Virus record (IMG/VR): IMGVR_UViG_3300042892_000715
Span: 1-37,761 of that record
DNA length: 37,761 bases
Source of the DNA: a virus
Strand: one strand, 5' to 3'
Position numbers and translations under genes: made by a program
Notes under the pieces: model-generated
The model's input: the letters and a program-made list of their open reading frames with translations, nothing else
Told to the model about the DNA's origin: nothing
Databases searched by the model: none
In this document: one piece after another, positions 1-37,761 of the stretch
Layout: every line of letters starts with the position of its first letter
Numbering within the stretch: the stretch's first letter is position 1

Positions 1-290
1 TGCGTGAATCATCTACAACAGCAGAGCTTAAAGAAAGACTTGCTGAACTTGGTTCTTTACCAATTTTAGAATTACCTCAAGTAGAGCGTAATGAAAACAG
101 TCCTAATTTTGGCGAACCTATTATGGTGGCAGACCCAGAAACAGGAGAAATGATTCCTCTTGTTCTTTATTCTATTAGCTTCACAGGTGCAACAGACATG
201 AGTAGCACACGTACTACTGTTACAGACGAAATGCTAAAGAGAGAACTTGCAAGCAGAGCAATCAACTTCGAAGACCTTATTGCATTATAA
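1..290 (+). CDS. Unknown protein, C-terminal part (5' end outside window)
   Basis: An open frame runs from the window edge (first full codon at 3) to TAA at 288-290, giving 95 residues. It begins RESTTAELKERLAELG and ends INFEDLIAL. The visible part has a charged helical start, then a Pro/Glu-rich segment with a DPETGEMIPLVLYSISF strand-like stretch. I do not recognise the family. It is followed at once by a strong hairpin, so it is probably the last gene of an upstream operon. The frame is clean and codon use matches the rest of the window. Confidence 0.75.
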   Translation, partial: RESSTTAELKERLAELGSLPILELPQVERNENSPNFGEPIMVADPETGEMIPLVLYSISFTGATDMSSTRTTVTDEMLKRELASRAINFEDLIAL

Positions 291-300
291 TAACAAACAT

Positions 301-330
301 AATAGTGGGCCCTTAACAGGGCTTGCTATT
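301..330 (+). terminator. Stem-loop after the first gene, probable terminator
   Basis: AATAGTGGGCCCT and AGGGCTTGCTATT pair over 13 bp (three G-U wobbles) around a TAAC loop. The hairpin lies 10 nt after a stop codon and is followed by GTTATTATATAT, which is U-rich but not a clean U-run. It probably ends the upstream transcript. Confidence 0.6.
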
Positions 331-539
331 GTTATTATATATAGGGTGGGAGTTTTATTGGGTGGGTAATCAAAAACTCTACATATATATAAGGAATAAA
401 AAGTTTTTACGGCTATGAAATAAACTTTTTGTGCGTTTAAATGATGATGAATAGACCCTCAAGCTATAAAGGTGTCTAATACAACAAGTGTTGAATATGG
501 TATTCAATACATTTATATAGCATTAATACATAGAAAGCA
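331..539 (+). other. Gene-less stretch with a chain of hairpins
   Basis: No convincing gene is visible. Three more stem-loops follow the terminator: 350-356 with 373-379 (GAGTTTT/AAAACTC), 398-406 with 422-430 (AAAAAGTTT/AAACTTTTT, 9 bp) and 491-497 with 501-507 (TTGAATA/TATTCAA, 3-nt loop). Such density of perfect stems in 210 nt suggests a leader or a non-coding RNA for the small gene at 540, but AT-rich sequence makes chance stems common. Confidence 0.4.
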
Positions 540-734
540 ATGAGTCCAAGAGAAAGAATGATAGAACAAACTACTAGATTTGCAATAGAACTTCTTATTA
601 ATAGGAAGTATAGTCTTATAGAAGCATATAATAATGATCTTGTTTCTTATGATTTATATGAATGTTTATTAATGGATATAGAACGAGATTTATATGTCTT
701 GTCTGGTGTTAGTATTGATGAACTATTTAATTAG
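540..734 (+). CDS. Small unknown protein (64 aa)
   Basis: ATG at 540 follows an A-rich leader (TAGAAAGCAATG), the usual initiation context here. The product starts MSPRERMIEQTTRFAIELL and is predicted mainly helical with an acidic second half (YECLLMDIERDLYVLSGVSIDELF). No known domain is recognised. It stands alone between two gene-less, hairpin-rich stretches, so it may be part of an RNA-rich locus. The amino-acid composition looks like a real protein, but the isolated position lowers confidence. Confidence 0.55.
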   Translation: MSPRERMIEQTTRFAIELLINRKYSLIEAYNNDLVSYDLYECLLMDIERDLYVLSGVSIDELFN

Positions 735-818
735 AGACTTGTTCTCGCTTAATACAAACATTTGTAATACCTGAATAGGTAACACATAAAAGAAAGGTAG
801 GAATAGACATAATATACA

Positions 819-847
819 TTGTTGAAGTATCCTTTTTATTACATTTG
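819..847 (+). promoter_or_regulatory. Bacteroidota-type promoter-like site
   Basis: TTG at 819-821 and TACATTTG at 840-847 (18-nt spacer) fit the Bacteroidota TTTG / TAnnTTTG pattern. Transcription would begin near 855, just before the first hairpin of the gene-less stretch, and would cover the tandem RNA elements. Confidence 0.4.
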
Positions 848-933
848 TTTAATACACATTTCTAACGGTTGTTAGAAATCCCTTGTTTAATGGACTGTGG
901 GTTAACAGAACATCTTAATGTATCATTCTAGTT

Positions 934-1318
934 TCCCAAGGACTAGCAATTGTAATATACTACAGAATAGGTAAATAGGCATATCGCTGAATAACTTACA
1001 ACACTGTGGTAACAAGAAGTAAGGTTGGAAAATGTGTGCACAACATGGACCATAAAACAAAGTTCCTACTATTACAATTGAATACAGAGGGTAATGTATC
1101 ATTCTCACGTAGATATAAAGACTTCTTAATTAACAACGAAAGTTGGTACACAAAAACAAATATGTTAAGATGTGAAACTACACTGATTACCAATTGAACA
1201 GCACTGAGGTGGTAAGTAAAAGGTCAGTAATTAGTCTCCCAAGGGTGAGCAGTTGTAATGTAAACATTAATCCCTAAGCAAGGTAATATGTAGCCTTGTT
1301 ACAACTGAATACAGAGGG
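934..1318 (+). ncRNA. Tandem structured RNA elements (two copies)
   Basis: Copy 1 has TCCCAAGG (934-941), then CAATTGTAATA (947-957) pairing over 11 bp with TATTACAATTG (1070-1080), then AATACAGAGGG (1081-1091). Copy 2 has TCCCAAGG (1237-1244), CAGTTGTAAT (1250-1259) pairing with GTTACAACTG (1298-1307), then AATACAGAGGG (1308-1318). The third pair changes from A-U to G-C with pairing kept, while flanking CCC and GGG strands and the AAUACAGA strand are invariant. The apical parts differ (about 112 versus 38 nt). A third, weaker copy may lie at 1141-1212 (AGTTGGTA/TACCAATT then GAACAGCACTGAGG). No known RNA family is recognised. Confidence 0.5.
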
Positions 1319-1485
1319 AATTAATTCTAGTATAACAGGATGGCTAGACATCATAAAAAACTTAATAACTTCCCAAGTTGTTGAGGGCACCAGTTTCTTT
1401 GAAGCTATTAAAGATTGTTTTAAAACAATATAGTATATCAAAGTTTTAGGTGTAAAACACAAATCAATTTAAACATAGAAAACAT

Positions 1486-1674
1486 ATGAAACAGAAAATC
1501 ACAAAAGAATTAACTCTCAATGAGACATTTGAGAGTCAGATTGCATCTATACCTAAAGAATTAAATGTTGTTAATGGTACATATTTAAGTTACGTAGGTG
1601 AAAACTCTCGTTTAGCCAGAAGAATTAAAGCTGGTAAAACTAATGGTAAGAAATATAAACACATTGAACACTAA
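1486..1674 (+). CDS. Small basic unknown protein (62 aa)
   Basis: ATG at 1486 follows CATAGAAAACAT, the local A-rich initiation context. The product has an acidic first half and a strongly basic end (LARRIKAGKTNGKKYKHIEH), suggesting nucleic-acid or phosphate contact, though nothing identifies a family. It is the first gene after the structured RNA stretch, with 23 nt to the next gene. Confidence 0.6.
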   Translation: MKQKITKELTLNETFESQIASIPKELNVVNGTYLSYVGENSRLARRIKAGKTNGKKYKHIEH

Positions 1675-1697
1675 CAATTTAATCAATCAATCAAATT

Positions 1698-1922
1698 ATG
1701 AAAGTATTAATCCTTATAGCTATATATATAGCTTCATTTATTAGCGTCTTTATGATGCTATCATTCGTTGGTTTTATCTTTGGATATAACTATTTAAATG
1801 TTCTCCATAATGATGGATGGCAATGTATATATTCCATTCTTATTGGCTGGTGGATAGCAATATTTCCAGCTAGAGAATATTATGTTAAACATCAATTTCA
1901 TTTAGATAGAGTGACAAGATAA
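1698..1922 (+). CDS. Small membrane protein, two transmembrane segments (74 aa)
   Basis: The first about 30 residues (MKVLILIAIYIASFISVFMM onward) form one hydrophobic segment. A second spans about residues 42-57 around CIYSILIGWWIAIFPA. The tail is basic (KHQFHLDRVTR), predicting a cytoplasmic C terminus. No family is recognised. In phages such small membrane proteins may act in superinfection exclusion or lysis control, but nothing here shows which. Confidence 0.65.
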   Translation: MKVLILIAIYIASFISVFMMLSFVGFIFGYNYLNVLHNDGWQCIYSILIGWWIAIFPAREYYVKHQFHLDRVTR

Positions 1923-1994
1923 TAATATTGCTCTGCCAAGGGCTGGACCTAAGCATGTCTATAAAACTGCTCTCACAATTTAATCATAGAAATC

Positions 1995-2168
1995 ATGGAT
2001 ACAACAACCATATTAATTAATGTATTAACTAAATCAATAAAAAAGAATGGTGAAGGACATGTTCTTACACTTGGTCATCTATTAAATATAGTCGAGCTTA
2101 TTGCTGAGATAGAAGAAAATCAAGCAATGAATGATGATATATATCCATACGATTCTAATTGGGACTAA
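1995..2168 (+). CDS. Small acidic unknown protein (57 aa)
   Basis: ATG at 1995 sits behind CATAGAAATCATG, a leader shared with several genes here, which supports the start. The product (MDTTTILINVLTKSIKKNGE..., ending DIYPYDSNWD) is mostly helical with an acidic tail. No family is recognised. TAA is at 2166-2168 and the next gene follows after 18 nt. Confidence 0.6.
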   Translation: MDTTTILINVLTKSIKKNGEGHVLTLGHLLNIVELIAEIEENQAMNDDIYPYDSNWD

Positions 2169-2186
2169 TTATTAAACAAAGAAATC

Positions 2187-2324
2187 ATGTCAGAAAACAC
2201 AGAAAGAAATTTAAGCATGTATATAATATTATTTATACTTGCAATGGGACTATTATCAGCATTAAGCTCATGTAGTTCAAGAACCTATTCAAATAGTCAT
2301 TCAAAATGCTATTTTAAGAAATAA
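2187..2324 (+). CDS. Lipoprotein-like small peptide (45 aa)
   Basis: The leader CAAAGAAATCATG supports the start at 2187. A charged N terminus (MSENTERN) precedes a hydrophobic stretch, then LSALSSCSS, which fits a signal-peptidase II lipobox with cysteine near residue 28. The mature part would be only about 17 residues. Small phage lipoproteins can block superinfecting phages or act at the outer membrane as spanin-like factors; neither is shown here. It may instead be a plain membrane anchor. Confidence 0.55.
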   Translation: MSENTERNLSMYIILFILAMGLLSALSSCSSRTYSNSHSKCYFKK

Positions 2325-2353
2325 ACTAGAAATCAATTAAACACTTAGAAATC

Positions 2354-3139
2354 ATGAACAAAAAATTAGCAGAATTAAAGAATCGTTTACAATTCTTATT
2401 AAAGAAATTAGGATGGATTACTGAATCATCTAAAGTTAAATTAAGTTATTTAGCTGGTATCAATAGACCAATTAATCCTTCACAAGTAACAAAGTTATGT
2501 AATTCACTTATGAAAATGGGTAATGTTAGACCTGTTATAGTATGTGAGATTGACTTTCTTAATGGTACAAAAGGACATTATATATTAGATGGTCAGCATT
2601 TATTTAATGCATTGTTGAGACTTGGTTGGGAAATTCCTTATGTAGTAATTGATGTTAAAGATAAGCAAGATCTAGTAGAGAAGATTGCATTATTAAACTC
2701 ATCATCTAAATCATGGACTATGCAAGATTATGTAGTAGCATGGGCTTCATTGAAACCTGATTATATAAAGCTGAATAAATACTTTCAGATATATGATATA
2801 GAAATTAGTATCCTTGCTGGTATTCTATCTAATGGAAGAGTTAGTAGTGCAGGTGATATAACTAAAACTATCAAAAATGGAGAATTTGTTATTCAAGATG
2901 AAGAGTCAAATCTATCTATAGTAAATGGTATTACAGATGTTTTGAAGTTTATTCCAAGAATGAATAGATTTGAGAATCGTTATGTTTGTTCTGAATATGT
3001 TAATTTTAGAAGAACAGAAGGATGTAATTATAATCATAAATCATTTCTAAAAAATCTTGAGGATAACAAAAAGCAATTCATTCTTGCCACTCAGGAACAA
3101 CAAAAATTATCAGACATGTTTAGAAAACTATCAAAATAA
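2354..3139 (+). CDS. ParB/Sulfiredoxin-fold (ParB N-terminal-like) domain protein
   Basis: 261 residues, with the start supported by CTTAGAAATCATG. Residues about 40-100 resemble the ParB N-terminal fold: a strand-rich region with GHYILDGQHLFNALLRLGW at 74-92, matching the family's xxDGQHRxxAxxxLG motif and keeping Gly, Gln and His but with Leu for the usual Arg. A charged helical C-terminal half follows, with no helix-turn-helix I can name. The fold is used by CTPases, nucleases and regulators, so the activity is open. It is the largest gene among many tiny ones, with no ParA or partition site nearby. Confidence 0.65.
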   Translation: MNKKLAELKNRLQFLLKKLGWITESSKVKLSYLAGINRPINPSQVTKLCNSLMKMGNVRPVIVCEIDFLNGTKGHYILDGQHLFNALLRLGWEIPYVVIDVKDKQDLVEKIALLNSSSKSWTMQDYVVAWASLKPDYIKLNKYFQIYDIEISILAGILSNGRVSSAGDITKTIKNGEFVIQDEESNLSIVNGITDVLKFIPRMNRFENRYVCSEYVNFRRTEGCNYNHKSFLKNLEDNKKQFILATQEQQKLSDMFRKLSK

Positions 3140-3143
3140 AACA

Positions 3144-3290
3144 ATGAAAACAATTCAATTATCAATTCATGAATTCTATGACTTCAAGGAAGTTGCTAAG
3201 AAATTCAAAATCTTATTCACATGCACAGTGATAGCAGGAATAGTTCTTGTTGATGCTGATGCAGTAATGTTAGACTATATAGGTTATTAG
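3144..3290 (+). CDS. Small unknown protein (48 aa)
   Basis: ATG at 3144 lies 4 nt after the ParB-like gene's stop with AAAACA before it. A longer reading from 3057 would overlap that gene and is unlikely. The product MKTIQLSIHEFYDFKEVAKK continues to a short hydrophobic CTVIAGIVLVDADAVML, which reads more like a beta-strand core than a membrane span. No family is recognised. Confidence 0.6.
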   Translation: MKTIQLSIHEFYDFKEVAKKFKILFTCTVIAGIVLVDADAVMLDYIGY

Positions 3291-3292
3291 TT

Positions 3293-3400
3293 ATGAGCAC
3301 AATAGAAGTGGTGTTATTATCAGCATTCACATTAGTGTTATCATTAGCTGTAATCTTGGGTTTTATTATATTATATAAAACAGTAAGAGGAGAAATGTAA
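3293..3400 (+). CDS. Single-span membrane peptide (35 aa)
   Basis: ATG at 3293, two bases after the preceding stop; TAA at 3398-3400, two bases before the next ATG. About residues 6-28 (VVLLSAFTLVLSLAVILGFI onward) form one transmembrane helix, with a short basic tail YKTVRGEM. The tight spacing supports translation. The function is unknown. Confidence 0.6.
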   Translation: MSTIEVVLLSAFTLVLSLAVILGFIILYKTVRGEM

Positions 3401-3402
3401 TC

Positions 3403-3945
3403 ATGACACTAACAGGAGAATTAGTATTTAAAAGTTACAGACCATTAGAACTAGAACTCTCTATGTTATTCGTAAGAAGACATTATGTTGGCAAAAGTAT
3501 AGAGCAAGTAGAAATATTTGCTCTTACTAAATTACCAAAAGATAAAGATGAGTTCATATCTATTAATGGTCATCCAGTGGAACTGTATGTTATGCATAAT
3601 GAATACAATGCAACAGAACCAATGGTACAACCAGAACAAATAGGTTGGTTTGATGAGGGACCAGACACAGAAGATTTACATGACATTACACTGAAAGAGA
3701 TTAACACTATTCTCAATCATTATGGTGGTTATGTAGATGTTGAAGTGGATGAAGATTATCCAGACATTGTTGTATTAGCTGAAGGTAAAGCAATATTAAG
3801 CTTTATTGATTCATATGTTGATGAAGATGAAGATGATACATGTGAGAACTGTGGATCAGATGATTTATATTACAATTCATCAGGAGACATTAGCTGTAAC
3901 AACTGTGGCTATGAAGATAATGATAGACAATTATTTAATGATTAA
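3403..3945 (+). CDS. Acidic protein with C-terminal zinc ribbon (180 aa)
   Basis: The last about 35 residues hold CENCGSDDLYYNSSGD then CNNCGYED, two CxxC knuckles spaced like a TFIIB-type zinc ribbon. The N-terminal 140 residues are mixed alpha/beta with many acidic residues (VDVEVDEDYPDIVVLAEGKA) and match nothing I know. A ribbon on an acidic phage protein suggests contact with nucleic acid or RNA polymerase, which is inference. The next gene also encodes a zinc-finger protein. Confidence 0.65.
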   Translation: MTLTGELVFKSYRPLELELSMLFVRRHYVGKSIEQVEIFALTKLPKDKDEFISINGHPVELYVMHNEYNATEPMVQPEQIGWFDEGPDTEDLHDITLKEINTILNHYGGYVDVEVDEDYPDIVVLAEGKAILSFIDSYVDEDEDDTCENCGSDDLYYNSSGDISCNNCGYEDNDRQLFND

Positions 3946-3956
3946 ACTTAGAAATT

Positions 3957-4172
3957 ATGTATATTAAAGAAATTATTTCTCAATCTAGAAGAGATTTTGA
4001 AGCACAATACGAATGTGAACATTGTGGACATTCATACAAATCTAGTGGTTATGATGATCAATATTTTCACGAAAAAGTTATTCCAGGCATGGAATGCCGA
4101 TCTTGTAAAAAGACAGCATCAAATGAATATGTTCCATTAGCAACTAAATATCCAGAAGGATTTCAAATTTAA
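3957..4172 (+). CDS. Small zinc-finger protein (71 aa)
   Basis: The CTTAGAAATTATG leader supports this start. CEHCGHSYKSSGYDD and, 21 residues on, CRSCKK give two CxxC pairs that should bind one zinc ion. Histidines between them (YFHEKVIPGMEC) are also possible ligands. It pairs with the upstream zinc-ribbon gene. No named family is recognised. Confidence 0.65.
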   Translation: MYIKEIISQSRRDFEAQYECEHCGHSYKSSGYDDQYFHEKVIPGMECRSCKKTASNEYVPLATKYPEGFQI

Positions 4173-4184
4173 AACTTAGAAATT

Positions 4185-4358
4185 ATGTTAGTATTAGAAT
4201 TTTCAACAAACAACAAAGAATGCAGTGCTAAACAATTAGTACCAGAGAAAAGAAAAAGAAACAATGGTACAGTTGTATTAAACAATCATAATAAGAAATA
4301 CTCATATAGGCCAAGTGCTGAATATGAGAAATATTTATTGCAAGTAGGACACAAATAG
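4185..4358 (+). CDS. Small basic unknown protein (57 aa)
   Basis: Same CTTAGAAATTATG leader as the previous gene. The product (MLVLEFSTNNKECSAKQLVP..., RKRNNGTVVLNN, KKYSYRPSAEYEKYLL) is basic with a central KRKRN cluster. TAG is at 4356-4358, inside the promoter region of the tmRNA gene that follows. No family is recognised. Confidence 0.6.
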   Translation: MLVLEFSTNNKECSAKQLVPEKRKRNNGTVVLNNHNKKYSYRPSAEYEKYLLQVGHK

Positions 4359-4367
4359 TTATATTTG
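4338..4367 (+). promoter_or_regulatory. Promoter of the tmRNA gene
   Basis: TATATTTG at 4360-4367 matches the Bacteroidota -7 element exactly. ATTG at 4338-4341 is a weak -33 element (18-nt spacer). The tmRNA's first base is 11 nt downstream, which allows a short 5' leader for RNase P to remove. Confidence 0.6.
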
Positions 4368-4377
4368 TATTCTATAT

Positions 4378-4819
4378 GGGGGTGACAGGAATAGACAGGA
4401 TGATTAAAGAGTAAAGCAACAAGCAGTGGGATGAATGGTATACCACTATAAAATGTACATTCAAGCTATAACAGGCAACAATAACGAAGCGAAAGTTGTT
4501 TCTCTAGGAGCAATGACTTTCAATGATGCAATCGCAATGGTATCTAATACTGTTGAGTTCGAATTAGCAGCATAGTGTTAAGGTTTAGATTTGTACCTTA
4601 AACAAATGCACGAAGACAGTTATGGGTATAGACTTTAAACGAACCTTTTGGTGGATTTCAACCTAACCAGTTGAGCCTTTTACTAATCAAGTAGAGAACC
4701 GTGAGTTGAGGTGTGTTTACATGCTATAAACGAGCAAACGTCATACTACTAGATTAAAGCTTGTACAATTGTTTTATGTCTGACATGTTTGGACGGGGAT
4801 TCGAATTCCCCCACCTCCA
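4378..4819 (+). ncRNA. ssrA: tmRNA (ssrA) with an unusually long tag frame
   Basis: tmRNA frees stalled ribosomes: it is charged with alanine, enters the A site and provides a short reading frame whose product marks the protein for proteolysis. The ends pair as GGGGGUG (4378-4384) with CACCUCC (4812-4818), keeping the alanine-identity G3-U70 wobble, then discriminator A. A T-arm GGGGATTCGAATTCCCC and a 5' stretch GTGACAGGAATAGACAGG match the conserved tRNA-like domain. The tag frame probably starts at GGC 4474 (base 97 of the RNA, near E. coli's 90) and reads GNNNEAKVV...EFELAA to TAG 4573-4575: 33 residues against 8-15 commonly. A helix TTAAGGT/ACCTTAA follows the tag stop. CCA is not encoded (CTCA), so it must be added. 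It has its own promoter and terminator. Confidence 0.92.
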
Positions 4820-4853
4820 CTCAATTATGATTGATTGATGATTAGTGTTTATT

Positions 4854-4888
4854 AACCAGGTAGAATTAAGTTTCTATCTGGTTTTTTT
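4854..4888 (+). terminator. Rho-independent terminator of the tmRNA
   Basis: AACCAGGTAGAA (4854-4865) pairs with TTCTATCTGGTT (4872-4883) over 12 bp with one G-U, and a run of seven T follows (4882-4888). It sits 35 nt after the tmRNA 3' end and before the ATG of the next gene, which makes an upstream GTG start for that gene unlikely. Confidence 0.85.
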
Positions 4889-4898
4889 ATTTAAAGAA

Positions 4899-5114
4899 AT
4901 GTACAGAGGCAAATTTAAATACCCAGAGATTAGAAGAAAGTATAAAGGTAATGCTTATGCATGTATCAATCTATTTATAGAAAAAGAATCAATCATTGAT
5001 GATATATCAACATTAGATCAATTCATTAGATTAAATAGAATCAACAAAAGAATTGATGAGATATTAGATTATCAAATAGCTCATTATGAAAAAGCACATA
5101 CACTAAAAAAATAA
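4899..5114 (+). CDS. Small unknown protein (71 aa)
   Basis: I chose ATG 4899 (TTTAAAGAAATG) because an in-frame GTG at 4845 lies upstream of the tmRNA terminator. The product is charged and helical (MYRGKFKYPEIRRKYKGNAY, later DEILDYQIAHYEKAHTLKK). No family is recognised. Three bases separate it from the next gene. Confidence 0.65.
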   Translation: MYRGKFKYPEIRRKYKGNAYACINLFIEKESIIDDISTLDQFIRLNRINKRIDEILDYQIAHYEKAHTLKK

Positions 5115-5117
5115 ATT

Positions 5118-6482
5118 ATGAATAAACAAAGATTTAATGTAGGTGACAAGGTCACTTATAAAAGCAGTAATGACTGTCATCATAAAGATAGGAGCACAGG
5201 ATATTATTATGGAGGAGATAATCAAGGAGGATTTGTAGGAACTATAACAGAGGTTAACTATTATAATGAATCTCATGACTGTTATAAAATAGAAGTTACA
5301 TCCAGACATGGTTGGGATTTCTCAATGTTAGAACGTGAATTCTTAGAATATGATCAAGAAGTTACATTAAAACATCAATTTAAAATAGGAGATGTTGTTT
5401 GTGGTCATGTTAATTCTTCTAAAGTTGGCACAATTATAGGATTTTCAAAAGATGGATTACGTTGCATGGTTGAAGGTTGGAGAGGTGGACATCATGGTGA
5501 TAATGGTTCTGATTATTGGTACGATCATGAAGGTGAGCCTGTTGAATATTATAAGGGTAATGATAGATACTATTTAGCCATCAATGAAATACAAAAAGCT
5601 CCTGTTACACAAGTTCCTGCTAAACAAGAATCATTAGTAGGTAGAACAATCAGATTTAATAGAACAGTTTCACATTGCGCTGAGCAAGGTGATTGTTATG
5701 TTGTTTTAGAAGATACAGAAGATGCTGCAGATGCACTTAACTTAAAAGGTTATGGTACCTTTGATAGAGATAGACTTGTCAATGGAGATTGTGAATTAAT
5801 GCCTAAAGGATGGGTTGAAGAGAAAGATTTAGTATTAGGTTTTTGTGAAATAGGAGATATTGTTGTTAGTTTAGAAGCAATGCATGGAGAAAGAGACGAT
5901 GGTGACATGTTTGTAGTGTTAGAAGACTCATCAAAAAAATGTTTGTATTACAAATATAATACCAACTCTACTAGACCAACAACTTGGCGTTTAGCAACAT
6001 TAGATGAATCACAACGTTTTCACGAAGGTGTAACTAATATATACAATTCAGACATTTCATCTAAAGATTCTGATTTAAAGTATATGATTGAGATGCAAGA
6101 AGAATGTAAAAGGAGATTTCCTATTGGTTGTAAATACATAGGTGTTGGTAATTCTCATGAGGTGACTTTAATGCAAGATGATTATACATATCGAATTCAT
6201 GAACAAAATATATGGGCACATTCAAGTGAAGGATGTTTATTTAAAAACGGTCAATTTGCAACACTTGTATCACTTCCTGCAACTATATCAGCTTCAATGA
6301 GTATAGGAAAGGATTTCATTCCTCGTCAGGAATTTTATATGTCAGTGGATGCTATTTCTGGTAAGGATTTTCATATATCAAGTAGTTATGTAGAATTATA
6401 TAAATCAAGAGGTAGTCTTGTACATCAAAAATCAATAATAACAAAGCGTAACAAAAAAAGTATTAAATTAGTAATCAAATAA
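5118..6482 (+). CDS. Large protein with repeated SH3-like (KOW/PxVGD-type) modules
   Basis: 454 residues. Short motifs with the pattern F-x-[IV]-GD-x-V recur: FNVGDKVTY at the start, FKIGDVVCG near 90, CEIGDIVVS near 243 and FPIGCKYIG near 335. Each is followed by beta-rich sequence, and the early ones by a GT-I motif (VGTITEV, VGTIIGF), as in SH3-like barrels. A His/Gly-rich loop (HHKDRSTGYYYGGDNQGG) lies near the N terminus and a basic tail (KRNKKSIKLVIK) at the end. SH3-like modules often bind protein or RNA, but no enzyme motif is seen. It directly follows the tmRNA and a small gene, so an RNA or ribosome role is possible but unproved. Confidence 0.6.
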   Translation: MNKQRFNVGDKVTYKSSNDCHHKDRSTGYYYGGDNQGGFVGTITEVNYYNESHDCYKIEVTSRHGWDFSMLEREFLEYDQEVTLKHQFKIGDVVCGHVNSSKVGTIIGFSKDGLRCMVEGWRGGHHGDNGSDYWYDHEGEPVEYYKGNDRYYLAINEIQKAPVTQVPAKQESLVGRTIRFNRTVSHCAEQGDCYVVLEDTEDAADALNLKGYGTFDRDRLVNGDCELMPKGWVEEKDLVLGFCEIGDIVVSLEAMHGERDDGDMFVVLEDSSKKCLYYKYNTNSTRPTTWRLATLDESQRFHEGVTNIYNSDISSKDSDLKYMIEMQEECKRRFPIGCKYIGVGNSHEVTLMQDDYTYRIHEQNIWAHSSEGCLFKNGQFATLVSLPATISASMSIGKDFIPRQEFYMSVDAISGKDFHISSSYVELYKSRGSLVHQKSIITKRNKKSIKLVIK

Positions 6483-6518
6483 ATAAATAAATAAATCAAA
6501 CAATTAAAATTAAAAATC

Positions 6519-6863
6519 ATGGTAAAGTCAGAATTAAGTAGATTTGTAGCAGCAACAATTGCATTCATCACAGGTGACACAGACACAGCAGTGGCATTAA
6601 AGAATGAAAGATTAGGTAGAGCAAGTATTAAAGGACAATTGAGTGCATTAGAAGGCAGTCTTGTTAATGCAGAAGTTAATGTAGAAACAGCTAAGGAGAA
6701 TCTTGAGAAAAAGATTTATCCTACAGTGTTAATTAGTAATCAACAATATTACTACAGTAATATCATTACAGCTCAAGAAGAATTAAATGATGCACAAGAT
6801 CAATTAGATAGCATTGTTGCATCTATTGATTATGCAACCAACTTGTTAAACACCAAGTTTTAA
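6519..6863 (+). CDS. Coiled-coil unknown protein (114 aa)
   Basis: The leader TTAAAAATCATG supports the start. The N terminus has a mildly hydrophobic helix (RFVAATIAFITGDTDTAVAL). From about residue 38 heptad-like repeats run on (LEGSLVNAEVNVETAKENL, later QEELNDAQDQLDSIVASI), predicting a long coiled coil. It was probably built to oligomerise. The function is not recognised. Confidence 0.65.
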   Translation: MVKSELSRFVAATIAFITGDTDTAVALKNERLGRASIKGQLSALEGSLVNAEVNVETAKENLEKKIYPTVLISNQQYYYSNIITAQEELNDAQDQLDSIVASIDYATNLLNTKF

Positions 6864-6881
6864 TTAATTAAATGAATTACA

Positions 6882-6889
6882 TATATTTG
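6882..6889 (+). promoter_or_regulatory. Bacteroidota-type -7 element
   Basis: TATATTTG at 6882-6889 in TTACATATATTTGTAGACATG, six nt before the ATG of a 38-aa gene. The match is exact, but no good -33 TTTG is seen, and the distance to the ATG would leave almost no leader. The same TTACATATATTTG string recurs upstream of the homing endonuclease (10261-10273). Confidence 0.45.
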
Positions 6890-6894
6890 TAGAC

Positions 6895-7011
6895 ATGAAA
6901 AATAGTAAAGTTAAATTAGTAACCTATCAGATAGGTGTAAACATTATCGGTCAACCTATATATGTAATTCATAAATTATTTGAAGGAGTGGTAAATAAAT
7001 TCATGAAATAA
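6895..7011 (+). CDS. Small unknown peptide (38 aa)
   Basis: MKNSKVKLVTYQIGVNIIGQ, then PIYVIHKLFEGVVNKFMK. It is basic and beta-prone at first, amphipathic later. The start is supported only by the nearby promoter-like element. A repeat-rich, tRNA-like stretch follows. No family is recognised. Confidence 0.45.
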   Translation: MKNSKVKLVTYQIGVNIIGQPIYVIHKLFEGVVNKFMK

Positions 7012-7016
7012 AGAAG

Positions 7017-7080
7017 TAATGAATGATAAATCATGCACTATATACCATTTAGCTTGTAATGAATGATTTATCATACACTA
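7017..7080 (+). repeat. Two 24-bp near-direct repeats, 40-bp period
   Basis: TAATGAATGATAAATCATGC begins the first copy (7018-7037) and TAATGAATGATTTATCATAC the second (7058-7077); both continue ACTAT. The centre ATGATAAATCAT of copy 1 is the exact reverse complement of ATGATTTATCAT in copy 2, so each can form a short hairpin and the two can also pair with each other. They lie just before the tRNA-like elements. Confidence 0.6.
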
Positions 7081-7196
7081 TTTAGTACTTTAGAAAAAGT
7101 TACTTTTAAGATACTAAAATCACTTGCTTGAAGATAAACAAATAACTATGAATTGGTAGATAGGTATGGTTCGATTCCTTCCTAGTCAACAAAAAT

Positions 7197-7313
7197 AGTC
7201 AGGTAGCTCAGTGGTTAAGAGCAGGTGGTGCGGGAAATGTATTGATACCCAATCTATCGGACACAACTAATACAAGTAAAGTGTAAACACAGGTTCGAAT
7301 CTTGTTCTGACTA
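7197..7313 (+). tRNA. tRNA-like element, 117 nt, anticodon arm not canonical
   Basis: The acceptor AGTCAGG (7197-7203) pairs with TCTGACT (7306-7312), discriminator A. The D arm GCTC-AGTGGTTAA-GAGC (7206-7222) and T arm ACAGG-TTCGAAT-CTTGT (7289-7305) are intact. Between them lie 66 nt, against about 23 in a normal tRNA. The only clean hairpin there, TGATA-CCCAATC-TATCG, lacks U33. It may carry an insertion, be decaying, or serve a non-decoding role. CCA is not encoded. Confidence 0.5.
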
Positions 7314-7326
7314 CAAAATAAAGGTT

Positions 7327-7434
7327 ATGAAAAAAGAAAAAACGTATTTTGATGGTATAATGGTTGGTTTTGCAATTACCGCAATAATATACTCGGTATT
7401 GTTAGGTGTTGTAATAAGAATGCTGACACATTAA
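7327..7434 (+). CDS. Single-span membrane peptide (35 aa)
   Basis: A basic N terminus (MKKEKTYFDG) leads into one hydrophobic helix (IMVGFAITAIIYSVLLGVVI) and a short RMLTH tail, so a one-pass inner-membrane peptide is predicted. The gene sits between the two tRNA-like elements, after AAAGGTTATG. The function is unknown. Confidence 0.55.
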   Translation: MKKEKTYFDGIMVGFAITAIIYSVLLGVVIRMLTH

Positions 7435-7439
7435 TAATT

Positions 7440-7524
7440 AGTCAGGTGGCGGAGTGGTTTAACACAAGGTAAGACATCTCATAGATGGCTCACTTATTCA
7501 CAGGTTCGAATCCTGTCCTGACTA
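7440..7524 (+). tRNA. tRNA-like element, 85 nt, possible CAU anticodon
   Basis: The acceptor AGTCAGG (7440-7446) pairs perfectly with CCTGACT (7517-7523), discriminator A. The T arm ACAGG-TTCGAAT-CCTGT is perfect. The D region GCGGAGTGGTTTAACAC resembles tRNA-Ser/Leu types but its stem is poor. A 7-nt loop CTCATAG between GACAT and ATGGC has U33 and would give anticodon CAU, with one mismatched pair and about 7 nt too many before it. An alternative arm GGTAAG/CTTATT leaves a 19-nt loop. It shares acceptor and T-arm sequence with the element at 7197, so the two look like paralogues. Confidence 0.55.
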
Positions 7525-7541
7525 CTAAATAATTAAAAGTT

Positions 7542-7874
7542 ATGGAAGATAACATTATAAGCAAATGGATATTTAAATATGGAAATGAAATTGTTAGAAA
7601 AAACACTGAAGAAAAATTAGAAAAGCTCATGAAAGAACAAGAAATAAAAGAAGCTGCTGAAAGATATGCAGAAGATGACCCTTACAATAGGTACGAGAAA
7701 TGTTTTATTAATGGTGCTAAATGGCAACAAGAAAGAAAGTATAGTGAGAAAGAAATAGGTTTATTAAATAAAATGTTTGAGCTTTATTGGTATGAAAACA
7801 ATAGTCAACATCCAGATAATTTAGAAGAATGGGAGTTATCTAAAAAAATAATCGAACAATTTAAAAAGAAATAA
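7542..7874 (+). CDS. Conserved-looking phage protein (110 aa)
   Basis: A charged helical N terminus (TEEKLEKLMKEQEIKEAAERY) is followed by YEKCFINGAKWQQER, a FxxGAKWQxE-type motif I recall from many uncharacterised proteins of Bacteroidota phages, and then YSEKEIGLLNKMFELYWYEN. No activity is known to me. It starts a closely spaced set of small genes running to 8885. Confidence 0.65.
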   Translation: MEDNIISKWIFKYGNEIVRKNTEEKLEKLMKEQEIKEAAERYAEDDPYNRYEKCFINGAKWQQERKYSEKEIGLLNKMFELYWYENNSQHPDNLEEWELSKKIIEQFKKK

Positions 7875-7876
7875 TT

Positions 7877-8257
7877 ATGAACAAATGGGAATTAAAATCA
7901 GAATTAATAAATCTTTGTGCTAAATGTGCAGGGTTAAAACCTTCAACTGCTAAATCATATGCACGAAAGTTTTTTGATAAAAGTACAGAAACTGATGATA
8001 GCTGTATTAGTTGGTATACTGTTAGACACTGGAATGAAAAAACTAAAGAAGTTCAAAAGTTAACTCAAGCGTTAAACACTTTAAAACATGGGTTGATTAA
8101 ATCTGACACTTGTATTTTAAAATTAGAAGATGTTTCATATGTTGATTTTAAAGAAGACGTAACTGAAATAACAACTAAAAGTGGAAAAGTTATCAAATAT
8201 GGAAAAGGCTTTGAATATTTAGAATATGTTTTTAAATATAATAATAGAGATTTATGA
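7877..8257 (+). CDS. Unknown protein (126 aa)
   Basis: Starts 2 nt after the previous stop. The first half is basic and helical with two cysteines close together (LINLCAKCAGLKPSTAKSYA), perhaps a DNA-binding helix pair. The second half is beta-rich (LKLEDVSYVDFKEDVTEITT, then a GKVIKYGKGFEYLEYVF end). No family is recognised. The stop codon overlaps the next ATG (ATGA). Confidence 0.6.
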   Translation: MNKWELKSELINLCAKCAGLKPSTAKSYARKFFDKSTETDDSCISWYTVRHWNEKTKEVQKLTQALNTLKHGLIKSDTCILKLEDVSYVDFKEDVTEITTKSGKVIKYGKGFEYLEYVFKYNNRDL

Positions 8258-8373
8258 AAAATCAAGGAAAAAAACCAGAACAAATTGCAGATAGCACTCT
8301 GACAATAACGATATGTGCTATTGCTATATTGTGGTTAATTGCAGTTTACGTAATGACACATTTCAGTGCCTGA
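8254..8373 (+). CDS. Single-span membrane peptide (39 aa)
   Basis: ATG at 8254 overlaps the upstream stop (ATGA), which suggests translational coupling. A hydrophilic N terminus (MKNQGKKPEQIADS) precedes one transmembrane helix (TLTITICAIAILWLIAVYVM) and THFSA. The function is unknown; its place shortly before the glucosaminidase gene leaves a holin-like role possible but unsupported. Confidence 0.55.
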   Translation: MKNQGKKPEQIADSTLTITICAIAILWLIAVYVMTHFSA

Positions 8374-8560
8374 TATCTCAATGTGTAGTAGCAACACCTG
8401 TCCTCTTAAGGACTCATGCTACAGATTTACAGCAACACCTAGTCCATTTAGACAAAGCTATGCTGATTTTAAATATGATGAAGTTGCAAAAAAATGTGAC
8501 CATTATTGGAATAATTTAGAACATAAAAAAAATCAAGAAAGACATGGAAAAAACAATTAG
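8366..8560 (+). CDS. Small cysteine-rich phage protein (64 aa)
   Basis: The product MPDISMCSSNTCPLKDSCYR has the pattern C-x4-C-x5-C with a further Cys at KKCDHYW, probably a zinc site. YRFTATPSPFRQSYADF matches a short protein I recall as widespread in Bacteroidota phages, where the M-P-x-I-x-M-C start is common. For that reason I prefer GTG at 8366, overlapping the upstream gene by 8 nt; ATG 8381 is the alternative. The function is unknown. Confidence 0.65.
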   Translation: MPDISMCSSNTCPLKDSCYRFTATPSPFRQSYADFKYDEVAKKCDHYWNNLEHKKNQERHGKNN

Positions 8561-8885
8561 AGAATGGTATGAGGAACTTCCTGAACCATACAAAACTGAG
8601 GCTCTAGCAAATTGTGAAAAACAATCAACACTTGATTGGAATACAGCAGATGCTACTTGTAATAAACTATCAGAAGCTGTAGCTTTTGGATTTTTGTGGC
8701 AAGATACACCAGAAAATGAAAACTATTGGCAAGAAGTTTATGATACATTAGAAGCTGATGAATTTGATGAAGAACATGATGAAGAACAACAATATGAAGC
8801 TGATGAGTTTAAGAAGAATCGTAGAGAAGACTGGGAATTAGAAGCAGAACAAGAAGACAAAAATAAAACAGAATTTGAGGACTAA
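8544..8885 (+). CDS. Acidic phage protein (113 aa)
   Basis: The N-terminal half (IREWYEELPEPYKTEALANC, then LSEAVAFGFLWQDTPENENY WQ) matches a recurrent phage pattern with a conserved FxWxxTPE motif. From residue about 72 on the protein is very acidic (DEFDEEHDEEQQYEADEF), as in DNA-mimic or protein-binding tails. The start overlaps the previous gene by 17 nt. The function is unknown. Confidence 0.65.
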   Translation: MEKTIREWYEELPEPYKTEALANCEKQSTLDWNTADATCNKLSEAVAFGFLWQDTPENENYWQEVYDTLEADEFDEEHDEEQQYEADEFKKNRREDWELEAEQEDKNKTEFED

Positions 8886-8903
8886 TATTTAAACAATGAA
8901 ATT

Positions 8904-9452
8904 ATGTATTATAAATATAATGAAAAAGAATTACGTTTTGAAAAGAAAATAGTTTCACTTGCTTATATGATTGTTGTAGGACTTGTAGTCTCTATGGTGA
9001 TTGGATTTGCATTAGGTTATTTCGCTGGTAAATACCAACCGATTGAAACACTATCAGCTAAAGAGAAGGTAATAGTTATTAACACTATGGACCCATTTAA
9101 AACAGATAGTCTTAAATCATATCTTGAACAGTTGAACGTAAAGTTTGCTGATGTTGTTTATGCTCAAGCACAATTAGAAACAGGTGGTTTCACCTCTAAT
9201 ATATTTAGAGAGAACAACAATCTATTTGGCATGAAGCAAGCAATGAAAAGATCATCCACTAATAAGGGAGAACAGTTTGGTCATGCTTATTATGATACAT
9301 GGAGAGAATCAGTTCTTGATTATGCTCTATACCAGTGTAGATACTTATCAGATATAACTACAAGAGATGAGTATTTGCAGTATCTTAGACAAAATTATGC
9401 TGAGGATCCAAATTATTTTAATAAACTATTAAAAATCTTAAACAATGGATAA
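8904..9452 (+). CDS. Membrane-anchored glucosaminidase (probable endolysin)
   Basis: This should cleave the glycan strands of peptidoglycan in the periplasm, aiding lysis. Residues about 17-42 form one transmembrane segment (LAYMIVVGLVVSMVIGFALG), then a linker. Residues about 75-180 match the glucosaminidase fold (FlgJ/LytD type): QAQLETGGF at 88-96 with the catalytic Glu at 92, NNLFGMK at 105-111, and AYYDTWRESVLDYALY. At 182 residues it is a single-domain enzyme. The hydrophobic segment could be a signal-anchor-release device that exports the enzyme without a holin, which is inference. It overlaps the next gene by 8 nt. Confidence 0.82.
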   Translation: MYYKYNEKELRFEKKIVSLAYMIVVGLVVSMVIGFALGYFAGKYQPIETLSAKEKVIVINTMDPFKTDSLKSYLEQLNVKFADVVYAQAQLETGGFTSNIFRENNNLFGMKQAMKRSSTNKGEQFGHAYYDTWRESVLDYALYQCRYLSDITTRDEYLQYLRQNYAEDPNYFNKLLKILNNG

Positions 9453-9651
9453 TACAATCAGGGAAATTAATGCTGAGTCTGCTAACCAAGAGTTACAGAT
9501 TCAGCTTGTTAAAGCACAGAAGTATAAAATAGCATTTGAACAATTAGTAAAAGAAGTTGAGTTCTGTGCACATATGAATACTATTGTAGCCTGGAAGACT
9601 CTTCCGTACGTACTTAGTTATATTAAAGAAAAGAACAACATTAAAACTTAA
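9445..9651 (+). CDS. Small helical unknown protein (68 aa)
   Basis: Overlaps the glucosaminidase gene by 8 nt, so it is probably translationally coupled. The product (REINAESANQELQIQLVKAQ, then FEQLVKEVEFCAHMNTIVAW) is helical with heptad-like leucines. There is no signal or membrane segment, so it is not an obvious spanin or holin. No family is recognised. Confidence 0.6.
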   Translation: MDNTIREINAESANQELQIQLVKAQKYKIAFEQLVKEVEFCAHMNTIVAWKTLPYVLSYIKEKNNIKT

Positions 9652-9663
9652 ACCAAGAAGGCA

Positions 9664-9810
9664 ATGATAAAGTTTTTATTAAAGTTTGTGGAAAAACCAC
9701 AACCAAAGAACCTCAAAGAGGTGATTAAAATTAACATTGAATATCAACCAGTGAAGGTTGAGTTCAATAATGTAGGAACTTATAACTCTAATCCAGATGA
9801 GAGAAAGTAA
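9664..9810 (+). CDS. Small unknown protein (48 aa)
   Basis: ATG 9664 after AAGAAGGCA, a weak Shine-Dalgarno-like AAGG. The product (MIKFLLKFVEKPQPKNLKEV, KINIEYQPVKVEFNNVGTYN) has a short hydrophobic start and beta-rich body. It overlaps the following gene by 14 nt. The function is unknown. Confidence 0.55.
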   Translation: MIKFLLKFVEKPQPKNLKEVIKINIEYQPVKVEFNNVGTYNSNPDERK

Positions 9811-9973
9811 TGTAGATAAATTTATCAACTCAATGCAATTGAAGATTGATATAATGAAAGCAGAAATTAACGAGTTAGGCAAAGATGATAAGATTGCTAT
9901 AGAATTAGCTAAACAATACACACAAGGTCTAATGACAGCATTAAGAACATTTAAAATATTAAACGATAGATAG
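9797..9973 (+). CDS. Small helical unknown protein (58 aa)
   Basis: Starts inside the end of the previous gene (GATGAGAG). The product MRESNVDKFINSMQLKIDIM, then KAEINELGKDDKIAIELAKQ, is all-helical and probably forms a coiled-coil. TAG at 9971-9973. No family is recognised. Confidence 0.55.
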   Translation: MRESNVDKFINSMQLKIDIMKAEINELGKDDKIAIELAKQYTQGLMTALRTFKILNDR

Positions 9974-10006
9974 TTATGAATGAAGTAGTTATATATTTAA
10001 AGACAA

Positions 10007-10192
10007 ATGGAAAAGACAGCAATAGAATGGTTGGTTGAACAATTAAATCCATCAATAACATTACAACAAAAGTATATTGATGAATTAAAAGAAAAAGCAA
10101 AACAAAAGGAGAAACAACAGATTATTGATGCTGCAACTTGGGGTGCTAACGCTGAAAATGGAGAACAATACTATAAAGAAACATTTAAATAG
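10007..10192 (+). CDS. Small phage protein of a common type (61 aa)
   Basis: MEKTAIEWLVEQLNPSITLQ followed by a Lys/Glu/Gln-rich helix (ELKEKAKQKEKQQIIDAATW) and GENGEQYY-like end (NGEQYYKETFK). This overall pattern is, from memory, very frequent among phages of Bacteroidota, with no known function. About 100 nt without a gene follow, holding a promoter. Confidence 0.65.
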   Translation: MEKTAIEWLVEQLNPSITLQQKYIDELKEKAKQKEKQQIIDAATWGANAENGEQYYKETFK

Positions 10193-10241
10193 AAACAAAT
10201 AAAAGTACCAATATCATCTCATAGTAATCTTATTAAACTTA

Positions 10242-10273
10242 TTTGATAGTTTCAATTATATTACATATATTTG
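10242..10273 (+). promoter_or_regulatory. Promoter for the homing endonuclease and DNA polymerase
   Basis: TTTG at 10242-10245, 20-nt spacer, TATATTTG at 10266-10273: a full match to the Bacteroidota TTTG / TAnnTTTG promoter. The ATG lies 20 nt downstream of the -7 element, so the transcript has a very short leader. Confidence 0.7.
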
Positions 10274-10292
10274 TTTCATAAATTATAAACTT

Positions 10293-11018
10293 ATGAAACG
10301 AATAAACAACTTTGATGATGATTACTTTGAATTGATTGATAGTGAAGAAAAAGCTTATTTCTTAGGACTATTATTTGCTGATGGTAATGTTTACACTGCT
10401 AGAAATAGAGTACAAATAACTTTAGCTAATGAAGATGCTTACATATTAAAAAAATTTGCTGATTGTATTGGATACACAGGTAAGTTATATATTGATAGAG
10501 AGAAATATTCTAAACTTATACTACCAAGTAAAAAAATGTGTGCAGATTTAACTAAGTTAGGATGTACTCCTAATAAATCTTTAACTTTACAATTTCCAAC
10601 AGAAGTTCCAGAAGAATTAATGAATCATTTTATTAGAGGTTGCTTTGATGGTGATGGACATGTAAGTAGAAGAAATAGCTGCTTCAATACAAACTTTACT
10701 TCTAGTAATAATTTTATGAAAGAGTTTATAAAACTCTTAGATTCACTTAATGTAGAATACACTACTCCTTCAAAAAGATATATTGATCATGAAGAAAGCG
10801 CATATCAAGTATACATTAGAAGTAGTTCTCATAGTAATTTCTTTACTTATCTTTATAAAGATTCAACTTTATATTTAACTAGAAAAAAAGATATTGTAGA
10901 TCTTCCTATTATTATAAAAGAAAAGAAATTTTGTAGTAAGTGTAGTGAGAAACATTTTGCAAAAGGGTTTTGTAAAAGTCATTATAGAAATAATTATTTT
11001 AAATTACATGGAGTATAA
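10293..11018 (+). CDS. LAGLIDADG homing endonuclease
   Basis: A rare-cutting DNA endonuclease that spreads its own gene. Two LAGLIDADG-type helices, AYFLGLLFADG at 21-31 and HFIRGCFDGDG at 112-122, each keep the acidic residue that binds the catalytic metal, so one chain should form the whole active site. The C terminus carries FCSKCSEKHFAKGFCKSHYR, a C-x2-C...C-x2-H zinc knuckle that may add DNA contacts. At 241 residues the length is typical. No intein splice residues flank it and it is not inside another gene. It has its own promoter and its end overlaps the polymerase start by 11 nt, so it probably inserted just 5' of the polymerase and now shares its transcript. Confidence 0.85.
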   Translation: MKRINNFDDDYFELIDSEEKAYFLGLLFADGNVYTARNRVQITLANEDAYILKKFADCIGYTGKLYIDREKYSKLILPSKKMCADLTKLGCTPNKSLTLQFPTEVPEELMNHFIRGCFDGDGHVSRRNSCFNTNFTSSNNFMKEFIKLLDSLNVEYTTPSKRYIDHEESAYQVYIRSSSHSNFFTYLYKDSTLYLTRKKDIVDLPIIIKEKKFCSKCSEKHFAKGFCKSHYRNNYFKLHGV

Positions 11019-12972
11019 CTTAGAAGTTGTCATTTTCGACATAGAAACCATGCAAGAAATGTTTCTTGTTGGTGTATATTACCCTGATGGTAGAAAGTAT
11101 TATGAATTCGAAGTTAGTGCGTATGTTAACCAACTAGATGCCTTTGTAAGGTTCACTGAATCATATGATGACTGCTATTGGGTTGGTTACAACAATCTGC
11201 GCTTTGATAGCCAGGTGGTTGAATGGGTTCTTAGAAATCATGATAAGTGGAATGAACTATCATCATTAGAGATATGTGCTAAGATTGCACAGAAAGCTGC
11301 TGATGTTATTCATGATGCTAATTATGATGTCTTCCCAGAATATAGAGAGTATGAACTATCATTAAAACAGTTAGACTTATTTAAGATAAATCATTACGAT
11401 AATAAAAATCGTATGGTATCATTAAAAAGGTTAGAGTTTGAGATGGATCTTATTAATATTGAAGAGATGCCAATACATCATACTAAAATCAATATGACTG
11501 CTGAAGAGTGTAAGCTAACCAGAGACTATTGTAAGAATGATGTTATGGCAACTTATGAATTCTATAAGGTTACCACAGGTGATTGTGAGCATCCATTATA
11601 CAAACAGAACAATCAGATACAGTTGAGACTTGATATACAGGAGGAATTCGGTATACCATGTCTTAACTATTCTGATAGTAAGATTGGTGATGAGATGATT
11701 AAGAAGTTTTATTGCCAAGAGAAGAATATACAATACAATGAATTACCAAAGAAAGCAACTTTTCGTAAAGAGATTGTTGTAAAGAATTGTATTGCTGATT
11801 TTGTTACATTTACAACACCACAGTTAAAAGAGTTCTTAACTCGTATAAAAAAACTTAAGCTAGGAATAGCTGATGAATTCAAAGAGTCCATTAACTTTTA
11901 TGATAATGTTTATTCATTCATGAAAGGTGGTTTGCATACAGAGAATAAACCTAAGATATTTGAAGCTGATGATGAGTATTTGATTATTGATTGGGATGTG
12001 TCTAGTTACTATCCTGCCATCATTATTAACAGTGAGAAATATCCTGCTCATTTAGGTAAAGAGTTTCTTAGAGGTTACAAACAGATGTTTGAGAAAAGAC
12101 TAGAGCTTAAACCATTAGCTAAGAGTGATAGAAAGATTGCTGGTATTGTAGGAGCTTTAAAGCTTGCTGTCAATAGTGTTTATGGTAAGAGTAGTGATAT
12201 GCAAAGCTGGATATATGATAGACTATTAACTATGTTTACCACCATCACTGGTGAGTTGAGCTTAATGATGTTAGTTGAAGCATATGAATTAGCTGGCATA
12301 CATGTCATCTCTGCTAATACAGATGGTGTCACTGTTAAAATACAGAAGACACACGTTAACAAGATGTTTGAGATTAATAAGTGGTGGTGTGAACTAACAC
12401 AGTTTGAATTAGAACGTACAGATTATCAAAAAATCATTTTCAGTACAGTGAATGACTATTTAGCAATAATGACCAATGGTAAGATTAAAAAGAAAGGTGA
12501 CTTCCTTACAGATTTTGAACTACATAAGAACAAGTCTGCACGTGTGGTCCCAATTGCTCTTGAGCAGTGGTTTGTTCATGGTGTACCTGTTGAGACTACT
12601 ATTCAGAATCATAAAAACATATATGATTTCGCTCTTCGTCAAAAAGCAAGCAGAAGCTTTCACTATGAAGGTTCTAGTAAATCAGGAAGAACAGTGTACA
12701 ACAAACTGATAAGATATTATGTATCTAATGTGGGTGAGAAGTTATGGAAGATAAAGAATGAAGACTGTGATACTAATGCTGCTGAAGTCTCTCAAGTGGA
12801 AGCTGGTGAATGGGTTTGTCATGTATGTAACTATTTAACTAAAGGTCATCCAATGAGTAATATCAATTATGATTATTACATTGAGAAGGCTAATAGAATA
12901 GTTAGTAAGATAAAGCTTGAAGGCAGAAGAAATAGAGTGGTTGTTATACCTAACCAAATATCAATGTTCTAA
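11008..12972 (+). CDS. Family B DNA polymerase with 3'-5' exonuclease
   Basis: Replicative polymerase of 654 residues. Exonuclease motifs: FDIET at 10-14, YNNLRFD at 61-67, YCKND at 174-178. Polymerase motif A is DWDVSSYYP at 328-336, motif B KLAVNSVYG at 385-393, and motif C ANTDGV at 436-441. Motif C keeps the essential second Asp but has Asn where most family B enzymes have the first Asp of DTD. I chose ATG 11008 because the earlier in-frame ATG (10945) lies within the endonuclease gene and the residues it adds precede the first conserved block. The size is smaller than T4 gp43. It opens the replication block; the next gene starts on the last A of its stop codon. Confidence 0.93.
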   Translation: MEYNLEVVIFDIETMQEMFLVGVYYPDGRKYYEFEVSAYVNQLDAFVRFTESYDDCYWVGYNNLRFDSQVVEWVLRNHDKWNELSSLEICAKIAQKAADVIHDANYDVFPEYREYELSLKQLDLFKINHYDNKNRMVSLKRLEFEMDLINIEEMPIHHTKINMTAEECKLTRDYCKNDVMATYEFYKVTTGDCEHPLYKQNNQIQLRLDIQEEFGIPCLNYSDSKIGDEMIKKFYCQEKNIQYNELPKKATFRKEIVVKNCIADFVTFTTPQLKEFLTRIKKLKLGIADEFKESINFYDNVYSFMKGGLHTENKPKIFEADDEYLIIDWDVSSYYPAIIINSEKYPAHLGKEFLRGYKQMFEKRLELKPLAKSDRKIAGIVGALKLAVNSVYGKSSDMQSWIYDRLLTMFTTITGELSLMMLVEAYELAGIHVISANTDGVTVKIQKTHVNKMFEINKWWCELTQFELERTDYQKIIFSTVNDYLAIMTNGKIKKKGDFLTDFELHKNKSARVVPIALEQWFVHGVPVETTIQNHKNIYDFALRQKASRSFHYEGSSKSGRTVYNKLIRYYVSNVGEKLWKIKNEDCDTNAAEVSQVEAGEWVCHVCNYLTKGHPMSNINYDYYIEKANRIVSKIKLEGRRNRVVVIPNQISMF

Positions 12973-13163
12973 TGAAGTTTATAAGATTCTTAATTATATG
13001 GATAGCAAGTAATCTTTCTATTCCTTTCTGGATGGTTGGTCATGTACATTTAACAACAAATGTATATGATGACATAATAGAAATTATAGCATCTTTTGGT
13101 ATGAACGTTATTGTTGGTATAGGATTTTGGTTAGATTGGAAACGCAATAAAAAAGATTTTTAA
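12972..13163 (+). CDS. Small membrane protein, two spans (63 aa)
   Basis: TAATG overlap with the polymerase gene implies coupled translation. There are two hydrophobic segments (FLIIWIASNLSIPFWMVGHV and IIEIIASFGMNVIVGIGFWL) and a basic tail (DWKRNKKDF) that should face the cytoplasm. The function is unknown. Confidence 0.6.
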   Translation: MKFIRFLIIWIASNLSIPFWMVGHVHLTTNVYDDIIEIIASFGMNVIVGIGFWLDWKRNKKDF

Positions 13164-13164
13164 A

Positions 13165-13416
13165 ATGAAGATTAACAGATTAAACATTAGTGATGAATTG
13201 ATAAAGTATCAGTTCAACATGATTGGTAAAACATTTCAGGAGGCAGTAGCTAATCCTGAATGGATTAAAGAATGGTCAATGACAAAAGCACAACATGATG
13301 AATTCAAAGCATATGCTGTTCCCCTTATAAAGAAGGTTTTTAAGTGTAATAAGAGTAGAGCTGAAAATAATTTCTCATGGTTTGACCTTCAGTTTGGACT
13401 AAAAATTGTTGACTAA
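13165..13416 (+). CDS. Small phage protein (83 aa)
   Basis: One base after the previous stop. MKINRLNISDELIKYQFNMI, then EWIKEWSMTKAQHDEFKAYA and a C-terminal KCNKSRAENNFSWFDLQFGL. The end motif (SRAENNFSWFDLxxGLxI) reads like a recurring phage family, but I know no function. A terminator follows 24 nt downstream. Confidence 0.65.
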   Translation: MKINRLNISDELIKYQFNMIGKTFQEAVANPEWIKEWSMTKAQHDEFKAYAVPLIKKVFKCNKSRAENNFSWFDLQFGLKIVD

Positions 13417-13440
13417 TTAAAGAATTATTATTATATTTAT

Positions 13441-13465
13441 AGCCCCTTTAGTTAGGGGCTTTTTT
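13441..13465 (+). terminator. Rho-independent terminator after the polymerase operon
   Basis: AGCCCCT (13441-13447) and AGGGGCT (13454-13460) form a 7-bp GC-rich stem with TTAGTT loop, followed by TTTTTT. A -7-like TATATTTA (13432-13439) abuts it on the 5' side, so a new transcript may start within the hairpin. Confidence 0.88.
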
Positions 13466-13487
13466 GTTTACATTAATTAAAGAAACA

Positions 13488-13799
13488 ATGGAAATATTTA
13501 AAGAATTAAAAAAACTTGGTTACATACATTATTCTGCTACTACAATAGAAGAATTAGATGACTTACCATTAAATAGTGCTGAAAGAATTTCAGAACAGGC
13601 TTTGGTTTTGAGATGGTTTAGAGAGAAGTATGATTTACATTATAAAATAGAGCCTACTATAAAAAACAAATATGTATCTTATGTATCCAAAATAGGTTGG
13701 GAATTTGTTGATATGGTAAATACTTACGAAAAAGCAGAACTTGAATGTTTAAAGAAATTAATTGAAATAGTTAAAGAAAAATTAAATGAGCAGGACTAA
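13488..13799 (+). CDS. Unknown protein (103 aa)
   Basis: I use ATG 13488 (AAAGAAACAATG); a longer reading would start within the terminator's T-run. The product has TTIEELDDLPLNSAERISEQ, then LVLRWFREKYDLHYKIEPT and a helical, charged C terminus. The EQ-x-VLRWFREKY segment seems like a recurrent phage motif. The function is unknown. It overlaps the next gene by 14 nt. Confidence 0.65.
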   Translation: MEIFKELKKLGYIHYSATTIEELDDLPLNSAERISEQALVLRWFREKYDLHYKIEPTIKNKYVSYVSKIGWEFVDMVNTYEKAELECLKKLIEIVKEKLNEQD

Positions 13800-13986
13800 A
13801 GAATGGTTATTAGAAGATTGGGAAAGAGACTATGAGAAAGATCTCATGTACAAAATGGAGAACCAATGGAACATGGAACAAGAATACTACGAGAGTATTA
13901 GAAAACCAGCACAAATAATTGTAGATGATCAACGCATAATTAAAAAGGAGGAATATGAAACTAGAATTAACAACTTACCATTTTGA
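13786..13986 (+). CDS. Small charged unknown protein (66 aa)
   Basis: Overlaps both neighbours. It is rich in Trp, Glu and Lys (MSRTKEWLLEDWERDYEKDL, MENQWNMEQEYYESIRKP), all helical. Its 3' end contains the AAAAAGGAGGA ribosome site of the next gene. No family is recognised. Confidence 0.55.
   Translation: MSRTKEWLLEDWERDYEKDLMYKMENQWNMEQEYYESIRKPAQIIVDDQRIIKKEEYETRINNLPF
13946..13954 (+). promoter_or_regulatory. Strong Shine-Dalgarno site
   Basis: AAGGAGGAAT directly precedes ATG 13955. This perfect GGAGG is rare in the window, where most genes use A-rich leaders, and fixes the start of the following gene. The ATG is only a few bases after the GGAGG core, a short spacing. Confidence 0.6.
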
Positions 13987-14584
13987 TAAAATCATTAAAA
14001 ATGGTTATTCATTAGATATAATATTTTTATTACTTCTAGCTGAGAAAGGTATTGATGTAATTTTTTATTGCAAATCATCACCAAAACTTGAAGCTATGTG
14101 TCAGAACCTTATTAGAAAAGGTTTGATCACTGAGTGGAATCAAGTGACACTATCAGGTAAAGCTGTATTAGACTTCCTCAAATTAGAGGATGTAAAAGAA
14201 GTTGATCTTGTAAAAAAGAAAAAGATTGATACTGAGTTTCAACGTTGGTGGGAAACCTATCCTGGTACAGACACTTTCACTTATAAGAATAAGAAGTTCT
14301 CAGGAACTAGAACCATTAGAGTGAAAAAAGAAGAATGTAAAGCTAAGATTGATAAAATCCTTGAGGAAGGAGATTATACAATTGATGAAATTATAGAAGC
14401 ATTAGAGTTTGAAGTGTTACAGAAGAAAGAAAATTCTATCAAGACAAAGACCAACAAACTTACATATATGCAAAACAGTTTTACATATCTAAATCAACGT
14501 ACATTTGAACCATTCATTGAACTAATCAAAGAAGGTGAAACAATTAAAGAAGAACAAATAATATCAGGAGGTACAGATATATGA
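13955..14584 (+). CDS. Probable replication accessory protein (helicase-loader candidate)
   Basis: 209 residues. The first about 75 form a winged-helix-like region (SLDIIFLLLLAEKGIDVIFY, LEAMCQNLIRKGLITEWNQV, TLSGKAVLDFL). The second half has FQRWWETYPGTD, FSGTRTIRVKKEECKAKI and NKLTYMQNSFTYLNQRTFE, a pattern I recall in phage replication-initiation or loader-like proteins. There is no ATPase motif. Its position a few genes before the DnaB-like helicase and its strong ribosome site fit a loader or origin-binding role, which is inference. Confidence 0.6.
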   Translation: MKLELTTYHFDKIIKNGYSLDIIFLLLLAEKGIDVIFYCKSSPKLEAMCQNLIRKGLITEWNQVTLSGKAVLDFLKLEDVKEVDLVKKKKIDTEFQRWWETYPGTDTFTYKNKKFSGTRTIRVKKEECKAKIDKILEEGDYTIDEIIEALEFEVLQKKENSIKTKTNKLTYMQNSFTYLNQRTFEPFIELIKEGETIKEEQIISGGTDI

Positions 14585-14799
14585 TGTTATCACCAAAAGA
14601 AAAAGCAAAAGAGTTAGTTGATAAGTTTATAATTCATACAGATAGCGATTGGGAAACAAACGATTTATATGATGCTAAACAATGTGCATTGGTAGCAGTT
14701 AATGAGATAATGAAAGCAGTTGGTTGGAAGAAAATGAAATTAGGAGTTAATAGAGATAGTTATTGGGATGAAGTTAAAACTGAAATAAAAAAGTTATGA
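14581..14799 (+). CDS. Small phage protein (72 aa)
   Basis: ATGA overlap with the upstream gene. SPKEKAKELVDKFIIHTDSD and DAKQCALVAVNEIMKAVGWK match a common phage/prophage pattern (P-x-E-K-A-x-E-L-V...A-x-x-C-A-L-x-A-V-x-E-I) with no assigned function. All-helical and cytoplasmic. Confidence 0.65.
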   Translation: MMLSPKEKAKELVDKFIIHTDSDWETNDLYDAKQCALVAVNEIMKAVGWKKMKLGVNRDSYWDEVKTEIKKL

Positions 14800-15080
14800 A
14801 AACATTAGAAGAAAGATTTGAAAATATAAATATGTTAGTTTATCCAAATCGTGGTGACAATAATACAAAGATGGAAACTAATCAGGTTGAAATATGTGTC
14901 TATATAGCAGAGGATTTTGCTATTGATTTTGCAGAGTGGTGTACTAAGTATAGAGAACTAAACAAAAATAGTTACGGTGATATATTATATGCTAAAAGCA
15001 AATACGATGATGAATTTTTAATTGAAGAACTATTAGAAATGTATAAAGAAGAAAAAAATAAAGAAGAGAAAGGATTATGA
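14796..15080 (+). CDS. Small phage protein (94 aa)
   Basis: ATGA overlap again. The central ICVYIAEDFAIDFAEWCTKY is followed by KSKYDDEFLIEELLEMYKEE and a Lys/Glu-rich tail. Proteins with the AxxFAEW...ELLxMYK layout are common in phages of this type; no function is known to me. Confidence 0.6.
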   Translation: MKTLEERFENINMLVYPNRGDNNTKMETNQVEICVYIAEDFAIDFAEWCTKYRELNKNSYGDILYAKSKYDDEFLIEELLEMYKEEKNKEEKGL

Positions 15081-15343
15081 GCACAACATTTGGAATATTA
15101 AAATATGGATTAGATAAGAATAAAATCTTTGATGAAAATGGAGAAATTTATCCATACATAGATGAAGATTATTGTTTTACAGCAGTATTTTTTAGAGGTA
15201 GTTATAATCGTTGGATTTTAGATTTAGCAAGTCATCTACCTGATGATACAAAAGTTTATCCATTAGATAACTCTGCTCAGGGTATATACACCATAGGAGA
15301 TTGTAGAAAATATTTAGAAGAAGAAAAAAATAAAGAATTATGA
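15077..15343 (+). CDS. Small phage protein (88 aa)
   Basis: ATGA overlap on both sides. MSTTFGILKYGLDKNKIFDE starts a beta-rich protein with acidic loops (YIDEDYCFTAVFFRGSYNRW) and an LPDDTKVYPLDNSAQGIYTI block. I recognise no family. Its place within four coupled small genes before the helicase suggests shared expression only. Confidence 0.6.
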   Translation: MSTTFGILKYGLDKNKIFDENGEIYPYIDEDYCFTAVFFRGSYNRWILDLASHLPDDTKVYPLDNSAQGIYTIGDCRKYLEEEKNKEL

Positions 15344-15600
15344 AACAGACATTGTATGACACACTCAAAGAAACCTATGAAAAACAAGGTTTTATAATTG
15401 AAGAAGATTCATGGATAGAAGTTGTTGGATATAAAAAACCAACACAAGAATATTGGTTTGATGTAAGGGTTCCAGTAAAAGGTAATAAAAGAATAACTCT
15501 TCATTACTATTTTAAAGACAATAAAAATGTATTAAATAAATTTAATATGTATGCATCAGAATTAGTTCTTGAAGAAATAAACATAGAAAAAATATTTTAA
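15340..15600 (+). CDS. Small unknown protein (86 aa)
   Basis: ATGA overlap with the upstream gene; one base separates it from the helicase gene. Alternating polar/hydrophobic strands (WIEVVGYKKPTQEYWFDVRV, KRITLHYYFKDNKNVLNKF) predict a small beta-sheet domain. The function is unknown. Confidence 0.6.
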   Translation: MKQTLYDTLKETYEKQGFIIEEDSWIEVVGYKKPTQEYWFDVRVPVKGNKRITLHYYFKDNKNVLNKFNMYASELVLEEINIEKIF

Positions 15601-15601
15601 T

Positions 15602-16669
15602 ATGAGTTTTGAACATTTAGCAAAAGAGGTAGAACAAGGTCTATCAGATAAGAACAATGGAATCCCTATGGGTTTCAACAGATTGAATAGATATATTGGT
15701 ATTCGTAAGAGTATGTATTTCTTGGTAGGTGGTAACACTGGTTCTGGTAAGACAAGTTTCATTGATGATGCTTTTGTTCTTAATCCATTTGATTGGTACA
15801 TCTCTAAAGAAAACAAGAGTAATATCAAACTAAGAATTATCTATCGCTCTATGGAGAGAAGTAGAACATACAAGCTTGCTAAGTGGGTTGCTAGAAAGAT
15901 CTTTCTTGATCATGCTATCACCATTAGTGTTCCTAAGTTATTAGGTTGGACAGAGAAGATGTCTCCAGAAGAATATCAATTGTTCTTGAGCTATGAAGAC
16001 TACATCAATAAGATGACTGAAGTTATTACAATCATTGATGGTCCAGAGAATCCTGTAGGTATTGCCAAAGAACTTAAAGCACATGCTTTAGAGAATGGTA
16101 AGATAGAACAGCTTGATGAGTATAACAAGATTTATGTTCCCAATGATGAGAACACTATAACTATTGTTGTTATTGATCATATTGGTCTATTAAAAACTAC
16201 ACAAGCTCAACCTACTAAGAAAGAAGCTATTGATAAGATGAGTGATGAATTGAGATATGCCAGAGATTTCTTTGGTTACACTCCTGTAGTTGTAAGTCAG
16301 TTCAATAGATCTATATCTAATCCAATGAGAATCAAGAATGGTGATGTGGAACCACAACTAGAAGACTTTGCAGAATCATCATCTACACAGAATGATGCTG
16401 ATGTAGTGCTTGCGTTGTTTGATCCTATGAGATATAAAGTACCAGATCCTTCAGGATATAAGCTTGATCAGTTAAAGGATAGTTATGGTGCAAAGTATTT
16501 TAGATCGCTTAGATTGATTAAGAATAGCTATGGTGAGGATGATGTTAGAATAGGTCTTGGTTTCCTTGGTCAACTTGGTATATTCAAAGAACTACCTAAA
16601 GTTAAAGATATGTCTGATGCTGACTATAGTTCTGTTACTAATAAAAGTTATTTCTTAAGAGAACAATAA
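15602..16669 (+). CDS. DnaB-like replicative helicase (SF4)
   Basis: Hexameric helicase that unwinds the fork ahead of the polymerase. Walker A is GGNTGSGKTS at 43-52. Walker B is ITIVVIDHIGLL near 195, and the sensor-type VVSQFNRS, with the arginine-finger region after it, is near 237. The product is 355 residues, shorter than bacterial DnaB (about 450-470), and lacks the N-terminal primase-binding domain, as in several phage helicases. YRSMERSRTYKLAKWVAR matches the H1a region (canonical xSLEMs) with Met-Glu kept. It lies between the possible loader and the SF2 helicase; its stop overlaps the next ATG. Confidence 0.88.
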   Translation: MSFEHLAKEVEQGLSDKNNGIPMGFNRLNRYIGIRKSMYFLVGGNTGSGKTSFIDDAFVLNPFDWYISKENKSNIKLRIIYRSMERSRTYKLAKWVARKIFLDHAITISVPKLLGWTEKMSPEEYQLFLSYEDYINKMTEVITIIDGPENPVGIAKELKAHALENGKIEQLDEYNKIYVPNDENTITIVVIDHIGLLKTTQAQPTKKEAIDKMSDELRYARDFFGYTPVVVSQFNRSISNPMRIKNGDVEPQLEDFAESSSTQNDADVVLALFDPMRYKVPDPSGYKLDQLKDSYGAKYFRSLRLIKNSYGEDDVRIGLGFLGQLGIFKELPKVKDMSDADYSSVTNKSYFLREQ

Positions 16670-16914
16670 TGGATAAAGAACAATATTTCCATGCTGTACA
16701 ACATAACCAAGCAGCAGTTATGTATGAAATGTACAAAGAAAAGTTTGATGCAGCAAAGCATAAACCTTTTTTACAACCTGAGCAATTCATGATGTATTTA
16801 CAATTGTCAGGAATGATGAATCAAGCTTTTGAAGCTGCATGTCATTATTATGAACAGAAGTTTGACATCACTAAATTATTTGATAAAACTGGTAAATTAA
16901 TAAGATTTGTATGA
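16669..16914 (+). CDS. Small unknown protein (81 aa)
   Basis: The start overlaps the helicase stop by one base (TAATG) and the end overlaps the SF2 helicase by 4 nt. It is helical, with Gln and aromatic residues (QYFHAVQHNQAAVMYEMYKE, PFLQPEQFMMYLQLSGMMNQ). Being locked between two helicases suggests a replication cofactor, without direct evidence. Confidence 0.6.
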   Translation: MDKEQYFHAVQHNQAAVMYEMYKEKFDAAKHKPFLQPEQFMMYLQLSGMMNQAFEAACHYYEQKFDITKLFDKTGKLIRFV

Positions 16915-17987
16915 GTTTAAGAGATGAAAGGCAAGCACAGTTTGCCAACAATTGGGTGAACAGTGATAGATACTCCATATTGAATTTGTGTCCAAGATTT
17001 GGTAAGATAAGAACTAGTATTAATATACTAAAGGCTATTAAGCCTAAGAGCATTCTTATTGCTTATCCAGATAATAAGATTAAAGATTCATGGAAGGATG
17101 ATTTTAAAGCACTGAAGTACAAAGATGATAAGGTGACTTATTCTACACATCTATCATTAAAGAAGTTAGTTGGTAATAAGTATGACATCATCATCATTGA
17201 TGAAATACATTTACTATCAGCAGCACAGATAGAAGTTTGTCAAGAACTCTTTATTGGTAATAGATGTGTTCTTGGTTTAACAGGAACTTTATCAGGTCAG
17301 ACAGAACAAACTCTAGATGAAGAACTAGCTTTAGAAGTATCAGCACACTATCCAATAGCACAAGCTATAGAAGAAGGTGTTATTGCAGATTATGAAATTA
17401 CAGTGGTTAGAGTGGCACTGGATAATAAAACACTTATACAATACAAAACCAAAAAGAAGACAGAGAAGCAGATGTTTGACAGTTATGGTTGGGTTATTAA
17501 CAATATGCAAAGATCAGGTGGTAACACAATGTTCTTACGTTTGGCAAGAATGAGAATTATTCAGAATAGTATAGCTAAATTGAATAAGACAAAGGAAATT
17601 TTAGTTAAACATTTAGATGAACGTATTCTTGTATTTTGTGGTATAACAGCTATAGCAGATGCTCTGGGCATACCTTCCTATCATAGTAAGTCTAGTGAAA
17701 AAGATGTATTTCAAGACTTCACTGAAGGAAAAGGGAACCATTTAGCTGTTGTGAAGATTGGTAACACAGGGGTTACATACAAACCTCTGAACAGAGTGAT
17801 CATTAACTATTTTGATAGCAATGGAGAAAACTTAGCTCAAAAGATTAATAGATGTATGGCAATGGAGTATGATACTCCTGATAAGAAAGCGCACATTTAC
17901 ATTATTACATCTTATGAAGAAGTAGAACTTAATTGGCTAAAGAAAGCGTTAGAGTTCTTTGATAAAACAAAAATAAAATATGTGTAA
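16911..17987 (+). CDS. SF2 DNA helicase (UvsW/SNF2-like)
   Basis: 358 residues. Motif I region CPRFGKIRTS at 27-36 is degenerate: GK is present but the usual Thr/Ser after Lys is Ile. Motif II is IIIDEIH at 94-100, motif III GLTGTLS at 122-128. The second RecA lobe includes ERILVFCGI, the YHSKS segment, VVKIGNTGVTY and the motif VI-like QKINRCMAME. Related phage enzymes branch-migrate recombination intermediates or regress stalled forks. It is compact compared with T4 UvsW (about 500). It sits between the replicative helicase and a P-loop ATPase. Confidence 0.82.
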   Translation: MSLRDERQAQFANNWVNSDRYSILNLCPRFGKIRTSINILKAIKPKSILIAYPDNKIKDSWKDDFKALKYKDDKVTYSTHLSLKKLVGNKYDIIIIDEIHLLSAAQIEVCQELFIGNRCVLGLTGTLSGQTEQTLDEELALEVSAHYPIAQAIEEGVIADYEITVVRVALDNKTLIQYKTKKKTEKQMFDSYGWVINNMQRSGGNTMFLRLARMRIIQNSIAKLNKTKEILVKHLDERILVFCGITAIADALGIPSYHSKSSEKDVFQDFTEGKGNHLAVVKIGNTGVTYKPLNRVIINYFDSNGENLAQKINRCMAMEYDTPDKKAHIYIITSYEEVELNWLKKALEFFDKTKIKYV

Positions 17988-18039
17988 TTAAAATAATTAT
18001 TCGTATCTTTAATAACTAAATAAATTAAATAATTAAAAC

Positions 18040-18711
18040 ATGGCAAGCAAATTAATTGGAATTGTTGGTGCAACAGGCACAGGAAAATCAACAAGCATTA
18101 AACACTTAGATCCAACTACAACCTACATCATTAATGTAGCTAAGAAAGAATTACCTTTCAAAGGATCAGAGAAATTGTATAATGCAGAAAACAAAAATTA
18201 CAAAGAATTAGATGATGCAAATGAAATCACTCGTTTGTTGAAAACTATTTCTGAGAAAGCAACACACATTAAAACTATTGTAATTGAGGATTCAAATTAC
18301 ATTATGGGTTTTAACATGGTAGCAAAAGCTACTGAGACAGGTTATACTAAATTTAGTCTTATGGCTAGAGATATGGTTGATCTTTTCAGAACAGCAAGAA
18401 TGCTTAGAGATGATCTAACAGTATTCTACTTCACTCATCCAGAAACTATCGAAGATGGTAATGAGATTGTTGGTTACAAAATCAAAACTGCAGGTAAGTT
18501 AATTGACAATCAGGTTTTGCTTGAGGGTTTATTAACTGTATGTTTGTACACTCTTGTAGAAGAGAAGAAAGATGGTACAGCAGAGTATAGTTTTATAACT
18601 AATCGCTTTAAGAAGTTTCCAGCAAAGAGTCCAGATGGAATGTTTGCAGAAACAAAAATCCCAAATAATCTACAATCAGTTATAAATAGTATTAACGAAT
18701 ATTACAAATAA
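18040..18711 (+). CDS. P-loop ATPase (phage nucleotide-binding / Sak4-like)
   Basis: 223 residues with Walker A GATGTGKST at 10-18, then STTYIINV-like strand and PFKGSEKLYN, which match the AAA_24 family of phage nucleotide-binding proteins. Walker B is IKTIVIEDSNYIMGF near 85-98. YFTHPETIEDG may hold a sensor residue. Family members (Sak4-like) act with single-stranded-DNA-binding protein in strand annealing. The gene for a probable such protein lies 300 bp downstream. A weak -7-like TATCTTTA (18004-18011) precedes the gene. Confidence 0.8.
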   Translation: MASKLIGIVGATGTGKSTSIKHLDPTTTYIINVAKKELPFKGSEKLYNAENKNYKELDDANEITRLLKTISEKATHIKTIVIEDSNYIMGFNMVAKATETGYTKFSLMARDMVDLFRTARMLRDDLTVFYFTHPETIEDGNEIVGYKIKTAGKLIDNQVLLEGLLTVCLYTLVEEKKDGTAEYSFITNRFKKFPAKSPDGMFAETKIPNNLQSVINSINEYYK

Positions 18712-18715
18712 AATT

Positions 18716-19006
18716 ATGAGAGACTACGATCAAAATCAACCAGTAGCAGAGGAACAAAGAAGTGTTTATGAAGTAACAATGCCAGTAGAATCTATAGATA
18801 TTCAAAAGAGAGAGGTTCGTCCAACACAAGACTATTTAAGAGATTATGAAATCTCTATTAGATTCTTAAGTTTAGGATGCATAGTTAGAATAGGATGTAA
18901 AGAAATAGCATTTGCTTCAACAGCAGAAGCAATGGGAGAAGTTAATGATTATGTTAACAATCCAGAATCTTCAATACAGAAATATAACAAATTATTCAAT
19001 AAATAA
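18716..19006 (+). CDS. Phage protein of the replication block (96 aa)
   Basis: An acidic N terminus (MRDYDQNQPVAEEQRSVYEV) then YEISIRFLSLGCIVRIGCKE and IAFASTAEAMGEVNDYVNNP. The RFLSxGCIVRxGCKEIAF segment is one I recall from related phages next to the ATPase and the single-stranded-DNA-binding protein. No activity is known. Confidence 0.7.
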   Translation: MRDYDQNQPVAEEQRSVYEVTMPVESIDIQKREVRPTQDYLRDYEISIRFLSLGCIVRIGCKEIAFASTAEAMGEVNDYVNNPESSIQKYNKLFNK

Positions 19007-19028
19007 AAACAATTTAAATTAGAAAACA

Positions 19029-19901
19029 ATGAGTTCAATAGGTGGAAAGAAAAGAGAATCTAGTAGTAATGATTCAAGCTTTAGCAAAAAAGTAGGTTTA
19101 TTTGAGGCAAATGTAGTTGCTATTAATCCTGATGCAGAAGAGTATAAAGAAATCTTAGGTATGGAATTGAAAGAAGATTCTAAAGCCTTGGATTATCTTG
19201 GTAAGAGTCAAGATGGTAACACAAATTTACGTGTTGATATTTGGTTAGAACAAGTTAAGACAGGAGATAAATTCAAAGCTACATTCTTCTTAGAAGATAA
19301 GGTTAAAGAGAACAAAGATCAAACTAAGAAGCAGTATATTAACGCTGTAGGAACTACATCATGGGCTGATGATCCTAATAATTTGCCAGAATGGTTCTCT
19401 AAAAGAGAATATCGTCCAGCATTTATTGGAGAAGATGATTTTTATGGTTTCTTGAAAACATGGTTAGGTAATCTTGATTATAGAGATGCTGACACTACGT
19501 TACAAGTTGACTGGAAGAAGATGATGAGAGGTAACTTGAATGATCTTAAATCTCAAATCAATGGTGAATGGTCTACAAATATTGTAGCTCTTGCTACTAT
19601 TAAGACTGTTATCAAAGATGACGAGATTAAAGAATATCAAAACATGTATACAAAAGCATTCTTACCTGCATTTTCTCTAAGACAATTCAGACTTGTAGAC
19701 TATAAGAATGACAAAGTGTTAGATGGTTTACGTAGTAAGAAAGCAAAAGACTTAAAGCCTCATGAGAAGTTTGTAGTTAATGTAACAGGAGAATATGGTT
19801 CTAAAGACTATTTCACTCTTACAGACATTAAAGAATACAATGCTGATGATAATTTAGTTTCTTCAGATGCTGTACTTTCAGATGATGGTGCTGACTATTA
19901 G
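19029..19901 (+). CDS. Probable single-stranded-DNA-binding protein
   Basis: 290 residues, no enzyme motif. A Ser-rich basic start (MSSIGGKKRESSSNDSSFSK) leads to LFEANVVAINPDAEEYKEIL and LRVDIWLEQVKTGDKFKATF, a beta-barrel-like pattern, then aromatic-rich segments (WADDPNNLPEWFSKREYRPA, AFLPAFSLRQFRL). The C terminus is acidic (ADDNLVSSDAVLSDDGADY), as in proteins that recruit partners by an acidic tail. Position between the ATPase and the primase, a terminator right after it and the tail fit an SSB, but no OB-fold motif is decisive. Confidence 0.55.
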   Translation: MSSIGGKKRESSSNDSSFSKKVGLFEANVVAINPDAEEYKEILGMELKEDSKALDYLGKSQDGNTNLRVDIWLEQVKTGDKFKATFFLEDKVKENKDQTKKQYINAVGTTSWADDPNNLPEWFSKREYRPAFIGEDDFYGFLKTWLGNLDYRDADTTLQVDWKKMMRGNLNDLKSQINGEWSTNIVALATIKTVIKDDEIKEYQNMYTKAFLPAFSLRQFRLVDYKNDKVLDGLRSKKAKDLKPHEKFVVNVTGEYGSKDYFTLTDIKEYNADDNLVSSDAVLSDDGADY

Positions 19902-19917
19902 TAATTAAATACTAAAG

Positions 19918-19947
19918 AGCCCCTGCTGAAAGGTTAGGGGCTTTTTT
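19918..19947 (+). terminator. Rho-independent terminator
   Basis: AGCCCCT (19918-19924) and AGGGGCT (19936-19942) form a 7-bp stem followed by TTTTTT. It lies 17 nt after the probable SSB gene, just before the primase. The stem sequence is identical to the terminator at 13441-13460. Confidence 0.88.
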
Positions 19948-19960
19948 ATTCATTAAAATT

Positions 19961-20971
19961 ATGGCTATACAAGGTAAGAAAAAATTAACAATATCAATAG
20001 ATGACGTTCTTAACATGATTAGTCCCTATGATATATTTAGGTATTATATGCCTGATAAGTCATGGAAACTTAATAAAGCTACATATTCTCCATTCAGAAC
20101 TGAAAGGACAGAATCATTAATCATTGGTAACAGATTTGGTGAACTAACATTTATAGATTTTGGTGACACTAGTAAAAGAGGAAGCTGTTTTGCTTTTGTA
20201 CAGATGCTATATAATCTAAAAACATTATCTGATGTTCTTGTAATGATTGATCGTGATTTTGGATTGGGAATAGTTGATACAAAACCAACAATAGATTATA
20301 AACAAATAGTAACTGAATATGAACAGCCTATTGACATTCCCAAAAGATATTCTATTATTCAATGTGTAACTAGAAACTTCACCAATGAAGAGTTAGAATA
20401 TTGGAACCAATATCACCAGAGTGAAGATGATCTTAAAGCCAATAACATATATTCTATCAAGAGTGTATTTATGAACAAAGAGAAATTTTTACTAAAGGAA
20501 ACTGATCTTAGGTTTGGTTATCTATATGGTGATAAGTGGAAGATATATAGACCACATGCCACTAATAAGAAAGCTAAATGGATGCCTAACAATGTTCCTA
20601 TTACAGCTATGGATGGTATGAAGGATGTTATCAACTGTGATAGACTATTCATCAATAAGAGTAAGAAAGATTATATGGTGATGAAGAAAGTGTTTCCATG
20701 TAGTTGTGCTGTTCAGAATGAAGGTATAGCATGTTTCTCTCAAGAGAATGTAAACTTTCTTAAAGCTAATTCAAGAGAGCAAATATTATCTTTTGACTCT
20801 GATGTAACTGGTGTTAAGAATAGTCAACAGATAACTAAACTGTTTGACTTTGGTTATTGTAATGTTCCTAAGATTTATCTAAAGGAAGGTATTAAGGATT
20901 GGGCTGATTTAGCTCGTGCACATGGAATGGAAGTAATAGAAAAGTATTTAAAACAAGAAAAATTTATATGA
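19961..20971 (+). CDS. DnaG-type primase (TOPRIM), zinc finger absent
   Basis: Makes RNA primers for DNA synthesis. The N-terminal 110 residues (ISPYDIFRYYMPDKSWKLNK, TYSPFRTERTESLIIG, LTFIDFGDTSKRGSCFAFVQ) correspond to the primase N-terminal region (CHC2-like layout, SPFRxExTxS) but without the zinc-binding CxxHC...CxxC set. The TOPRIM part has VQNEG at 251-255 (acidic residue), FDSDVTG at 278-284 and KDWADLA at 312-318. At 336 residues it is shorter than bacterial DnaG and has no helicase-interacting C domain. It overlaps the next gene by 4 nt. Confidence 0.82.
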   Translation: MAIQGKKKLTISIDDVLNMISPYDIFRYYMPDKSWKLNKATYSPFRTERTESLIIGNRFGELTFIDFGDTSKRGSCFAFVQMLYNLKTLSDVLVMIDRDFGLGIVDTKPTIDYKQIVTEYEQPIDIPKRYSIIQCVTRNFTNEELEYWNQYHQSEDDLKANNIYSIKSVFMNKEKFLLKETDLRFGYLYGDKWKIYRPHATNKKAKWMPNNVPITAMDGMKDVINCDRLFINKSKKDYMVMKKVFPCSCAVQNEGIACFSQENVNFLKANSREQILSFDSDVTGVKNSQQITKLFDFGYCNVPKIYLKEGIKDWADLARAHGMEVIEKYLKQEKFI

Positions 20972-21177
20972 AAATATTTGCATTAGAACTTTCACAAGAG
21001 TTGAGAGGAACATATATAGGAACCTTAGAAATCAAAGCTAACACAAGAAAAGAAGCAATTGAGAAACTAGGAAGAATGTCCAATACAGAGATTGATGAAG
21101 CTGTAGAATGGGACCACGCTGATGAATACTATGGAGAATTAAACACAATTCAATTAATTAAAACAACAGAGATATGA
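20968..21177 (+). CDS. Small unknown protein (69 aa)
   Basis: ATGA overlap with the primase. The beta-alpha pattern FALELSQELRGTYIGTLEIK and ANTRKEAIEKLGRMSNTEID resembles small phage proteins that hold a single alpha/beta sandwich, but no name applies. Its end overlaps the next ATG (ATGA). Confidence 0.6.
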   Translation: MKIFALELSQELRGTYIGTLEIKANTRKEAIEKLGRMSNTEIDEAVEWDHADEYYGELNTIQLIKTTEI

Positions 21178-21326
21178 GCATATCAAGAAATTTAGAAAGA
21201 AGTATTGATTCTCTTAGATCAGAAGTAGACTCAGTGATAGATCAATTACTAGATGTAATAAAAGATCTAGAAAATGAAATTGATGATTTAACTGATGAAG
21301 TTAGTGTCTTAAAACAACAATTATAA
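21174..21326 (+). CDS. Small coiled-coil protein (50 aa)
   Basis: ATGA overlap. MSISRNLERSIDSLRSEVDS, then IDQLLDVIKDLENEIDDLTD gives continuous leucine/isoleucine heptads: a leucine-zipper-like coiled coil over almost the whole chain, acidic overall. The function is unknown. Confidence 0.6.
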   Translation: MSISRNLERSIDSLRSEVDSVIDQLLDVIKDLENEIDDLTDEVSVLKQQL

Positions 21327-21328
21327 TC

Positions 21329-21487
21329 ATGAGTGTAGAAGAATTAATCAAAGAGATTCAGAATAACACTGAATGGCTATCTACCACTGAAGAAGATGAA
21401 GTGGAATGTATAGGGATAGAAAATTTAGAAAGCTTATTAACAACATTTTTTAATAAACGTATATTAATTTCACAAGAACATGGATAA
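21329..21487 (+). CDS. Small acidic unknown protein (52 aa)
   Basis: ATG 21329, 2 nt after the previous stop; its end overlaps the next gene by 8 nt. MSVEELIKEIQNNTEWLSTT, then acidic EEDEVECIGIENLESLL and a final basic/aromatic FFNKRILISQEHG. No family is recognised. Confidence 0.55.
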   Translation: MSVEELIKEIQNNTEWLSTTEEDEVECIGIENLESLLTTFFNKRILISQEHG

Positions 21488-22271
21488 CAAGAAAACTTAT
21501 GTTACAGCAAAGCAAACATTAATTAGTGCAACTGTACCACAACAAACTAAGACTTACAAACCAGTAAGTCATGAACAACTAATGGACCTAACGTTGAATT
21601 CCATACATGGTGCAGGATTTGAATTAGACAAAGAGGTTTACACTTCTTCATCTAATGGTCAAATTGCAAATGGTAGATTCACGATTAGTAATGTAAATGA
21701 TAGAGATATGCAATTACAAATTGGTTGGCAGAATAGCTACAATAAAACGCTTACATTAAAGTTTGCTATTGGAGCTCGTATATTTATTTGTCAGAATGGT
21801 TGTGTTAGTGGTGATTATGGTGCCTTCAAGAAGAAGCATGTTGGTCAAGTGCAAACATTTACACCAGCTGCAATCACTGATTATATTAAATCAGCAGGTG
21901 ATGCTTTTGAAAGAATGCAAAGGGAACGTGATGCAATGAAAGATATTCAAATTACTAATACTAGAAAAGCAGAACTTATTGGTAAGATGTTAATTGAAGA
22001 TGAGTTGATTAATACAAATCAATTAACTACTATTAAGAAAGAGCTTACATTACCAACACACGATTATGGTGCTAAAGATTCATTATGGGAACTGTATCAA
22101 TACACAACCTATTCTATGAAAGAAGTTAATCCTAGATTTTGGATGGACGATCACATTAAAGCACATAGTTTCTTTGTTAATGAAGCAGGCATTCTTGTAC
22201 AACCACAAGCACAGTTTGAATTTAATAGTCCAGGTAATAGAAAACAATTAGACTTATTTGAATTAGTATGA
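21480..22271 (+). CDS. DUF932-like phage/plasmid protein (263 aa)
   Basis: Residues about 60-130 (FTISNVNDRDMQLQIGWQNS, LKFAIGARIFICQNGCVSGD) match the DUF932 layout, in which a strand-rich core reads G-x-R-x-F-x-C-x-N-x-x-x-S-G-D. A helical region and DYGAKDSLWELYQYTTYSMK follow. Members are common on phages and plasmids and have no proved activity. It sits between the primase and the uracil-glycosylase-like gene. Confidence 0.68.
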   Translation: MDNKKTYVTAKQTLISATVPQQTKTYKPVSHEQLMDLTLNSIHGAGFELDKEVYTSSSNGQIANGRFTISNVNDRDMQLQIGWQNSYNKTLTLKFAIGARIFICQNGCVSGDYGAFKKKHVGQVQTFTPAAITDYIKSAGDAFERMQRERDAMKDIQITNTRKAELIGKMLIEDELINTNQLTTIKKELTLPTHDYGAKDSLWELYQYTTYSMKEVNPRFWMDDHIKAHSFFVNEAGILVQPQAQFEFNSPGNRKQLDLFELV

Positions 22272-22441
22272 ACGAATTAGTACAATGGGCAAGAGGATTA
22301 AAAAATCAACACCCAGATAAGTTTGATGAGATATGGGACTTTGTATCGCTATGTCAAGATGAGATAGAAGAAGGTGGTTCTCCTGCTCATGAAATACAAT
22401 TATGTAAAGAATCAATTAGACAACTAATAGAAGAAGTATGA
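22268..22441 (+). CDS. Small unknown protein (57 aa)
   Basis: ATGA overlap on both sides, so coupled. MNELVQWARGLKNQHPDKFD, IWDFVSLCQDEIEEGGSPAH, then a helical end. It is acidic and all-helical. No family is recognised. Confidence 0.6.
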   Translation: MNELVQWARGLKNQHPDKFDEIWDFVSLCQDEIEEGGSPAHEIQLCKESIRQLIEEV

Positions 22442-22653
22442 AACTACAAGAGTATTTAGACAACCTTATAACTATGATTAAAGATAATCCTAAGATTGCT
22501 GAGTTCGAAGTGATATATTCACATGATGATGAAGGTAATGAATTCCAGAAAGTTGGAATGCCACCATCATTAATGAGAATAGATGATCTTAGTCAGGATA
22601 GGAACTTAGATCCATGGTTTGATGGAGATTATAATGCAATTTGTATAAATTAA
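22438..22653 (+). CDS. Small unknown protein (71 aa)
   Basis: ATGA overlap. MKLQEYLDNLITMIKDNPKI, AEFEVIYSHDDEGNEFQKVG, PSLMRIDDLSQDRNLDPWFD. The LxNLxxxLKxNPxxxxxEVxYSxDDEGNxF layout is one I know from many phage hypothetical proteins. No function is assigned. Confidence 0.65.
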   Translation: MKLQEYLDNLITMIKDNPKIAEFEVIYSHDDEGNEFQKVGMPPSLMRIDDLSQDRNLDPWFDGDYNAICIN

Positions 22654-22658
22654 AAATT

Positions 22659-23375
22659 ATGGATTTCGAAAAATTTAAAGAACACTTTCACGAGAGCTGG
22701 CATGCTAAAATTAAGCCATTTATTGAGAGTAATGAGTGCAATGACATCTATAAATATTTAAAATCAGAAAGTCAGAGGGGCAAGAAAATTGCTCCTCTTT
22801 CTCAACATGTTTACAGATGTTTCTTTGAAACTCCTCTCACTGATGTTAAGTTAGTAATATTGGGTATGTGTCCCTATCATACATTTAAAAATTATGAACC
22901 AATAGCTGATGGGTTACTAATGGGTTGTTCTATAACAAAACATAAACAGCCTACATTAGATCAATTCTATGACGCTATAGAACGTGAGCTTTATAATGGT
23001 GTATGTTTAGGAGCAGCCAAGCCTGCAGATGTTAGACATTTGACAGCACAAGGTGTTCTCATGATGAATGCAGCCCTTACAACAGAAATGAATAAAGCAG
23101 GAAGCCATTTGGAAATTTGGGAACCTTTCACATCTTATGTCTTCAAAGAAATAATTAGTACACTAGGTGTGCCAGTTATTTATCTAGGTAAAGAAGCAGC
23201 TAAGTTTGAAAGATATGCAGCACCATTCACTTGGCATTTTCCTATTAGTCATCCAGCATCAGCTTCTTATAGAAATGGAGATTGGGATTCTGAAGGAGCA
23301 TTCAAGGCAGTGAGCAATATTCTTAAACAAAACAATGATTATGAAATTGATTGGTTGGACACATGTCCTTTTTAA
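22659..23375 (+). CDS. ung: Uracil-DNA glycosylase family 1 homologue, catalytic Asp replaced
   Basis: The family removes uracil from DNA. FKEHFHESWHAKIKPFIES at 6-24 matches the UNG start, so I place the start at ATG 22659 (TTAAAAATTATG). Motif A is GMCPYH at 69-74 where UNG has GQDPYH: the water-activating Asp is Cys71 and the Gln is Met70. Other parts remain: LTAQGVLMMNAALT with Asn137 for uracil recognition, and ISHPASASYR with His198. GVPVIYLGKEAAKF is also typical. At 238 residues it is full length. With the Asp missing the protein may be inactive, a DNA-binding decoy or a changed enzyme. A dUTPase gene lies downstream at 35444. Confidence 0.82.
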   Translation: MDFEKFKEHFHESWHAKIKPFIESNECNDIYKYLKSESQRGKKIAPLSQHVYRCFFETPLTDVKLVILGMCPYHTFKNYEPIADGLLMGCSITKHKQPTLDQFYDAIERELYNGVCLGAAKPADVRHLTAQGVLMMNAALTTEMNKAGSHLEIWEPFTSYVFKEIISTLGVPVIYLGKEAAKFERYAAPFTWHFPISHPASASYRNGDWDSEGAFKAVSNILKQNNDYEIDWLDTCPF

Positions 23376-23385
23376 AAATTAAATT

Positions 23386-23697
23386 ATGGAATTAGTAAAA
23401 ATAGAAGATTTAGAAGCAGGAGATGAAATTGTCATCTCTTGCCAATCGTATTTTAAATACTTAAGAGTGTTGGTAAAGCCAAGATTAAGTGGTAAAAAAC
23501 ATTATCATACAGGTAGACCCTTATATAAATCTGTAAAGTGTTCAACAATTAGAATTAATAAAACTCAAACTTATGTACATAATGGTCATACACATAGTTA
23601 TGATCGTAAGGAATGGGGATTTGGTCCAGATGATCACAACTTCACACAATACATAGATTTAGATTACAGACAAGTATTATTAGCAAAGAAAAATTAA
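23386..23697 (+). CDS. Unknown protein (103 aa)
   Basis: MELVKIEDLEAGDEIVISCQ begins a beta-rich protein (DLEAGDEIVIS resembles the start of SH3-like or Hint-like strands), with many basic residues (KPRLSGKKHYHTGRPLYKSV) and a His-rich loop (HNGHTHSYDRKEWGF). The DLxxGDEI...S motif recurs in phage hypothetical proteins. The function is unknown. Confidence 0.62.
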   Translation: MELVKIEDLEAGDEIVISCQSYFKYLRVLVKPRLSGKKHYHTGRPLYKSVKCSTIRINKTQTYVHNGHTHSYDRKEWGFGPDDHNFTQYIDLDYRQVLLAKKN

Positions 23698-23708
23698 ACT
23701 TAGAAATT

Positions 23709-26036
23709 ATGATTTTAGAAAAACAAACAGAAGCGACAGTATTACAAGAAGGAGTTAGCCAAGATTCAATTGGCATGTCATTAGACTTAGATTCTGCACA
23801 GATTTTGATGCAGATGTTAAGTAAGAATCTATATTCAGATTCAATAGGCTCTACTATCAGAGAGTGCGCATCTAATGCACTAGATAGTCACAGAAGAGCT
23901 GGTGTTGACAAACCCATCATTGTATCATTTAAAGAAAACAGTACATACAACTATGAGTTTTGTGTAGAAGATTTTGGTATTGGTTTAGATGCTGATGATG
24001 TGCGTAACATTATTAGTAAGTATGGTAAATCTACAAAGCGTAATAGCAATACAGAGTTAGGTATGATGGGCTTAGGTTTTAAGGCTCCATTAGCATATAG
24101 CTCTAGTTTCTATTTTACATGTAGAAAAGATGGTGTTGAACGTAAGTATATGATGTATGAAGGAGAAGATACTAATACTATCGATCTTCTTTATGAAACA
24201 CCAACAACAGAGGATAATGGTGTAAAAATTATCATACCAGTAAATTTTAGTGATCGTAATATATTCATTGAGAAGATTCAGGAACAACTTGCATATTTTG
24301 AAAGTGTTTACTTTGATGTATCAACTGATATTATTACTAATAATTTTAAAATCTATAGAAATACTGACTATCAATTTTCTGATCTTGTTACTACTCAATA
24401 CATGCACATCTCTTTGGATAATGTTTATTATCCTATTGATTTTGATAAGTTGAAAATAGCAGCAATTAGATTTCCTGTAGCTCTTAGATTTTCTTTAAGT
24501 GATGGATTGTTTCCAACTCCTAACAGAGAATCAATTAGATATACTAAAGAAGCTATTGACATCATCTTATCAAAAATTAAAACTGTAGCTGATTTATTTG
24601 TAAATAAATACAATAACATAAACTCACAAACTGATGATATTTATGATGTTATAGAATTTTACAACAATTCAACTAGAAATGTAGATATAACTAATGATGG
24701 AGTTATTCATTCAATTAAAACATTAATTGATCATAGTAGCATCCAACCAACTACACCTACATTCAAAGATGTTAAGTTATTAAACTTTAAGAAGATTTGT
24801 GAGAATAGAGAAAATTGGTTAAGAGACTATAAGGTGAATGTTAAATTTCATAAAGGGAAAACTAATACGATGAAAGATAGATATTGCTATGAGTTTCAGA
24901 TTAAGAATTTAAGAAGCTCAAAATGTTATATCTATACTGAAAAACTTACTGGTCTTATGAAAGATTATATTAAATTTATTAGTAATTCTACTGTACCAAC
25001 TCTTCTTATTAAGAAAGATAGATCTATGAGATTAGGTTCTCCTTGGACAACTACTCTATTTAGTTATGATACATACACTAGTCAATTAGAACTTTCTCAC
25101 TATCCTAAAAATGAATGGAGACAAAGAATTACAGAATTTCAGTCTGTAATTAACTCTATAACTGATAGATTTATTAATGTTGACACAATTACTATTCCTC
25201 AATCATTTATTGATAGTAGAAAAAAATTAAGAGTTAGCTCTAATGGTTCAACTTATGTTGGTAGAGCTCCTAAACTTAAAGGAGAAATCATTGGTAAGCA
25301 AGCCACTCAACTACTAAGATATATGAATGGTAGGAATTGTAAATGGGAACCAACAACTTATTCTTTAGAAAATATTCATAAAACTCCAGGGCTATGTGTT
25401 TATGGTGGAGTAAATGATGTTGATCAAATGGATAAACTTTTTGGTGCAACTGATTCAAAAAGAATTAGGTTTGTACAGTTTTCAGATAGAGAGTTAGTTA
25501 ATTTAAAGAAAGTAAATGTCCATAATTGGATGTCATTAGAAAAGTTTATGAAAGGTGATAATAAGTTATTTAAACAAGTGGTAACATCAAGGTTAATACA
25601 TGAGTTAAAAACTCTTAATAGAGATGTATTTGAGAAACGTATTATGATGGATAAGGTGTCATCTGATTTATATAATAAAATTGAAAAATTAGATGTATAT
25701 AGAAGAACACATCATCAAGATGCCTCACATGCTTTATACGAAGCAATGCTTGAAATAGCAGAAGCTAATAACTTATATGATGTTGAAATGTATACTATCT
25801 ACTTAGAAGTGAAAACTATATTAGATAGATTACCATTCTTACAAACATTATTTAACAAGATTAATAATTATGCTTATAGTGGAGATACAAAAATGATAAG
25901 TGTTATTGTTGATCTTTGTAAGTATTACGAGCAGAGAGTTAACCTATCTAATTACAAACTATCTCTTAATGAAGATCTTCCATTAGAGAATGAATTAACA
26001 GAAGACACAGTTGAAGAGTTATTAACTCAAGACTAA
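23709..26036 (+). CDS. rIIA: rIIA-like GHKL ATPase (775 aa)
   Basis: The N-terminal 200 residues are a GHKL ATPase domain: N box IRECASNALDS at 50-60 (Glu52, Asn56), G1 box EDFGIG at 87-92, G2 box GMMGLGFKAP at 118-127. The remaining about 550 residues are helical and mixed with no named domain. Length and layout match T4 rIIA (725 aa), and the next gene looks like rIIB, its partner. In T4 the pair protects infected cells from exclusion by a resident prophage, at the membrane or nucleoid. The leader CTTAGAAATTATG supports the start. Confidence 0.8.
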   Translation: MILEKQTEATVLQEGVSQDSIGMSLDLDSAQILMQMLSKNLYSDSIGSTIRECASNALDSHRRAGVDKPIIVSFKENSTYNYEFCVEDFGIGLDADDVRNIISKYGKSTKRNSNTELGMMGLGFKAPLAYSSSFYFTCRKDGVERKYMMYEGEDTNTIDLLYETPTTEDNGVKIIIPVNFSDRNIFIEKIQEQLAYFESVYFDVSTDIITNNFKIYRNTDYQFSDLVTTQYMHISLDNVYYPIDFDKLKIAAIRFPVALRFSLSDGLFPTPNRESIRYTKEAIDIILSKIKTVADLFVNKYNNINSQTDDIYDVIEFYNNSTRNVDITNDGVIHSIKTLIDHSSIQPTTPTFKDVKLLNFKKICENRENWLRDYKVNVKFHKGKTNTMKDRYCYEFQIKNLRSSKCYIYTEKLTGLMKDYIKFISNSTVPTLLIKKDRSMRLGSPWTTTLFSYDTYTSQLELSHYPKNEWRQRITEFQSVINSITDRFINVDTITIPQSFIDSRKKLRVSSNGSTYVGRAPKLKGEIIGKQATQLLRYMNGRNCKWEPTTYSLENIHKTPGLCVYGGVNDVDQMDKLFGATDSKRIRFVQFSDRELVNLKKVNVHNWMSLEKFMKGDNKLFKQVVTSRLIHELKTLNRDVFEKRIMMDKVSSDLYNKIEKLDVYRRTHHQDASHALYEAMLEIAEANNLYDVEMYTIYLEVKTILDRLPFLQTLFNKINNYAYSGDTKMISVIVDLCKYYEQRVNLSNYKLSLNEDLPLENELTEDTVEELLTQD

Positions 26037-26044
26037 AAACAATC

Positions 26045-26068
26045 AGGAGGGGCTAGGTGGCTCCTCCT
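26045..26068 (+). terminator. Terminator between rIIA-like and rIIB-like genes
   Basis: AGGAGGGG (26045-26052) pairs with CTCCTCCT (26061-26068), including one G-U, loop CTAGGTGG, followed by TTATT. It is GC-rich in an AT-rich genome and 9 nt after the stop codon, so it probably lowers or ends transcription between the two genes. Confidence 0.75.
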
Positions 26069-26107
26069 TTATTAAATTAATCAACAAAATAAAAAACAAA
26101 AGAAAAC

Positions 26108-27700
26108 ATGGGACAATTTAGTTTAAACTGGTTTAAATCAGCAAAAGAAAAAGAATTAGAAGAGTTAAAAGTTCAGGAACAAAAACTTATAAACCTAAAC
26201 TTGTTGCAAGACATGGCTATAAAGCTTGAGAAAGCAGGTGAGTTACCAGAAGAAATGGAAATGGGAATTAAAATTATTCCTAAACCATATCTAAATGTAA
26301 AATTAGTTAATGATGTATTAACTGTTATACTAACTGATGGATCAATTCTTAGCAAGCCAAATGCTACAGTGACAGACTTTCAAAAAGTAAGAGGTGCCAT
26401 TAATGAATCTGAAATATTCAGTGTTATTAGTACTCCTGAAGTAGTAAAAGAAAAAGCTAGAAAGGATGAAGAAAAAAATAAGCTTGCATTTCTTATAGAA
26501 GGAATTGATAAACTTGCTACTATTAGTGATTTTGAAGTGAGAGATGATTCTGTATATCTTGCTGGTATCAACAGAACTCTACCAGAATTATTAGTTGAGA
26601 AATTCTTAGATATCATTGATAGAAATGAATATTATGGAGGATTTTCTAAAGAACCATTAGTTGATAGACTTAATGTAGATGAAGAGTATGTAGCATTGAA
26701 GAGATTCTTTATGTGGTGCTGCTTGAATCCAAGAGCTGAAGTAGCTCATGAGTTATATCGTTTCTTAACAGAGAATAGCTTTAGAATTACTAAACAAGGA
26801 TTCTTTGTTGCTCTTCGTAATGTTGTTACAGTAAATCATGGTGGTGCTGAACTTGTAGACTTTGTAAGTAATAGTTACACTAAGGTGAAAGCTGTATGGA
26901 AGAAATCTCCAGACAACTATCATGTGTTCTTAGAAAATGGTGAATACAAACTTGTACATACAGATCATTTAACCAGAACTGAAGTTCATACAACTACAGA
27001 ATGTTATCATTGTGAAGGTGAAGGTGAGATTTGGAACGATTATGATGAATATGAAGAAGATTATGGTGATGAATCAGAACATTGTATTGAATGTGATGGA
27101 ACAGGAAAAGTGGAAAAACGTCAATATATACGAACCATCCGTGTAAATCATGGTAAAGACCTTGGTACATTAACAGCATTATATCTTGATCTTCCAAATA
27201 TGGCTGAGAATAGATATACAGATGATTGGACCAAGACATTTGATATTCGTGTTGGTAAACTTGTTAATATGCCACAAGATGAATGTAACTGGTCTACACA
27301 AGATTGTGCTGCTGCTGGTTTACACTTCACTGCTGATGAGATTAACTATGTAGGATGTGGTGATCAAGCTATGCTTGTTATTATCAATCCTATGAAAGTG
27401 GTTGGTATTGGTGAGAAGAAAGGTAGATGTTATGAATATCTTCCTATCATGACTGTTAATCGTGATGAGGTTACACAGTTATTACATGATGGAGATTTTG
27501 ATACATTAGAGATTGACGATGCTTACGCTATTCGTGAATTAGCAGATCTTGAAACTAATGCAACTCTTGGATTTTCTATAGAGAGTTCTAAGTATCAGTT
27601 TAATCTGCCTGCAATATCAAGTGTTGAAATAGAAACAATCACTCGTTCATTGCAAGATATGAAGAATGAGCTGTCTGACCGTATCACAATTATAGATTAG
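26108..27700 (+). CDS. rIIB: rIIB-like protein with DnaJ-type zinc insert (530 aa)
   Basis: The C-terminal half matches rIIB-like proteins: GLHFTADEINYVGCGDQAML, VIINPMKVVGIGEKKGRCYE. LPNMAENRYTDDWTKTFDIR and KLVNMPQDECNWSTQDCAAAG precede it. Residues 150-235 are helical (RLNVDEEYVALKRFFMWCCL). Two CxxCxGxG-type knuckles, CYHCEGEG at 299-306 and CIECDGTG at 326-333, with an acidic linker between, form a DnaJ-like zinc finger that T4 rIIB (312 aa) does not have. The N terminus has a short charged coiled coil. It presumably works with the rIIA-like ATPase upstream. The hairpin at 27706 follows. Confidence 0.75.
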   Translation: MGQFSLNWFKSAKEKELEELKVQEQKLINLNLLQDMAIKLEKAGELPEEMEMGIKIIPKPYLNVKLVNDVLTVILTDGSILSKPNATVTDFQKVRGAINESEIFSVISTPEVVKEKARKDEEKNKLAFLIEGIDKLATISDFEVRDDSVYLAGINRTLPELLVEKFLDIIDRNEYYGGFSKEPLVDRLNVDEEYVALKRFFMWCCLNPRAEVAHELYRFLTENSFRITKQGFFVALRNVVTVNHGGAELVDFVSNSYTKVKAVWKKSPDNYHVFLENGEYKLVHTDHLTRTEVHTTTECYHCEGEGEIWNDYDEYEEDYGDESEHCIECDGTGKVEKRQYIRTIRVNHGKDLGTLTALYLDLPNMAENRYTDDWTKTFDIRVGKLVNMPQDECNWSTQDCAAAGLHFTADEINYVGCGDQAMLVIINPMKVVGIGEKKGRCYEYLPIMTVNRDEVTQLLHDGDFDTLEIDDAYAIRELADLETNATLGFSIESSKYQFNLPAISSVEIETITRSLQDMKNELSDRITIID

Positions 27701-27705
27701 TTTAT

Positions 27706-27738
27706 TTCGTCCCAGAGATTTATTATCTTTGGGACGAA
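27706..27738 (+). terminator. Hairpin after rIIB-like gene, containing a -7 promoter element
   Basis: TTCGTCCCAGAGA (27706-27718) pairs with TCTTTGGGACGAA (27726-27738) over 13 bp with one G-U; loop TTTATTA. No long U-run follows. The loop and 3' arm contain TATCTTTG (27724-27731), with TTTA 19 nt upstream, so the same DNA may end one transcript and start the next. Confidence 0.65.
27724..27731 (+). promoter_or_regulatory. Promoter -7 element for the HNH gene
   Basis: TATCTTTG fits TAnnTTTG. TTTA at 27701-27704 is a partial -33 element (19-nt spacer). The start would lie near 27738, about 15 nt before ATG 27753. Confidence 0.45.
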
Positions 27739-27752
27739 TTAATTATATAATT

Positions 27753-28145
27753 ATGGTAGTAAAAAAGAAACCAGTAGTAAAGAAATCTAGAGTTGTTAAA
27801 AATAGAAATGCTGGTACAATGAGTGAAAGTGCTTTTTGGTCATTTATTAGAAGTGGTCTTAGACAAAAGAGTAGATGGTGGAAACCAATTACACAATGTA
27901 AATTAGAAGCTAAAAGGCCATATAAGGGAACAAATAAAAGACAGAAGTTTGAATATCAATGTAACGAATGTAAGAATTGGTTCATGGAGAAGTTAATTAA
28001 TGTTGACCATATACATCCAGCAGGTTCGTTAAACTGTGCAGCTGATTTACCAGCTTTTGTCGAAAGATTATTCTGTGAAACAGATAATTTACAAGTGCTT
28101 TGCGAAGCATGTCACAATATTAAAACACAAAACGAAAGAAAATAA
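27753..28145 (+). CDS. HNH endonuclease (130 aa)
   Basis: DNA endonuclease. A basic N terminus (MVVKKKPVVKKSRVVKNRNA) precedes a zinc-bound HNH fold: YQCNECKNWF, then INVDHIHPAG with the catalytic DH, and LQVLCEACHNIKTQNE with the closing CxxCH and Asn. I use ATG 27753, since an earlier TTG lies inside the hairpin. It could be a free-standing homing enzyme or act in genome processing; it is not next to terminase genes here. Two bases separate it from the next gene. Confidence 0.82.
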   Translation: MVVKKKPVVKKSRVVKNRNAGTMSESAFWSFIRSGLRQKSRWWKPITQCKLEAKRPYKGTNKRQKFEYQCNECKNWFMEKLINVDHIHPAGSLNCAADLPAFVERLFCETDNLQVLCEACHNIKTQNERK

Positions 28146-28147
28146 TT

Positions 28148-28390
28148 ATGGCAAATCAAATTGAAATTAATAAAGACCCTTCATTCTATGAGATATGGCA
28201 TGAAGGAAAGGTAACACATGATGGTAAAGAACACAACTTCTGGTTGATACATCCTAAAGGTGTAGACATGAATGGTAATGAATATGAAATAGATGTTCGT
28301 TGGTTCTTTGCTAGGGTTCCTAGAGAAGTTAGAGCACTAATACCACAAATCATTGATGCATTTAAATCTAAAGCTCAAGATAATTTATAA
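28148..28390 (+). CDS. Small phage protein (80 aa)
   Basis: The MANQIEINKDPSFYEIWHEG start leads to VTHDGKEHNFWLIHPKGVDM and IDVRWFFARVPREVRALIPQ. Alternating strands end in a helix. The RWFFARVPREVRxL motif seems like a conserved phage family; no function is known to me. It overlaps nothing; the exonuclease starts 4 nt later. Confidence 0.65.
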   Translation: MANQIEINKDPSFYEIWHEGKVTHDGKEHNFWLIHPKGVDMNGNEYEIDVRWFFARVPREVRALIPQIIDAFKSKAQDNL

Positions 28391-28394
28391 TATT

Positions 28395-29453
28395 ATGATA
28401 AAAGGAGTAGCAAAAACAGAAGCAATGTATAGGGCTGTTATTATGGACAGCAGTAGTTCATTGAAAGACTTTTCTCAGGACAGAAAGAAATATCATAAAA
28501 GATATGTCCTTAGAGAGAAAGTAGAAGAGAAGGAGAATGCAGCAGCAAACATGGGTAGAATGGTAGAAACTCTATTGTTAGAACCACATGAGTTTGAGGG
28601 TAGGTTTTATCTATCTGTATGCACATCTCCACCAACAGGATTAATGTTGGCATTTGTAGAATCTTTATACAGAAATACTGTAGAAGCTATAGATGACATG
28701 GGAGAAATCACCAGAAAGTTTGAAGACATTGCAAAAGATGCTTATAATGATTCAGGATTCAAAATTAAGTTTGAGGCTGTTCTTGGTAAGTTTGTTGGTA
28801 GTGAAGCAGAAACTTTCTATAAGGAGATGAGAGAGGTTAAGAGTAAAGGGTTGACAGTTGTTACAACTAGAGACATTGAGTATGCTGAGAGGATTGTAGA
28901 ATCGCTTAGAACAAACTCTACTACTGCTAAGATTGTTAATCTTGTAGATAGTTCTCGTTACCAAGTTATTCATCAGTTCCAGATAGAAGGATATGTTGTA
29001 GATGGTCATGAGTTTAAATCTATGATGGATAAAATTGTTATTGATCATAATGAATTAACAATACAGGTGTATGATCTTAAATGCACTTGGTCTGTAGAGA
29101 ACTTCTATGAAGAATACTATCTGTATAGAAGAAGTTACATTCAAGCATATTTATACCATAGAGCTTTATTTGTTTCTGATAAAGAAGTGTTAGGATTTGA
29201 TCATAGTGAATATGAAATCTTGTTCCCTAAGTTTATTGTTTGTGATAGCACTAACTACATGGACCCATTGATTTATACATTAAATGATTCTGATATGGAT
29301 GATGCCTATCATGGTTTTCAACATAAAGGTAAATTCTACCCTGGTGTAAAGAGTATTATTGAAGGATTGAAATGGGCACAAGAGAATGACGTATGGAGTA
29401 TCTCTAGAGAGAATTACATGAGTGGTGGAATAGTTAATATAAAAGGAGTTTAA
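28395..29453 (+). CDS. PD-(D/E)XK exonuclease (RecE/RecB-like, 352 aa)
   Basis: Probable 5'-3' or processing exonuclease for recombination or replication. MGRMVETLLLEPHEFEGRF at 53-71 is the typical N-terminal helix of RecE-like enzymes (GxxxHxLLLEPexF). The metal-binding core is MMDKIVID with Asp212 and VYDLKCT with Asp227 and Lys229, in the form D...DxK rather than ExK, and QAYLY at 250-254 is the QxxxY motif. An in-frame upstream ATG (28353) lies in the previous gene, so I chose ATG 28395. RecA is encoded 5 kb downstream and a Sak4-like ATPase upstream, which would make a recombination set. Confidence 0.78.
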   Translation: MIKGVAKTEAMYRAVIMDSSSSLKDFSQDRKKYHKRYVLREKVEEKENAAANMGRMVETLLLEPHEFEGRFYLSVCTSPPTGLMLAFVESLYRNTVEAIDDMGEITRKFEDIAKDAYNDSGFKIKFEAVLGKFVGSEAETFYKEMREVKSKGLTVVTTRDIEYAERIVESLRTNSTTAKIVNLVDSSRYQVIHQFQIEGYVVDGHEFKSMMDKIVIDHNELTIQVYDLKCTWSVENFYEEYYLYRRSYIQAYLYHRALFVSDKEVLGFDHSEYEILFPKFIVCDSTNYMDPLIYTLNDSDMDDAYHGFQHKGKFYPGVKSIIEGLKWAQENDVWSISRENYMSGGIVNIKGV

Positions 29454-30005
29454 ATGACAATAAAGAAAACAATAACATCAATATTTATGATTCCTACGCT
29501 TAAGATAGATAGAGAAGGTCTTAAGAAGAATAATTTAATAAATGCATACATTAAAGATGAAATGAAAGATATACAGTATGAGAATGCTGTGTATCTTCTC
29601 TTTAAACCTGATGATTTAGGTATATTTAGAAGATTTCTAGAAGATGAGTATGCAAGATCTGAATCTGTTATAGATGATTATGATTATGAAAATGGATATG
29701 TAGTTGTAGTGTATAAGTTAAATCCTAAATACAAAAGAGATTTTGAATTGATTAAGCTTGGAAGTTATTCATTAACTTCTACAGCATTTCAAGCAATGTT
29801 TCCAAAGGTAGTTAAGATTATACGTGATGGATTACACAAAGATGAGATATCTTTACAATATCGTATATTCAATAGATCAGAAGACTTAATTAAATTCTGG
29901 GAAGAGAAGCTTGATGTAAATTTTCAAGATGATCAAGAAGTGTGGGGTGGATTCTTTGAAGAAGATGAAGCTCTTAATTTAGAAAAATTAAAAGAATTAG
30001 TATGA
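29454..30005 (+). CDS. Phage protein of unknown function (183 aa)
   Basis: Begins on the base after the exonuclease stop. FMIPTLKIDREGLKKNNLIN, AVYLLFKPDDLGIFRRFLED, YVVVVYKLNPKYKRDFELIK form an alpha/beta pattern that I recall from other Bacteroidota phage genomes next to the exonuclease. GSYSLTSTAFQAMFPK follows. No catalytic motif is clear. It overlaps the next gene by 4 nt. Confidence 0.68.
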   Translation: MTIKKTITSIFMIPTLKIDREGLKKNNLINAYIKDEMKDIQYENAVYLLFKPDDLGIFRRFLEDEYARSESVIDDYDYENGYVVVVYKLNPKYKRDFELIKLGSYSLTSTAFQAMFPKVVKIIRDGLHKDEISLQYRIFNRSEDLIKFWEEKLDVNFQDDQEVWGGFFEEDEALNLEKLKELV

Positions 30006-30361
30006 CAACATTAGAATTATTAGAACAACACCCAAAAACAACCACTCTTATTAAGGAGTGGTTCTTGGATAAATTACTTGCATCAATGAATGCAGCCATT
30101 GAGGTTCCAGATGATTTCAAGGAAATGCTTAGAGCACAACCAATTGAGAACAGCAATGTAGAAAAGATGATTGATGGTATGCCTAGATCATTATTTGATT
30201 TCTTTGATTGTCATGAAATTGTTATTAATACAATTTATAAAGATGGTTGGACTTGGTCTATTAATGATAACAATGAAGATTCTATGGCTTGTGTTTGTAG
30301 AACAGAAGCAGAATATGATGCAATAATTGTAGCATTTAAAATGTTAGAGGATAATCTATGA
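30002..30361 (+). CDS. Phage protein of unknown function (119 aa)
   Basis: ATGA overlaps at both ends. The N-terminal LLEQHPKTTTLIKEWFLDKL and DDFKEMLRAQPIENSNVEKM are helical; FDCHEIVINTIYKDGWTWSI is beta-rich; the end is ACVCRTEAEYDAIIVAFKML. The residue pattern seems like a family common in related phages, with no function known. Confidence 0.65.
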   Translation: MTTLELLEQHPKTTTLIKEWFLDKLLASMNAAIEVPDDFKEMLRAQPIENSNVEKMIDGMPRSLFDFFDCHEIVINTIYKDGWTWSINDNNEDSMACVCRTEAEYDAIIVAFKMLEDNL

Positions 30362-31041
30362 AGTTATTAACAATTGATAATGCAAAAACCACTAAAGGAG
30401 AAAAGTTAGACATACTAACTGGAATCCTTTATTTGGCTCCTGCAAAAATCTCTGGGTACGAGGTTTGTCCTCAGAGATCTATTGGTTGTACACTAGCATG
30501 TTTATATACAGCAGGAATGGGAATATTTAGTAATGTCCAGAATGCTCGTATAAAGAAAACCAAAATGTTCTTTGAAGATAGAGCAGAGTTTTTTAAGTTA
30601 TTAAGAAAAGATATTGTTGCTCTAGAGAAGAAAGCTATAAAGCTAGAAATGAAACCTGCTGTTAGACTAAATGGTACATCTGATATTAATTGGGTGAGGT
30701 TTAAAATTATGGAAGAGTTTCCCAGTGTACAGTTTTACGATTACACAAAGGTTGTAAAACATTTAACCAAAGACATTCCTAATTATAACATTACATTTAG
30801 TAGAAACGAAGCTAATGATGATGATTGTAAGACAGCTTTAAACCATGGATATAATGTAGCTGTAGTCTTTAATACAAAGAAAGGTGAACGTCTTCCTGCT
30901 ACATGGGAAAGCTATCCTGTAGTTGATGGTGATGAGACAGATGTTAGGTTTCTAGACAATGCTGGATCCATAGTTGGTATTAGAGCAAAGGGAGAAGCTA
31001 AGAAAGATAGGTTAGGATTTGTAATTAAAACAGTTAGTTAA
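30358..31041 (+). CDS. gp88-family protein with cysteine cluster (227 aa)
   Basis: YEVCPQRSIGCTLACLYTAG, with Cys at 37, 44 and 48, then MGIFSNVQNARIKKTKMFFE fits the 'gene product 88' phage family (CP...GC...ACL-TAG...A-R-x-K-T). The cysteines suggest a metal or iron-sulfur site. VRLNGTSDINWVRF and FYDYTKVVKHL follow, and the C terminus has GSIVGIRAKGEAKKDRLGFV. The biochemical role is unproved. It is the last gene of the exonuclease operon, with a terminator next. Confidence 0.72.
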   Translation: MKLLTIDNAKTTKGEKLDILTGILYLAPAKISGYEVCPQRSIGCTLACLYTAGMGIFSNVQNARIKKTKMFFEDRAEFFKLLRKDIVALEKKAIKLEMKPAVRLNGTSDINWVRFKIMEEFPSVQFYDYTKVVKHLTKDIPNYNITFSRNEANDDDCKTALNHGYNVAVVFNTKKGERLPATWESYPVVDGDETDVRFLDNAGSIVGIRAKGEAKKDRLGFVIKTVS

Positions 31042-31055
31042 AAGTTCTAATATTA

Positions 31056-31087
31056 TTTGTTTTAGCAAGGGATGTAAAGTATATTTG
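31056..31087 (+). promoter_or_regulatory. Promoter of the ribonucleotide reductase operon
   Basis: TTTG at 31056-31059, 20-nt spacer, TATATTTG at 31080-31087: a full match to the Bacteroidota consensus. The -7 element lies in the loop of the terminator hairpin of the operon before it, and the start (near 31094) falls in the hairpin's 3' arm. Confidence 0.75.
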
Positions 31088-31101
31088 CATCCCTTATTTT
31101 A
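31067..31101 (+). terminator. Terminator of the exonuclease/gp88 operon
   Basis: AAGGGATG (31067-31074) pairs with CATCCCTT (31088-31095) over 8 bp with a 13-nt loop, followed by ATTTTATTT. It shares its sequence with the promoter of the next operon. Confidence 0.82.
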
Positions 31102-31123
31102 TTTAAAAAATTTATAAAACACA

Positions 31124-32995
31124 ATGGATACAACAACAGATTTAGGATTAGATGCGTTAAGCAAACTGACAGTATTTTCGAAATATGCGAAATACATGCC
31201 AGCATTAAAAAGAAGAGAAACATGGGATGAAATTGTTGACAGATATGTGGCAATGATGGTTAAGAAATATCCCCATTTAGAAGAAGCAATTCACAAGAGT
31301 GCTGAAATGATTAGAGACAAGAAGGTGTTACCTTCTATGAGAGCTCTACAGTTTGCAGGTCCAGCAGCTGAAGTGAATAATGCACGCATTTACAACTGTT
31401 GTTATTTACCAATTGATAGTCTTCACAGTTTCTCTGAGACAATGTTCTTATTGTTAGGTGGAACAGGTGTAGGTTATTCTGTACAGAATCATCACGTAGA
31501 ACAATTACCAGCTATCAAGAGACAAGAAAAGTATAAGATGAGAAACTATCTTATAGAAGATTCTATCATGGGATGGGCTGATGCTGTTAAGGTGTTAATG
31601 AAGTTTTACTTTGAAGGTGGATACAAACCTAAGTTTGACTTTAGAGCTATTCGTGAGAAGGGTGCTGAATTAATTACAGCTGGTGGTAAAGCTCCAGGAC
31701 CAGAACCATTAAAACTTTGTCTTTCTCATATAGATGCTATCATGGAGAGAAAGAAAGATGGTGAGAATCTTACATCATTAGAATGTCATGACATTTTATG
31801 CTTCATTGCTAACAGTGTTCTTGCTGGTGGTATTAGAAGAAGTGCAATGATCTGTCTATTTGATCTTGATGATGAAGCTATGATTACATGTAAGTATGGA
31901 TCTTGGTGGGAAACTAATGAACAAAGAGGTAGAAGTAATAACTCTGCTGTATTAAGACGTGGTGAAGTTAGTTTGGAACAATTCAAAGATCTTTGGAAGC
32001 GTATTGAAGCTAGTGGATCTGGAGAACCAGGAATCTATTGGAGTCACAATAAAGATTGGGGAACTAATCCATGTTGTGAAATTGCTCTTAGACCATATCA
32101 ATTCTGTAACTTATGTGAGGTGAATGTAAGTAATGTAGAGGACCAGACAGATCTTAATGATAGAGTGGCTGTAGCTTCATTCTTTGGCACCCTACAGTCA
32201 GGTTTCTTTGACTTCCACTATCTTAGACCTATTTGGGCTAAAACTACGCAGAAGGACGCATTACTAGGTATAGGAATGACTGGTATTGGTTCAGGAGAAA
32301 TCTTGAAATACAATCTAGAAATTGCTGCTAATACAGCTAAGGTTGTAAACTCTATGATCTCTGCACAAATTGGAACTAATGAAGCAGCCAGACTTACATG
32401 TATTAAACCTTCAGGTACAACATCATTGGTGTTAGGTACTGCCAGTGGTATACATGCATGGCATAATGACTACTATCTTAGAACAATGCGTTTCAATAAG
32501 AATGAAGACATAGCTGTATACTTGATGATTAATCATCCAGAACTATGCGAAGATGATGTTCTTCGTCCTACAGATACTGTATGTGTACGTATTCCTGTTA
32601 AGGCTCCAGAAGGATCTATATACAGAACAGAAACAGCTATTGATACATTAGAGCGTGTTAAGAGATTCTCTTTAGAATGGATTAAACCTGGACACATCAA
32701 TGGTGATAACACACATAATGTTAGTGCTACAGTTTCTATTCTAGAAGATGGTTGGAAAGAAGTGGGTGATTGGATGTGGGAGAATAGAGAAGTGTACAAT
32801 GGCCTATCTGTATTACCACACTTTGGTGGAAGTTACATGCAAGCACCATTTGAAGACATTACAAAAGAAAGATATGAAGAACTTGTTTCTCATTTAAAAA
32901 ATGTAGATCTTCGTAATGTTGTTGAACAAAGTGATTCAGTAGACTTTGGTCAAGTTGCAGCTTGTGCAGGAAATGAATGTGAAGTTAATATTTAA
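31124..32995 (+). CDS. nrdJ: Class II (B12-dependent) ribonucleotide reductase
   Basis: Reduces ribonucleotides to deoxyribonucleotides by a thiyl radical made with adenosylcobalamin. NPCCEI at 315-320 supplies the radical Cys317 and Glu319. Cys328, 11 residues on, and Cys92/Cys93 (YNCC) supply the reducing pair, with the same C408/E410/C419 spacing as the Lactobacillus leichmannii enzyme. The C-terminal CAGNEC (Cys614, Cys619) is the thioredoxin-reducible shuttle pair. LLLGGTGVGYS and KPSGTTSLVLGTASGIHAWH are family signatures. It has 623 residues against 739 in L. leichmannii, so some insertions are missing. No small-subunit gene is nearby, as expected for class II. A thioredoxin gene lies at 36621. 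Confidence 0.9.
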   Translation: MDTTTDLGLDALSKLTVFSKYAKYMPALKRRETWDEIVDRYVAMMVKKYPHLEEAIHKSAEMIRDKKVLPSMRALQFAGPAAEVNNARIYNCCYLPIDSLHSFSETMFLLLGGTGVGYSVQNHHVEQLPAIKRQEKYKMRNYLIEDSIMGWADAVKVLMKFYFEGGYKPKFDFRAIREKGAELITAGGKAPGPEPLKLCLSHIDAIMERKKDGENLTSLECHDILCFIANSVLAGGIRRSAMICLFDLDDEAMITCKYGSWWETNEQRGRSNNSAVLRRGEVSLEQFKDLWKRIEASGSGEPGIYWSHNKDWGTNPCCEIALRPYQFCNLCEVNVSNVEDQTDLNDRVAVASFFGTLQSGFFDFHYLRPIWAKTTQKDALLGIGMTGIGSGEILKYNLEIAANTAKVVNSMISAQIGTNEAARLTCIKPSGTTSLVLGTASGIHAWHNDYYLRTMRFNKNEDIAVYLMINHPELCEDDVLRPTDTVCVRIPVKAPEGSIYRTETAIDTLERVKRFSLEWIKPGHINGDNTHNVSATVSILEDGWKEVGDWMWENREVYNGLSVLPHFGGSYMQAPFEDITKERYEELVSHLKNVDLRNVVEQSDSVDFGQVAACAGNECEVNI

Positions 32996-32997
32996 GA

Positions 32998-33162
32998 ATG
33001 AAAAAAGAAGAATTCATAGAAGGGATTCACTATTACTTAGAGGATGGAAGGGTGGTGTTTACAGCCACCCAACACCTCAAGAGAAAATATTGTTGTGGCA
33101 ATCGCTGCAGACACTGTCCTTATACACCTCAATATATAAAGGGAAATAAGGAAGTGAAGTAA
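32998..33162 (+). CDS. DUF5522-like small cysteine protein (54 aa)
   Basis: Starts 2 nt after the reductase stop. The product reads IEGIHYYLEDGRVVFTATQH, then LKRKYCCGNRCRHCPYTP: the block KxxYCCGxxCRHCPY is the hallmark of the short DUF5522 family, found in many bacteria. The four cysteines probably hold a metal. Its function is unknown; the reductase partner position is suggestive only. A terminator follows. Confidence 0.78.
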   Translation: MKKEEFIEGIHYYLEDGRVVFTATQHLKRKYCCGNRCRHCPYTPQYIKGNKEVK

Positions 33163-33191
33163 TACAAATTGTCGTTTGTGTTTTTAAGTTT

Positions 33192-33227
33192 AGCCTCAGG
33201 AATTTGTCACTCCTGGGGCTTTTTTTA
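33192..33227 (+). terminator. Rho-independent terminator after the reductase operon
   Basis: AGCCTCAGG (33192-33200) and CCTGGGGCT (33212-33220) form a 9-bp stem with one G-U, followed by seven or eight T. Clear and strong. Confidence 0.92.
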
Positions 33228-33298
33228 CCCTTAAACATTCGATAATGTCAAAAATAATTAGTATATTTATAAACCAAAAATTTAAAAACAACAATAAA

Positions 33299-34348
33299 AT
33301 GGCAAAAAAAGTAGTGAGCTCTGAGAGCACAAACAAGTATCAAGATGCATTAGATAGGTTAAACAAAACTTATGGTGTAGGTACAATTTTAGAATTAGAT
33401 ACCAAAGGAACTGGTGATTATGACATCATTAGTACAGGATCTATTGCATTTGATCACATCACTCTTGGTGTAGGTGGTTTTGTAAAAGGTAAGATGTATG
33501 AATTGATGGGTTGGGAAGGTACAGGTAAATCAACTATCTGTGGTCATGTTGTAGCAGAGTGTCAGAAACAAGGTGGTAAAGTAGTTTATATAGATGGCGA
33601 GCATGCTGTTGATAGAAAGTATTTCCAAGCTCTAGGTGTAGACACAACTAAGATGTTAATTGCTCAACCATCATGTGGTGAGGAAGGATTTAACATTGCT
33701 ATGGAAATGATTAACACTGGTGAGATTGATCTTGTTATCATCGATTCTGATAGCTCATTGATTCCTAAGAAAGTCTTAGATGGTGAGGTTGGGGATAGTT
33801 CTATTGGTAAGAAAGCTTTATTGAATAGTAATGCCTATCCAAAGCTTAAAGGTGCTCTATCACAACATAATGTTTGTGTAATAGTAATTAGTCAGTATCG
33901 TGAGAAGATTGGTGTTATGTTTGGTAACCCTACTACAACTCAAGGTGGACATGCTCTTAAGTTTTACAGTGATTGTAGAGTGGAAGTTTCTAGAAGTCTT
34001 GCTAAAGAAGGTGATGTAACTTATGGTAATATCACTAAACTAAAAGCTATCAAGAATAAAATGTCTCCTCCTTATAGACTTTCTAACTTTGAGATTGTAT
34101 ATGGTCTTGGTATTGATAAATACAAGGAGATTATGGAACTAGGTAATGAGTTTGAAATCCTACGTAAGTATGGTAAGACTATTACGTATGCTGAAGTTAA
34201 ATATCCTATTGATCAGTTTGAAGAATTACTATCTGATAATCCAGAGTTTTATGATTCTATCAAACAAGACATCATCAACAAGATTAAACAAGTTGAGTTG
34301 CCTATAGAGGAAGTTGTAGAAGATGACATTATTGAAGACCTATCATGA
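33299..34348 (+). CDS. recA: RecA recombinase (349 aa)
   Basis: Strand-exchange protein for recombination-dependent repair and replication. The N-terminal helix, then GTGDYDIISTGSIAFDHITL, Walker A GWEGTGKST at 71-79 (bacterial RecA: GPESSGKTT), VVYIDGEHAVDRKYFQALGV, Walker B LVIIDSDSSL, loop-2 region and QGGHALKFYSDCRVEVSRS. The C terminus is acidic (EEVVEDDIIEDLS). The length matches bacterial RecA (about 350). I place the start at ATG 33299 because a -7-like TATATTTA (33262-33269) lies between it and an earlier in-frame ATG at 33245. It overlaps the next gene by 4 nt. Confidence 0.93.
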   Translation: MAKKVVSSESTNKYQDALDRLNKTYGVGTILELDTKGTGDYDIISTGSIAFDHITLGVGGFVKGKMYELMGWEGTGKSTICGHVVAECQKQGGKVVYIDGEHAVDRKYFQALGVDTTKMLIAQPSCGEEGFNIAMEMINTGEIDLVIIDSDSSLIPKKVLDGEVGDSSIGKKALLNSNAYPKLKGALSQHNVCVIVISQYREKIGVMFGNPTTTQGGHALKFYSDCRVEVSRSLAKEGDVTYGNITKLKAIKNKMSPPYRLSNFEIVYGLGIDKYKEIMELGNEFEILRKYGKTITYAEVKYPIDQFEELLSDNPEFYDSIKQDIINKIKQVELPIEEVVEDDIIEDLS

Positions 34349-35022
34349 GTATCATAGGAATTAATGGAAAGATAGGATCTGGTAAAGATACTGTAGGATC
34401 TATCATCCAATATCTCACAAGTGAATGTGGAGATGTGAACAATAAAGCATATAGAGATTATGAAACATTTTTATCTAAGGGTGGAGGTTCTTCCCCTAGA
34501 CAATATGATTTTCATTATCAATCTAATTGGGAAATTAAGAAGTTTGCAGCTAAGTTAAAAGAAGTTGCTGCCATGTTAACTCGTGTTCGTATAGAGTTGT
34601 TTGAAGACCAAGACTTTAAGAAAGAGCAGATGGGAGAAGAGTGGGGAATGACATATCGTGATTTCTTACAAAAACTTGGTACAGATGCTATGCGTAATGG
34701 TTTACACACAAACGTATGGGTTAATGCTTTAATGGCTGATTATCATCCACCAAAGATGGATCAGCATAATCCTAGTAAATGGGTTATTACAGACATGAGG
34801 TTTCCTAATGAGTTTGATGTTATAAAAAGTAAACAAGGAATTACTATACACGTTAGTAGAGGTTATGTATTAACAGGTCATGTACAAGATTCAAATAACA
34901 TTCATCCATCAGAGACAGCTCTTGATAAACATACATTTGATTATTACATTGTGAATGATGGAACTATAGAAGATTTAATTAAAAAAGTTAGACAAATTTT
35001 AAAAGAAGAGGGAATAATATGA
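34345..35022 (+). CDS. Deoxynucleoside monophosphate kinase
   Basis: Phosphorylates dNMPs to dNDPs to feed phage DNA synthesis. The N-terminal P-loop GINGKIGSGKDT at 5-16, LQKLGTDAMRNGLHTNVWVN and VITDMRFPNEFDVIKSKQG are typical of the T4 gp1-like family, the last being the conserved D-x-R-F-x-N-E block. 225 residues is near the family's size. It overlaps RecA and the next gene by 4 nt each, within a nucleotide-metabolism operon. Confidence 0.85.
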   Translation: MSIIGINGKIGSGKDTVGSIIQYLTSECGDVNNKAYRDYETFLSKGGGSSPRQYDFHYQSNWEIKKFAAKLKEVAAMLTRVRIELFEDQDFKKEQMGEEWGMTYRDFLQKLGTDAMRNGLHTNVWVNALMADYHPPKMDQHNPSKWVITDMRFPNEFDVIKSKQGITIHVSRGYVLTGHVQDSNNIHPSETALDKHTFDYYIVNDGTIEDLIKKVRQILKEEGII

Positions 35023-35447
35023 CAATAAATATTGATTTTGATGGCACTTGTGTAACACATAGCTTTCCTGAAATAGGAAAAGATATTGGTGCACAGAAAG
35101 TATTAAAAAAGTTAACCAAAGCTGGACATAAGTTAATACTATTTACAATGAGAAGTAACATGATCTCTTATAAAGAAACAGCTGAAGGAATAACACCTGA
35201 CACTAGAGGTCATTTTCTAAACGATGCTATTAAATGGTTTATGGATAATAACATTCCTCTATATGGTGTACAATCTAATCCTGATCAACATACTTGGACA
35301 GAGAGTCCTAAGAGTTATGCAGAGATGATGATTGATGACTCAGCCCTTGGATGTCCATTAACACGTAATGCTAAAAGATCTAATAGACCTTATGCAAATT
35401 GGCATAAAATAGAACAATTATTAATAGATAAAAAACTAATAAAATGA
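35019..35447 (+). CDS. HAD-like phosphatase (142 aa)
   Basis: INIDFDGTCV at 3-12 is HAD motif I, with nucleophile Asp6 and acid/base Asp8. LILFTMRSN near 43 holds motif II (Thr), and AEMMIDDSALGCPL near 101-114 motif IV (Asp-Asp). Small single-domain HAD proteins of this type in Bacteroidota and their phages lack a proved substrate; a nucleotide or sugar phosphate is likely given its place beside dNMP kinase and dUTPase. ATGA overlaps with both neighbours. Confidence 0.8.
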   Translation: MTINIDFDGTCVTHSFPEIGKDIGAQKVLKKLTKAGHKLILFTMRSNMISYKETAEGITPDTRGHFLNDAIKWFMDNNIPLYGVQSNPDQHTWTESPKSYAEMMIDDSALGCPLTRNAKRSNRPYANWHKIEQLLIDKKLIK

Positions 35448-35974
35448 ACGTAAAAATTAAAAGAGTACATGCAGATGCAATTGTACCAACTTATGCAAAA
35501 CCTGGTGATGCAGGTATGGACTTAACATGTGTTAAAATCATTTACAATGCTGAGGATGGTTGTATTACATATGATACAGGAATACAAATGGAAATCCCTG
35601 AAGGACATGTAGGACTATTGTTTCCTAGAAGTTCTCTATCTAAGAAAGATTTAATACTATCTAATCATGTTGGTGTTATTGATTCTGGATATAGAGGAAA
35701 TATCATGTTTAAATTTAAAGTTGATCATGATTATTGGTCTGCTTCAATAGACACTCCAGTCTTTGAAGAATATCTTGATGCTGGATTGTTTGGTTTTTAT
35801 GAGACTAAAGAACACGAACATTTTGGTCATATAGTAGAATCATCATGTTATGCAATAGGAGAAAGAATAGGACAAATCTTAATCATGCCCTATCCAACTA
35901 TTACATTTGAAGAAGTGGATGACTTATCTTCTACAGAAAGAGGTGCTGGTGGTTATGGTTCAACAGGAGCATAA
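35444..35974 (+). CDS. dut: dUTP diphosphatase
   Basis: Hydrolyses dUTP to dUMP, keeping uracil out of DNA and supplying dTMP precursors. Motif 1 PGDAGMDL at 20-27, PRSSLSKK (motif 2), VGVIDSGYRGNIMFKF (motif 3 with the catalytic Asp), ERIGQILIMPY (motif 4) and RGAGGYGSTG at the C terminus (motif 5) are all present, so it should be an active trimer. An insert of about 40 residues between motifs 3 and 4 makes it longer (176) than most (about 150). It shares a base with the next ATG. Confidence 0.92.
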   Translation: MNVKIKRVHADAIVPTYAKPGDAGMDLTCVKIIYNAEDGCITYDTGIQMEIPEGHVGLLFPRSSLSKKDLILSNHVGVIDSGYRGNIMFKFKVDHDYWSASIDTPVFEEYLDAGLFGFYETKEHEHFGHIVESSCYAIGERIGQILIMPYPTITFEEVDDLSSTERGAGGYGSTGA

Positions 35975-36369
35975 TGTTTAAGACTAAACTTTGTAAAGAG
36001 GTTGGTTGTAAAATGCAAGCTTGGTCTGGGGGTGTGTGTAAAAATCACATCCCCAAAAAAGCTTTAAAGGCTACACCTAAACCTATTAATAATACTGACA
36101 AGATTCTTAAGATGCAAGAGTTCTTCTTAACCATATGGAACAAGAAGCAACATAAATCTGAGATAAGTGGAACAACTCTTGGAACTGAACCAATGTCAAC
36201 ATTCTTTCATCATATACTTGCTAAAGAAAAATATCCTCAGGCTTGTTTTGATGAAGAAAATATCATACTTTTGACGCTCGATGAACATACTAACGTTGAA
36301 AGTGATATGTACAAGTATCCAGAAGTAAACAAAAGACGTGAACAATTAAAACTTAAATATGAAATATAA
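35974..36369 (+). CDS. HNH-like / zinc-binding phage nuclease (131 aa)
   Basis: KLCKEVGCKMQAWSGGVCKNH is an N-terminal C-x4-C...C-x2-H zinc site. STFFHHILAKEKYPQACFDE and NIILLTLDEHTNVESDMYKY resemble the HNH core (HH, N and H residues kept, order H-H...N...H) seen in phage recombination or homing nucleases. KKQHKSEISGTTLG precedes it. It is probably a nuclease of unknown target; it overlaps the next gene by 11 nt. Confidence 0.65.
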   Translation: MFKTKLCKEVGCKMQAWSGGVCKNHIPKKALKATPKPINNTDKILKMQEFFLTIWNKKQHKSEISGTTLGTEPMSTFFHHILAKEKYPQACFDEENIILLTLDEHTNVESDMYKYPEVNKRREQLKLKYEI

Positions 36370-36628
36370 AAAAAAACCAGTTATAATTGAAGCAATTCAA
36401 TGGGACGGAACAAATCAAGGAGAAATAGCTGAATTTATGAAAACCCCAATTAGGACTAAAACAAGTCCTGAAGAAGGTAATCCATCAGGAAAAATTACAA
36501 TCGAAACTCTAGAAGGAGACATGACAGCTAGTAAAGGTGATTTCATCATCAAAGGAGTACAAGGAGAATTTTATCCTTGCAAACCAGATATTTTTGAATT
36601 AACTTATGAAGAAGTAGAAAATGATTGA
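36359..36628 (+). CDS. Common phage protein (89 aa)
   Basis: MKYKKKPVIIEAIQWDGTNQ, LEGDMTASKGDFIIKGVQGE, FYPCKPDIFELTYEEVEND. This is a widespread small phage protein with the M-x-Y-x-K-K-P-V-x-I-E-A start and C-terminal GDxIIxGxxGExYPCKPDIFxxTY. It is a small beta-barrel, function unproved. Overlaps both neighbours by 8 to 11 nt. Confidence 0.78.
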   Translation: MKYKKKPVIIEAIQWDGTNQGEIAEFMKTPIRTKTSPEEGNPSGKITIETLEGDMTASKGDFIIKGVQGEFYPCKPDIFELTYEEVEND

Positions 36629-36869
36629 GGTATTAAAATTCAGTGCTACATGGTGTGGTCCCTGTAGAGTGTTATCATCTATATTGAATGGTGTTGAGGG
36701 TATTACTAACGTAGATATAGATCAAGAAAAAGATCTTGCCATTGAACACAATGTTAAAAGTGTACCAACACTTATTTTTCTTAAAGATGGTAAACAAGTA
36801 GAAAGAACTACAGGTGTAATTACACTTAATAAATACAACGATATTATTAACAATTTAAAAAACCAATAA
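36621..36869 (+). CDS. Thioredoxin (82 aa)
   Basis: Dithiol reductant with the WCGPC active site at 11-15, then VPTLIFLKDGKQVERTTGV with the cis-proline. At 82 residues it is a trimmed thioredoxin (bacterial ones about 105) that lacks the first strand and helix. The likely client is the class II ribonucleotide reductase encoded 4 kb upstream, whose C-terminal cysteine pair needs such a partner; this pairing is inference. It overlaps the previous gene by 8 nt and shares a base with the next. Confidence 0.88.
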   Translation: MIEVLKFSATWCGPCRVLSSILNGVEGITNVDIDQEKDLAIEHNVKSVPTLIFLKDGKQVERTTGVITLNKYNDIINNLKNQ

Positions 36870-37162
36870 TGAAAAATCAATTCTTTTACACAAGAACTGC
36901 AGCAGTAGCAGGTTCTGCAGACATTACAGAACACAGAGAAAGTTTTAACATGGACAAGGTTGTAAGATCTGTTCAATTAGAAGATGGTAGAACATTAATC
37001 TTAATGGATGATATTCATGAGAGAACTACTGAAACTCCTGATATCGATCTTAAGACAAACAAGATGAAAGGTGTTAAACGTGAACGTAACACTTACCAAT
37101 CAGAAATTTATTTAGATGCACCAGACGCATTAAGATTTTTTAACTTAACAGCAATACAATAA
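36869..37162 (+). CDS. Phage protein of unknown function (97 aa)
   Basis: TAATG overlaps on both sides. FYTRTAAVAGSADITEHRES, VRSVQLEDGRTLILMDDIHE and QSEIYLDAPDALRFFNLTAI describe a small beta-rich protein, and the VxLEDGRxLILMDDIHE segment reads like a conserved phage family. The function is unknown. Confidence 0.65.
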   Translation: MKNQFFYTRTAAVAGSADITEHRESFNMDKVVRSVQLEDGRTLILMDDIHERTTETPDIDLKTNKMKGVKRERNTYQSEIYLDAPDALRFFNLTAIQ

Positions 37163-37452
37163 TGGAACAAGGATTCAAACAATTAAAAGGGTACAGAGTG
37201 TTACTATCTTTACCACCAAGAGATAAGAAAGGAATTGAACTATCTCCAGAACTAGAAGAAGAATTAAATAAAGAGTATGCCAGTAAGATGGACAACTTAG
37301 AAATTTATGCACTTGGTGATACAGTTGATGGTCTTAAAATAGGTGATCGTGTTTATGTTCCTGTAGAGGAATTAAAACGTGGTACATTTATTACCATCAA
37401 TGAAGAACAAAAGATTATGGTATCATCTATGTCTATTGCACTGATTTGGTAA
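37162..37452 (+). CDS. GroES-like small protein (96 aa)
   Basis: LKGYRVLLSLPPRDKKGIEL starts like a co-chaperonin (R-V-L-x-x-x), followed by a charged loop where GroES has its mobile loop, then LEIYALGDTVDGLKIGDRVY, VPVEELKRGTFITINEEQKI and MVSSMSIALI, which mirror GroES's V-x-x-V-G...V-K-V-G-D-x-V...Y-x-I-x-x-x-x-D-I-L-A. Phages encode such proteins (T4 gp31) to adapt host GroEL for capsid folding. The similarity is by layout only, so the call is tentative. Confidence 0.5.
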   Translation: MEQGFKQLKGYRVLLSLPPRDKKGIELSPELEEELNKEYASKMDNLEIYALGDTVDGLKIGDRVYVPVEELKRGTFITINEEQKIMVSSMSIALIW

Positions 37453-37761
37453 CAAGAGACTATATCATTCCCTCATTAGGAGGTAGACTTGGAAACAACA
37501 TGTTTATGATTGCTCATGCCTATGCAAAAGGGCTTGAGTATAATAAGCAAGTGCTTGTGGACAAATCTCGACTTTCTTATGAGGGAAATGATTACTCACA
37601 GAATGTATTCAGGAAAATAGAGTTTATTGAAAGTTCTTTTGATAATGGTAATCACAATCCTGCAATTCCTTCTGATGATAAACACACTATGTATATTGGC
37701 TACTATCAAAGTGAAAGATATTTTGATAAGTATAGTGAGAATATAAAGAGTTTGTTCGGTC
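37446..37761 (+). CDS. GT11 (alpha-1,2-fucosyltransferase-like) glycosyltransferase, N-terminal part
   Basis: The frame holds LGGRLGNNMFMIAHAYAKGL, the GT11 signature G-G-L-G-N-Q-M-F-Q-Y-A, and later MYIGYYQSERYFDKYSENIK, the matching G-Y-F-Q-S-x-K-Y-F. The enzyme would move fucose or a related sugar from GDP to a glycan. No ATG lies before the signature; TTG 37446, overlapping the previous stop by 7 nt, fits the usual length of the leader (M-V-T-R-D-Y-I-I-P-S). The gene runs off the window. The target could be phage virions, phage DNA or host surface sugar. Confidence 0.8.
   Translation, partial: MVTRDYIIPSLGGRLGNNMFMIAHAYAKGLEYNKQVLVDKSRLSYEGNDYSQNVFRKIEFIESSFDNGNHNPAIPSDDKHTMYIGYYQSERYFDKYSENIKSLFG

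Follow-up and report, generated by a model that had tools for sequence, protein, structure and literature searches.

Pistol ribozymes (RF02679) contain a pseudoknot that joins loop 1 to the P2-P3 junction and have 10 conserved bases (PMC4604425). The GOLLD and ROOL RNAs, whose function is unknown, often lie near tRNA genes (PMC12286853), and the putRNA of phage HK022 is an RNA of about 70 nt that lies near early promoters and consists of two stem-loops (PMC9378689). In crAss-like phages, which carry a virion RNA polymerase, the early genes are transcribed first (PMC10136315).

The stretch of viral DNA analyzed here (the window; 37,761 nucleotides) contains, at positions 917 to 1318, two abutting copies of one RNA family with a single base between them. 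The element shares with pistol its three stems, a hairpin-loop pseudoknot, a compact core, and occurrence in phages. Unlike in pistol, however, loop 2 is proposed to pair with the tail 3' of P1, and the pistol model, which finds a pistol ribozyme elsewhere in one related locus (L243), finds none at the elements. The hatchet ribozyme (RF02678) shares a phage region with the element in two loci (L148 and L154) without a match in sequence or structure. The preliminary description of this DNA had likened the locus to the setting of GOLLD and ROOL; the setting does agree, being a noncoding stretch of a phage genome with tmRNA- and tRNA-like genes downstream, but neither model matches the element and the architecture differs. 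GOLLD and ROOL are much larger, at several hundred to more than 800 nt (many GOLLD RNAs exceed 800 nt), and contain several pseudoknots, in contrast to an element whose core measures 61 to 65 nt and whose larger form, type 2, measures 226 to 372 nt. With HK022 putRNA the element would share its place in a phage early transcript and its presence in one or two copies, but putRNA has neither a three-way junction nor a pseudoknot. No Rfam 15 family matched the element at the gathering cutoff in the window and 22 related loci, or at E values up to 10 in window positions 300 to 2400 and in regions of L204 and L294, and no published description of the RNA family was found in openly licensed PMC papers.

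The element almost certainly represents a new RNA family, with a predicted secondary structure in which P1, P2, and P3 form a three-way junction. The novelty concerns the family and its fold.

Architecture of the tandem elements

Window positions 850 to 1480 were read and folded. Both copies of TCCCAAGG (934 and 1237) and both copies of GAATACAGAGGG (1080 and 1307) are present as originally reported, as is a helix in which an A-U pair of one copy is replaced by a compensatory G-C pair in the other. The two copies are real, but their extents had to be redrawn: copy 1 starts at 917 with AAUGUAUCAUU, which adds a further helix, P1 (Table 1), and copy 2 starts not at 1237 but at 1093, immediately 3' of copy 1, with the 5' half AATGTATCATTCTCAC. 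This 5' half had been overlooked because 127 nt (1109 to 1235) are inserted in the P2 loop. The weaker third copy proposed at 1141 to 1212 is no copy at all but part of that insert, and promoter-like sites of the kind noted upstream number 9 versus 14.7 expected, no more than chance. A match of the type 1 model to copy 2 at 1225 to 1321 was rejected as a local alignment forced on the sequence; the real 5' half lies at 1093 to 1108.

Table 1. Coordinates of the two elements and their parts in the window
Feature	Position	Strand	Evidence
Copy 1, type 1 element, 175 nt, three-way junction and proposed loop-tail pseudoknot	917..1091	+	12-member alignment, pair counts
Copy 1 P1, 5' strand UGUAU; partner AUACA 1082-1086	919..923	+	Family covariation
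Copy 1 P2 hairpin, CUAGU (928-932)/ACUAG (942-946), loop UUCCCAAGG (933-941)	928..946	+	5/5 pairs covary
Copy 1 P3, 947-957 with 1070-1080, variable apical part between	947..1080	+	Pair counts
Copy 1 3' tail GAGGG; proposed pairing of GGG 1089-1091 with loop 2 CCC 935-937	1087..1091	+	
Copy 2, type 2 element, 226 nt, core as in copy 1 plus loop 2 insert domain	1093..1318	+	29 full-length type 2 elements, pair counts
Copy 2 P1, 5' strand UGUAU; partner AUACA 1309-1313	1095..1099	+	Type 2 pair counts
Copy 2 P2, 5' strand CUCAC; partner GUGAG 1245-1249 across insert	1104..1108	+	Type 2 pair counts
Insert subdomain Pa, GUAG 1109-1112/CUAC 1178-1181, conserved internal loop AUAUAAAG/GAAA	1109..1181	+	
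Pa inner helix, ACUUCUUA 1121-1128/UAAGAUGU 1166-1173, constant U-U mismatch		+	
Insert subdomain Pb, 1182-1190 with 1227-1235	1182..1235	+	8/8 counted pairs covary
Copy 2 loop 2 remainder CUCCCAAGG; proposed pairing of CCC 1238-1240 with GGG 1316-1318	1236..1244	+	
Copy 2 P3, 1250-1260 with 1297-1307	1250..1307	+	Type 2 pair counts
Copy 2 3' tail GAGGG	1314..1318	+	

Across the family, the core order is 5'-U-AA-P1-CA(UU or UAA or CAA)-P2-UUCCCAAGG-P2'-P3-(variable)-P3'-A-P1'-GAGGG-R, in which the U before AA is 96% conserved and the purine after GAGGG about 89%. Among members, the tip of P3 can be almost absent or as long as 288 nt, and no conserved word is widely shared inside the apical parts. 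The loop-tail pseudoknot UCCC/GGGR is very probably real: its three C-G pairs are invariant in the members, and a fourth pair, U-A or U-G, is found in 46 of 56 type 1 and 24 of 25 type 2 members, copy 1 of the window being an exception with U in the purine position. Because the bases of this pairing are invariant, covariation speaks for it solely through the one-sided U-A/U-G change at the fourth pair.

The type 2 domain is inserted exactly 3' of the P2 5' strand and comprises, in order, a helix of GUGG/CCAC or GUAG/CUAC (Pa), an internal loop, an inner helix with a constant U-U mismatch, the fully covarying helix Pb, and then C/U-UCCCAAGG. Copy 2 is the shortest of the 29 full-length type 2 elements (the window's included), and its 127-nt insert is conserved in about 30 other phages. 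In L252, a type 1 element is followed by an abutting type 2 element, as in the window.

The minimum free energy fold of copy 1 has the same P1, P2, and P3 as the alignment model, and for copy 2 the proposed type 2 fold has -38.2 kcal/mol versus -41.8 kcal/mol for the unconstrained minimum, the pseudoknot not being credited. Single-sequence folding energies are unremarkable for the two copies (z scores of -0.76 and -0.30), so the case for an RNA family rests on covariation. Within the window, GAATACAGAGGG with up to three mismatches occurs 29 times versus 28 expected; words shared within the window alone could be coincidence, and the evidence must therefore come from relatives. Separately, window positions 1368 to 1390 (AACTTCCCAAGTTGTTGAGGG) have the potential for a small hairpin and a CCC/GGG pseudoknot, resembling the element in miniature; this feature is not conserved in the related locus L006.

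Family members and covariation

A first pattern, TCCCAAGG-N60..90-GAATACAGAGGG, matched five stretches in viral contigs, one of which comes from the window's own phage or one nearly identical to it. In the remaining four, AATGTATCAT precedes the element and a 5-bp hairpin encloses the loop UUCCCAAGG; the stems of the hairpin vary yet stay complementary (CUAGU/ACUAG, CUGGU/ACCAG, CUCAC/GUGAG, and CUAAC/GUUAG). Two scans with the 5' half enlarged the set to the 12 members of the first model. A relaxed 5'-half pattern had at least 120 matches in viral contigs, with 117 complete elements among the matches listed, and 54 viral contigs matched a DNA pattern for the loop 2 insert. When the retrieved loci were searched jointly by structure, 137 type 1 and 31 type 2 elements were identified in 152 loci, a few of which overlap or come from near-identical phages. 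From the viral contig scans, the family has members in at least about 150 loci, in well over 100 other uncultured phages, usually at one locus per phage record of 58 to 128 kb. Type 1 elements are 61 to 354 nt long, the smallest (61 to 65 nt) being those of L159 and L191. A type 2-like element was also observed in L316, a contig whose 345,454 bases far exceed the 75 to 130 kb that is usual; this suggests transfer between phage groups.

Near-identical DNA was not found in named phages, and a covariance model search of eight named relatives (Cellulophaga phages phi17:2 and phi4:1, Leptolyngbya phage Lbo-JY46, csAssE-Sib, cr114_1, cr50_1, ProJPt-Bp1, and crAss001) yielded no more than weak matches; where these were inspected, in phi17:2 and crAss001, they lie inside coding sequence. 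The first scan of bacterial genomes gave seven matches, all unrelated when inspected, and under stricter filters model R2 had no match in 395 Bacteroidota genomes.

The 5'-half pattern used for an unselected test is silent on P1', P2', P3', and the 3' tail. Among the matches listed for this pattern alone, P2 was complete (5/5 pairs) in 103 of 108 distinct matches, P1 was complete (5/5 pairs, beside P3') in 99 of 105, and GAGGG stood at the predicted place in 97 of 105. Changes on both sides of a pair were seen at 13 of 24 pairs in the 12 members of the first model, at 19 of 25 pairs in a set of 56 type 1 members (0 of 500 shuffles), and at 22 of 44 pairs in 25 type 2 members. The share of paired cells, 96.5% in the 56 type 1 members versus 33 to 53% for slid partners and 98.2% in the type 2 members versus 31 to 47% in the control, is inflated because these larger sets were filtered for pairing. 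AATG and TTCCCAAGG were fixed by the search patterns, but the kinds of pair were not fixed by the pairing filter, and less strict searches show variants (P1 CACAC/GUGUG and loop CCCAAGA).

P1 occurs as UGUAU/AUACA, UGCAC/GUGCA, UGUAC/GUACA, UGCAU/AUGCA, UGCGU/ACGCA, and CACAC/GUGUG. The change from the window's UGUAU/AUACA to UGCAC/GUGCA in L004, from a phage close to that of the window, supports this third helix by covariation. In the insert, Pa is GUGG/CCAC versus GUAG/CUAC in 21 versus 8 of 29 elements and in 17 versus 8 of 25. In these alignments, the covariation of P1, P2, P3, and the insert helices is overwhelming. When the stem cells are read as the + strand, G-U is found 32 times versus A-C once, which points to + strand RNA as the folding molecule. 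The initial suggestion of a possibly new structured phage RNA family has therefore withstood three attempts at refutation: homologues with the helix conserved are numerous in viral contigs, pair changes lie far above the slid-partner and shuffle controls, and no known Rfam family was matched.

Genomic setting and neighboring RNAs

TerL of an element-bearing locus has 40% identity to that of Leptolyngbya phage Lbo-JY46, 31% to those of Cellulophaga phages phi17:2 and phi4:1, and 25 to 27% to those of named Crassvirales genomes; on sequence grounds, the element-bearing phages are crAss-like in the wide sense. No TerL was identified in the window fragment, which is linked to the crAss-like group by gene order and by gene sharing with L006. 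The element usually lies where the late and early arms diverge, in sense with the genes. To its left, at 1.3 to 9 kb and on the minus strand, are late genes that include TerL and a gene judged IHF-like by eye, and to its right, on the plus strand, are a ParB-like gene and other small early genes. ORFs are on the strand of the element in 97 of 107 cases upstream and 98 of 104 downstream. The next ORF is 8 to 1310 nt away, and the commonest near neighbor is common to only 11 loci; since no constant class of gene follows the element directly, a riboswitch is unlikely. Across 109 related loci, strong hairpins that are unrelated in sequence, some of them followed by U runs, end 2 to 7 nt before the element about 20 times as often as in the control.

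The word TATATAGCATTAA is repeated upstream of small ORFs, at 514 to 526 in the window and in 18 of the 109 related loci, and is perhaps a promoter or leader signal. An ORF at 10293 to 11018 of the window, homing endonuclease-like by eye, overlaps the start of a DNA polymerase/exonuclease-like ORF (10945 to 12972) and is possibly an intron or intein-like insertion.

Several other RNAs were observed near the element. Hatchet ribozymes lie about 1.1 to 1.2 kb upstream of it in L148 (5635 to 5767) and L154 (6387 to 6553), and a pistol ribozyme lies about 0.5 kb upstream in L243 (13780 to 13840), all on the same strand. A second, unrelated RNA-like element, motif B, is found upstream in about 28 loci (among them L160, L169, L171, L172, L191, L200, L202, L204, L228, L232, and L242), mostly 90 to 670 nt away, although it sometimes abuts the main element. 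Motif B is 48 to 159 nt long, reads ACUCUCA-UCCAA(UU)GCAGG-(variable)-CAAGG-GUUGCAA-CCUUG-UGAGAGU, and has no Rfam family; both its P1 (ACUCUUG/CAAGAGU and UCUCUCA/UGAGAGA) and a loop contact (UUGCA/UGCAA to UUGUA/UACAG) covary. Downstream in the window, at 4378 to 4822, a covariance model detects a tmRNA (73 bits) that was missed by ARAGORN and whose frame, NNEAKVVSLGAMTFNDAIAMVSNTVEFELAA-stop, encodes a tag that is unusually long and ends in LAA. In L125, too, a tmRNA lies downstream of the element, at about 1 kb. At 7197 to 7313 and 7440 to 7524, the window has two tRNA-like genes that share almost the same acceptor arm and that ARAGORN does not find; the former, 117 nt in length, carries a long insertion, possibly an intron, in its anticodon/variable region. 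In L278 (G003:62684-64378), a TROVE/Ro60-like protein is encoded about 7 kb downstream of the element.

Proposed role and alternatives

RNA families with such covariation and loop conservation have previously proved to be ribozymes, riboswitches, or large RNPs. For this family we favor an early-made RNA that docks a factor, ahead of a ribozyme, a cis regulator, and a DNA signal, in that order. We infer that the element RNA would be transcribed as the + strand with the early arm and would persist as a stable, trans-acting noncoding RNA, made from an RNA gene stretch that also holds tRNA- and tmRNA-like genes, ribozymes, and motif B. The invariant loops (AA, CA, UUCCCAAGG, and GAGGG) would present a surface on which a factor of the host or the phage docks, and the element would act as an RNP scaffold or decoy, helping takeover or countering defense. 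The apical part is dispensable, as in the members of 61 to 65 nt, while the core is fixed, and the combination of a rigid core, constant loop bases, and a free tip recalls ribozymes and RNAs that bind proteins. In the type 2 domain, the internal loop and the U-U mismatch, both constant, suggest a second site for docking or for a tertiary contact. We regard the trans-acting, factor-binding role as tentative, its chance falling a little short of even, and taken as a whole, an early-made stable structured RNA docking a factor is an explanation for which we see balanced prospects.

The abutting copies and the nearby hatchet and pistol ribozymes also fit a ribozyme, and the hairpins that end just upstream could indicate a role in cis; both observations count against a trans-acting RNA. 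A new class of small self-cleaving ribozyme, having the core of about 61 to 65 nt with its three stems and pseudoknot, would cut at the conserved U-AAUG junction or beside it and trim early-transcript RNAs, the inserts at P3 and in loop 2 being peripheral. Size and architecture, including about 20 conserved unpaired bases, resemble those of pistol (PMC4604425), and the 96% conservation of the U at -1 is in keeping with such a cut; however, known ribozymes occur in only 3 of the 22 related loci scanned, and the complexity of type 2 exceeds what a small ribozyme needs, so that we consider this reading unlikely, if the foremost of the alternatives. Ranked below it, and likewise improbable, is a cis-acting element of the nascent early transcript, comparable to HK022 putRNA, that would act on the elongating polymerase or set the RNA 5' end after a terminator. 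The usual presence of one locus in a genome, its placement where the early arm starts, the sense strand, the terminator-like nature of the upstream hairpins, and the size and promoter-proximal position of putRNA (PMC9378689) are consistent with it, but the early genes of the crAss-like phage phi14:2 are made by the virion RNA polymerase (PMC10136315), few + strand terminators lie downstream in the early arm of the window, putRNA has a simpler fold, and the type 2 domain would be left unexplained. As a gauge of antitermination, the small number of downstream terminators is uninformative.

The position near the divergent region between the arms and the virion RNA polymerase of crAss-like phages (PMC10136315) would also suit a folded single-stranded DNA signal, either a replication origin or an N4-like hairpin promoter for that polymerase, yet the preponderance of G-U over A-C is the mark of + strand RNA, and the size and apical inserts are unlike those of hairpin promoters, which makes a DNA signal very improbable. 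Least credible of all is a Y RNA-like partner of a phage Ro60/TROVE protein. Phage crAss001 expresses a TROVE protein early (PMC10136315) and record G003 encodes one, but TROVE was found in only 1 or 2 of about 25 element-bearing records by a search that does detect the crAss001 protein, and crAss001 itself is without the element.

Returning to the favored factor-docking RNA, we advance with reserve, and with less conviction than that role itself, a wider proposal that leaves room for catalysis: the family may be a new functional RNA class, catalytic or an RNP scaffold, deployed as a bare three-way core or as the core plus a conserved domain. It would be a single unit of a modular array that combines unrelated structured RNAs (the element family, motif B, hatchet, pistol, and tRNA/tmRNA) at the start of the early arm of large uncultured phages, serving to take over or disarm the host. 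The family offers about 150 examples or more in two architectures, its core of about 61 to 65 nt can be synthesized in vitro, and its position at the start of the early arm is fixed, so that the function is directly testable; it also shows that the noncoding part of crAss-like phage genomes is a source of RNA devices still to be mined.

Follow-up and report, generated by a model that had tools for sequence, protein, structure and literature searches.

Can a phage tmRNA carry a tag of 33 residues that is read as protein over its whole length and, if so, what would the additional residues do? The 37,761-nt stretch of viral DNA analyzed here (IMG/VR record IMGVR_UViG_3300042892_000715; hereafter, the window) raises this question. 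Tags of tmRNAs are usually treated as a fixed degron of about 10 residues, and 10 residues is the commonest tag length overall (PMC11915505). A sequence-only reading of the window had recognized a tmRNA with a far longer open frame. It had also proposed that this frame could be translated directly from an upstream ATG.

The Locus Encodes a tmRNA

The Rfam covariance model RF00023 matched window positions 4378 to 4822 on the + strand along model positions 1 to 374 and scored 73.4 bits (gathering threshold, 47; E = 7e-27). Together with a G3·U70 pair and a regular T arm, this match bears out the assignment of the locus as a tmRNA. ARAGORN made zero tRNA and zero tmRNA calls across the whole window, so routine annotation by ARAGORN would miss this phage tmRNA. 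The features of the locus are as follows.

4360 to 4367, + strand: promoter-like site TATATTTG, starting 18 nt upstream of the tmRNA 5' end and fitting TAnnTTTG
4378 to 4819, + strand: tmRNA gene, 442 nt for the mature region excluding CCA (RF00023 match)
4378 to 4384, + strand: 5' strand of the acceptor stem, GGGGGTG, with G3 pairing with U70 at 4816 (covariance alignment and sequence)
4425 to 4463, + strand: pseudoknot 1, with crossing stems S1 (4425-4429/4443-4447) and S2 (4432-4437/4458-4463)
4453 to 4455, + strand: in-frame ATG inside pseudoknot 1, judged not to be a start codon
4474 to 4572, + strand: tag coding sequence of 33 codons, GNNNEAKVVSLGAMTFNDAIAMVSNTVEFELAA (resume rule, homolog in L523, third-position excess)
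4573 to 4575, + strand: tag stop codon TAG (sequence)
4690 to 4750, + strand: structured element where pseudoknot 4 would lie (two-sided changes in 5 of 15 predicted pairs, four sequences)
4795 to 4811, + strand: T arm GGGGA-TTCGAAT-TCCCC, regular (covariance alignment and sequence)
4812 to 4819, + strand: 3' strand of the acceptor stem, CACCTCC (4812-4818), and discriminator A4819; CCA not encoded
4854 to 4890, + strand: intrinsic terminator, a 12-bp stem followed by a T run (one in the region versus a mean of 0.3 in shuffles)

The acceptor stem comprises 7 bp, including the alanine identity pair G3·U70. In L523, the nearest ortholog with a different sequence, the stem reads GGGCCTG/CAGGTCC, with compensatory changes relative to the window and G3·U70 kept. 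Pseudoknot 1 also appears to covary. Its stem S1 is AGTGG/CCACT in the window, AGTGA/TCACT in L523 and AGTGC/GCACT in the relative L098, and S2 is TGAATG/CATTCA in the window and TGATAT/ATATCA in L523; this covariation was read by eye from alignments of three sequences.

TAnnTTTG is the −7 consensus of Bacteroidota. The motif is also present at −19 in L523 and at −18 in the relative L524. Since its frequency within the window is at chance level, its shared position alone counts as promoter evidence. With this site upstream and the terminator downstream, the tmRNA gene seems to be transcribed as a unit of its own.

Two tRNA-like genes at window positions 7197 to 7313 and 7440 to 7524 scored above the Rfam cut-off and were likewise missed by ARAGORN. 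In the first of them, about 61 nt separate the D arm from the T arm, perhaps because of an intron or decay. A T-arm-like sequence lies near 7164 to 7189.

A Resume Codon at GGC 4474 Gives a 33-Residue Tag

In the RF00023 covariance alignment, GGC 4474 occupies the usual tag-start position, and not one late in the frame. According to an experimentally derived rule, the resume codon lies 3 nt after a conserved UA (UA-NNN-G; PMC2481249). The window sequence, TAACA followed by GGC, satisfies this rule, as does every tag-bearing relative listed. In the window, L523 and L098 alike, 10 nt separate stem S2 of pseudoknot 1 from the resume codon. Because the alignment, the rule and the constant spacing agree, we take GGC 4474 as the resume codon, as had been expected from the sequence alone, and the tag is therefore 33 residues long.

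The tag starts with a short polar head akin to host GENN and ends in EFELAA, a degron end of the hydrophobic-AA type; about 24 extra residues lie between its head and the Ala-Ala end. An open frame of 33 codons has a chance probability of 5-9% in first-order Markov models and by itself is weak evidence. The chance of a frame of 21-40 codons that also ends in Ala-Ala is at most about 5e-5.

The proposal of a separate 40-residue peptide that starts at ATG 4453 is not supported. The ATG is in frame with the tag, and L098 keeps the MYIQ segment that follows from it, the only relative to have it in common with the window. The codon is located inside pseudoknot 1, both stems of which covary, and it has no equivalent in L090, L093, L095, L099, L413, L089, L092, L096 or L523. 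Moreover, the L089 group and the L090/L093/L095 groups have a stop a few codons upstream of the resume codon. We consider a separate peptide very improbable.

Relatives Carry Long Tags under Protein-Level Constraint

The window DNA polymerase has relatives at 65-79% identity on contigs and on near-complete genomes that measure about 115 kb. Of the 50 records first searched among them, 13 carry a tmRNA over the cut-off, including L003 (a near-identical copy of the window) and L100 (in which the tag region is lost). One further carrier came from the remaining polymerase relatives and three were reached via ribonucleotide-reductase relatives. The RF00023 scores of the relatives' tmRNAs are modest (58-99 bits). 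About 7 of the 16 clade records longer than 100 kb have a tmRNA, and this patchy distribution marks it as an accessory gene.

Tag frames stay open in the relatives with an intact tag; they encode 23-38 residues and end in Ala-Ala in nearly all cases. The tag of L523 is GKNTETKVVALGAMTFEDAISMVSQDTLQLAA (32 residues), that of L098 DNKSTFSFEDAMSFVGADLAVAA (23 residues), that of L090 and L093 DNKVISLDVNQVNANMSKVFSLINSNVEELEMAA (34 residues) and that of L095 GKNTSRVVALGANAQIEANMNKVFSLISEDVVIVGLAA (38 residues). Tags of 27 residues were read in L089, L092, L096 and L112, one of 26 in L088 and one of 38 in L522. L524 has a 23-residue tag, DEMSTMTFDDLMAFVGADEATFA, with the sole end other than Ala-Ala among the tags of the polymerase and ribonucleotide-reductase relatives.

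The sequence at L100 1501-1719 (G003; 219 nt) is near-identical to the L098 tmRNA minus the tag and the neighbouring region. The missing part may have been deleted in nature or lost in assembly.

Differences between tags fall preferentially on third codon positions (28/17/52 over the three positions in six chosen pairs; chi-square P = 5e-5). Synonymous exceeded nonsynonymous divergence between the tags of the window and L523 (pS 0.47, pN 0.26), L374 and L413 (pS 0.55, pN 0.20) and L357 and L363 (pS 0.25, pN 0.02). The pooled pN/pS of 0.46 indicates constraint, but moderate constraint. In 14 close pairs, the tag contained zero alignment gaps, versus 3-40 gap columns elsewhere in the tmRNA, and in 8 of the 14 it was significantly more conserved than the remaining RNA. 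The third-position excess, the gap-free tags and the tag conservation together make it most likely that the entire tag is translated. The 33-codon frame to TAG pointed out by the sequence-only reading is thus present and appears conserved as protein in relatives, in contrast to the 9-residue tags of Flavobacteriaceae hosts.

These data bear on the reading that the long frame arose by neutral drift, with ribosome release alone under selection and a tag sequence that hardly matters. The 5-9% chance of such a frame would be in keeping with drift, as would the patchy occurrence of the tmRNA across the clade and the observation that ribosome release alone suffices in a phage plating assay (PMC2481249). 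Drift does not account for the third-position excess and the lower pN than pS in most of the informative pairs, for tags free of gaps while the remaining RNA has many, for the stronger conservation of the tag in 8 of 14 close pairs, or for the Ala-Ala end in nearly all relatives. These comparisons largely refute neutral drift, which we regard as improbable. As possible uses of the tag, the sequence-only reading had put forward redirected protein degradation, a functional peptide added to stalled products, or continued ribosome rescue during infection. The conserved Ala-Ala end makes a degradation signal that has been kept likelier than a purely functional peptide.

Another possibility is a short tag (GNNN...ELAA) that results when a segment of the 99-nt frame is spliced out as a mini-intron or bypassed in a translational hop. 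The head and tail of the tag do resemble the host tag GENNYALAA. The supposed insert, however, shows codon-position bias and residues conserved between the window and L523, and its length of about 75 nt is far below that of the known tmRNA group I introns, which interrupt the T loop and have mean lengths of about 293-414 bp (PMC11915505). A removed segment is hardly credible on these grounds.

Tag Cassettes Appear to Be Exchanged

Comparison of the L089 and L092 tmRNAs shows 4 differences at 333 aligned sites outside the tag but 19 at 81 sites inside it (Fisher P = 2.5e-11). The L092 tag resembles the L088 tag (GEAILAS, I or L, then FA). This pattern looks like replacement of the tag as a cassette by recombination, and the pooled pN/pS is compatible with constraint inside groups of tags combined with replacement between groups.

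Some tag segments recur. The tags of the window, L523, L095, L374 and relatives have a conserved core, [KR]VV[AS]LGA, in common. A segment consisting of F or A, then S and hydrophobic residues also recurs, followed by an acidic residue and AxAA. The window and L523 tags share KVV[AS]LGAMTF[NE]DAI[AS]MVS.

A Proposed Role for the Extended Tag

We propose that the locus encodes a stand-alone phage tmRNA that is most likely charged with alanine and works with host SmpB to enter stalled ribosomes. Translation would then resume at GGC 4474, and the nascent chain would gain Ala plus all 33 tag residues, an extended degron of the Clp type. ClpX would read the Ala-Ala end and direct the tagged chain to Clp degradation, which would put the removal of stalled products and the reuse of ribosomes during infection under phage control. 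We consider this reading as a whole likely. Its least certain step is the contribution of the insert, which may lengthen the degron with mostly flexible residues and so offer Clp more to grip or an extra contact site.

Several observations fit this proposal. Terminal Ala-Ala is the main determinant for ClpXP, and ClpX pulls degrons farther into its channel before unfolding when they are longer (PMC7652416); a longer flexible degron is therefore the simplest reading of the insert. No SmpB gene was found in 30 of the 31 tmRNA carriers searched, and a ClpP gene was absent from all 27 carriers searched, so that host factors would be needed. On the other side stand the modest RF00023 scores, the patchy occurrence of the tmRNA, the moderate strength of the constraint and a host assignment drawn from relatives. 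AlphaFold2 predicted for the tag a low-confidence short helix at residues 16-24 (mean pLDDT 66, pTM 0.25), and this low confidence gives no positive structural clue to the role of the insert.

The main rival for the role of the insert leaves the core of this explanation unchanged and refines the degron. The insert would be a specific docking motif for a phage adaptor, a membrane protease or another receptor, by which tagged proteins are redirected. The [KR]VV[AS]LGA core with the recurring (F/A)S-hydrophobic segment would fit such a motif, as would the exchange of the tag as a cassette (L089 versus L092) and the presence of different long-tag groups in different phages. The strong sequence divergence between groups and the lack of a confident predicted structure argue against it, and neither a tag-like protein nor a partner was found in the phage contigs examined. 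We regard a docking motif as possible but somewhat doubtful, and favour the longer Clp-type degron.

Four other candidates were rejected. A folded mini-domain does not fit the low AlphaFold2 confidence (pTM 0.25), and an amphipathic helix does not fit a hydrophobic moment that is not above shuffles (KS P = 0.18). A search for mimicry of another phage protein gave no convincing match among 16,661 ORFs of phage contigs. SmpB or ClpP supplied by the phage was absent in the carriers searched, save for SmpB in G098. In this viral contig, a tmRNA at 18915-19313 with a 21-aa tag adjoins an SmpB gene at 19419-19826, the only such case among the 31 searched.

An RNA Element Occupies the Position of Pseudoknot 4

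At the position of pseudoknot 4, the window tmRNA contains a structured element of about 60 nt. It has the invariant core AGAGAACCGTNAGTTGNG ... TATAAACGAGCAAACGTCATACT, with about 40 invariant positions, and its outer stem and inner hairpin covary. The corresponding tmRNA site holds a different insert in L523 and none in L098. The element also occurs outside tmRNAs, near tRNA arrays in the Cellulophaga phages phi4:1 and phi17:2 and beside tRNA genes in two further IMG/VR contigs. Copies lie at L004 9740-9817, L005 1410-1490 and L006 4428-4510. No Rfam family covered window positions 4690 to 4750 at E ≤ 10, and a search for the exact pattern in 296 genomes from the host order gave no match. 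Pseudoknots of tmRNA are known to be replaceable (PMC2481249), and the element seems to be a rare phage RNA module that replaced a pseudoknot.

The window tmRNA thus has G3·U70, the T arm, pseudoknot 1, the UA-NNN-G rule and the Ala-Ala end in common with the standard one-piece bacterial tmRNA. It differs in its 33-residue tag, its modest covariance score and a pseudoknot-4 site that holds an element also found outside tmRNAs.

Long Tags in Phages of Flavobacterium and Beyond

Judging from its relatives, the phage probably infects Flavobacterium or a near relative. A tmRNA over the cut-off was detected in 113 of 120 genomes from the family to which Flavobacterium croceum (G133) belongs, and all 26 Flavobacteriaceae host tags read are 9 residues long and GENNYALAA-like, unlike the 33-residue window tag.

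Cultured phages also carry long tags. The Flavobacterium psychrophilum phages Fpv2, Fpv20, FpV21 and FPSV (genus Fipvunavirus) have a 35-residue tag, GNTNNSVVSLEDNAQVEANMNMAFSLIREDVAVAA, in a tmRNA scoring 58.2 bits with RF00023. This tag has a VVSL segment in common with the window tag and is nearer to the L369/L374 group than to the window. In tblastn searches, the L374 tag found a matching place in 29 Flavobacterium phage records; the window tag had no match in phage records. In the two annotated records opened, L413 (Fpv20) and L414 (FPSV-S29), the tmRNA site at 1411-1825 is without an annotated feature.

Two precedents qualify the earlier statement that tags are usually around 10 residues; long tags are indeed unusual, but not unprecedented. 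The Bxz1-type mycobacteriophage ET08 has an annotated tmRNA for which we read, via RF00023, a 25-residue tag, ATDTDATVTDAEIEAFFAEEAAALV. This tag is long like that of the window, but it comes from a different phage and host, ends in ALV and not LAA, and shows no resemblance by inspection. The ssrA tag of Mesoplasma florum is longer than that of Escherichia coli (PMC9382460), and tags of the Mollicute type end in AFA instead of Ala-Ala (PMC3985003, PMC9382460). Because Mesoplasma florum lacks ClpXP, its tag is recognized by Lon, whereas the window tag keeps Ala-Ala (ELAA). The open-licence literature yielded no description of a tmRNA in Flavobacterium phages and none that treats the long tags of phages as a class. 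Long phage tags are thus already known from the Bxz1 type (25 aa), and what is new here is the conserved 33-residue variety of Flavobacterium phages.

We also scanned IMG/VR with a pattern of acceptor stem and T arm that made no use of the tag. Among the matches listed, in a sample that includes related contigs and is no census, 27 standard-form tmRNAs had a resolved tag, which was at least 21 residues long in 17. The long tags among these matches belong to several phage tmRNA sequence groups without evident relation.

Phages of the Flavobacterium type thus have tags of 23-38 residues, with signs of protein-level selection and cassette swaps, against 9 residues in the host family. This suggests that phages have reshaped a quality-control label for their own purposes. 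A bolder and rather speculative extension, which we hold to be unlikely on present evidence, is that phages have repeatedly made the tag an exchangeable module of 20-38 residues for specific targeting beyond a Clp degron, with phage-run labelling of every stalled protein. If this were true, trans-translation would become a labelling system run by the phage in the infected cell. Since cultured phages with long tags exist, the question of why phages carry their own tmRNA is directly testable.

Two further kinds of loci were noticed. About half of the acceptor/T-arm loci among the matches listed (e.g., L113, L125 and L143) have no 5' half upstream and are perhaps permuted two-piece phage tmRNAs. 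In addition, five matches of 78-84 nt over the tmRNA cut-off were detected in viral contigs (G102 58147-58224, G123 5803-5886, G126 6298-6378, G266 5913-5994 and G268 31111-31192); they look like tmRNAs consisting of the tRNA-like domain only, a kind reported for mycobacteriophage DS6A.
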